Assembly (NCBI GenBank): GCA_013153725.1
Contig: JAADDY010000043.1
Coordinates: 1-39,480 of the forward strand
Length of the DNA stretch: 39,480 nucleotides
DNA from: Thermodesulfobacteriota bacterium
Lineage (GTDB): Bacteria; Desulfobacterota; Thermodesulfobacteria; Thermodesulfobacteriales; Thermodesulfatatoraceae
Reading direction: 5' to 3'
Shown: piece by piece, positions 1-39,480 of the stretch
Position numbering within the stretch: the stretch's first letter is position 1
Layout of the letters: every line of letters starts with the position of its first letter
Notes under the pieces: generated by a model
The model's database searches: none
The model's input: only the letters and a program-made list of their open reading frames with translations
What the model was told of the DNA's origin: nothing
Made by a program: the position numbers and the translations under genes

Positions 1-6
1 AGGCAT

Positions 7-345
7 TTAAAAGCTCCCCGCTTTCTCGAGCTTTACTTCTTTTTCTTTGTTGGCTTCAGCCAGAAATCTGGCGCACCACTCTTCACCCTTACGAGAGCGG
101 AAACAGACCCTGACCCATGAGCTCTCTTTTGGGCCCAGATCCACCCTGATCGTGAGACTTTTCCCTGGCCAAATGGATCTTCCCTCCGGGAAGTCCACCC
201 GCACCTTTCAAGGCTTGCGAACATCAGAAAGCCACAAGCGATGGGAAGACGGGTTAACAAGCTTGACTTCTACGACCTCCGCAAAAGCCAAGCTGACCGA
301 GAGAAACAGCCCGCACAAAAACACCCCCAGTGTCTTTTTCATCAT
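7..345 (-). CDS. Small exported protein interrupted by one in-frame TGA
   Basis: Function not recognised. Reading minus from the ATG at 345, preceded by a strong AGGAGG, gives a signal peptide (MMKKTLGVF..., hydrophobic core, cleavage near SLAFA), then about 25 mature residues ending DVRKP, then TGA at 210-208. The same frame continues without another stop for 66 residues (KVRVDFPEGRSIWPGK...) to TAA at 9-7. The two halves look like one protein of about 112 residues, rich in beta-strand-like alternation and ending in a charged tail. A GTG at 204 could restart the second half but has no ribosome site. A 6-bp hairpin with a GGA loop (plus 179-193) lies about 20 nt after the TGA. It could be a nonsense-mutated gene, a base error, or a selenocysteine codon; the Lys-Pro-X-Lys setting is not a typical redox motif. 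It lies 11 nt downstream of thrC on the same strand. Confidence 0.55.
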
Positions 346-356
346 CAGACCTCCTT

Positions 357-1751
357 CTAAACGAGGGCGTGTTCCGCCACAAAGGCTTTCACCTTGTCCG
401 TCTCAGCGGGAAGGACCACCTCCCGCCTCGGCCTATCTTCAAGCCCTCTGAGGGCCTCTGGCCTCTCTGGTTCATGCCCGATGGCGCTCTTCACGGCTTC
501 AGGAAACTTGGCCGGATGGGCCGTGGCTAAACATATCATCGGCCATTCGTTGAGAAAGTGTAAGCCCGCCCTCACCCCCACCGCGGTGTGAGGATCAAGG
601 ACATAGCCTGTTTCTTCGTAAAACGAGGCGATGGTGGCCAGTGTCTCTTCCTGGCTCACAGAGATCGAAAGGAAATCTTCCTGCACCCGGGCGAGCTCTT
701 CTGCCGAAAAAGTAAGCCTTCCTTCGCGGGAAAATCCGGCCATGGCATCCTTCACTCGGGCCGGGTCTTCACCATAAAGATAGTAGAGATAGCGCTCGAA
801 GTTACTGGCGATTTGGATATCCATAGAGGGGCTGATGGTCGGAGTTACCTGCCCCAGAGAGTAATCCCCCTTGTTCACGAAACGGGTGAGAATATCGTTC
901 TCGTTGGTGGCCAGGACCAAACGCTCGATACGCCCTTCTCCCAGCATTACTTTGGCCACCAGACCGGCAAAAATATCGCCGAAATTCCCGGTGGGCACAG
1001 AGAAACGAACTCTTTCCTTCTCTTCGGCCTCCGAAACCCGAAAATAGGCCCAGATATAATAGACGACCTGGGCCAGAACACGCGCCCAGTTGATGGAATT
1101 CACCGCGCCCAGGTGATAGCGCTTCTTGAACTCAAGGTCTCCAAAGATCTTCTTCACGATGGCCTGGCAGTCGTCAAAAGTGCCTTCGATGGCCAGGCAG
1201 AAGACGTTTTCATCAGGCACAGTGGTCATCTGGAGGGCCTGGACCGGTGAAACTCGCCCATGGGGGAAAAGGATGAAGATGTTGATGTTTTTCCGCCCGC
1301 GCACCCCGTAGATGGCTGCCGAACCGGTATCCCCCGAGGTGGCCCCGAGGATGTTAAGCTTTGCTCCCCGCTCCAGGAGGAGATATTCGAAGAGATTTCC
1401 CAAAAACTGGAGAGCAATATCCTTGAAGGCCAGTGTGGGACCGTGAAAAAGCTCCAGGATCCAGAGTTTGCCCTTTTTGACCACGGGGCAGATCTCAGGA
1501 TGCGAAAAGGTGCTGTAAGCGCGGAAGATGAGATCTTTCAGGTCTTCTTCAGGGATGTCGTCTATGAAAAGACTCATGACCTCCAGAGCGAGTTCCGGGT
1601 AAGAAAGGTTTTGCCACCGGGAGAGGAGCTCCGAAGAGACCCGGGGAATCCTTTCCGGCAGGATAAGACCTCCGTCCTCCGCAAGCCCCATGAGGACCGT
1701 TTCCTTGAAAGGAATGGGGTTTATTCCGCCACGGGTGCTCAGGTATTTCAT
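357..1751 (-). CDS. thrC: Threonine synthase
   Basis: PLP enzyme that converts O-phospho-L-homoserine and water to threonine and phosphate, the last step of threonine synthesis, in the cytoplasm. The 464-residue product has the N-terminal YLSTRGG segment typical of the long (E. coli/yeast-like) class, and the PLP-lysine motif HGPTLAFKD with K110. A later SGDTGSAA stretch is the phosphate-binding loop. The ATG at 1751 is chosen because AAAGGAGG lies directly upstream; the frame runs open to 1823 but that extension has no ribosome site. The gene is divergent from the Trm112-like gene, with 74 bases between the two starts. No homoserine kinase or dehydrogenase is in the window. Confidence 0.95.
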   Translation of the reverse strand: MKYLSTRGGINPIPFKETVLMGLAEDGGLILPERIPRVSSELLSRWQNLSYPELALEVMSLFIDDIPEEDLKDLIFRAYSTFSHPEICPVVKKGKLWILELFHGPTLAFKDIALQFLGNLFEYLLLERGAKLNILGATSGDTGSAAIYGVRGRKNINIFILFPHGRVSPVQALQMTTVPDENVFCLAIEGTFDDCQAIVKKIFGDLEFKKRYHLGAVNSINWARVLAQVVYYIWAYFRVSEAEEKERVRFSVPTGNFGDIFAGLVAKVMLGEGRIERLVLATNENDILTRFVNKGDYSLGQVTPTISPSMDIQIASNFERYLYYLYGEDPARVKDAMAGFSREGRLTFSAEELARVQEDFLSISVSQEETLATIASFYEETGYVLDPHTAVGVRAGLHFLNEWPMICLATAHPAKFPEAVKSAIGHEPERPEALRGLEDRPRREVVLPAETDKVKAFVAEHALV

Positions 1752-1825
1752 TTTTCCTCCTTTTACGGTTGCCTTAATCTTAGCAAGTATGGCAAATTTT
1801 GCATGAATACCCTTAGGAGGCAAAA

Positions 1826-2047
1826 ATGTTAGAAGGACTTTTCGTGAATCTTATTCCCCAGGAACTCCTGGCGGTTTTAGCCTGCCCCAAATGTAAAGGA
1901 GATCTCGTACTCGAAGAAAAGCTCTCGGGGCTCATTTGCCAGAAATGCGCTCTACTTTATGAAATAAGGGACGGAATCCCCATCATGCTTGTCGAAGAAG
2001 CCAAACCCCTTCAAGAAGCGCCAAGTGCCGAAGAAAAAGATGAGTGA
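1826..2047 (+). CDS. Trm112-like zinc-ribbon protein
   Basis: 73-residue protein of the Trm112/UPF0434 (YcaR-like) family. Two CxxC pairs (C20/C23 and C38/C41) can bind one zinc; the segment LLAVLACPKC and the later YEIRDGIPIML are family signatures. In eukaryotes and archaea Trm112 activates methyltransferases; the bacterial role is less well defined. Start ATG follows TTAGGAGG with good spacing. Its last 8 bases overlap the ATG of the DUF4416 gene, so the two are probably translated together and with moaA. Confidence 0.85.
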   Translation: MLEGLFVNLIPQELLAVLACPKCKGDLVLEEKLSGLICQKCALLYEIRDGIPIMLVEEAKPLQEAPSAEEKDE

Positions 2048-2567
2048 ACCAACACCGCCGAAACCAGCTCAGCTCTTTTTCAGCATCTTTTCTGCAAGGG
2101 AGGATCTCATCGAAACCGCCATCAGAGAACTTGAAGGATGTCTGGGGCCCAGAGAATTCGAGAGCCCGCTCCTTAACTTCGATAAGACCAGCTATTATGA
2201 AAAGGAGTTCGGCGGGGGTCTGGTGCGGCGCTTTGTGTTTTTTGAGAAACTCATTCCTCAGGAGAAGATCGTCCCCATAAAACATCTGGCCTACAAAATC
2301 GAAAAAAAGCACTCTCGCGACGGTGCTCGCACCGTAAACATAGACCCGGGCTATCTCCTCCTGGAACGTCTGGTTCTGGTAACCTTCAAAAACTTCTCCC
2401 ATCGCATCTATCTGGGAGACTATGTCTATGCGGAAGTAACCCTCCTCTTCAGCAAGGGGGAATTTCAACCGTTGCCCTGGACTTATCCTGATTATGCTGA
2501 CCCTGAAGCCCAGAAAATCTTCATTGAAGCCCGAAACCGCTACCGGGACAAACTCAAACGATGCTAA
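2040..2567 (+). CDS. DUF4416 family protein
   Basis: 175-residue soluble protein matching the DUF4416 family as I recall it (opening PAQLFFSIFSA, then Lys/Tyr-rich FDKTSYYEKEFG, central VNIDPGYLLLERLVL, and a YADP...Y C-terminal end). No biochemical role is established to my knowledge. The ATG at 2040 is preferred over an in-frame TTG at 1989, which would only add a lysine-rich extension inside the previous gene; GAAGAAAAAG is a weak ribosome site before the ATG. It overlaps the Trm112-like gene by 8 bases and moaA by 7, so it belongs to a tight operon that suggests translational coupling. Confidence 0.8.
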   Translation: MSEPTPPKPAQLFFSIFSAREDLIETAIRELEGCLGPREFESPLLNFDKTSYYEKEFGGGLVRRFVFFEKLIPQEKIVPIKHLAYKIEKKHSRDGARTVNIDPGYLLLERLVLVTFKNFSHRIYLGDYVYAEVTLLFSKGEFQPLPWTYPDYADPEAQKIFIEARNRYRDKLKRC

Positions 2568-3529
2568 ACGACGCTTTCGGACGCCAGATAGATTATCTGC
2601 GGGTTTCGGTTACCGACCGCTGCAACCTGCGCTGCCTCTACTGCAGCAGCAAAGACCAGTTCGCCTGGCTCCCTCCGGAAGAAATCCTCACCTACGAGGA
2701 GCTTCTGCGGGTGATTCGCATAGGGTTAAGACTCGGGATTCGCAAGATTCGCCTTACCGGAGGCGAGCCCCTGGTCCGCAAGGGACTTTTGGATTTCATC
2801 GCCAGGGTCTCTCGACTTGAGGGGCTTAAAGACCTTTCTCTCACCACGAACGGGATTCTTCTGGCTGAGATGGCGGGTGCCCTCAAAGAGGCGGGGCTCA
2901 GACGGGTGAACATAAGCCTTGACACCCTTCGACCCGAGCGCTACGCCCGCCTTTGCGGGCGCCCCTATCTGGAAAAGGTCCTGCAAGGGATAGAAGCCGC
3001 CCTTAAAGCCGGCCTGCATCCCGTAAAGATCAACACGGTGGTCATGAAAGGGCAAAATGATGACGAGCTCGAAGACCTGGCCCGGCTCACCCTCAAGGCC
3101 CCCCTGGAAGTGAGGTTCATCGAGTTCATGCCCGTGGGAGAAGGGGCTCCCTGGCAAAAAGAGGCCTTTCTCTCCGCCCGCGAGATCAAGGAACGCCTCC
3201 TTTCTCTTGGGGATTTGAAGCCCACCTCTTCAATAGGTGCTGGGCCAGCCAAAACTTACGCCTTTCCCGGCGCACCCGGAAAGATCGGTTTTATCACCGC
3301 CATGAGCGAGCACTTTTGTGAGCGCTGTAACCGCCTCCGCTTGACCCCGGAAGGAAAACTGAGACCATGCCTTTTTTCAGACCAGGAGTTCGATTTGAAA
3401 CCTCTTCTGCGAAGCCACGCCGGGGATGAAGCCCTCGCAGAGGCCTTTTTCTCCGCCCTGGCGCTCAAACCAGCCTCTCGCTTCAAAACCCGTATCCCGC
3501 GCCGCCTGATGCGCAGCATTGGTGGTTGA
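2561..3529 (+). CDS. moaA: GTP 3',8-cyclase MoaA
   Basis: Radical-SAM enzyme that starts molybdenum/tungsten cofactor (molybdopterin) synthesis by converting GTP to 3',8-cyclo-GTP. The 322-residue protein has the SAM cluster motif CNLRCLYC (C21, C25, C28), the LTGGEP motif, a second cluster set C253, C256 and C270 near the C-terminus, and the conserved C-terminal Gly-Gly. All are intact, so it should be active. The ATG overlaps the end of the DUF4416 gene. Moco would serve enzymes such as formate dehydrogenases or thiosulfate/polysulfide reductases, none of which are in the window. No other moa gene is adjacent. Confidence 0.96.
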   Translation: MLNDAFGRQIDYLRVSVTDRCNLRCLYCSSKDQFAWLPPEEILTYEELLRVIRIGLRLGIRKIRLTGGEPLVRKGLLDFIARVSRLEGLKDLSLTTNGILLAEMAGALKEAGLRRVNISLDTLRPERYARLCGRPYLEKVLQGIEAALKAGLHPVKINTVVMKGQNDDELEDLARLTLKAPLEVRFIEFMPVGEGAPWQKEAFLSAREIKERLLSLGDLKPTSSIGAGPAKTYAFPGAPGKIGFITAMSEHFCERCNRLRLTPEGKLRPCLFSDQEFDLKPLLRSHAGDEALAEAFFSALALKPASRFKTRIPRRLMRSIGG

Positions 3530-3573
3530 CCTCCTTCTTCTCTTTCTTAATTTGGAGAAAACAAAAAAGTCTC

Positions 3574-3600
3574 TTGCCAAAGAGCTATTATTCCGATAAT
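3574..3600 (+). promoter_or_regulatory. Possible promoter before GcvH-like gene
   Basis: TTGCCA at 3574-3579 and GATAAT at 3595-3600 resemble sigma-70 -35 and -10 boxes, but the spacer is only 15 bases (17 if TAATCG is taken as the -10). It lies in the 103-base gap after moaA and could drive the GcvH-like/fabD pair. Confidence 0.35.
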
Positions 3601-3632
3601 CGGTGGTAGCTAATTTGAAGGAGGTGAAAGGA

Positions 3633-4064
3633 ATGCGCATTCCAGAAGATCGGCTCTATTCCGAAAATCATCTCTGGGTCAAGAAGAAGCGGGGCAACAC
3701 CGCCCTTATTGGCATGACAGACCTTGGACAACTAAAATTAGGTGAAATCATCGATATCGAGTTACCTGACGAAGGAGACGAACTCATAAAAGACGAAGTC
3801 TTTGGCAGCGTAGAATCGGCTCAAGGGGTGTTTGATCTGGTGGCCCCTGTCTCAGGAGAAGTGCTTGAAATCAATGAAGATCTCCTCGACGCCCCGGATA
3901 TCATCAACGATGATCCCTACGACGAGGGCTGGATTGTTAAGGTCCGGCTTTCCGATCCCGACGAACTCGAAGAACTCCTCACGGCTGACGAATACGAAGA
4001 AGTCTCAGCCGGAGAGGAAATTCCTCTGGAAGAAGACGACTTTGATTTCGAGGAAGAGGAGTAG
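3633..4064 (+). CDS. GcvH-like protein without the lipoyl lysine
   Basis: 143-residue protein with the fold of glycine-cleavage H protein: N-terminal YSENHLWV, a GxTDLGQLKLGEII strand region, PVSGEVLEIN and the DPYDEGWI end, all aligned with GcvH. The residue that carries lipoate is missing: GcvH has E-S-V-K-A, this protein has E-S-A-Q-G, with Q64 (codon CAA, 3822-3824) where the modified lysine belongs. It therefore cannot act as a normal lipoyl carrier. The tail is strongly acidic (EEEDDFDFEEEE). The ATG at 3633 follows AAGGAGGTG; an upstream GTG at 3603 has no such site. The gene is followed after 2 bases by fabD. No gcvP, gcvT or lipoate ligase gene is near. Role unknown. Confidence 0.85.
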   Translation: MRIPEDRLYSENHLWVKKKRGNTALIGMTDLGQLKLGEIIDIELPDEGDELIKDEVFGSVESAQGVFDLVAPVSGEVLEINEDLLDAPDIINDDPYDEGWIVKVRLSDPDELEELLTADEYEEVSAGEEIPLEEDDFDFEEEE

Positions 4065-4066
4065 AG

Positions 4067-4981
4067 ATGCGGGTCTTCATGTTTCCCGGACAGGGTTCTC
4101 AATATGTAGGGATGGGAAAGGCGGCTTATGAAAGCTCTGAAGCAGCCCGAAAGGTATTCGAAATTGCCGAAGAGATCACCCGCATCCCCCTGAGAAAGCT
4201 CTGTTTCGAAGGCCCTCTCGAGGACCTCACCCGCACCCTAAACCTTCAACCCGCTCTTACAGCGGTCAATCTGGCGGTCTTTCACGCCCTGGAAGAACGA
4301 AACTTCGGAGCCGAAATCTTCTGCGGGCACAGCCTGGGAGAATATAGCGCCCTTTACGCCAGCGGCGTCATAAGCCTTGAAGATACCTTTCGCCTCGTGC
4401 TCAGGAGGGGTGAACTCATGGAAGAGGCTGCCAGGCGCTTCCCTGGCGAGATGTACGCCGTGATCGGGCTTCCCCGGGAAAAGCTCGAAGAGATCGTCGC
4501 CCGCGCGCAGGAACGCGGGGTGGTAGCCCTTGCGAACCACAACAGCCCGGTTCAAATCGTCATTACCGGAGAAAAGGAAGCCGCGGGTCTTGCAGCAAAG
4601 CTTGCCAAGGAGGCCGGAGCCAAGCGCGTGGTAAAACTCAAGGTTAGTGGCGCCTATCACAGCCCCCTGATGAAAGAAGCGGCCCGTGAATTCCAAAAAC
4701 TTTTGAACGAAATTCCCTTCCAAAAACCACAAAAACACTTTTTCTCAAACGTCTCCGCCCAAAGAGAAGAAGATCCTTCGCGCATCAGGGATCTCATGGG
4801 CAAACAGATAGAAAGCCCGGTAAGATGGGTGGAGGAAATCGAAAACATCTTCGCTTTTGGGGGACGAGAATTTGTGGAAGTTGGTCCCAAAAACGTCCTG
4901 GCAGGTCTGGTCAAAAAAATTCTTCCTTCAGAAGAAATCTCAGTTCGGACAATTGAAGACCCGAAACTTCTAGAAAATTAA
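4067..4981 (+). CDS. fabD: Malonyl-CoA:ACP transacylase
   Basis: Transfers malonyl from CoA to acyl carrier protein for fatty acid elongation. The 304-residue protein shows the N-terminal FPGQGSQ motif, the nucleophile elbow GHSLGE with S89, the carboxylate-binding arginine near 114, and the catalytic histidine H198 in GAYHSPL. Length is normal for FabD. It starts 2 bases after the GcvH-like gene, so they are co-transcribed. Other fab genes are not next to it, which is unusual since fabD often sits in a fab cluster. Followed by a histidine kinase after 35 bases. Confidence 0.95.
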   Translation: MRVFMFPGQGSQYVGMGKAAYESSEAARKVFEIAEEITRIPLRKLCFEGPLEDLTRTLNLQPALTAVNLAVFHALEERNFGAEIFCGHSLGEYSALYASGVISLEDTFRLVLRRGELMEEAARRFPGEMYAVIGLPREKLEEIVARAQERGVVALANHNSPVQIVITGEKEAAGLAAKLAKEAGAKRVVKLKVSGAYHSPLMKEAAREFQKLLNEIPFQKPQKHFFSNVSAQREEDPSRIRDLMGKQIESPVRWVEEIENIFAFGGREFVEVGPKNVLAGLVKKILPSEEISVRTIEDPKLLEN

Positions 4982-5016
4982 GTTTCAAACCTTATTTTCC
5001 GAATATTTTTTGCAGT

Positions 5017-6033
5017 ATGAAGAAAAGCCGTCTTTCCATACCGGATTTGTTGCCAGAACTCCCCGAGTATCTCTTTTTAATCTCTCCCGATTTTCGCATC
5101 CTCTGGACCAACAAAAAAGCGGCTTCTCTTCTGGAAGGCCCGGAAACACTTTGTTTTGAAGCCGTACACGGCCGAAAGGAGCCTCCCCCGGGTTGCCCGG
5201 CCTTGAAGGCCCTGACGGAAGGGCGCCCGGTACAGGCTATCCAGAAGGCCGAGCGCCTCCAGAAAGATTTCTATGTCAGCGTCGTTCCCATAAAGGAGGA
5301 AGACAAGATCACCGCTCTCTGGCACCTGGCGGTAGACGTGACCTCAAATCAAGTCACCGAAAGAGACCTATCTTCCTACACTTACGAAATCATAGGTTAT
5401 CTGGCCGCAGGATTGAGCCATGACCTCAAAAACATGCTCACCGCCGCCCTGGGGGAGCTTCAGGTCCTCACCCTGATGGCTGAGAATCAGCCTCACCTCA
5501 AGAGACGTTATCAGAAATTGGCCAACATCCTGCAGGAGATCGTCTCCTTCAGCCAGAAATTGTGCTCTCTGGGCAAGACCAAGAGCCAACCCGAGCTTCT
5601 CAACTTGAACGAAGTCTTATCTGAACTTAGCAACCTCATGAAAGCCCTGACCCCCAAGAGGATTCAACTTCAGTTCATCATAAACCCCTATGTGAAACGG
5701 GTTTATATGAACCGTGCCATGTTAGAACAAATCATCCTGAACCTCTTCCTGAACGCCCTTCACGCCATTCCAGAGACGGGAAAAATCACCATATCCACTT
5801 CCCAGGAAGAAAACTTTGCCGTCCTCACCATCGAAGATACCGGAACGGGCATGAAACCAGACCTGGTCAAGTGCATTTTTGACCCCTACTTTACCACCAA
5901 AGAAGAAGGGTCCGGGCTGGGGCTGGCCCTGGTCAAACGCTGGGTGGAGGAAGCCGGGGGACGAATAAAAGTCTTTACCGAAGAGGGGCTCGGAAGCCGC
6001 TTCGAAGTCTGGCTCCCCACCGTGGACCACTAA
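5017..6033 (+). CDS. Soluble PAS-type sensor histidine kinase
   Basis: 338-residue kinase without membrane segments. Residues about 10-115 form a PAS-like sensor domain (LFLISPDFRILWTN opening) with several cysteines (C46, C60). The phospho-acceptor is H135 in SHDLKNML, a variant of the usual HELRNP. The ATPase domain spans about 225-338 with the N box NLFLNALHAIP, the G1 box EDTGTGM and the G2 box GSGLGLALVKRW. The signal and the partner response regulator are unknown; no regulator gene is adjacent, so it is an orphan kinase. The ribosome site before the ATG is weak. Its end overlaps the convergent ATP-grasp gene by 4 bases. Confidence 0.9.
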   Translation: MKKSRLSIPDLLPELPEYLFLISPDFRILWTNKKAASLLEGPETLCFEAVHGRKEPPPGCPALKALTEGRPVQAIQKAERLQKDFYVSVVPIKEEDKITALWHLAVDVTSNQVTERDLSSYTYEIIGYLAAGLSHDLKNMLTAALGELQVLTLMAENQPHLKRRYQKLANILQEIVSFSQKLCSLGKTKSQPELLNLNEVLSELSNLMKALTPKRIQLQFIINPYVKRVYMNRAMLEQIILNLFLNALHAIPETGKITISTSQEENFAVLTIEDTGTGMKPDLVKCIFDPYFTTKEEGSGLGLALVKRWVEEAGGRIKVFTEEGLGSRFEVWLPTVDH

Positions 6034-6866
6034 AGATCACCCCGCAGGAAATCTTTCACCGCCTCAAAAAAAAGCCCCTCAAAACGCCCGCCAAGGGCAC
6101 GTCTACCGAAGACGTAATTTATCTCATTCAGAAGCACCTCGGTTTCCGTCACCAGAAAATCTACCGCCGCAAGGTCGATGCCGGTTTGCCGGACGAGTTT
6201 TTCCACCAGCTTGAGGGCCTCTTCTTCCAGCCTTTCAGACGGAGAAGCAACCAATCTCCCACCCTGCACGAGATTTCCTCGAAAATCATCCCCCTTCTGG
6301 CGCCAGAAGGGGAGTTTTTGGCGGCCAAAGATAACGACCCTCAAATCGTAAGAAGAGGGAACGAACTCCTGCAAAAGGAAGCCAAACCGCCCTGTACGCT
6401 CGCGCTCCTTGAGAAGAGACAGGACCTTTTGCCATTGATTTTCATCCTGAAGCAGGAAGATCCCTTGACCTTCGTGTTCGTCGTTAACTTTCAGCACCAG
6501 GGGGAAAGCAAGCTCCACCGGCCTTGCTCCGGGATGAGGACCCAGGGAGGCTATCTTGGGCACCAGCACACTTCTGGGATGCGGCAGACCAAGGGACCTG
6601 AAAAGAAGAACCTGCCCGTCCTTCCCGGGAAAATCCAAGCGGGCGTCGTAGTTCGGAAAGGAAAGGAGCCCCCTTTTGCGGGCATACCGGTAGAAGCAGC
6701 CAGGGAAGACCTGGGGCCAGATCACCGCCTCCGCCTCTTCCAGCGCGGCCAACACCTCTTCGTCGAGGGCGGTGAAGGCCCAGAAGTTGAAATGGGCCTT
6801 CACCAGAGGGTGAAAAGAAACGACTCTCTTACCATCAAGAGTGCTTATATTTAGTTCGGCTGACAA
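6030..6866 (-). CDS. ATP-grasp (RimK-like) ligase family protein
   Basis: 278-residue protein of the ATP-grasp fold. Visible features: an N-terminal Rossmann-like half, a FPLVLKVNDEHEGQGIFLL segment typical of the ATP-binding B domain, LLQEFVPSSYDLRVVIFG (the ExxxxxDxRv motif of RimK-type enzymes) and a metal-binding VLLNEINYVFG near the end. Such enzymes join a carboxylate to an amine via an acyl phosphate; the substrate cannot be told. The start is taken as TTG at 6866 because GGAG lies 6 bases upstream; an in-frame TTG at 6902 would overlap the neighbouring gene and has no ribosome site. It is divergent from the DIPP synthase gene, with 26 bases between. Confidence 0.75.
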   Translation of the reverse strand: MSAELNISTLDGKRVVSFHPLVKAHFNFWAFTALDEEVLAALEEAEAVIWPQVFPGCFYRYARKRGLLSFPNYDARLDFPGKDGQVLLFRSLGLPHPRSVLVPKIASLGPHPGARPVELAFPLVLKVNDEHEGQGIFLLQDENQWQKVLSLLKERERTGRFGFLLQEFVPSSYDLRVVIFGRQKLPFWRQKGDDFRGNLVQGGRLVASPSERLEEEALKLVEKLVRQTGIDLAAVDFLVTETEVLLNEINYVFGRRALGGRFEGLFFEAVKDFLRGDL

Positions 6867-6892
6867 AAGAGACTCCACGGGGAGGTTTTTGG

Positions 6893-8179
6893 ATGGAGGC
6901 AATTATCCTGGCAGCGGGATTGGGAACACGCCTGCGGCCTCTTACGGAAAATTTCCCAAAACCTCTCCTCAAGGTCGCTGGAAGGGAGCTCCTCTATCGC
7001 CACCTTCACCTCCTCTCCGAAGGACCTATCGAACATTTTATCATCGTCATCAACCCGCAGCACGAAGCATTTTACCGGGAGTTCCTGGCAAAACATCCCC
7101 GATTCTCCTGTACCCTGGTCAAGAACCCTCACCCGGAGAGGGGTAACGGCTATTCCTTCTTCCTGGCCAGAGATCACGTCTCAGGCCCCTTTGTGCTTAC
7201 CATGGGTGACCACGTCTACGAAAAAGACTTTGTGAGGGAAGCTCTTGGCCTCAACGGCCTGGTCGTAGATCGAGAAGGGCGTTTCATCGACCCGCAGGAA
7301 GCCACCAAAGCCCTCTGCCAGGGAGGACGTGTTGTCTCCCTCGGGAAGGATCTCTCTTCTTACACAGGCTTCGACACCGGCTTCTTCATCCTGGAGCCAG
7401 GCGTATTTTCCACAGCCGAAAAACTCTTGAGAGAGAAGCAAAAAGTAAATCTTTCCGAGATCATGGAAAAGGCTCAGATACCCTGCAGTGAGCTCTCAGG
7501 CCGTTTCTGGATGGACGTGGATACCCCGCAAGATTTGCGACGGGCCACCAAACTCTTGATAAAGGCCGCGGTCAAGGAAAGTGGAGACGGTTTCATCTCT
7601 CGCCACCTAAATCGCAAGGTCTCCACCTGGTGTTCGAGCTTTCTGGTGGATTATCTCTCTCCAAACGCCGCCACTCTCCTTACCTCTTTCCTCGGTCTTT
7701 TGGCGGCCTCCCTACTCTACTGGTCTCCCAAGGCAGCGGCCCTTCTCTATCAGTTGAGTTCGATGCTAGATGGTATAGACGGAGAAATCGCCCGGGCAAG
7801 TCTTCGGGAAAGCCCTTTTGGGGGATGGCTTGATTCGGTCCTCGATCGGTTTGTCGATTTTGCCTTTCTCCTGGGGCTCTATCTCTTGCTAAACCCTGTT
7901 TCCCCCTGGCAGCAGGCGGTGGCCCTCCTGGCCTTCTTCGGCTCACTCATGGTGAGTTACACCGCCGAAAGATTCAAAGGGGCCTTCGGGCGCGACATCT
8001 ACTCGGAGATCCCCCTTTTGAGGAAACTTCCCGGCAAGAGGGACGAAAGGGTCTTTTTCATCATGGTTTGCGTGCTTTCAGGGCATCTTTGGGAGATTTT
8101 CTGGGTCCTCGCCTTGGTTACCAATCTTCGGGTTTTGCTCACCTTGATCCTGGTAGCCAGAAAGAAGGCCCGAGGTTGA
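6893..8179 (+). CDS. Bifunctional inositol-1-P cytidylyltransferase / DIPP synthase
   Basis: Fused enzyme for di-myo-inositol phosphate. The N-terminal nucleotidyltransferase (residues 1 to about 225; LAAGLGTRLRPL, lysine in FPKPLL, TMGDHVY) should make CDP-inositol from CTP and L-myo-inositol-1-phosphate. The C-terminal membrane part (about 230-428) is a CDP-alcohol phosphotransferase with D293-G-x-D296-G-x-x-A-R ... G310-x3-D314-x3-D318 all intact; it would condense CDP-inositol with inositol-1-phosphate to phospho-DIP. Linker SGDGFISRHLNRKVST and the tail SYTAERFKGAFG and LPGKRDER match the Archaeoglobus-type fusion as I recall it. GGAGG lies 7 bases before the ATG. Inositol-1-phosphate synthase and the phosphatase are not in the window. 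Confidence 0.9.
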   Translation: MEAIILAAGLGTRLRPLTENFPKPLLKVAGRELLYRHLHLLSEGPIEHFIIVINPQHEAFYREFLAKHPRFSCTLVKNPHPERGNGYSFFLARDHVSGPFVLTMGDHVYEKDFVREALGLNGLVVDREGRFIDPQEATKALCQGGRVVSLGKDLSSYTGFDTGFFILEPGVFSTAEKLLREKQKVNLSEIMEKAQIPCSELSGRFWMDVDTPQDLRRATKLLIKAAVKESGDGFISRHLNRKVSTWCSSFLVDYLSPNAATLLTSFLGLLAASLLYWSPKAAALLYQLSSMLDGIDGEIARASLRESPFGGWLDSVLDRFVDFAFLLGLYLLLNPVSPWQQAVALLAFFGSLMVSYTAERFKGAFGRDIYSEIPLLRKLPGKRDERVFFIMVCVLSGHLWEIFWVLALVTNLRVLLTLILVARKKARG

Positions 8180-8181
8180 GG

Positions 8182-8991
8182 TCAGATCCTGCAAAGGAGA
8201 GCGGCCCACCCCTCTTCAGCCAGAACCTTTTCGGCTTCGGCCTGAGGAAAGAGATTTTTTACTTCTGCCACCTGATCCAGCATGAAGCCTGAGAGGATCA
8301 TACGCCCGCCCGGCCTCAAAAGGGCGGGAAATTCTTTCCCCAGGGTGAGAATGGTGCCAATGGTGAGATTTGCCAAAAGGAGATCAAAGAAAGCCCGCCG
8401 GGCGCAGGAAAGCGAACCCTGGACCACCAGAATTTGTTCTTCATATCCGTTTGTGAGGACGTTGGCCCGGGCTTCTCTTACCGCGCGGGGGTCAATGTCT
8501 GCCGCGAGGATCTCTCGGGCCCCCAGTTTCGCGGCACACAGCGCCAGGACCCCGCTTCCGGTACCCAGATCGAAAACCCTTGCAGGGCGCTCCTTCTCAA
8601 AAGCTTCCGCCAGAAGCCGGGCCGATAGCTTGGTTGTGGGGTGAAAACCACTGCCAAAGGAGAAGTTCGTCTTGAGAACGATTTCACCCTCCCGGGGAGT
8701 GATCTCTCCTCCCGGAGAAACGATGACCAGACCCTCGGCGTATCGTAAACGATAGCCGGAAACCGGCCCGGCGGAAGGATAGAGCCCGGTTTCCAGGATG
8801 TCTGCACCGGGGGCAAAATCCAGAAGATCTCTCAAAATACTGTTTACGTCTTCGGGTTCGAAGACCAAAACCAGGGCTTCGGGTTCCTCAAAAAGGTTCA
8901 CCAGGCTGGGATGCGAAAAGGCCCCTTTCTTGAAACCGCGGGGGGCAATCTTCACGTGCAGGAAATTTTTTGCCGCTGGACGATACTCCAT
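8182..8991 (-). CDS. prmA: Ribosomal protein L11 methyltransferase
   Basis: SAM-dependent enzyme that trimethylates ribosomal protein L11 at several amino groups. The 269-residue protein carries the SAM-binding motif FDLGTGSGVLALCAAK, the acidic AADIDPRAV loop, and LLLANLT (the N/D-PPY-like position of PrmA). A conserved NFSFGSGFHPTTKL segment precedes the SAM domain, as in PrmA. It is a little shorter than E. coli PrmA. It begins 1 base after the dtd stop on the same strand and is probably co-transcribed. Its 3' end lies 2 bases from the end of the convergent DIPP synthase gene. Confidence 0.92.
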   Translation of the reverse strand: MEYRPAAKNFLHVKIAPRGFKKGAFSHPSLVNLFEEPEALVLVFEPEDVNSILRDLLDFAPGADILETGLYPSAGPVSGYRLRYAEGLVIVSPGGEITPREGEIVLKTNFSFGSGFHPTTKLSARLLAEAFEKERPARVFDLGTGSGVLALCAAKLGAREILAADIDPRAVREARANVLTNGYEEQILVVQGSLSCARRAFFDLLLANLTIGTILTLGKEFPALLRPGGRMILSGFMLDQVAEVKNLFPQAEAEKVLAEEGWAALLCRI

Positions 8992-8992
8992 A

Positions 8993-9442
8993 TCAGAAGA
9001 TCTTCCTGCTATCGAGGAGCAAGGTTACCGGGCCGTCGTTCACGAGTTCCACTTCCATCATGGCCCGAAAGCGACCAAGCTTCACCGGAATCCCCTCTTC
9101 TTCGAGCCTGGAGGCCAGGGCCAGATAAAGTTTCTCGGCCTCCTTCGGAGGGGCGGCCTTGTCAAAGGATGGGCGATTCCCTTTCCGGCAATCTCCGTAG
9201 AGGGTAAAGTTCGAAACCAGAAGGATCTCTCCGCCGATATCCTTTATCGAGCGGTTCAATTTACCGGCTTCATCTTCAAAGACTCTCAGATTGGCAATTT
9301 TGCGCGCCAGATAGGCCAGATCTTCGGAGGCGTCCTCCCTCGAGACCCCGAGCAGGACCAAGAACCCCCTCCCGATGCGAGAGATCTCCTCTCCGGAGAC
9401 TTTGACCCTTGCTTCTTTTACCCTCTGAATGACAGCCCGCAT
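8993..9442 (-). CDS. dtd: D-aminoacyl-tRNA deacylase
   Basis: Hydrolyses D-amino acids (and misloaded glycine) from tRNA, a proofreading step. The 149-residue protein begins [13 protein letters not shown], has the active-site motif [17 protein letters not shown] (the usual SQ is SN here) and the cis Gly-Pro motif in [11 protein letters not shown]. Length matches the family. The start ATG lies close to the divergent DUF72 gene (47 bases between starts), where both promoters must sit. Confidence 0.93.
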
Positions 9443-9489
9443 CGGAGCCTTATCTTACATAGGAGAAAAATTCTTACCAGGGGGAAAGG

Positions 9490-10257
9490 ATGAAAAAAAT
9501 CTGGGTAGGCACCTGTGGCCAGGTGGTAGCCTGGCAGAAATTCTTCGATCTCTTCTCAGCCCTTGAAATAAACGCCACCTTCTACAGATTCCCCACGGAA
9601 AGGCAGGTCAAGAACTGGAAAAAGTATCTTAAAGAGGGAAAAGAAAAAGGGGCTTTCCTTTCGATGAAGGCTCACCAGCTCTTTACCCATCCTTTGAGAT
9701 CACCCACCTGGAAGCGCTCCGAATTCAGCCCGGAGGAGAGAAAGAGGCTCAAGGACCTCGTTGGTTGCCTCAAATGGAATGACTTCACCAGAGGCCAGCT
9801 CGAACGCACCAAAATTCTCCTCGAAGAACTGGTCCTCGACTTTCTTCTTTTCCAGCTTCCCGCAGCCTGTGAGGCGGAAAAGGAACAGATCTTGCCCTTT
9901 CTAAGGCAAGCCAGAGAGATGTTAACCCGCTGGGGAATAGGGCTTGAGATCCGCTGGGAAGATAGGACCTTGCTTGAGGAGGCTTACGCCGAAGGGATAA
10001 CCCCGGTCTTTGACCCTTTCCTGGAACCGGACCTGCGAGAAGAATTCTTCCCGAAGCTCGATTTTCTCTACCTCAGGCTCCACGGCGAAAAAGGCCCAGG
10101 TGGAAGAATAAACTACCGGCATCGCTATGAAGATCAGGAGCTAAACACTTTGAAGGACTGGCTCTTCGAGGCGAAGGCGGAAAGAATCTGCGTGCTCTTC
10201 AACAATGTTTACATGAAGGAGGATGCCTTGAGGTTTGAGGAGTTGCTTCAAAAATAG
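9490..10257 (+). CDS. DUF72 family protein (YecE-like)
   Basis: 255-residue cytosolic protein of the DUF72 family, a TIM-barrel-like fold of unknown function. It opens with KIWVGTCGQ, then LEINATFYRFPTERQVKNW (the family's EiNsTFYR motif), has LLFQLPAACEAE in the middle and LYLRLHGEKGPGGRINYRHRY near the end (R-x-H-G motif), and ends CVLFNNVYMKEDAL. GGGGGAAAGG precedes the ATG. It stands alone between the divergent dtd-prmA pair and the convergent tRNA-Gly. Confidence 0.85.
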   Translation: MKKIWVGTCGQVVAWQKFFDLFSALEINATFYRFPTERQVKNWKKYLKEGKEKGAFLSMKAHQLFTHPLRSPTWKRSEFSPEERKRLKDLVGCLKWNDFTRGQLERTKILLEELVLDFLLFQLPAACEAEKEQILPFLRQAREMLTRWGIGLEIRWEDRTLLEEAYAEGITPVFDPFLEPDLREEFFPKLDFLYLRLHGEKGPGGRINYRHRYEDQELNTLKDWLFEAKAERICVLFNNVYMKEDALRFEELLQK

Positions 10258-10260
10258 AAA

Positions 10261-10336
10261 TGGAGCGGGAGACGGGACTTGAACCCGCGACATCCACCTT
10301 GGCAAGGTGGCGCTCTACCAACTGAGCTACTCCCGC
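10261..10336 (-). tRNA. tRNA-Gly (anticodon GCC)
   Basis: On the minus strand a complete cloverleaf: acceptor GCGGGAG paired to CTCCCGC, discriminator T, encoded CCA (plus 10261-10263). D-arm AGCTCAGTTGGTAGAGC, anticodon stem CCACC/GGTGG with loop TTGCCAA giving GCC, T-arm with TTCAAGT loop. Confidence 0.96.
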
Positions 10337-10351
10337 TCCGGAACGTCTTTA

Positions 10352-10380
10352 TAAATAACGAGCCGTAAAAAAGCTGTCAA
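10352..10380 (-). promoter_or_regulatory. Promoter of tRNA-Gly
   Basis: On the minus strand TTGACA (plus 10375-10380), a 17-base spacer and TATTTA (plus 10352-10357) form a near-consensus sigma-70 promoter about 16 bases before the tRNA 5' end, directly after the porB stop codon. Confidence 0.7.
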
Positions 10381-10382
10381 GC

Positions 10383-11321
10383 CTAAAGCTCGGAGAGCTT
10401 CACCAGCCGCTCGTACTCGGCATCCACCCGCCGTTGAATCTCTTCGATAATTTCAGGGGTAAGGTGCCGAAAGCGCCGCTGAGCCTTGAGATACTCCTCT
10501 ACCGGCTTGGGCTTGGTGATCTTCCGCGTGAGATAGTACTTGCCTTCGATCACCTCATAGAGAGGAAAAATCTTCGTGTCCACCGCCAAGCGGGCAAGCT
10601 TGATGGAGTCTTCTCCTCTCGTTCCCCAGCCCGTAGGACAGGGAGAATAGATGTGAACGTAGGCCGGACCTTTTACCAGAGCCGCCTTCTTGACCTTGTT
10701 CATGAGATCCAGGAAAAAGGCCGGACTAGCCGTGGCCACGTAAGGAATACCGTGGGCAACGGCGATCTGAGGAACATTCTTCTTCCAGGTCATCTGGCCG
10801 ATGGAGCGCGCCCCAGGAGGGCTCGTGGTGGTCATCGCCCCAAAAGGTGTACAACTCGAACGCTGCACCCCGGTGTTCATGTAGGCCTCGTTGTCGAGAC
10901 AGATGTAGACAAAGTCGTGCCCACGCTCCAGCGCTCCGGAAAGGGCCTGAAGACCGATATCCGCTGTGCCGCCGTCACCGGCCACGGCGACCACGTCTAC
11001 GTGGCGACTCTTGGGGAAACGCCCGTGCCGTTTGAGCACCTTCAAGGCCGCTTCCACTCCCGAAGCTACCGCGGCAGCGTTTTCAAAAGCGATGTGGATC
11101 CAGGGTACACGCCAGGAAGTGTGCGGAAAAGGAGAGGTGACGATCTCCATGCAACCTGTGGCGTTACAGACGATAACATCCGTCCCCAGAGCCTTCATGG
11201 CCATTCTAAGGGCCAGGATTTCACCACATCCCTGACAGGCCCGGTGACCCGGAGCCAGAGGTTCTTCCTTTGGCAAGTTTTTAATGGAATATCCCTTGAA
11301 TTTCGTAAGTTCTGGTATCAT
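10383..11321 (-). CDS. porB: Pyruvate:ferredoxin oxidoreductase, beta subunit
   Basis: Thiamine-diphosphate subunit of the four-subunit pyruvate:ferredoxin oxidoreductase, which interconverts pyruvate + CoA with acetyl-CoA + CO2 and reduced ferredoxin. The 312-residue protein has cluster cysteines C29, C32, C57 and C228 (HRACQGCGE, NATGCME, YSPCPTGWG) and the TPP/Mg motif GDGGTADIG (115-123) followed by DNEAYMNTG. Its ATG overlaps the end of porA by 4 bases. Last gene of porG-D-A-B. In a sulfur-metabolising anaerobe it may work in either direction, including CO2 fixation from acetyl-CoA. A related 2-ketoacid substrate cannot be excluded. Confidence 0.94.
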   Translation of the reverse strand: MIPELTKFKGYSIKNLPKEEPLAPGHRACQGCGEILALRMAMKALGTDVIVCNATGCMEIVTSPFPHTSWRVPWIHIAFENAAAVASGVEAALKVLKRHGRFPKSRHVDVVAVAGDGGTADIGLQALSGALERGHDFVYICLDNEAYMNTGVQRSSCTPFGAMTTTSPPGARSIGQMTWKKNVPQIAVAHGIPYVATASPAFFLDLMNKVKKAALVKGPAYVHIYSPCPTGWGTRGEDSIKLARLAVDTKIFPLYEVIEGKYYLTRKITKPKPVEEYLKAQRRFRHLTPEIIEEIQRRVDAEYERLVKLSEL

Positions 11322-12496
11322 GACTCCCTCACCCCTATCATTTCGTAGGCTTCTTTGGGCCGCTTCTTGAGGTAGAAGGCAGCCCTGTCCGCCATTTCTT
11401 CGAAGTCCTCTACGGTAACGTCTCTTCCACCAAGTCCCGCGATGAAATTGACCACTCGCGGACGACGCGCGGCATTGTAAAGGGCCGAACGCACCTCGGT
11501 GGCTACCGGCCCTCCTACCCCACCCGGGGTAAGGGCCCGGTCTATTACCGCTAACACCGGAATGCCAGAGACAGCCTTGCGGAACTCCTGCATCGGGAAG
11601 GGCCTCCAGAGACGGAAGCGCATGAGCCCCACCTTCTTGCCCTGCTCCCGCATCTTGTCTATCGCAGTCATCGCGGTCTCGGCCAGACTGCCATTGATGA
11701 GGAGGACTACCTCGGCATCTTCGGTGCGGTAAGTTTCTACCGGATTGTAGACTCGACCAAATCTCTTGGCCCAGTCCTTCCAGACACGCAGGATGGCACG
11801 GCGCGAGTTTTTGAAGGCCTCATCCTGGGCCTTTTTGGCCTCAAAATAGATCTCCGGGATACCAACCGGCCCCATGGTGAGAGGCTTGCGCGGATCAAGC
11901 TTGTACTTGGGCTTGAAAGGTGGCAAGAAGTCGTCCACTTCTTCCTGGTCTGGAAGCTCCACGGGCTCTATCACGTGAGAAAGTGTGAAACCGTCGATGT
12001 TAACGATGGTTGGGAACATCACGTTGCGGTCCTCGGCAATACGAAAGGCCTGGATCACGAGATCGACAGCTTCCTGGCCGTTTTCCGCCCAGAGCTGGAT
12101 CCAGCCGATATCCCTCTCGGCCATGATGTCGCTGTGGTCGTTCCAGATACTGATGGGAGCAGAAAGGGCCCGGTTGGCCACCACCATCACCACTGGAAGC
12201 CTGAGAGCCGGGGCGATGAAGAGTATCTCGTGCATCAGGGCCAAACCCTGTGACGCGGTGGAAGTAAACGTCCGTGCCCCGGTGGCCACCGCCCCCAAAG
12301 CGGCACTGATAGCCGAATGCTCAGATTCTACGGTGATGTACTCGGCGTCGAGCTCGCCGTTGGCTACCAGTTCACTGAGATGCTCGACGATATGGGTCTG
12401 CGGGGTGATGGGATAGGCTGCGATGACCTCTGCCCTTGCCAGTTTGACGGCGTCTGCAATCGCAATGGATACCTCTTTGGCCACTCTCTTTCCCAT
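11318..12496 (-). CDS. porA: Pyruvate:ferredoxin oxidoreductase, alpha subunit
   Basis: Alpha subunit of the POR complex; it binds the pyrimidine end of TPP and pairs with PorB. The 392-residue protein has the conserved AYPITPQTHIVEHLSE, ESEHSAISAALGA (catalytic-site glutamate), the TSTASQGLALMHE segment and the long C-terminal transketolase-C-like domain (RFRLWRPFP, IDRALTPGGVGGP). The ATG at 12496 is preferred because GGAGGTCTAGTC lies before it; the frame stays open to 12553 without a better site. It is 2 bases downstream of porD and overlaps porB. Confidence 0.94.
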   Translation of the reverse strand: MGKRVAKEVSIAIADAVKLARAEVIAAYPITPQTHIVEHLSELVANGELDAEYITVESEHSAISAALGAVATGARTFTSTASQGLALMHEILFIAPALRLPVVMVVANRALSAPISIWNDHSDIMAERDIGWIQLWAENGQEAVDLVIQAFRIAEDRNVMFPTIVNIDGFTLSHVIEPVELPDQEEVDDFLPPFKPKYKLDPRKPLTMGPVGIPEIYFEAKKAQDEAFKNSRRAILRVWKDWAKRFGRVYNPVETYRTEDAEVVLLINGSLAETAMTAIDKMREQGKKVGLMRFRLWRPFPMQEFRKAVSGIPVLAVIDRALTPGGVGGPVATEVRSALYNAARRPRVVNFIAGLGGRDVTVEDFEEMADRAAFYLKKRPKEAYEMIGVRES

Positions 12497-12498
12497 GA

Positions 12499-12795
12499 CT
12501 AGACCTCCTCCATGACCATTGTGATGGCTTTTTTGGGGCAGACAGCAGCACAAATCCCGCAGCCCTTACAGTAGTAAAGGTTGACCAGATAGTAGCCCTC
12601 TTCGTCCTGCTGGTCGTAACACATATCAGGGCACATGATGTAACAAGTGCCGCACTTGACGCATTTTTCTTTCTCCAGCACGGGGCGGAGAGAGCGCCAG
12701 TTGCCGGTCTTGAATTCCGCACTATTCCCGGGCTCCAGAATATAGAGCCCAAAGGGGACTTCTTTCCAAGGCATCATACCTTGATCTTTACCCAT
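12499..12795 (-). CDS. porD: Pyruvate:ferredoxin oxidoreductase, delta (2x[4Fe-4S]) subunit
   Basis: 98-residue ferredoxin-like subunit that carries electrons between the TPP site and external ferredoxin. Two complete [4Fe-4S] motifs: C45, C48, C51, C55 with an extra Cys 59, and C76, C79, C82, C86 followed by P. The N-terminal extension (about 35 residues, PFGLYILEPGNS, NWRSLRPVL) is typical of PorD and docks to the complex. Sits 10 bases after porG and 2 bases before porA. Confidence 0.95.
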   Translation of the reverse strand: MGKDQGMMPWKEVPFGLYILEPGNSAEFKTGNWRSLRPVLEKEKCVKCGTCYIMCPDMCYDQQDEEGYYLVNLYYCKGCGICAAVCPKKAITMVMEEV

Positions 12796-12805
12796 CGCTT
12801 GCTCC

Positions 12806-13357
12806 TTACGTGTAAAGTTTGGTTTCTTTCATGGCTCGCGCCATCGCTGCCTTGTTCTTCTCGGCCAGACGGCCAAAACGATGTTCAAGGGCCTCTTCAA
12901 GATACTTCTTATCCACCAGCCCTGTGGCCTTCAGGAAGGCCCCCAGCATCGTGGTGTTGGTGATGGGAAGCCCCAGAACTTCCATGGCAATCTTGGTGGC
13001 ATCCACCACCGCAAGCTTGCCCTTGTATCCTCCGAGCATCTTGCGGATAGTCTTCTCGTCTTTGCTGGAGTTGAGTATGACCCAACCGTCTTCTTTGAGC
13101 CCTGCCGTAACGTCCACAATGGAAGGAAGGGAAGGATCAAGTACTATGACGATATCAGGGGTGTAGACCTTTTCTCTCAGACGGATCTTCTCGTCACTCA
13201 CACGTACAAAGGCCATTACCGGTGCTCCCCGACGCTCAGGGCCAAAACTCGGAAAGGCCTGGGCATATTTGTTTTGGTTGATAGCTGAAATGGCAATCAG
13301 TTCCGCGGAGGTAACCGCTCCTTGACCGCCTCGACCGTGGAGTCTGACTTCGATCAT
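12806..13357 (-). CDS. porG: Pyruvate:ferredoxin oxidoreductase, gamma subunit
   Basis: 183-residue gamma subunit, thought to bind CoA in the POR complex. The N-terminus has the GRGGQGAVTSAE loop and FGPERRGAPV, both hallmarks of the 2-oxoacid:acceptor oxidoreductase gamma domain; PITNTTMLGAF is also conserved. First gene of the porGDAB operon, the order known from archaeal and thermophile PORs. AAGGAGAGG precedes the ATG. A possible promoter lies at 13395-13422. Confidence 0.94.
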   Translation of the reverse strand: MIEVRLHGRGGQGAVTSAELIAISAINQNKYAQAFPSFGPERRGAPVMAFVRVSDEKIRLREKVYTPDIVIVLDPSLPSIVDVTAGLKEDGWVILNSSKDEKTIRKMLGGYKGKLAVVDATKIAMEVLGLPITNTTMLGAFLKATGLVDKKYLEEALEHRFGRLAEKNKAAMARAMKETKLYT

Positions 13358-13394
13358 TGGCCCTCTCCTTGAAGGATTCTAAGTTGGAACTTCC

Positions 13395-13422
13395 GTTAAC
13401 ATACCTTTTTGCTAGGTGTCAA
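13395..13422 (-). promoter_or_regulatory. Possible porGDAB promoter
   Basis: Minus-strand TTGACA (plus 13417-13422), 16-base spacer and a weak -10 (GTTAAC, plus 13395-13400). The -35 is perfect but the -10 matches only half of consensus. Located about 40 bases before the porG start. Confidence 0.4.
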
Positions 13423-13507
13423 CAACGATAGATCCCAAAATTATGCCTTTTGGAGTGATTACCGAAAAGATAAACGATCAGGCAAAAAATTTGGTAGGAG
13501 GCCTTTT

Positions 13508-14461
13508 TTGGGAAAACTTCACTGCACCTGGCAGGCCCCGCAAGATTCAGAAGAAGAGGCTTCCCTAGAAGGGCTAGATTTTTCGGGAAAGGACCTGAGC
13601 GGTGAAGATTTAAGCGGCGCCAACCTGAGGAAAGCAAAGTTCTTCCGGGCCAATCTTCGCGGAGCCATCCTGACGGGAGCTGATCTTACCGGAGCAGATT
13701 TCACAGGCGCCAACCTTGAGGGAGCAAATCTCGAAGGGGCCAAAGCCGAAGCCGCAGGCTTTGGCATGGCCAATCTCAAGGGCGCAAGACTCTTTCACGC
13801 CGACCTTCGCCACACCACTTTCACCAAGGCCAACCTGGAGGGAGCAGACCTGGGGTGTGCCGATCTTTCCCACGCAAGACTTCGAGAGGCCAACCTCCAG
13901 AGGGCCGATTTTACTTCGGCCAATCTCCAGGACGCACACCTCAACCTGAGCGATGTCTCCGGGGCCATCTTCAAGGACGCCGACCTGAGAAAGGCCCATT
14001 TGAGGATGCTCAAAGGCTACAAATCTGCCAACTGGATAGGGGCTGACATCCGAGATATCAACTTTGCCGGGGCCTATCTCATAAGACGCCACATCCTCGA
14101 CGAGAACTATCTCGAGGAGTTTCGCAAGCAGGGCAAATGGGCCCAGATAGTCTATTACCTCTGGTGGCTCACCTCAGATTGCGGGCGAAGCCTCAAGCGC
14201 TGGTGTATCCTCATCGCCATCCAGGCCCTCATCTTTGCCGGCCTTTACCATTTTGTTGGGGTCGATTACGGAAAGTACCCCACTCCTCTCTCACCCCTCT
14301 ATTACAGCATCGTCACCCTTACCACCCTGGGGTATGGAGACGTGATTCCCAATTCCATGCCCGGACAAATCCTTGCCATTTGCGAAGTAATTATGGGCTA
14401 CGTCATGCTAGGCGGGCTTTTAGCCATATTTACCAACCGTATTGCGAGGAGGGCGGACTGA
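13508..14461 (+). CDS. Pentapeptide-repeat protein with a K+-channel-like pore domain
   Basis: 317-residue fusion. Residues about 20-190 consist of some thirty A(D/N)LxX-type pentapeptides (for example GANLRKAKFFRANLRGA), which fold into a right-handed quadrilateral beta-helix. After a basic linker, residues about 235-315 form a two-helix ion-channel domain with the pore-loop filter TLTTLGYGD, the K+-selectivity signature. The helix part should be cytoplasmic and could gate or tether the channel; ligand unknown. Start: TTG at 13508 has AGGAGG 6 bases upstream; the open frame reaches back to 13409 without a better site. The stop overlaps the ATG of the HDOD gene by one base. Confidence 0.85.
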   Translation: MGKLHCTWQAPQDSEEEASLEGLDFSGKDLSGEDLSGANLRKAKFFRANLRGAILTGADLTGADFTGANLEGANLEGAKAEAAGFGMANLKGARLFHADLRHTTFTKANLEGADLGCADLSHARLREANLQRADFTSANLQDAHLNLSDVSGAIFKDADLRKAHLRMLKGYKSANWIGADIRDINFAGAYLIRRHILDENYLEEFRKQGKWAQIVYYLWWLTSDCGRSLKRWCILIAIQALIFAGLYHFVGVDYGKYPTPLSPLYYSIVTLTTLGYGDVIPNSMPGQILAICEVIMGYVMLGGLLAIFTNRIARRAD

Positions 14462-15318
14462 TGGGATTTCTGGGTTTTCTAAAAAAGAGGAAAAAAACTG
14501 ACCCCCGCAAAGAACTGCGGGAGCTCCTGGGGGGGTTCGAGCTCCCCTACTTTCCGAAAGCAGCCATGTCGGCTCTTGAGGCCTTGAGAGACCCTCAAAC
14601 CCCCACCTTCGAAATCGCAAGACGAATATCCGCCGACCCCGGTATTCACGTTCGGGTGCTCAAGACCGTAAATTCCGCAGCCTTCGGACTTCCTAGAAAG
14701 GTCTCCAATATTGAGCACGCGGTCGCTCTTCTGGGGAGGGCACGCCTGGAATCTCTGATCTTGCCCCTGGCGGTCCACCAAACCCTTCCCAAGTTCAAAA
14801 GCGCATGTCTCGATCTGGAACTTTTCTGGCTGGCCGCCGCCAAAAGGGGAAGCCTTGCCCGGCAGATCGCCCAAGTGCTTCATCCCAATACCAACGTCGA
14901 ATCCTTCAGTGCCGGGCTCCTTCAAGACATGGCCATCCCGGTCATCATACATCTCAAGGAGAAGATCTATTGCCCCACTCTCCAGAACTGGAACCAAGAT
15001 CCTCGCGTCAACCTGGTCGAGCTCGAAAAAGAGAGATTCGGCTTCGATCACCAAAACATCGGAGGGCTGATGGCGGAAGAGTGGAACCTTCCGGATTTCC
15101 TCGTGCAGGCGGTCTCGGCCCACCATCATCCCGAAATAGAACCCGCCGTTTATCTCGTTTCTCACATCCGCTACCAGCACGATCCCGACCACAGCCTGGA
15201 AAAAGAAATCATCGTGGAAGAGGCCCGCGACAAGTTCAATCTCCGCGCCGACCTCACCATGAACATGATCAAAAAGGCCGAACAGGAGGCCACAGAACTT
15301 GCCAAAATCTTTCTCTAA
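14461..15318 (+). CDS. HDOD domain protein
   Basis: 285-residue protein with an HDOD domain (HD-related output domain), residues about 20-215: LPYFPKAAMSALEAL, the ARRISADPGIHVRVLKTVNSAAFGLPRKVSNIEHAVALLG core that is diagnostic of HDOD, and the degenerate HD position SAHHHPE. HDOD proteins act in bacterial signalling and usually lack catalysis. A basic N-terminus (FLKKRKK) precedes it. Start ATG 14461 overlaps the channel gene's TGA by one base, so translation is coupled: an ion channel and a signalling-type protein as one unit. Ends before the tRNA-Gln promoter. Confidence 0.88.
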   Translation: MGFLGFLKKRKKTDPRKELRELLGGFELPYFPKAAMSALEALRDPQTPTFEIARRISADPGIHVRVLKTVNSAAFGLPRKVSNIEHAVALLGRARLESLILPLAVHQTLPKFKSACLDLELFWLAAAKRGSLARQIAQVLHPNTNVESFSAGLLQDMAIPVIIHLKEKIYCPTLQNWNQDPRVNLVELEKERFGFDHQNIGGLMAEEWNLPDFLVQAVSAHHHPEIEPAVYLVSHIRYQHDPDHSLEKEIIVEEARDKFNLRADLTMNMIKKAEQEATELAKIFL

Positions 15319-15320
15319 TC

Positions 15321-15348
15321 TTGCAGATCGACCCCGATAGATTATCTT
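15321..15348 (+). promoter_or_regulatory. Possible promoter of tRNA-Gln (and ABC operon)
   Basis: TTGCAG (15321-15326), 16-base spacer, TATCTT (15343-15348), about 15 bases before the tRNA start. It begins right after the HDOD stop codon. Since only 12 bases separate tRNA-Gln from the ABC gene, the same transcript may continue into it. Confidence 0.5.
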
Positions 15349-15362
15349 TTAGGAGACCAAGA

Positions 15363-15437
15363 TCCCGGGTCGTCTAATCGGCAGGACATGGGGTTTTGGC
15401 CCCCACGGTGGTGGTTCGAGTCCACCCCCGGGATCCA
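15363..15437 (+). tRNA. tRNA-Gln (anticodon TTG)
   Basis: Cloverleaf with acceptor TCCCGGG paired to CCCGGGA, discriminator T and encoded CCA (15435-15437). D-arm GTC...GAC, anticodon stem TGGGG/CCCCA with loop TTTTGGC giving anticodon TTG, T-arm GGTGG/CCACC with TTCGAGT loop. Confidence 0.93.
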
Positions 15438-15449
15438 CTCTACCTTCCG

Positions 15450-16169
15450 ATGCATACGGTTCTCGAAGTCGAAGACCTGACCAAGTGTTTCGGAAAAATC
15501 TGTGCCCTGAAAGGGATCTCGTTCACCCTGTGTTCCGGAGAGATCCTCGGGGTAGTGGGGCCCAACGGGGCCGGAAAGACCACGCTCATAAATTGCCTCT
15601 TGGGACTCGTCTTACCCACTTCGGGAAAGATCCGTTACTTTGGCAAAGATTTCTTCCGAAACCGGAGCCAAATACTTGCAAAGGTAAACTTTGCCTCCAG
15701 TTACGTGGCCTTGCCGCTCTCCCTGACCTTGGAAGAGAATCTCCTCGTCTATGCCCACCTTTATGGCCTCAGGGAACCGCGGGAGAGAGTGGCGGAGGTC
15801 TTGAAAATCTTCGGCCTCTACGAGAAACGGAAGAGACGCACCCGCACCCTTTCTTCCGGTCAGATGATGCGGCTCTGCCTCGCCAAGGCCCTGCTGAACC
15901 ATCCCCGGGTACTCCTACTCGATGAACCCACCGCCGGGCTTGACCCTGAAGTCGCCCAGAAGACCCGGGACCTGATCCTCAATTATGCCCGTCAGGAAAG
16001 GACGGCGGTCCTCTTTACTTCTCACAATCTCGCAGAAGTAGAGCGCATCTCTAGCAGAATCCTTGTTCTCCAAAAGGGCCAGATAAGGGCGCTAGGAAAG
16101 ATAGCGAAACTGCTGGAGGAGTTTGAGGCCGAGAGCCTCGAAGAACTCTACTTTCGGCTGGCAGCATGA
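15450..16169 (+). CDS. ABC-2-type exporter, ATP-binding subunit
   Basis: 239-residue ABC ATPase. Walker A GPNGAGKTT (37-45), a Q-loop region ASSYVALPLSLTLEENL, the signature LSSGQMMRL, Walker B LLLDEPTAGLDP and the H-loop SHN. The family belongs to ABC-2 exporters (drugs, polysaccharides, lipids); the substrate is not evident. Upstream there is only a 12-base gap after tRNA-Gln and no good ribosome site before the ATG; the frame is open further back but into the tRNA. It overlaps the permease start by 4 bases (ATGA). Confidence 0.9.
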   Translation: MHTVLEVEDLTKCFGKICALKGISFTLCSGEILGVVGPNGAGKTTLINCLLGLVLPTSGKIRYFGKDFFRNRSQILAKVNFASSYVALPLSLTLEENLLVYAHLYGLREPRERVAEVLKIFGLYEKRKRRTRTLSSGQMMRLCLAKALLNHPRVLLLDEPTAGLDPEVAQKTRDLILNYARQERTAVLFTSHNLAEVERISSRILVLQKGQIRALGKIAKLLEEFEAESLEELYFRLAA

Positions 16170-16981
16170 ATCCACGGCGTGTCTTTGCGGTCCTTCTGCG
16201 GCAAATATATCTTTACCGAAGGAGCTTCACCCGCATCCTTGACGTCTTCTACTGGCCCACCGTGGATCTTCTTCTCTGGGGGTTTGTGACCCTCTATCTT
16301 GAGAAAGCCGGGACAGAAATGCTTGAGAAAGCCGGGACAGAAATGCCTCACTATGTCTCATTCTTCCTGGGAGGGCTCATCTTGTGGAACATCCTCCTGC
16401 GAGCCCAGCAGGGGATATCCGTCTCTTTCCTCGAAGACATCTGGGCGAGAAACCTCTTAAATCTCTTCGTCTCCCCCCTCACCATTTCGGAATATCTACT
16501 CGGTCTCGTCCTGGTAAGCGTCGTGAAGGTGCTGATCGCCTTCCTGGTGATGGGGGCCCTGGCGGCCTTCTTTTTCGACTTCCACGTCCTGGTCCTGGGG
16601 GGGTCCCTTCTTCCCTTTGTTCTCAATCTCTGCGCCCTGGGCTGGGCCATCGGTCTCGTTACCATGGCCGCTATCCTGCGCTTTGGCCAGGAGGCCGAGA
16701 TTCTTGCCTGGGCGCTCGCCTTCCTCTTTCTCCCCGTCTCCGCAGTCTTCTATCCGGTGGAGGTCCTGCCACCCTTTCTCCAAAAACTGGCGACCTGGGT
16801 CCCCTCTTCTTACGTGTTTGAGGGAATGCGGCAGGTCATCCTGGAAGGAAGTCTTAAACTTGGGCCCCTTTTGAAGGCCAGCCTCTTAAACATGGCTTAT
16901 CTCGGAGGCAGTTACCTCATATTTTTGAGGGTACATCACGGCGCCCTTCTTCGTGGTACGATTCCCAAAATCGGAGAGTGA
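16166..16981 (+). CDS. ABC-2-type exporter, permease subunit
   Basis: 271-residue integral membrane protein with about six hydrophobic segments, of the ABC-2 membrane family; the C-terminal stretch LPVSAVFYPVEVLPPFLQKL and WVPSSYVFEGMR is typical. It pairs with the ATPase just upstream. An oddity: the loop after the first membrane segment contains an exact 24-bp tandem duplication (16298-16345), which adds a second copy of LEKAGTEM in frame. Substrate unknown. No further gene of the transporter is visible downstream. Confidence 0.88.
   Translation: MNPRRVFAVLLRQIYLYRRSFTRILDVFYWPTVDLLLWGFVTLYLEKAGTEMLEKAGTEMPHYVSFFLGGLILWNILLRAQQGISVSFLEDIWARNLLNLFVSPLTISEYLLGLVLVSVVKVLIAFLVMGALAAFFFDFHVLVLGGSLLPFVLNLCALGWAIGLVTMAAILRFGQEAEILAWALAFLFLPVSAVFYPVEVLPPFLQKLATWVPSSYVFEGMRQVILEGSLKLGPLLKASLLNMAYLGGSYLIFLRVHHGALLRGTIPKIGE
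16298..16345 (+). repeat. Exact 24-bp tandem duplication inside ABC permease
   Basis: Two adjacent identical copies, 16298-16321 and 16322-16345, each 24 bases and each encoding LEKAGTEM. The frame is kept, so the product gains 8 residues. Confidence 0.97.
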
Positions 16982-17023
16982 TTGCAAATTTTCCTCTTTG
17001 GGGTAAATTTTGGGGCGTCTTTC

Positions 17024-17052
17024 TTGACAAAAAAGGGGCAGTCTTTTAAAGA
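17024..17052 (+). promoter_or_regulatory. rplM-rpsI promoter
   Basis: TTGACA (17024-17029), 17-base spacer, TAAAGA (17047-17052), 30 bases before the rplM ATG. The -35 is perfect and the -10 shares four of six bases. Confidence 0.65.
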
Positions 17053-17082
17053 AACGGAGCCGATTAAGCGGAGGAAATAAAG

Positions 17083-17526
17083 ATGGCTATTTTCACCTCA
17101 CAAACCCCGATGCTCAAAAAGGAAGAGGTAAAGCACAACTGGTACGTCATAGACGCCAAGGGCAAGGTCCTGGGCCGGCTGGCAAGCGAGATTGCCTACC
17201 GTCTCCAGGGCAAACACTACCCGAATTTCACACCCAACGTGGATGCCGGCGATTTTATCGTCGTGATCAATGCGGACAAGATCCGTCTCACAGGCCGAAA
17301 GACCGACAAAAAAATGTACTGGCGTCATTCCGGCTATATGGGAGGGCTAAAACTTACCCCGACCCGTAAGATGCTTGAGACCAAGCCCGAAGAAGTCATT
17401 CGCCTGGCGGTAAAGCGGATGCTCCCCAAGAACCGCCTCGGGCGCAAAATGCTCAAGAAACTGAAGGTTTATCGGGGAGGAACCCACCCCCATCAGGCTC
17501 AAAAACCGCAAACACTAGAATTTTAA
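17083..17526 (+). CDS. rplM: Ribosomal protein L13
   Basis: 147-residue large-subunit protein, early-assembly protein binding 23S rRNA. Diagnostic stretches: [22 protein letters not shown], the [20 protein letters not shown] segment, [10 protein letters not shown], and the C-terminal [18 protein letters not shown]. Length is usual with a few extra N-terminal residues. GCGGAGGAAATAAAG precedes the ATG. Classic partner rpsI follows after 16 bases. Confidence 0.98.
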
Positions 17527-17542
17527 GAGAGGGTGAGAGGAA

Positions 17543-17944
17543 ATGGCAGAAACCAAGGAAAGATATTACGCCACAGGCAAACGCAAAACTGCTATCGCCC
17601 GCGTCTGGATCATGCCTGGTAGCGGGAAGTTCCGCGTGAACGATCAGGATTTCGAGGAATACTTTGCCGACAACATCGTTGCTCGCCACGTGGTAGAGCA
17701 GCCCTTCAACGTCACCGGAACTCTCGGCAAATTTGACATCATCTGCACGGTAACGGGCAGTGGCAAATCCGCCCAGGCAGAAGCCATCAGGCACGGCGTG
17801 GCCCGGGCCCTGGTGGCCTACAACGAGGATCTGAGGCCTTCCCTCAAAAAGGCCGGGTTTCTCACCCGGGATGCCCGTGTCAAGGAAAGAAAGAAATACG
17901 GGCTTCGGGGAGCGAGACGCGGTCAACAATACTCCAAGCGTTAA
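17543..17944 (+). CDS. rpsI: Ribosomal protein S9
   Basis: 133-residue small-subunit protein whose C-terminal tail contacts P-site tRNA. Matches S9: YYATGKRKTAIARVW, AEAIRHGVARAL, LTRDARVKERKKYGLRGARRGQQYSKR with the conserved C-terminal SKR. RBS GAGAGG. Forms the usual rplM-rpsI operon, closed by the terminator at 17949. Confidence 0.98.
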   Translation: MAETKERYYATGKRKTAIARVWIMPGSGKFRVNDQDFEEYFADNIVARHVVEQPFNVTGTLGKFDIICTVTGSGKSAQAEAIRHGVARALVAYNEDLRPSLKKAGFLTRDARVKERKKYGLRGARRGQQYSKR

Positions 17945-17948
17945 ACCA

Positions 17949-17980
17949 GAAGGGGTGCTTCGGCACCCCTTCTTAATTTT
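17949..17980 (+). terminator. Intrinsic terminator after rpsI
   Basis: GAAGGGGTGC stem (17949-17958) with TTCG tetraloop and GCACCCCTTC (17963-17972), followed by the T-rich TTAATTTT. It ends the ribosomal operon before argC, which starts 9 bases later. Confidence 0.85.
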
Positions 17981-17988
17981 GAGGATTT

Positions 17989-19026
17989 ATGCTCAAAGTT
18001 GCCATCATCGGAGCCACAGGGTACACCGGTCTTGAACTCTTAAGAATTCTGGCCAAACATCCCAAGGTCGAGGTCACCTGCGTTACCTCTCGCCAGGAAG
18101 CCGGCAAGAAGGTCTGCGAAGTTTTCCCCTTCGAGGACCGGTTTGGAGAACTTGTTTTCGAAGAACCCTCTCCCGAAAGGATTGCCAACAAAGCGGATCT
18201 GGCCTTTCTTTGCGTACCGCACGGGGCGGCGGCGGAAACCGCCAAAGCCTTGCTGGAGGCAGGCCTCAAGGTAATCGATCTTTCGGCAGATTTTCGTCTT
18301 AAGGACCCCCGCACATACGAAGAGTGGTACGGGGCCACCCACAAAGCTCCGGAACTTCTGAGCGAAGCGGTCTACGGCCTGGCGGAGATATACCGAGACC
18401 AAGTAAAGATTACGCGCCTGGTGGCAAACCCGGGATGCTATCCCACGGCAAGCACCCTTCCTCTTATTCCACTTCTCAGAGAAGGCCTCGTAAGCCCGGA
18501 GGGGCTCGTCATCGACGCCAAAAGCGGAGTCTCCGGTGCGGGAAGGAGTGCCAAACTGCGGCTCATCTTTTGCGAGGTAAACGAGGATTTCTGTGCTTAC
18601 AACGTCGCCATCCATCGTCATACCCCGGAGATCGAACAAGAACTCTCCCTGGCGGCGGGAGAAGAGCTTCGCCTCAACTTCACCACCCACCTCGTCCCCA
18701 TGAGTCGGGGGATTCTTGCCACCATTTACGCCACCCCACGCACCAGAGATGAAAGGGTTTTGCACGAGGCTCTGCAAAACTTTTACGCCCAAAGCCCCTT
18801 TGTCAGGATACTCCCGCCAGGGGAATATCCCCGCACCGCCCATGTCAGAGGTACGAACCTCTGTCTCATCGGTCTCAAGCTTGATCCGCGTACCGGAAGG
18901 CTCATCATTCTATCTGCCATCGACAATCTGGTGAAAGGGGCCAGCGGGCAGGCGGTCCAAAATATGAACCTTATGTACGGTTTTCCGGAAGATCTGGCCC
19001 TGGAAAGCCGCCCACTCTTTCCTTAA
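17989..19026 (+). CDS. argC: N-acetyl-gamma-glutamyl-phosphate reductase
   Basis: NADPH-dependent reductase of arginine synthesis (N-acetylglutamyl phosphate to the semialdehyde). The 345-residue protein has the Rossmann loop IIGATGYTGLELLR, the catalytic C150 in ANPGCYPTAS and the conserved AKSGVSGAGR segment. Length is typical. It lies between a terminator and truA (3-base gap) and has no arg genes nearby, so it is isolated from the rest of the pathway. Transcription must come from read-through or a promoter I could not identify. Confidence 0.96.
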   Translation: MLKVAIIGATGYTGLELLRILAKHPKVEVTCVTSRQEAGKKVCEVFPFEDRFGELVFEEPSPERIANKADLAFLCVPHGAAAETAKALLEAGLKVIDLSADFRLKDPRTYEEWYGATHKAPELLSEAVYGLAEIYRDQVKITRLVANPGCYPTASTLPLIPLLREGLVSPEGLVIDAKSGVSGAGRSAKLRLIFCEVNEDFCAYNVAIHRHTPEIEQELSLAAGEELRLNFTTHLVPMSRGILATIYATPRTRDERVLHEALQNFYAQSPFVRILPPGEYPRTAHVRGTNLCLIGLKLDPRTGRLIILSAIDNLVKGASGQAVQNMNLMYGFPEDLALESRPLFP

Positions 19027-19029
19027 ACG

Positions 19030-19827
19030 ATGCGCAACCTCAAACTCACCATCGCCTATGATGGTACCAACTATCTCGGTTGGCAAAGGCAAAGGGTGGG
19101 ACCAACCATCCAGGGAATCCTCGAAGAGACGATTGCTCGCCTTGTAGGGCACAAGGTTAAGCTCCGGGCCGCCGGACGTACCGACGCCGGGGTCCACGCC
19201 CTAGGGCAGGTGGCCAACTTTTTGACCACCAGCAAGATCTCTCTCCCCGACCTTCACCGGGCCTTAAACGCCCTCCTTCCCAAGGATATCGCCATCGTGA
19301 AGATCGAAGAGGTGCCCATCAAGTTCAACGCCCAGTATGACGCCCGCTACAAGACCTATTTCTACCAGATCTACAACCATCCCATCCGAAACCCCATCTG
19401 GCGCCTTTACTCCTGGTGGGTCCCTCAAAAGCTCGATCTTGAAGCGATGAAGACCTGCCTCCCCCTCTTTGTGGGGCAGAAGGATTTTGCCAGCTTTCGC
19501 AAGGTGGGAAGTGACATCAAGACCACGGTACGCACTGTCTTTCGGGCCGAACTCAAGCGCGCCGTAGGTATCGCCGGGATGATCCGGTTTGAGATTTCGG
19601 CTCGGGGATTTTTGCGCTATATGGTAAGAAATATCGTAGGTGCCTTGGTAGAAGTGGGGTTGGGACGGCTAAGCCCCGAGGAGCTTGCCGAAATATTTGA
19701 AGCCAAGGATCGAAGCCTCGCGCCACCACCCGCCCCACCCCAAGGGCTGTTCTTGAAAGAAGTGGTCTACGAAAAAAGGAGGCCCAGCCGTGAAGGAAAA
19801 ACTAGCAACCAGGGTTCGCCAACTTAA
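19030..19827 (+). CDS. truA: tRNA pseudouridine(38-40) synthase
   Basis: Isomerises uridine at positions 38-40 of tRNA anticodon stems. The 265-residue protein has N-terminal YDGTNYLGWQRQ and the catalytic aspartate D52 in AGRTDAGVHALGQ, plus FLRYMVRNIVGALVEVG near the end. Its last 38 bases overlap the aminotransferase gene, which has its own ribosome site inside truA, so the pair is translationally linked. Confidence 0.96.
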   Translation: MRNLKLTIAYDGTNYLGWQRQRVGPTIQGILEETIARLVGHKVKLRAAGRTDAGVHALGQVANFLTTSKISLPDLHRALNALLPKDIAIVKIEEVPIKFNAQYDARYKTYFYQIYNHPIRNPIWRLYSWWVPQKLDLEAMKTCLPLFVGQKDFASFRKVGSDIKTTVRTVFRAELKRAVGIAGMIRFEISARGFLRYMVRNIVGALVEVGLGRLSPEELAEIFEAKDRSLAPPPAPPQGLFLKEVVYEKRRPSREGKTSNQGSPT

Positions 19828-20992
19828 ACCTTCCGCCACCCTGGCCATCAACGCCAAGGCCAAAGCACTCAAAGCTCAGGGGATCGACATCATCAACCTT
19901 TCCGCCGGGGAACCAGATTTCGACACCCCGGAACACATCAAAGAAGCCGCCATCAAGGCCATCCGTGAGGGTTTTACCCGTTACACCCCGGTGGCAGGAA
20001 TTCCCGAACTTCGCGAAGCCATCGCCACCCAGATTCAAAAAGACTACGGGCTTTCTTACACCCCGGAAGAGGTGGTGGTGAGCTGCGGGGCCAAACAGGC
20101 CCTCTTCAACCTCGCCCAGGCCCTCTTCGAAGAGGGAGACGAAGTCCTCGTCCTGGCCCCTTACTGGGTTTCTTACCCTCCCATCGTGGAACTCGCCGGG
20201 GCAAGACCTGTCATCGTGCCTTCGGAGAAGGAAAACCTCTTTGAGCCGGAGCTCTCGGCCCTTGAGAGAGCCATTACTCCCAAGACCAAGGGCCTCATCT
20301 TGAACAGTCCTTCCAACCCCACGGGCCAGCTCTATAGCCAGAACTTCTTGAAAGGGGTAGCGGAACTTGCCAAGCAACATGGCTTCTTCATTATCTCGGA
20401 CGACATTTACGACAAGCTGCGCTTCGACGGCAGGGGGCCGGAAAACATTCTCACCGTGGCACCGGAGCTGCGAGAACAGACGATCATGGTAAACGGAGTC
20501 TCCAAGACTTACGCCATGACTGGCTGGCGGATCGGCTGGGCGGTGGGCCCCAAAGACATCATCGCCGCCGTCTCACGCATCCAGGGGCAGAGCACCTCCA
20601 ACGCCACTTCTATAGCGCAGAAAGCAGCCCTCGAAGCACTCTGTGGCCCGCAGGACTGCATCGTCGAAATGAGAGAGGCTTTCAAAAGACGGGCCACGCT
20701 CCTCTATCAAAAGCTCAAAGAGATTCCCGGCCTTGATCTCCCCAAACCCCAGGGGACTTTCTACGCCTTTGTGGATTTCTCCGCCTACTACGGGCGACAG
20801 GCTCCCGGAGGCACGACCCTCGAAGACTCCCTCACCATGTGCGATTACCTCCTAGAGGAGGCCAAAGTGGCCACGGTACCCGGAATAGCCTTCGGGGACG
20901 ATCGTTGTCTCAGGATTTCCTTTGCCAATGCCGATGAAGAAATTGAAAAGGGGGTCTCTCGTATCGGAGAAGCCTTAAAAAAACTAGCTTAG
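19790..20992 (+). CDS. Class I aspartate/aromatic-type aminotransferase
   Basis: 400-residue PLP aminotransferase of the AspC type found in thermophiles and Gram-positives. PLP lysine K239 in NGVSKTYAMTGWRIGW, the NSPSNPTG motif (172-179), the SDDIYDKL segment and the substrate-binding arginine in CLRISFA near the end. Most likely aspartate:2-oxoglutarate aminotransferase (possibly also prephenate). The GTG start at 19790 follows AAAGGAGG, inside truA. Nine bases separate its stop from the TonB receptor start, so read-through into that module is possible. Confidence 0.92.
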   Translation: MKEKLATRVRQLKPSATLAINAKAKALKAQGIDIINLSAGEPDFDTPEHIKEAAIKAIREGFTRYTPVAGIPELREAIATQIQKDYGLSYTPEEVVVSCGAKQALFNLAQALFEEGDEVLVLAPYWVSYPPIVELAGARPVIVPSEKENLFEPELSALERAITPKTKGLILNSPSNPTGQLYSQNFLKGVAELAKQHGFFIISDDIYDKLRFDGRGPENILTVAPELREQTIMVNGVSKTYAMTGWRIGWAVGPKDIIAAVSRIQGQSTSNATSIAQKAALEALCGPQDCIVEMREAFKRRATLLYQKLKEIPGLDLPKPQGTFYAFVDFSAYYGRQAPGGTTLEDSLTMCDYLLEEAKVATVPGIAFGDDRCLRISFANADEEIEKGVSRIGEALKKLA

Positions 20993-21001
20993 GGGTGTCA
21001 T

Positions 21002-23062
21002 TTGCTCACAATCTTTCTGCTGTGGGGGCTTTTGACCTTTTTTCTCCCGACTTTTGGCTGGGGGCATGAAGCCAAGCCCGGAGCCGTTCTTGAAAGCTTC
21101 CTTTCCAGTGCCACCGAAGTAGCCACCTTCAGCGGTTTCAACATCGATCAAATCCCTTCCTCTTTCACCATTTTCGACCGCAAAATGATCGAACGCACCG
21201 GAGCCACCACCATAGCCGAGCTCTTGCGTTTTGTCCCCGGGCTCGAGGTCATTCGAGAGAACAACGGTACCTATCATCTCATCGTCCGCGGAAACTATTC
21301 GGACCGCAGGGTTCTGATTCTCTGGGACGGTCAACCCTTGAACCACTTGCTTCTCAGAAGAGCTTTGAGTTTTGTGGGAGCCCTTCCGGTGGACATCCTG
21401 GAGCGTATCGAGATCTCCAGAGGCCCTTCTTCGGCGGTTTATGGCTCTTATGCCGTAGGAGGCGTGATAAACCTTGTCCCCCGACGCTGGAAGAATAGCG
21501 GGGAGATCGGCGGAGCCTTGGGACATTTCGATACCGGACGGGGGTTCATCTCCGGAGGTTTCATAAAAAACACCTGGGAGTTTCAGTTCAGTGCCGGAAA
21601 GAGCACCTCAAACGGAGATCGCTTTCACGTAAAGGATGCCGCCGGCATCCCCGGTACGGCAGACACCCATTTCGATACCAACTGGCAGGAGTTCCGGCTG
21701 GCCTGGAAGGGGTTGCGTTTGAAGATGTTCCGCTTCGACGTCACTCTTTCTCATTACTACGGTCTTTCGGATCGCCTTGGTAGAAGCAATGACCCCGAAA
21801 ACCACTACAAACAATTCGGCGGGCAGGTAACTTACGATTTCGAAATCGCCAAAGAAACCACCGGGCATCTCTATTTCAACTGGCGCCAAAACATCCTCGA
21901 TTACGGGACCTTTTACGTTTTTCACCCCGCCTCCAAAGAAATTCCCCCTGTAAAGAGATTCCTCTTGCGCTTTCCCGATCCCTATGACGCTCCTACCCTG
22001 GCTCACGAAAAGAGTCGTCTGAGGGAGATCGTTTACGGCTTCAGGTTGAAAACGAAGTGGCAGACGCATTCCTTGCGTTTGGGAGTAGAGTTTCTGGAAA
22101 ACGGTATCCGCTCCTCCAAACTCCTGGCCAATCGTTCTCTACCGGAGTTTCGCCCCCTACCCACCCTTGAGAGACAACACGACCCCTGGCCGCCAAAGAC
22201 CGAGAGGATGTGGGCGGTCTACTTTCAGGACGAATGGGAACTCGGACCCCGTGACGAACTCAATCTGGGGCTGCGCTACGACAAATACAACGGCTTCAAC
22301 GGGCAATTCAGCCCTCGCATCGTCTGGATACACCGTTTCACCCCGAAACTGATTTCAAAATTCATCTACGGGCATGGCTTTCGGATCCCGGATCTCGATG
22401 CCCTCTACGACGACCACTCCCCCCTGGTGGTCGGGAACCCGGATCTCGATCCTGAAAAACTCGATTCTCTGGAACTGGTCCTCATCTGGAAACCCAATCC
22501 CAAAAACCGATTGAGCCTCAGCCTCTTCCGTATGTGGCTCAGGGATGTCCTCGGACGCCGAAATCCAGTGGGCATAGGAGGATGGACCTACCAACAAGGG
22601 GGAGACGAAGATGTCGTAGGTGGCGAAATCTCTTACCACTACCGGGGTGTTCACTGGGATATCTATCTTTATGGGAGCTACCAGTGGGGAGAAAACGAAT
22701 TTGACGAACCGCGCCCCTACGTGGCCAACGTCTTGGCCGGAGGTATCATTTCCTACACCTTCGGTTCCCTTCCTTTGGAGATAAACCTGGCCTGCAACTA
22801 TGTGGGGCCTCGCTGGCGCGAGAAATTCAACCCCGTCCGTGGCACCAACACCTACATTCCAGACCCTCGAGACAAACTTGACGGTTACACCAACGTCAAC
22901 CTCAAAATAATCTACGACGTCACCTCCAAGATTTCGGCCTGGTTTGGAGTCACCAACCTCTTCGAGGATGATATCCGCTACCCTTCTTCTTGGGGAGGAA
23001 TTCCGGACGATTATCAGGAAAATGGGCGTTACCTTGAGATGGGGCTTCGGATTCGATTTTAG
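21002..23062 (+). CDS. TonB-dependent outer-membrane receptor
   Basis: 686-residue receptor. Signal peptide about 1-20 (LTIFLLWGLLTFFLPTFGWG), then a plug domain about 45-170 (TIAELLRFVPGLEV, RGNYSDRRVLILWDGQPLN, ERIEISRGPSSAVYGSYAVGGVINLV) and a beta-barrel to the C-terminal phenylalanine of RIRF, the outer-membrane assembly signal. The TTG start has AGGGGTG upstream. Ligand unknown; the next two genes encode a YfiR-like periplasmic protein and a hybrid sensor kinase, so this may be a signal-sensing receptor rather than only a transporter. No TonB-ExbB-ExbD genes are nearby. Confidence 0.9.
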   Translation: MLTIFLLWGLLTFFLPTFGWGHEAKPGAVLESFLSSATEVATFSGFNIDQIPSSFTIFDRKMIERTGATTIAELLRFVPGLEVIRENNGTYHLIVRGNYSDRRVLILWDGQPLNHLLLRRALSFVGALPVDILERIEISRGPSSAVYGSYAVGGVINLVPRRWKNSGEIGGALGHFDTGRGFISGGFIKNTWEFQFSAGKSTSNGDRFHVKDAAGIPGTADTHFDTNWQEFRLAWKGLRLKMFRFDVTLSHYYGLSDRLGRSNDPENHYKQFGGQVTYDFEIAKETTGHLYFNWRQNILDYGTFYVFHPASKEIPPVKRFLLRFPDPYDAPTLAHEKSRLREIVYGFRLKTKWQTHSLRLGVEFLENGIRSSKLLANRSLPEFRPLPTLERQHDPWPPKTERMWAVYFQDEWELGPRDELNLGLRYDKYNGFNGQFSPRIVWIHRFTPKLISKFIYGHGFRIPDLDALYDDHSPLVVGNPDLDPEKLDSLELVLIWKPNPKNRLSLSLFRMWLRDVLGRRNPVGIGGWTYQQGGDEDVVGGEISYHYRGVHWDIYLYGSYQWGENEFDEPRPYVANVLAGGIISYTFGSLPLEINLACNYVGPRWREKFNPVRGTNTYIPDPRDKLDGYTNVNLKIIYDVTSKISAWFGVTNLFEDDIRYPSSWGGIPDDYQENGRYLEMGLRIRF

Positions 23063-23071
23063 AGGCAAAAA

Positions 23072-23641
23072 GTGGGCAGGAAGATCCTTCTCGGAACGAT
23101 CATTGGACTCTTCTTAATGGCCTCCAAGGCCCATCCCCGGACCTTGGTAACCATAGAGTCAGAGAAAGCCCGTCTCACCCTGGCCCTCCTTTCCCGTCTG
23201 GTGAGGCTCGAGAAAAATTTTAAAGACCATCTCCCCCTCCGGGTGCTTGTCATCCTTCCCCAGACCAAGACCGCCTTTCAGGATCAGAACATCGTCAATG
23301 AGGCAGTGAAGGACTTTTTCTTGGAAAACCAAGAGTTCCAGGCGACCTTCGTGAAAGACCCCCAGGAGGCCCTCACCCTTCTTGAGAAGGATGACTTCGA
23401 TATTCTCTATGTAGCGGGGCCTCTTCCAAAACTGAAACAAATCCTGGAGAAGGCCATAGCAAAAAAAGTCCTGACCATTTCTCACCTCCCTGAGCTCCTG
23501 GAGGCGGGGCTTGCCCTCTCCCTCGATCTGGATCGCCGAAAGGCCTGCATCGTGGTAAACAAAGAAACCTGGAGAAAGCTGGGGTTGGAATTTCCACCAG
23601 AGGTAATCCAAAAATTCTGTTTCATATCCTCTAAGAAATGA
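23072..23641 (+). CDS. YfiR-like periplasmic protein (DUF4154)
   Basis: 189-residue protein with an N-terminal signal peptide ([18 protein letters not shown]). The body ([60 protein letters not shown]) matches the YfiR/DUF4154 fold as I recall it, with the usual ILYV and GLALSLDL strands. YfiR in Pseudomonas is a periplasmic repressor of a membrane cyclase; here the partner would be the kinase directly downstream. GTG start after AGAGG, 9 bases after the receptor. The stop overlaps the kinase ATG (ATGA). Confidence 0.78.
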
Positions 23642-25515
23642 TCTTCCGAAAAGGGCGTCTCTTTCAGATCAAGTTTCTCTTCGTGGCGGCGATTGTATTT
23701 TCTCTGGCCATCTCCTTCGGGGCCACCCTCTGGGGAACCTACGTGCTCCGCCAGGAACTCCTGCGTGAAAGAGAAGAGACCTTGAGACTTCTCATAAAAC
23801 ACACGGCCGAAGTCCTGAAACCGCACCTCAAATTCAAGGTGAGGAAAGAGATCTCTCGTATTCTGGAAGAACTTCTCCAGTTCGATTTCATAAACGGAGT
23901 AAGGGTCACCTGGAAGGAACCTCCCATCTACCAGGACATCAGACACCTGGACATCCTCCTGGGAGAAAAGACCTCTCCTGCCGTTCAAACTCTCTCCGTG
24001 CAGAAGGGCAATCTCAACGAAGGGAAAATTATCACCTTTCCGTTGAAAGACGGAAAAGAAACCCTGGGTTACCTGGAAGTGGCGGTGGACGATAGCCTGC
24101 ACCAGAAGATTATACAAAAGGCGCTCTTCAACTTTTTGCTCATAGGATTCCTCCTCTCGAGCTTATTGTGCGGAATCCTCTATCTCTACTATCACTTCGT
24201 AACCATGCCGATTCTGGATCTGGCAAGCCACATCAAGGAGCTCCAGGAAAAATCCAAAGAAGGCAACCTGAAACCCTTTCCCGAGCTTCTGGCCCCTGAA
24301 GAGATAAAGAACCTCATCAGGGTGTTCAACGAACTCATCAAACGCATAAACATCTCTCAGGAAAATCTGAAAAACACGATGGAACAATGGCGCATCGAAG
24401 CTCACCGCGCCGAGCAAGCAAGCCAGGCCAAAACCAAATTTCTGGCAAACGTCTCTCACGAGATTCGCACCCCCATCACCGCGGCCCTGGGAATGGTAGA
24501 GCTCCTGAAAGACTCCCCTCTTACTCCGGAACAGAGAGAACAGCTCTCTCATCTGGAAAAGTCCCTTGAAAATTTGAGAGAGCTTTTGAACGAAACCCTG
24601 GATTTTGCCAAACTCGAAGAAGGAGCTGTCATCCTCAAGGAAGAACCTTTTGATCTCAAAGCCCTGCTGGAAGAATGTCTCAAACTCTTTATCCCCGAAA
24701 TGGAAAGGAAAGGGCTTCGCTACGAAATCAAGGTTCCCGAAGGATTGCCGCAATTTTTGGGCGACCGGGCCAAAATCAAACAGATCATCCTCAATCTTTT
24801 GAGTAACGCCGTAAAGTTCACCGAACGAGGCAAAATCACTCTGGAAGCCGTCCCCCTCAAAAAGGGCGAAAATTTCTATCACTGGCAAATAGCCGTTCGC
24901 GATACCGGACGAGGGATAACCGAAGAAGATCTCGAAAAGATCTTCTTACCATTTGAGCGCCTGGAGGAAAGCTTCGACAAGTTCTATTTTGGCTCCGGTC
25001 TCGGGCTTGCCATTGCCAAGCGTTTGGCCAAACTCCTGGGTGGCAAACTCTGGGCCGAAAGTTATGGTTCCGGCAAGGGAAGCACTTTCTATCTCGAGAT
25101 CCCTCTCAAAGTCTACGATCTGGAAAAGGAGGAAAAGAGCAACCTTCCCGAGAAACTATCGGGGAAGGTCCTCCTTGCCGAAGACAACCCGGTAAACCAG
25201 CTTTATTTTCGCAAGGCGTTAGAGAGGTTGGGGCTTGAAGTTACCCTGGCCCGTGACGGCTATGAGACTCTTGAGATCGCCCGTAAAGGGTCTTTCGATC
25301 TCCTCCTTCTGGACATCCGAATGCCCGGAATAGACGGGCTTGAAGTGGCTCGTATCCTCCGGCGGGAAGGTTATTCCGGGCCCATCCTTGCCCTCACCGC
25401 CCATGTGGTAGAAGAAATCGAAAAAGAGGCCCAGAGGGCCGGTCTTGACGGCTTTATTACCAAGCCCGTTACCCGCCAGGAACTTGCCAGGCGTCTGGCA
25501 AAATGGCTTTCTTAA
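23638..25515 (+). CDS. Membrane hybrid sensor histidine kinase with receiver domain
   Basis: 625-residue membrane kinase. A first membrane helix (about 10-30), a periplasmic sensor loop (about 35-160), a second helix (about 160-185), a HAMP-like linker, HisKA with the phospho-acceptor His in [15 protein letters not shown], HATPase (N box [10 protein letters not shown] box [16 protein letters not shown]) and a C-terminal receiver domain (about 505-622) with [19 protein letters not shown] (phospho-acceptor Asp) and the Lys in FITKPV. No histidine phosphotransfer domain or output is fused. The periplasmic loop is where the YfiR-like protein would act. Last gene of the receptor module. Confidence 0.9.
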
Positions 25516-25516
25516 C

Positions 25517-25545
25517 TTGCCACCAGGGCTTAAGGCTTCTAGTAT
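25517..25545 (+). promoter_or_regulatory. Possible ileS-lspA promoter
   Basis: TTGCCA (25517-25522), 17-base spacer, TAGTAT (25540-25545), 35 bases before the ileS ATG. The -10 matches consensus at four of six positions. It lies in the short gap after the hybrid kinase. Confidence 0.5.
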
Positions 25546-25580
25546 TCCTGCGTATACAAACTAGATGAAAGGGGTGCGCC

Positions 25581-28427
25581 ATGGCGGAAAAAACCGACTG
25601 GAAGGAGACCCTCAACCTCCCGCAGACCGAGTTCCCCATGAAGGCCAATCTGGCCAAACGGGAGCCAGAATTTCTGAAGTACTGGGAAGAAATCGACCTC
25701 TACCGCAAAATGCTCGAACGTCGCAAGGGCGCTCCGCTCTTCGTGCTCCACGACGGCCCCCCTTACGCCAACGGCCACATCCACATGGGAACCGCACTCA
25801 ACAAGGTGCTCAAGGACTTCATCATCAAAAGTCGACGCATGGCTGGTAACAACTGCCCTTACGTCCCCGGATGGGATTGTCACGGGCTGCCCATCGAGCT
25901 CAACGTGGAAAAGGAACTCAAGGTAAAACGCGGGGAGCTCCCCAAGCTCACCATCCGGAAACACTGCCGGGAATACGCCAAACGCTGGATCGAGATCCAG
26001 AGGGAAGAATTCAAGCGCCTGGGGGTCATCGGCGACTGGGAAAACCCCTATCTCACTATGAGCTACGACTATGAGGCCACCATCGCCCGCGAATTCGTGC
26101 GCTTCCTGAGTGAAGGCTACGTCTACCGCCGCAAAAAACCCGTCTACTGGTGCATCCATTGTGTTACCGCCCTGGCGGAGGCAGAAGTAGAGTACGAACC
26201 CCATCGCTCGCCGTCCATCTACGTGAAGTTCCCCCTGAAAGAGGACGCCCTTAAGGTCCTCCCGGAAGAAGTCCGGAAGCTTCCCGTCTCCATCGTGATC
26301 TGGACCACCACGCCCTGGACCCTTCCGGCCAACCTGGCGGTTGCCCTGCACCCTGAATTCGACTACGTGGTGGTGGAGCTTGACGGCGAGGCTCTCCTCC
26401 TGGCCGAGGGAAGGCTTTCGGCCCTGGCAGCCGAGCTGGGGCTCGAAAAAGTGCCCCCCATCCTTTGCCGCGTAAAGGCCCAGGAACTCGAAGGCAAACA
26501 CGCCGCCCACCCCTTCCTGCCCCGGGAGTCTCTCATCGTGCTTGCGGATTACGTAACCCTCGAGGCCGGGACGGGCTGCGTCCACATCGCCCCGGGCCAC
26601 GGTGAGGAAGACTACGAAACCGGGCTCCGCTACGGCCTTGAGGTCTATTCTCCGGTAGACGCCGAGGGGCGCTTTGAGAAAGACCTCCCGGAGATCGGCG
26701 GCGAGAACATCTACCAGGCCAACGAAAAGATCATCGCCATCTTGAAAGAAGCGGGCCGCCTCCTTCACGTGAGCGAGATCGAACACAGCTACCCCCACTG
26801 CTGGCGCTGCAAGAAGCCCGTCATCTTCCGGGCCACGGAGCAGTGGTTCATCTCCATGGAGGCCCACCGTTTGCGCGAAAGGGCACTTGAGTGGATCGAA
26901 AGGGTGAAGTGGATCCCGCGGTGGGGAAAGGAGAGGATCCGGAGCATGGTGGAGAGGCGGCCGGACTGGTGCCTCTCCAGGCAAAGGGCCTGGGGGGTAC
27001 CAATCATGGTCTTCGTCTGCGAGGAGTGCAACGAGATCCTCAAGGAAGCCCGCCTTTACGAGAAGGCCATCGAGCTCTTCGAGGCCCACGGAGCCGATAT
27101 CTGGTTCGAAAAGGAGGCTTCCGAACTCCTTCCCGAAGGCACCACTTGCCCCCGCTGCGGAAGCCGCTCTTTTCGCAAGGAAGAAGACATCCTCGACGTC
27201 TGGTTCGACTCCGGCGTTTCCTTTGCCGCGGTCCTCGAAAGGAGGCCAGAGCTCAAGTTCCCGGCGGAGCTCTATCTCGAAGGCTCGGACCAGCACCGGG
27301 GCTGGTTCCAGAGCTCTCTCCTTTGCGCGGTGGGCACCCGCGGCCGGGCCCCGTATGAAGCCGTCCTCACCCACGGCTTCGTGGTGGACGGCAAGGGGCG
27401 CAAGATGTCGAAATCTCTGGGGAACGTCATCCCGCCGGAGAAGATCATCAAACGCTACGGGGCCGAAATTTTGAGACTCTGGGTGGCGGCCGAGGATTAC
27501 CGCGACGACATCCGCCTCTCAGACGAGATCCTCTCCCGCCTCACGGAAGCCTATCGCAAGATCCGCAACACCTGCCGTTTCATGCTGGGAAACCTCTACG
27601 ATTTCGACCCGGAGAAAGACCTCGTCCCGCTTGAGAAGCTTCCGGAGTTTGAGCGCTACCTCCTCTTCCGGCTCTCGGGCCTCGTCTCCAAGTGTCTCAG
27701 GGCCTATGAGAGCTACGATTTCCACCACGTAACCCACGGTATTCACCAGTTCTGTGCCGTGGATCTTTCGGCCATCTTTATCGACGTCAGCCGCGACACC
27801 CTCTACTGCGAAGCCCCGGATTCCTTCGCGCGCCGTGCGGCCCAAACGGTGCTCTACCACGCCACGAACGCCATCACCCGCCTCATGGCCCCCATCCTCT
27901 CCTTCACGGCGGAAGAGATCTGGCGCTACCTCCCTGGCCAAAAAGAGGCCGAAAGCGTCCACCTGGCCTCCTTTCCGGAACCACCCCTGCCGCAGGTGGA
28001 GCCCGCCTTTCAGGAAAAGTGGGAAAAACTCTTTGCCCTGCGCTCTGAAATCACCAAGGCCCTTGAAATCGGCCGCAAAGAGGCCAAAATCATCGGAAAC
28101 TCTCTGGAGGCCGCGGTGGTTCTGGCAAGTGAAGACAAAGACTTGAGAGACTTCCTTGCTGAAAACCGGGATCTCCTCACCTATCTGGCCATCGTTTCGG
28201 AGCTCGAGGTGCAGGAAGACGTAAGCCCCGAAGAGGGCGCCGTCTTTTACGAGGGAGAAGAGTTGCCGCTCAAGGTCTTGGTGCGCCGGGCCTCTGGCAA
28301 AAAGTGCGAGCGCTGCTGGAAGTGGAGCCCCACCGTGGGGACCAGAGAAGATCTCCCGGGAGTTTGTGAACGCTGCTACCGGGTGGTGAAGGAAAGATGG
28401 CCGGATCTCAAAGAGTCTTCCTCCTAA
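25581..28427 (+). CDS. ileS: Isoleucyl-tRNA synthetase
   Basis: 948-residue class I synthetase that charges tRNA-Ile. Has the HIGH-type motif GHIHMGTAL (around residue 68), KMSKS at 608-612, the zinc cysteines of the C-terminal fingers (CERCWKW, CERCYR) and the editing CP1 region (TTPWTLPANLA, HGEEDYE). It is the bacterial type. Start ATG follows GGGGTG. The end overlaps lspA by 31 bases, so the two are coupled. A possible promoter is at 25517. Confidence 0.98.
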   Translation: MAEKTDWKETLNLPQTEFPMKANLAKREPEFLKYWEEIDLYRKMLERRKGAPLFVLHDGPPYANGHIHMGTALNKVLKDFIIKSRRMAGNNCPYVPGWDCHGLPIELNVEKELKVKRGELPKLTIRKHCREYAKRWIEIQREEFKRLGVIGDWENPYLTMSYDYEATIAREFVRFLSEGYVYRRKKPVYWCIHCVTALAEAEVEYEPHRSPSIYVKFPLKEDALKVLPEEVRKLPVSIVIWTTTPWTLPANLAVALHPEFDYVVVELDGEALLLAEGRLSALAAELGLEKVPPILCRVKAQELEGKHAAHPFLPRESLIVLADYVTLEAGTGCVHIAPGHGEEDYETGLRYGLEVYSPVDAEGRFEKDLPEIGGENIYQANEKIIAILKEAGRLLHVSEIEHSYPHCWRCKKPVIFRATEQWFISMEAHRLRERALEWIERVKWIPRWGKERIRSMVERRPDWCLSRQRAWGVPIMVFVCEECNEILKEARLYEKAIELFEAHGADIWFEKEASELLPEGTTCPRCGSRSFRKEEDILDVWFDSGVSFAAVLERRPELKFPAELYLEGSDQHRGWFQSSLLCAVGTRGRAPYEAVLTHGFVVDGKGRKMSKSLGNVIPPEKIIKRYGAEILRLWVAAEDYRDDIRLSDEILSRLTEAYRKIRNTCRFMLGNLYDFDPEKDLVPLEKLPEFERYLLFRLSGLVSKCLRAYESYDFHHVTHGIHQFCAVDLSAIFIDVSRDTLYCEAPDSFARRAAQTVLYHATNAITRLMAPILSFTAEEIWRYLPGQKEAESVHLASFPEPPLPQVEPAFQEKWEKLFALRSEITKALEIGRKEAKIIGNSLEAAVVLASEDKDLRDFLAENRDLLTYLAIVSELEVQEDVSPEEGAVFYEGEELPLKVLVRRASGKKCERCWKWSPTVGTREDLPGVCERCYRVVKERWPDLKESSS

Positions 28428-28858
28428 CGTGTCTCCTGGTACTCGGCCTTGACCAGGCCACCAAGTTCCTGGTGAGAGAGATCCTCGCCCCCGGGGAGAT
28501 AAGAGTCGTGATCCCCGGGTTCTTCAACCTGGTTCACGTCTGGAACCCGGGGGTGGCCTTCGGGTTCTTCGCCAGAGGGGCCGAGGGCTTGCGCTACTTT
28601 TTCATCCTGGCCAATCTCCTGGCCGCGGGGGGTCTTTTTCTCTACGCCAGAGGCAAAGATCACCTCGTCCAGTTTCTCTCCGGTCTCATTGCCGGGGGGG
28701 CCTTGGGGAACCTTCTCGATCGCATATTTTACGGCCGGGTCTTCGATTTTCTCGATTTCCACCTCGGCCCCTACCACTGGCCCGCCTTCAACCTCGCTGA
28801 TACCGCCATCACGCTGGGAGTCCTGGGCTTCTTCCTGAAACTCCTGCGGGAATCTTAG
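28397..28858 (+). CDS. lspA: Lipoprotein signal peptidase
   Basis: 153-residue inner-membrane aspartic protease that cleaves the signal peptide of prolipoproteins. Four membrane segments; catalytic aspartates D117 (YGRVFDFLD) and D135 (FNLADTAI), plus the VWNPGVAFG and GGALGNLLDR motifs. The ATG lies 31 bases inside ileS. The pairing ileS-lspA is common across bacteria. A weak palindrome overlaps its stop codon. Confidence 0.96.
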   Translation: MAGSQRVFLLTCLLVLGLDQATKFLVREILAPGEIRVVIPGFFNLVHVWNPGVAFGFFARGAEGLRYFFILANLLAAGGLFLYARGKDHLVQFLSGLIAGGALGNLLDRIFYGRVFDFLDFHLGPYHWPAFNLADTAITLGVLGFFLKLLRES

Positions 28859-28873
28859 CCTTCAGGATTCCCG
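28847..28873 (+). terminator. Possible weak terminator at lspA end
   Basis: Inverted repeat CGGGAATC (28847-28854) / GATTCCCG (28866-28873), loop 11 bases and the lspA stop inside it. The T-run (28883-28888) comes about 10 bases later, so its strength is doubtful. Confidence 0.4.
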
Positions 28874-28916
28874 ATATGGGCCCTTTTTCTGACTCAAAAA
28901 ATCAAAAATTGAGGCC

Positions 28917-28944
28917 TTGCCAATCGAAAAGGCGTGATTATATT
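28917..28944 (+). promoter_or_regulatory. groES-groEL promoter
   Basis: TTGCCA (28917-28922), 16-base spacer, TATATT (28939-28944). The -10 overlaps the first bases of the CIRCE-like operator, so HrcA binding would block it. Confidence 0.65.
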
Positions 28945-28969
28945 AGCAGCCGGTCCAGGTGAGTGCTAA
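28943..28969 (+). promoter_or_regulatory. CIRCE-type operator (HrcA site) with a degenerate left arm
   Basis: TTAGCAGCC (28943-28951), 9-base spacer, GAGTGCTAA (28961-28969). The right arm is exact CIRCE; the left arm matches TTAGCACTC at 7 of 9 positions. Located 27 bases before groES. Confidence 0.85.
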
Positions 28970-28996
28970 CAAAAATTCACTAAGGAGGGGTAACAG

Positions 28997-30948
<1,952 letters not shown>

Positions 30949-30958
30949 CCTCGCCTGA

Positions 30959-30994
30959 AAAAGGGGCGGCGGATGCCGCCCCTTTTCATTTTTT
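30959..30994 (+). terminator. Intrinsic terminator after groEL
   Basis: AAAAGGGGCGGC (30959-30970), loop GGAT, GCCGCCCCTTTT (30975-30986), then CATTTTTTC. A strong 12-bp stem with T-run. Confidence 0.92.
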
Positions 30995-31005
30995 CCTCAA
31001 TTCCT

Positions 31006-31033
31006 TTGCTTTCCGCACATTTTGTTCTAAACT
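31006..31033 (+). promoter_or_regulatory. Possible toxin-antitoxin promoter
   Basis: TTGCTT (31006-31011), 16-base spacer, TAAACT (31028-31033), upstream of the palindrome at 31037. Weak but well placed. Confidence 0.4.
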
Positions 31034-31036
31034 TCT

Positions 31037-31064
31037 TCTTAGATCTAGAAAAATAAATCTAAGA
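31037..31064 (+). promoter_or_regulatory. Palindromic operator candidate of the toxin-antitoxin pair
   Basis: Inverted repeat TCTTAGAT (31037-31044) and ATCTAAGA (31057-31064), perfect 8-bp arms, 12-base spacer, 12 bases before the antitoxin start. Such palindromes usually bind the antitoxin or the complex for autoregulation. Confidence 0.6.
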
Positions 31065-31076
31065 GGTTAGGTAAAA

Positions 31077-31271
31077 ATGGCCACTTTGATTTTGAAAATA
31101 AAGCCAGAAGCCTTAGAACACATAAAATGGCTCCTTTCCCATCTAAAAGAAGAAATAGAAGTCTTTGAAGTTGAAGAATTAGAAGACCAGGCCTTAATAA
31201 AGGCTATCGAAGAAGGAGATAAAAAAGAATTTGTATCTGAAGAAGAAATATTCCGATTTTTAGAGGGTTAA
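31077..31271 (+). CDS. Small acidic putative antitoxin
   Basis: 64-residue, strongly acidic protein (many Glu, EVEELEDQALIKAIEEGDKKEF) with a short N-terminal beta strand and a helix-rich tail. No family is recognised with certainty, but it directly precedes a RelE/ParE-like toxin by 6 bases and has a palindrome in its upstream region, the standard layout of type II modules. The DNA is clearly more AT-rich (AAA, GAA, ATA codons) than the neighbours, which suggests recent transfer. Confidence 0.7.
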   Translation: MATLILKIKPEALEHIKWLLSHLKEEIEVFEVEELEDQALIKAIEEGDKKEFVSEEEIFRFLEG

Positions 31272-31277
31272 AACAAC

Positions 31278-31547
31278 TTGAAAATAAAATATGAAAAGGC
31301 CTTCCTGCGAGACATACAAAAAGTTCACAATGAAGAAGTCAAGAAAGCCCTCAAAGAACTGATATCCCTTACCAAGAGAGCTTCTTGCCCCCAAGAAATC
31401 CCCAAACTGAAGAAATTAAAAGGAACACAAAAATATTATCGAGTAAGGATAAAACGGTACCGTTTAGGCCTAAAAATTGAAAAAGATACAGTAATTTTCG
31501 TTAGATTTTTATCTCGAAAAGAAATTTACAAATATTTTCCAAAATGA
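31278..31547 (+). CDS. RelE/ParE-family toxin
   Basis: 89-residue basic protein. KYEKAFLRDIQKV, KKLKGTQKYYRVRIKRYRLGLKIEKDTVIFVRFLSRKEIYKYFP is the RelE/ParE toxin pattern: G-x-x-x-YRVRI-x-x-YRL-x..., with the C-terminal FLSRKEIYKYFP typical of RelE-like ribonucleases. Either it cleaves ribosome-bound mRNA (RelE) or poisons gyrase (ParE); the R/K pattern favours RelE but that is inference. TTG start, 6 bases after the antitoxin. AT-rich like its partner. Confidence 0.82.
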   Translation: MKIKYEKAFLRDIQKVHNEEVKKALKELISLTKRASCPQEIPKLKKLKGTQKYYRVRIKRYRLGLKIEKDTVIFVRFLSRKEIYKYFPK

Positions 31548-31611
31548 TTGTTGGCCTTCCTCAATTCCCCACCGTTCGCCAAAGGAACCAAAACTTCTTA
31601 TATTTAAAGTG

Positions 31612-32997
31612 ATGAGCCGAAGATTCTTGGGAACCCTTTTTTTGGCCCTTTTTCTGCTCTTGAGTGGCACCTGTTGGGCCCTCATGAGCCACGAGGAAGA
31701 AGCCCGTCTGGGGCGCCAGGTCCTCCAGATGCTCCGCGAAAAGGCCCAGTTTGTGGAAGACCCTGAAGTGGTGAACTACGTGGAGGAAGTAGGTCGCCGT
31801 ATCATTGCCCACATCGGGCCCCATTACTTTCCCTTCAGGTTCTACATTCTAAAAGACGAAAGCCTGAACGCTTTCGCCGTGCCAGGAGGTTACATCTTCG
31901 TCAATACCGGTCTTCTGGAGGAAATCGACCGGGAAGACGAGCTGGCGGGAGTGCTCGCCCACGAGCTTGCCCACGTCCAGGCCCGTCATCTGGCCAAGCG
32001 GATCGAAAAGCTCACCCGTCTCAACCTTGCCAGTGCCGCGGTCACCATCGTGGGCCTGCTCCTGGGGCGAGGAGAGATGGGGCAGGCCATCGCCGTCACT
32101 TCGAGTGCTCTGGCGGCTACCAAGGCCCTTTCCTACAGCCGCACCGATGAAGAAGAGGCCGACCGGCTCGGGTTCGAATACCTCACCGCCGCGGGTTACG
32201 ATCCGCGGGGGTTCATCGAGGTCTTCAATAAGATCGTAAGGCACCGCTGGCTCCTTTCGGAAAACGTCCCGAGCTACCTCTTGACCCACCCCGGCACCGC
32301 CGAAAGGGTCACCTATCTCGAATCCATGATCGAGTACTATCATCCCAAGGTCACTTATCGGCCAGATCCTTTCCGCCTGCGGCGCATTCAGGTACGGGTG
32401 AAGGTGCTCACCCACGACGCCGGGAGTCTCGTAGTCCGCTATCGGGAAGAGCTCCGCAAAAGCCCGGAGGACCCTTTCCTGCACTACGGCCTGGCCCTGG
32501 CCCTGGCCAAGCTGCGACGCTTTGAAGAGGCGGCCCGGGAGCTCCAGTTCGTCATCCAGAAGTTTCCGGACCACGATGATTTTCGCCTGGATCTGGCGGA
32601 AATTTATTTCCAGGGCGGACGCTACCAGGAAGCTCTCTCCATTCTAAAACGCTACGTCAAAAGACACCCTTACCGCACCGGGGCCAAATATCTCCTGGCC
32701 CGCTGCTACCAAGAGACCAAACAATACGAAAAGGCGCTTTCCCTTTTCAGGAAATTGAGCGAAAAGCTCGAAGACAACCCGGAGTTTCACTATCACCTGG
32801 GAAGGCTCTACGCGGCTTTGGGAAAGAGTGGCAAGGCCCACTACCAGTTTGCCCTGCACTTCCAGCTGGAAGGGGAGACCAAGGTCGCCCTCTACCACCT
32901 GCGCCAGGCCTATCGCAATCTGTCCCAGGGAGATCCGCTCAAGGCCAAGGTGGCCAAAAAGCTTGAAGCAGCCAAGATAAAGCCCAAAGAGGGCTAG
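31612..32997 (+). CDS. M48-family metalloprotease with TPR repeats (BepA-like)
   Basis: 461-residue exported protein: signal peptide ([19 protein letters not shown]), then an M48 zinc-peptidase domain about 30-260 with HELAH (H117, E118, H121) and a third ligand in EEADRLG (about 182), then a TPR-rich C-terminal half (about 290-455; [33 protein letters not shown]). This matches BepA, a periplasmic protease and chaperone for outer-membrane proteins, fitting the TonB receptor upstream. An ATG and a GTG three bases earlier are both possible; no good ribosome site. Overlaps the convergent EF-G gene by 4 bases. Confidence 0.9.
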
Positions 32998-35045
32998 GCC
33001 CTTTTGAGATCTTCCGGGCGGTCAAAGCGCAGGAAGCGCATGGTGAAACTCGCCCGCCCCTGGGTGGCGGAACGCAGAGCCGTGGAATAGCCAAACAGCC
33101 GGGAGAGGGGGACTTCGGCCCGCACGACCTGCACCGGCTCCCGGGCCTCGATATTCACCACGTGCCCCTGGCGCTGGTTGAGATCGCTTATCACTTCTCC
33201 CAGAAATTCGGAGGGGCAAACCACCTCCACCTCCATGATGGGCTCAAGGAGGATGGGACCAGCCTGAGAGAGTGCCCTTTGCAAGGCCTTTACGGTGGCG
33301 GCCCTGGCGGCCATCTCGTGCCAGGCCCCTCCAGGGAAATCGATGTCGAGGAGGACGACTTCCACGTCTGTCACCGGCCAGCCCAGGGGGCCACTCGCCT
33401 CGAGCGCCTTTTCAAGGGTTTCCAGCAGGAGGGCCTTCTGTTCCGGGCGCAGCTTTTCTTCGGGAAGAACCGCTCCCACGAGGTTTCCGGCCCCGCGCTC
33501 GCGGGGGCGCACCAGGAGTTTCACCGTGGCGGCAAGCCTTTCTTCCCCCACGGTCTGGTCAAAGACCTCGGTGACCTCGACTTCGCTGGTGATCGTCTCC
33601 CGGTAGACCACCTGCGGGCGGCCTACCAGGAGGTCGAGACCAAACTCCCGCCTCAGGCGCTCAAGAATCACCTCCAGATGTAGCTCTCCCATGCCGGAGA
33701 TGACCCGCTGGCCGGTATCGGCATCCACCTTGACCCGAAAAGTGGGGTCCTCCTGGGCGATCTTGGCGAGCGCCTCTTCGACCTTTTCCTCTTCCGCCCG
33801 GGTCTTGGGCTCCACCGCGATGGAGATCACCGGCTCGTAAGCCCCGATGGCTTCGAGCAAAATGGGATGCTCCGGGTCGCAGAGCGTATCTCCGGTAACG
33901 GTATGCTTGAGGCCCATGGCGGCCACGATGTCCCCGGCCCCGGCTTTTTCGAGGCGGGTGCGCTTATTGGCGTGCAGGAGAAAGAGGCGGGCGACCTTTT
34001 CTTTTTTCTTTTGGGTGGCGTTAAGAACCGTCTTTCCCACCTCAAGCACCCCGGAGTAGAGGCGTAAGTAGACCATCTTGCGCCCTTCAAACATCTGGAC
34101 CTTGAAGGCGAGAGCTGCCAGGGGTGCGGCTTCGTCTGGTGGTCTTTCCTCCTCGCGCCCGGTCAGCGGATTCACCCCTTTGACCGGGGGGACATCGAGG
34201 GGAGAAGGCATGTAACGCACGATGCCATCGAGAAGGGGCTGTACCCCCTTGTTTTTGAGGGCCGAGCCGCAGAAGACCGGGACGATCTCTAGGGCCAGGG
34301 TCCCCTTGCGGATGAGCCCGTGAATTTCCTCCTCGGAGAGGGGCTCGTCAGCCAGGTACTTTTCAAAGGCGTTTTCGTCGAATTCCACGATGGTTTCGAG
34401 GAGCTCCTTCCGCACCCGCTGCACCTCCTCCTCCATTTCCGCGGGCACGGGATGGTAAGAAAATTTCTCCCCGAGACTCTCTTCGTCCCACAAAATGAGC
34501 TTTTCCTGGACGACGTCGATGACGCCCTTGAAATCCTGCTCCGCGCCATAGGGCATGGTGAGGATCACCGGCCGGGCCCCGAGCTTTTCACGCATCTGTT
34601 CCACGACCCCCCAAAAATTGGCCCCGATGCGATCCATCTTGTTGACAAAAGCCATCTTCGGGACACGGAAGCGCTCGGCCTGGTGCCAGACCGTCTCTGA
34701 CTGGGGTTCGACTCCTCCCACGGCGCAGAAGACCCCGATGGCACCGTCGAGCACGCGGAGGCTTCTTTCGACCTCGATGGTAAAGTCCACGTGGCCGGGG
34801 GTATCGATGAGATGGATCTCACACCCCTTCCAGTAGCAGGTGGTACAGGCGGAGGTGATGGTGATGCCGCGTTCCTGCTCCTCAGGGAGGTAGTCCATGG
34901 TGGCCTGGCCCTCGTGGACCTCGCCGATGCGGTGAATCTTTCCGGTGTAGTAAAGGATGCGCTCGGTAAGGGTGGTCTTCCCGGCGTCGATGTGGGCGAT
35001 GATGCCGATGTTGCGGATCTTTTTGATCCTTGCTTCGCCGGCCAT
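32994..35045 (-). CDS. Elongation factor G paralogue
   Basis: 683-residue translational GTPase with all G motifs: AHIDAGKT (17-24), [20 protein letters not shown]. Domains II-V follow ([14 protein letters not shown] in domain III; the domain V end [21 protein letters not shown]). It catalyses ribosomal translocation. The gene stands alone, without rpsL, rpsG or tuf, and the sequence differs from the usual EF-G opening ([10 protein letters not shown] rather than ATMDWMEQEQ); it may be a second EF-G (spdEFG-type), with a main copy in the str operon elsewhere. The start has only a weak ribosome site. Divergent from plsY. Confidence 0.88.
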
Positions 35046-35093
35046 GTGAGGATATTACCTTCCCAGAGACCAAGCTGACAAGAGAGGAGCAAA

Positions 35094-35693
35094 ATGCCGA
35101 AAGAATATCTTATCTTCGTCCTGGCCTATCTTCTGGGCTCCATCCCCACCGCCCTTCTGGTGGCCAAACCCTTCGGGATAGACCCCCGTGAGCACGGCAG
35201 CCGCAACCTCGGGGCCACCAACGTGGCCCGTCTTCTGGGCAAAAAATGGGGGCTCCTTACCTTGCTGGGAGACATGGGAAAGGGCATCCTCCCCATGCTT
35301 CTTGCCCTGAAAATCTTTGAAGGACACCCTGAAAAAGACCTTCTCGTGGCGGGAACCGGCTTCTTCGCCTTCCTGGGGCACCTCTTTCCCCTTTATTTGC
35401 GCTTTCGAGGTGGAAAGGGAGTGGCCACGGCTACCGGAGTCTTCCTGGTGCTTTGCCCCAAGGCCCTGGGAGTAGCACTCCTCCTTTTCGTATTGGCGGT
35501 GAAGTTCTCAGGCTTCGTCTCCGTGGGCTCCCTCCTGGCCTCGGCCCTGATGCCGCTTCTGATCTATTTCTTCTGCCCCAAGAAGCCATACATCCTGGCC
35601 GCCACTCTTATGGCCCTCCTCATCTGGATCAAGCACAAGGACAATATCCGCCGCCTCCTGCGCGGTGAAGAAAAAAGCTGGAAGAAGGCTTAA
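35094..35693 (+). CDS. plsY: Glycerol-3-phosphate acyltransferase PlsY
   Basis: Inner-membrane enzyme that acylates glycerol-3-phosphate with acyl phosphate, the first step of phospholipid synthesis. The 199-residue protein has about five membrane segments and the three PlsY motifs: LLGSIPTALLVA, HGSRNLGATNVARLLG, and LGHLFPLYLRFRGGKGVATATG. The C-terminal tail (IRRLLRGEEKSWKKA) is basic. GAGAGGAGC precedes the ATG. Divergent from the EF-G gene, 48 bases between. Confidence 0.95.
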   Translation: MPKEYLIFVLAYLLGSIPTALLVAKPFGIDPREHGSRNLGATNVARLLGKKWGLLTLLGDMGKGILPMLLALKIFEGHPEKDLLVAGTGFFAFLGHLFPLYLRFRGGKGVATATGVFLVLCPKALGVALLLFVLAVKFSGFVSVGSLLASALMPLLIYFFCPKKPYILAATLMALLIWIKHKDNIRRLLRGEEKSWKKA

Positions 35694-35717
35694 AATAGGG
35701 CCTTAAAAACAAAAATA

Positions 35718-35746
35718 TTGACTTGAAGCCCGATTTAGCCTATTAT
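35718..35746 (+). promoter_or_regulatory. Promoter before YeiH-family gene
   Basis: TTGACT (35718-35723), 17-base spacer, TATTAT (35741-35746), 31 bases before the ATG at 35778. One of the best sigma-70-like promoters in the window. Confidence 0.7.
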
Positions 35747-35777
35747 CGGCAAAAATTAGGCTGTTTTGGAGAATAAT

Positions 35778-36857
35778 ATGAGAATTGAGGCGCAGTCTCA
35801 AGTATCTGTACGCTCCAAAACCTTAGGTCAGGAAATTATCTCCAGCATTCCCGGGGCCCTTCTGGTAATCGCCGTGGCGCTTGCCGCTTACGCCATTGCT
35901 CCCCATCTTCGCAAATACGAGCTCTTTCGGACCTACATCCTGCTGAAAGACTTCATCCTGGCAATCCTTCTCGGGATCGTCATCCGCAACACCGTGGGGG
36001 TGCCAAAGGTGTTTCATCCCGGTCTCCGGTTTTCCACCGTGCTGACCAAGACTGGCATCGTGGTCATGGGAGCCAAGTACTCCATGATGGGTTTGGTGAA
36101 GGTGGGGGGGCCGGCCCTGGTCTATATCGCCACCTTTCTCTTCGGCTCGGCGATAGCTCTCATGTGGGTGGCCAATCGGTTTCGGGTTCCCACCCCGCTG
36201 GCGGCGTGTCTCTCCGCCGGGCTATCGGTATGCGGGGTCTCCGCCACCATCGCCATTGCCCCGGCGGTGCGGGCCAAAAACCGCGACATGGCCTATTCCA
36301 TCGCGGTGGTCCTCATCTTTGGTCTCCTGGCCCTCATCGTCTTTCCGACCATCGGCAAGCTCCTGAACCTGAGCGACGTCCAGTACGGGGCCTTCTGTGG
36401 CGTGGGAATTGTCAATTCCGCCCAGGTCCTGGCGGCAGGCTTCGCGTACAGCGAAGAGGCCGGCCTGGTGGCGGGGATCTACAACATCGGGCGGGTGGTC
36501 TTCCTACCCTTCGTGGTCCTCATGCTGGCCATCATGGCTGCCAGCCGGGAGGCCAAAGAAGGCGGGCAGGTGACGGAAATCAACAAGATGCAGATCATTA
36601 TCGAGAAGTTTCCGGTCTTCGTCCTGGGGTTCCTGTTCGTGGTGCTGCTGAACACCTTTGGTTTTCTCAACAAGGCCGAAATCCACCAGGCCAAGGTCTT
36701 CATGAACTGGTGCTTCCTCCTGGGTTTTGCAAGCATCGGGCTTACGACCCGGCTCTCCGATCTCAAGGCCGCCGGGCTTTCAGGTTTCCTCTTGGGGTTT
36801 GTGGTGGCCGGGCTCAAGGCCGCCCTGGCCTTAATCGTTGTAATGACTCTCATGTAG
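35778..36857 (+). CDS. YeiH/UPF0324-family putative sulfate (sulfite) exporter
   Basis: 359-residue integral membrane protein with about ten hydrophobic segments, of the YeiH family often annotated as putative sulfate exporter. Family stretches: RNTVGVPKVFHPGLRFS, LKTGIVVMGAKYSMMG-type region, LAACLSAGLSVCGVSATIAIAPAVRAK, and FCGVGIVNSAQVLAAGFAYSEEAG. True substrate is not proven. GGAG lies before the ATG; an in-frame TTG at 35766 is less likely. It heads a cluster with a microprotein, a Usp-like protein, an Rrf2 regulator and a siroheme reductase. Confidence 0.85.
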   Translation: MRIEAQSQVSVRSKTLGQEIISSIPGALLVIAVALAAYAIAPHLRKYELFRTYILLKDFILAILLGIVIRNTVGVPKVFHPGLRFSTVLTKTGIVVMGAKYSMMGLVKVGGPALVYIATFLFGSAIALMWVANRFRVPTPLAACLSAGLSVCGVSATIAIAPAVRAKNRDMAYSIAVVLIFGLLALIVFPTIGKLLNLSDVQYGAFCGVGIVNSAQVLAAGFAYSEEAGLVAGIYNIGRVVFLPFVVLMLAIMAASREAKEGGQVTEINKMQIIIEKFPVFVLGFLFVVLLNTFGFLNKAEIHQAKVFMNWCFLLGFASIGLTTRLSDLKAAGLSGFLLGFVVAGLKAALALIVVMTLM

Positions 36858-36866
36858 GAGGAAGAA

Positions 36867-36947
36867 ATGTCCAAAGAGCGCAAACAGGATCTGGCGGTCA
36901 TAATCATGGGGATCCTTCTGGTGCTCCTGGCCAAGTTGCTCCATTGA
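36867..36947 (+). CDS. 26-residue single-pass membrane microprotein
   Basis: Short frame MSKERKQDLAVIIMGILL... of 26 residues: a charged N-terminus and one hydrophobic helix (about 9-25, ending AKLLH). AGGAGG (36856-36862) is placed well before the ATG. It begins 9 bases after the YeiH-type gene and ends 1 base before the next gene's GTG. It is a strong translation candidate; function unknown, perhaps an accessory or regulator of the exporter. Confidence 0.7.
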   Translation: MSKERKQDLAVIIMGILLVLLAKLLH

Positions 36948-36948
36948 A

Positions 36949-37398
36949 GTGTCTCGCATCCTGCTTCTCCTCCTGGAAGAAGAAGGGCTCCTGAGGGCCA
37001 TCGATTGGGCCCTCTTCTGGGCGAATATCTTTAAAGCCGCCATCAAAGGTCTCATCATCTCCGACCGTAGACTCTTCCACTTCGGAGAAGTCGATCCCCT
37101 GGCCTCTACCGCCAGTCGCAAAAAATTTCTGGCCTATCTGGAAGAGGAAGAATCCCAGAAGGTAAAGAAGCTGGCAGAAATTTTCTCCGGAAAAGTCAAG
37201 GCAAGCGGACTCTTTTACAGTTTGGAGACCCTGGAAGGACCTTTTGAGGAAAACCTTCTCGGGTGCCTGCGGAGTTTTAAGCCTCATCTGCTGATCTGGC
37301 CCTTGAGTAGCGGGAAAAAGCTCGTTTTGGCGGGAAAACTCTATCATCCCCAGGGTTATTTGCGGAAAATTCCCTGTAAGATCCTTTTTGTACCCTGA
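36949..37398 (+). CDS. Degenerate universal-stress-protein-like protein
   Basis: 149-residue soluble protein, not firmly recognised. The opening (RILLLLLEEEGLLRAIDWALFWANIF) and the end (LRKIPCKILFVP) look like the first and last strands of a Usp fold, and LRSFKPHLLIWPLSSG resembles the ADLIVMGS region, but the nucleotide-binding glycine motif is absent. The GTG start lies one base after the microprotein stop, so it uses coupled translation. Its role near the exporter is unknown. Confidence 0.6.
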   Translation: MSRILLLLLEEEGLLRAIDWALFWANIFKAAIKGLIISDRRLFHFGEVDPLASTASRKKFLAYLEEEESQKVKKLAEIFSGKVKASGLFYSLETLEGPFEENLLGCLRSFKPHLLIWPLSSGKKLVLAGKLYHPQGYLRKIPCKILFVP

Positions 37399-37430
37399 TT
37401 TCAAGCTCGCAAAAATGACAAAATTTGGGC

Positions 37431-37459
37431 TTGACAACTTTCTACTATTTAGGTATTTA
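37431..37459 (+). promoter_or_regulatory. Promoter of Rrf2 regulator gene
   Basis: TTGACA (37431-37436), 17-base spacer, TATTTA (37454-37459), 33 bases before the ATG at 37493. Nearly consensus. An autoregulatory operator is expected for an Rrf2 gene; none was identified with confidence. Confidence 0.75.
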
Positions 37460-37492
37460 AACACCACAATATCACAGAGAGGTTTGAAGGCG

Positions 37493-37909
37493 ATGCCAAC
37501 TAGCGTTTTGAGAATTTCGGAAGCTTTATCACTGGGGCTGCACGCCATGGCCTATCTCTCAAGCACCCCGGAGAAGCCGCGGCGGGTGAAAGAAATCGCC
37601 AAGAGGCTCCGGGCCTCAGAGGCCCATCTTTCCAAGGTGCTCCAGGCCCTGGCGCGCGCCGGCCTTCTCAAGGCCACCCGCGGCCCCAAGGGGGGCTACA
37701 TGCTGGCCAAAAAGCCCGAAGAGATATCTCTTCTGGACATCTTCGAGGTCATCAATGGCCCGCTAGAAGACCAGCGTTGCCTCTTTAAGGAGCCTCTCTG
37801 TAGCGGCGAAAGGTGTCTTCTGGGCAGCCTCCTGGAAGACGTAAATCGCCTGGTAAGGGAGCACTTTTCCAAAACCACGCTCAAAGAAGCCCAAAACATC
37901 TTGACTTAA
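37493..37909 (+). CDS. Rrf2-family regulator with three cysteines
   Basis: 138-residue winged-helix regulator of the Rrf2 family. HTH about 25-70 with KEIAKRLRASEAHLSKVLQAL and RGPKGGYMLAK. C96, C103 and C108 (spacing C-x6-C-x4-C) form a cluster-binding site like that of IscR/NsrR/RsrR, but with its own spacing, so the signal (Fe-S status, NO, redox or sulfur) is open. The ATG at 37493 fits the known N-terminus (LRISEALSLGLHAM). Followed after 17 bases by the siroheme reductase gene, a likely target. Confidence 0.88.
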   Translation: MPTSVLRISEALSLGLHAMAYLSSTPEKPRRVKEIAKRLRASEAHLSKVLQALARAGLLKATRGPKGGYMLAKKPEEISLLDIFEVINGPLEDQRCLFKEPLCSGERCLLGSLLEDVNRLVREHFSKTTLKEAQNILT

Positions 37910-37926
37910 AGAAAGGAGGAGAAGCC

Positions 37927-38586
37927 ATGTTGAAGGACGGAGAAAAGGGAGCAGTTCTCCAGCGAGACAAAGAAACCTACGCCATCGTTCCACACGTTCC
38001 CCTGGGGGTTGTGACCCCGGAATTTTTGCGCAAGATTGCCGAGATTGCCGAAAAATACGGCGTCAAAGCCATGAAGCTTACCAGTGCCGACCGTATCGCT
38101 CTGGTGGGTCTCAAGGAAGAAGACATAGACAAGGTCTGGGAGGAACTGGGCGTCGAGCCCGGCGCAGCGGTGGGAGCCTGCGTGCGCAGCGTCAAGGTCT
38201 GCCCCGGGACCACCTTCTGTCGCCTGGGTCAGCAGGATTCTCTGAGCCTGGGAGCCGAGCTTGACAAGCGCTATCACGGCTACCAGCTCCCGGCCAAGTT
38301 CAAGATCGGGGTTACCGGTTGCATCAACGATTGTGCCGAGACCTGCCTCAAGGACCTGGGCTTTGTCGGCAAACCCAAGGGTTGGACCGTCCGGGTGGGC
38401 GGATGCGGTGGTTCCCGTCCGCGGCTGGCCCAGACCCTGGTGGAGAACGTCTCCACCGAAGAGGCTCTCGAGATCGCTGAAAAGATCATCAAATACTACG
38501 AAGCCAACGCCAAGAAGGCGGATCGCCTGGGCCGCCTCATCGAGCGGGTAGGTTTTGAAGAGTTCAAAAAGGCCATCCTGGGCTAA
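37927..38586 (+). CDS. Small siroheme/[4Fe-4S] sulfite-reductase-like protein
   Basis: 219-residue protein of the nitrite/sulfite reductase family in the low-molecular-weight (assimilatory-type, aSiR) form known from sulfate reducers. Cluster cysteines C92 and C98 (CPGTTFC, C-x5-C) and C132 and C136 (CINDC, C-x3-C) fit the coupled siroheme-[4Fe-4S] centre, with C140 and C85 nearby. NIR_SIR half domains surround it. It may reduce sulfite to sulfide. AAAGGAGGAG precedes the ATG. Transcribed with the Rrf2 gene from 37431 and closed by the terminator at 38593. Confidence 0.88.
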   Translation: MLKDGEKGAVLQRDKETYAIVPHVPLGVVTPEFLRKIAEIAEKYGVKAMKLTSADRIALVGLKEEDIDKVWEELGVEPGAAVGACVRSVKVCPGTTFCRLGQQDSLSLGAELDKRYHGYQLPAKFKIGVTGCINDCAETCLKDLGFVGKPKGWTVRVGGCGGSRPRLAQTLVENVSTEEALEIAEKIIKYYEANAKKADRLGRLIERVGFEEFKKAILG

Positions 38587-38592
38587 AAAGCA

Positions 38593-38625
38593 AGGCCCCG
38601 GGCTCCGGGGCCTCCTTTTCTTTTG
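38593..38625 (+). terminator. Intrinsic terminator after siroheme reductase
   Basis: AGGCCCCGG (38593-38601), loop GCT, CCGGGGCCT (38605-38613), followed by CCTTTTCTTTTG. A strong GC stem with T-rich tail. Confidence 0.9.
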
Positions 38626-38650
38626 TTGCCCTTCATGCTAAGCCTTGGGC

Positions 38651-39480
38651 ATGCGCTTTCTGAGAAGCGTTGAAAACCAGACCCTTCTTGCCATCATCCT
38701 GGCCGTCCTGGCCGGGCTCTACCTTCCGGAAGTCGTCTCAAAAATCAGTCTGCTGGGCGATATCTTTTTGCGACTGCTCAAGATGATCATCGCCCCCCTC
38801 ATCCTGGCTTCGGTCTACACCAGTGTTTCGGGCCTCGGGAGCATCTCCCGGGTAAAGGATCTGGGTCTAAAGACTCTTCTCTACTATTTTCTGACCACCT
38901 CCCTTGCCGTGCTCACCGGCCTTCTCCTGGTGAACCTCCTTGAGCCCGGGCACACCGGTGAGAAACTCTTCTCTCACACTGCTATTCACGTCAAAGGGCT
39001 CACCTTGAAGGATCTGGTGCTGAGTTTGATTCCGGAAAACCCGGTCAAGAGCGTGGCCGAAGGAGAGGTCCTGCCCATCATCTTCTTTGCCCTGGCCTTT
39101 GGCCTGGCCACCCTCTCTCTTGAACCTGCCCGTAAAAGGCTCCTTTTTGACTTCTTCGAAGCCTTAAACGACGCCCTCATCACCCTCATACGCTGGATCG
39201 TGCGCCTCACTCCCATCGGGGTCTTTGCCATCGTGGCAGGCATCGTGGCTGAAAAAGGCTTGAGCCCCCTTTTTCAGCTTTCTTCTTACGTGGTTACGGT
39301 GGTCTCCGGGCTCACCATCCACGCCGCCCTTACCCTGGGTGGCCTCCTCTTCCTTTTGGGACGCACCAAACCCTGGGATTATTTTTTGAGGGTGAGAGAG
39401 GCCCTCCTGGTGGCCTTCTCTACGGCTTCAAGCTCGGCCACCCTCCCCATCTCCCTTGAGGTAGCCGAAGAAAAGGCTGG
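38651..39480 (+). CDS. Dicarboxylate/amino-acid:cation symporter (partial)
   Basis: 276 residues visible, running off the right edge; about 150 more are expected. Matches the DAACS family (GltP/DctA): LRLLKMIIAPLILASVYTSVSGL early, IPENPVKSVAEGEVLPIIFFALAFGLA, LTPIGVFAIVAGIVAEKG, and AFSTASSSATLPISLEVAEE at the end (the serine-rich motif before hairpin 1). It moves glutamate, aspartate or C4-dicarboxylates with protons or sodium. The ATG at 38651 has a weak ribosome site; the start is after the terminator at 38593, so a separate promoter is expected but none stands out. Confidence 0.92.
   Translation, partial: MRFLRSVENQTLLAIILAVLAGLYLPEVVSKISLLGDIFLRLLKMIIAPLILASVYTSVSGLGSISRVKDLGLKTLLYYFLTTSLAVLTGLLLVNLLEPGHTGEKLFSHTAIHVKGLTLKDLVLSLIPENPVKSVAEGEVLPIIFFALAFGLATLSLEPARKRLLFDFFEALNDALITLIRWIVRLTPIGVFAIVAGIVAEKGLSPLFQLSSYVVTVVSGLTIHAALTLGGLLFLLGRTKPWDYFLRVREALLVAFSTASSSATLPISLEVAEEKA

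Follow-up and report, generated by a model that had tools for sequence, protein, structure and literature searches.

A putative split oxyanion transporter beside an Rrf2–siroheme reductase pair in a Thermodesulfobacteriota genome

Five consecutive genes in a draft genome of a heat-loving Thermodesulfobacteriota bacterium are read here, with moderate confidence, as two independent modules: a trio encoding a split sulfite exporter, and an older, autoregulated rrf2-sir pair. Sulfite is a toxic intermediate made by every sulfate reducer. Little is known about how these organisms control its level, and a split exporter would offer a testable list of parts. In the proposed mechanism, the trio (yeiH, microprotein and usp) is a module inserted between plsY and rrf2. 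Its 359-residue protein would form the transporter core, while the 26-residue protein would supply the extra N-terminal transmembrane (TM) helix that longer members of the family carry in-chain. A dedicated Usp without an ATP-binding motif would act as cytoplasmic partner or regulator of the transporter, which would most likely export the sulfite that sulfur respiration generates in the cytoplasm. In the second module, a three-cysteine, probably Fe-S-bearing Rrf2 protein would repress its own promoter through a 30-bp palindrome; damage to or loss of the cluster would release the promoter, and a small reductase acting on sulfite (or nitrite) would then be made.

The window, meaning the whole stretch of 39,480 nucleotides that was analysed, is contig C85 of a fragmented 1.6 Mb draft that is 81% complete. 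Two DsrA/DsrB-like genes on contig C32 of the same genome make a sulfur-respiring host most likely. ORF calls and family searches place five genes between 35778 and 38586, all on the plus strand (Table 1). A sequence-only reading had put five same-strand genes here and called them a YeiH exporter, a microprotein, a Usp-like protein, an Rrf2 regulator and a siroheme reductase, all of which holds. The terminator it placed at 38593 is present and is the strongest in the region, and its two promoters, at 35718 and 37431, are also found. The first agrees with the consensus at 10/12 positions, in a scan that returned 4 promoter-like sites against 1.2 expected, and is not kept upstream of the copy of the trio in a same-genus genome (G008). 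The second escaped that scan because its final -10 base is A; it is supported by a TTGAC box that every relative examined retains in front of rrf2. The inverted repeat in the yeiH leader, seen in one genome only, is a possible regulator-binding site.

Table 1. Genes and predicted regulatory features of the five-gene region (window coordinates)
Feature	Coordinates	Strand	Description
Sigma-70-type promoter of exporter trio	35718..35746	+	TTGACT-17-TATTAT; consensus match only
Inverted repeat in yeiH leader	35737..35762	.	AGCCTA-n14-TAGGCT; one genome only
yeiH-like gene	35778..36857	+	ATG start, 359 aa; PF03601 E=1.5e-56; putative core subunit of PSE-family transporter
Microprotein gene	36867..36947	+	26 aa, single TM; homologue of N-terminal helix of longer PF03601 proteins
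Usp-like gene	36949..37398	+	GTG start; divergent Usp with HFGEVDPL (signature shared with type-A companions), without nucleotide-binding motif
Promoter of rrf2-sir	37431..37459	+	TTGACA-17-TATTTA, read from sequence
30-bp palindromic operator (predicted)	37444..37473	.	Spans spacer and -10 region of rrf2 promoter
rrf2	37493..37909	+	138 aa; PF02082 (Rrf2) E=1.5e-31; C96, C103, C108 invariant
Siroheme reductase gene (sir)	37927..38586	+	219 aa, small single-unit, alSir type; NIR_SIR_ferr E=1e-17, NIR_SIR E=3e-35
Intrinsic terminator 3' of sir	38593..38613	+	9-bp stem, 8 G-C pairs, T-rich tail

The transporter, its detached helix and its Usp

The transporter matches PF03601 over residues 26-338 (192 bits against a cut-off of 24.5) and falls below the cut-off of the YeiH model TIGR00698 (105.8 against 232.6 bits). 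Its AlphaFold model has a pLDDT of 83.6, and Foldseek searches with it return the citrate symporter CitS and Na+/H+ antiporters at the top, weakly (E only 0.03). A CPA/AT-type membrane fold, akin to that of the 2HCT transporters, is possible on this basis. Sequence searches against solved structures gave potassium-channel matches only, which were taken as chance.

The microprotein, MSKERKQDLAVIIMGILLVLLAKLLH, is encoded by a gene preceded by AGGAGG and belongs to no family in Pfam or NCBIfam. A profile search of 8,174 small ORFs found a relative adjoining yeiH on the same strand in 52/68 YeiH-related loci, and nearly all remaining matches were second copies in Desulfotomaculum-type loci. Two layouts recur. 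In type A, which includes the window, the microgene follows yeiH, and its product is mostly 26-41 aa long; type B has it upstream, with a product of about 49-70 aa. Common to both is an R-x-[QE]-D stretch leading into one hydrophobic helix. The microprotein is present in 17/17 type-A loci (L132-L148), most of which have a Usp gene next to it, and in the window transporter, microprotein and Usp are adjacent in one direction, as in the DVU0542-0545-like module. It is absent from classical YeiH-type loci (Alcaligenaceae, Bacillus and others). Between the microgenes of the window and L132, 10/19 base differences fall at third codon positions. The microprotein had been noticed from the sequence alone; its status as a conserved part of a transporter emerged only from the present comparison.

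Run against 297 genomes from the phylum, the microprotein profile returned 22 matches, 21 of them beside or N-terminally within a PF03601 transporter: 13 in-frame at the PF03601 N-terminus (for instance, SDLWKKEDYWAIWLGFFLLIV), 1 interrupted by TAG and 7 as separate neighbours. Taken one by one, the fused-helix matches are short and of modest strength (1e-3 to 1e-7). Their placement is nevertheless far from chance, because PF03601 genes fill roughly a thousandth of a genome at most. In the AlphaFold model of one fused member, residues 16-34 form a separate helix. Fused, classical and split transporters occupy separate supported groups in a tree, where the split forms are united with 98/93 support; the tree is midpoint-rooted with long branches and gives no direction between splitting and fusing. 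Most likely, then, the microprotein is the transporter's N-terminal helix made as a separate chain, and it would form a complex with the core.

The third member of the trio has no Pfam match and does not reach the PF00582 cut-off. Over 150 residues it aligns (E=4e-18) with the Usp at the same position in locus L137, which itself matches Usp at 3e-20. The idea that it is an unrelated protein was rejected on the strength of that alignment to a true Usp. Companion Usps of type A carry the motif H[YF]Gx[VIF]DxL in 17/18 cases, and the ATP motif G2xG9xG(S/T) occurs in 0/38 companion rows, the window's included; 20 of these rows are labelled type B, and a few of those 20 are the next gene and not a Usp, so that this count is approximate. 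The Usp would have a regulatory or scaffold role. A tentative generalisation, to which we give slightly less than even confidence, is that PSE oxyanion exporters of sulfur-cycling microbes consist of a core, a helix microprotein of 26-70 aa and a Usp without the ATP motif.

Sulfite export is the leading hypothesis for the transporter, by analogy with Salmonella YeiH, the main factor for sulfite resistance in that organism, whose loss raises sensitivity to sulfite about 20-fold (PMC12880088). In Hyphomicrobium, yeiH rises 526-fold with thiosulfate and encodes a candidate sulfite exporter (PMC11582611). Since the window protein lies well below the TIGR00698 cut-off, the transfer from Salmonella spans a long distance. 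An unlikely but serious alternative is that the substrate is sulfate, molybdate, another oxyanion or a carboxylate, with an accidental link to the sulfite reductase. The weak fold kinship to CitS would suit it (PMC8396727), as would the Desulfovibrio vulgaris operon DVU0542-DVU0545, which shows molybdate phenotypes, partly opposite in sign, and whose role is called unclear (PMC10102598). The promoter of this operon is activated by DVU0539, a regulator that also targets lactate genes (PMC3333781). The Salmonella phenotype, however, is sulfite-specific (PMC12880088), and the 68 YeiH-related loci come mostly from sulfate reducers and sulfur oxidisers, some with TauE or CitMHS/sulfate-type transporters nearby; both the family's distribution and the TauE neighbours argue for sulfite. 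Sensor kinases and response regulators lie near type-B operons and several of type A, in some cases together with phosphonate-binding-type (PF12974) proteins. No two-component system was found among the neighbours of the window trio. The literature under the YeiH name yielded no paper joining YeiH with sulfate reducers, and the D. vulgaris operon is found under the term 'putative sulfate exporter'.

The Rrf2 regulator, its operator and the small reductase

The regulator passes the cut-offs of both general Rrf2 models (TIGR00738, 99.3 against 73.3 bits; PF02082, 109.7 against 30 bits). It falls below those of the equivalogs IscR (58.9/207 bits), NsrR (37.6/182), CymR (56.9/195) and RirA (52/193). 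The three cysteines remarked on in the sequence-only reading (C96, C103 and C108) lie in the C-terminal half, are invariant in 13 orthologues and probably hold an Fe-S cluster.

The window and 11 relatives from three families share a 30-bp palindrome in front of rrf2, with the consensus AATATTTAGGTATTTAAATACCTAAATATT. A symmetrised profile built from these 12 sites gave leave-one-out scores of 17-39 bits. The palindrome covers the spacer and the -10 box, so its position suits a repressor. When the profile was run against its own genome, the rrf2 site was the best match (E=2e-5) and the next had E=2.9. With the rrf2 site alone emerging from this search, Rrf2 would most simply be a local autoregulator. 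A wider Rrf2 regulon was considered and set aside, as nothing else in the genome stands out. The E=2.9 match falls between a mechanosensitive-channel-like gene and hisA. In a same-genus genome (G004), a porin-like gene is immediately preceded by a match of E=0.019, in that one genome only.

The reductase consists of one ferredoxin-like half domain and a 4Fe-4S siroheme domain, at the size of about 220 aa that defines alSir. CPGTTFC and CINDC provide the siroheme-4Fe4S cysteines (CX5C and CX3C), and a Pfam search found no Fer4 domain, that is, no extra ferredoxin cluster. By size, domains and cysteines it belongs with the small sulfite reductases and fits alSir, and by analogy with them it would reduce sulfite. 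The physiological role of alSir, or group I Dsr-LP, has been called unclear (PMC3448663, PMC6286981). Rrf2 and sir might alternatively answer nitrite or NO, in the manner of NsrR, or redox stress, which we think possible though not probable. The best NCBIfam match of the reductase is the nitrite reductase model NirB, though far below the cut-off (191/578 bits), and the NO sensor NsrR is itself an Rrf2 protein; yet the window regulator is far under the NsrR cut-off, and the closest solved structures to the reductase are sulfite reductases.

Gene order at the locus

The five genes had been proposed as one possible cluster, with conservation of their order as a check and its lack as one of the grounds for refutation; among the genomes searched, the order proves to be unique to this one, which counts against the proposal on its own terms. 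Genomes of the same genus that cover the locus have fusA (opposite strand), plsY, rrf2 and sir, usually followed by dctA. One opposite-strand ORF separates plsY from rrf2 in G003, plsY was not called at this locus in G004, and another gene follows sir in G003, G004 and G007. The trio is absent at the rrf2-sir locus in every same-genus genome covering the spot. Relatives thus have plsY-rrf2-sir without the trio, and the trio is an insertion in this genome. G008 does carry a trio, with a transporter 82% identical, on another contig and apart from its own rrf2-sir. Neither rrf2 nor sir occurs at any of the 68 YeiH loci (0/68; flanks up to 5 kb per side in the named genome collection), and no yeiH was found near about 40 sir loci with flanks of at least 1.5 kb. 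Within the genomes searched, the five-gene combination occurs only here, and trio and rrf2-sir are apart in all other genomes examined. Most of the order retains the rrf2-sir pair, as does one genome that is more distant (G104); the pairing was not found in G020, G035 and G039 of the same order or in other phylum members examined.

A single sulfite-response regulon, with Rrf2 acting on both promoters and the genes jointly exporting or reducing sulfite, is improbable. The genes are co-directional, and a weak operator-like stretch at 35690, upstream of yeiH, is the window's best outside the rrf2 site. Its score is 7.7 bits (shuffle P=0.02), where real sites reach 17-39, and a shared Rrf2 operator at yeiH was rejected on these values: of the two stretches proposed to hold one, 35718-35777 and 37431-37492, only that at the rrf2 promoter has a credible site. 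The gene order found in this genome only, and the trios of relatives, many linked to two-component systems and none to Rrf2, also count against it. The terminator scan found none between usp and rrf2, which would suit one regulon and equally makes co-regulation by read-through possible in this genome; under the two-module reading, any joint control would arise in that way and without a shared operator. The sulfur-oxyanion theme of the sequence-only reading therefore stays plausible, in view of Salmonella YeiH and the small sulfite reductases, while the unity of the cluster and its control by Rrf2 do not stand. That the junction is a metagenome assembly error is very improbable: the draft is fragmented and incomplete and no other genome shows this order, but plsY, rrf2, sir and dctA all agree with the genus and are arranged around the trio as expected, and the G+C of yeiH resembles that of the neighbouring genes.

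Comparison with known systems

Salmonella and E. coli YeiH (TIGR00698; PSE family, TC 2.A.98) share PF03601 with the window protein, which lies below their cut-off, and the sulfite resistance role has been shown for Salmonella. Classical YeiH-type loci are without the microprotein and branch apart from the window type. The long PF03601 proteins (430-620 aa) have the same transporter domain with the microprotein helix motif (KKEDYWAIWLGF) at the N-terminus, and possibly match the PSE_2 topology (PMC8396727). The window form differs in being two chains instead of one and in its separate tree group. If the split reading is true, the separate helix and Usp may switch the transporter on and off, unlike in its one-chain relatives, and the system would be one more of the few transporters that have a single-helix partner.

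The window Rrf2 has in common with IscR-, NsrR- and CymR-type regulators its family, three cysteines and a palindromic AT-rich operator over the promoter; it differs in falling below every equivalog cut-off and in its cysteine spacing, CX6CX4C. The reductase resembles alSir proteins such as DVU1597, which are small single-unit siroheme-4Fe4S sulfite reductases (PMC3448663, PMC6286981), a likeness drawn from their description; the window enzyme is set apart by its pairing with a putatively autoregulated Rrf2, as in most of the order. Through the predicted operator, the control of alSir, whose role is not agreed upon, becomes directly testable.

The nearest described case is the D. vulgaris operon DVU0542-DVU0545 with DVU0540/0539, which has two Usps, a PSE transporter and a one-helix protein on the plan of type-A loci (PMC10102598, PMC3333781). 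Unlike the window trio, it is under a two-component system and not beside rrf2-sir. Its one-helix protein, DVU0544, is likened to the microprotein by description and reportedly has 133 aa and a TM helix, against 26 aa in the window. The detached-helix reading of the microprotein may explain the unassigned one-helix gene of this molybdate-response operon.

Gene neighbours of the probable exporter trios

Type-B operons, in which the microprotein gene precedes yeiH (loci L086, L087, L089 and others), carry an additional conserved gene 3′ of the Usp gene and a divergent kinase with an NtrC-type regulator; some of these kinases have a substrate-binding-like N-terminus. The product of the extra gene, about 190-200 aa with a single helix at its C-terminus, matches no Pfam family. 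In three type-A loci (L133, L135 and L136), a cysteine-synthase gene follows the trio, and that of L133 is fused to cysteinyl-tRNA synthetase.

Candidate regulatory sites

The yeiH leader contains AGCCTA-n14-TAGGCT, an inverted repeat that may be the operator of another regulator. In one relative, the same-genus genome G004, an operator-like site (E=0.019) lies immediately 5′ of a porin-like gene, a possible second Rrf2 target.

Related genes and additional copies

The genome of the window encodes another small siroheme reductase-like gene (31% identical), as do several genus members. Elsewhere in the window, a TonB-dependent receptor-like gene precedes genes for a secreted-type protein and for a hybrid sensor kinase; read from ORFs only, the three apparently form a cluster for uptake and sensing. 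A PF03601 gene at L232 is interrupted by a single in-frame TAG stop, and the piece 5′ of it holds the microprotein-like helix. Desulfotomaculum-type genomes seem to carry another PSE gene besides the first, about 4.6 kb away and accompanied by a microprotein of its own; genes encoding sensor kinase and response regulator proteins appear to lie between both copies.

Coordinates of the features discussed
Feature	Locus	Position
yeiH-leader inverted repeat		window 35737-35762
Apparent uptake and sensing cluster		window 21002-25515
Operator-like site, porin-like gene	L114	G004:C6:43403-43423
Siroheme reductase-like gene	L094	G000:C53:1117-1740
Interrupted PF03601 gene	L232	G201:C113:10891-11847
Apparent second PSE/microprotein copies, Desulfotomaculum-type	L146	2-449
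	L145	241-387
	L148	314-436
	L144	115-258
	L157	5966-6163
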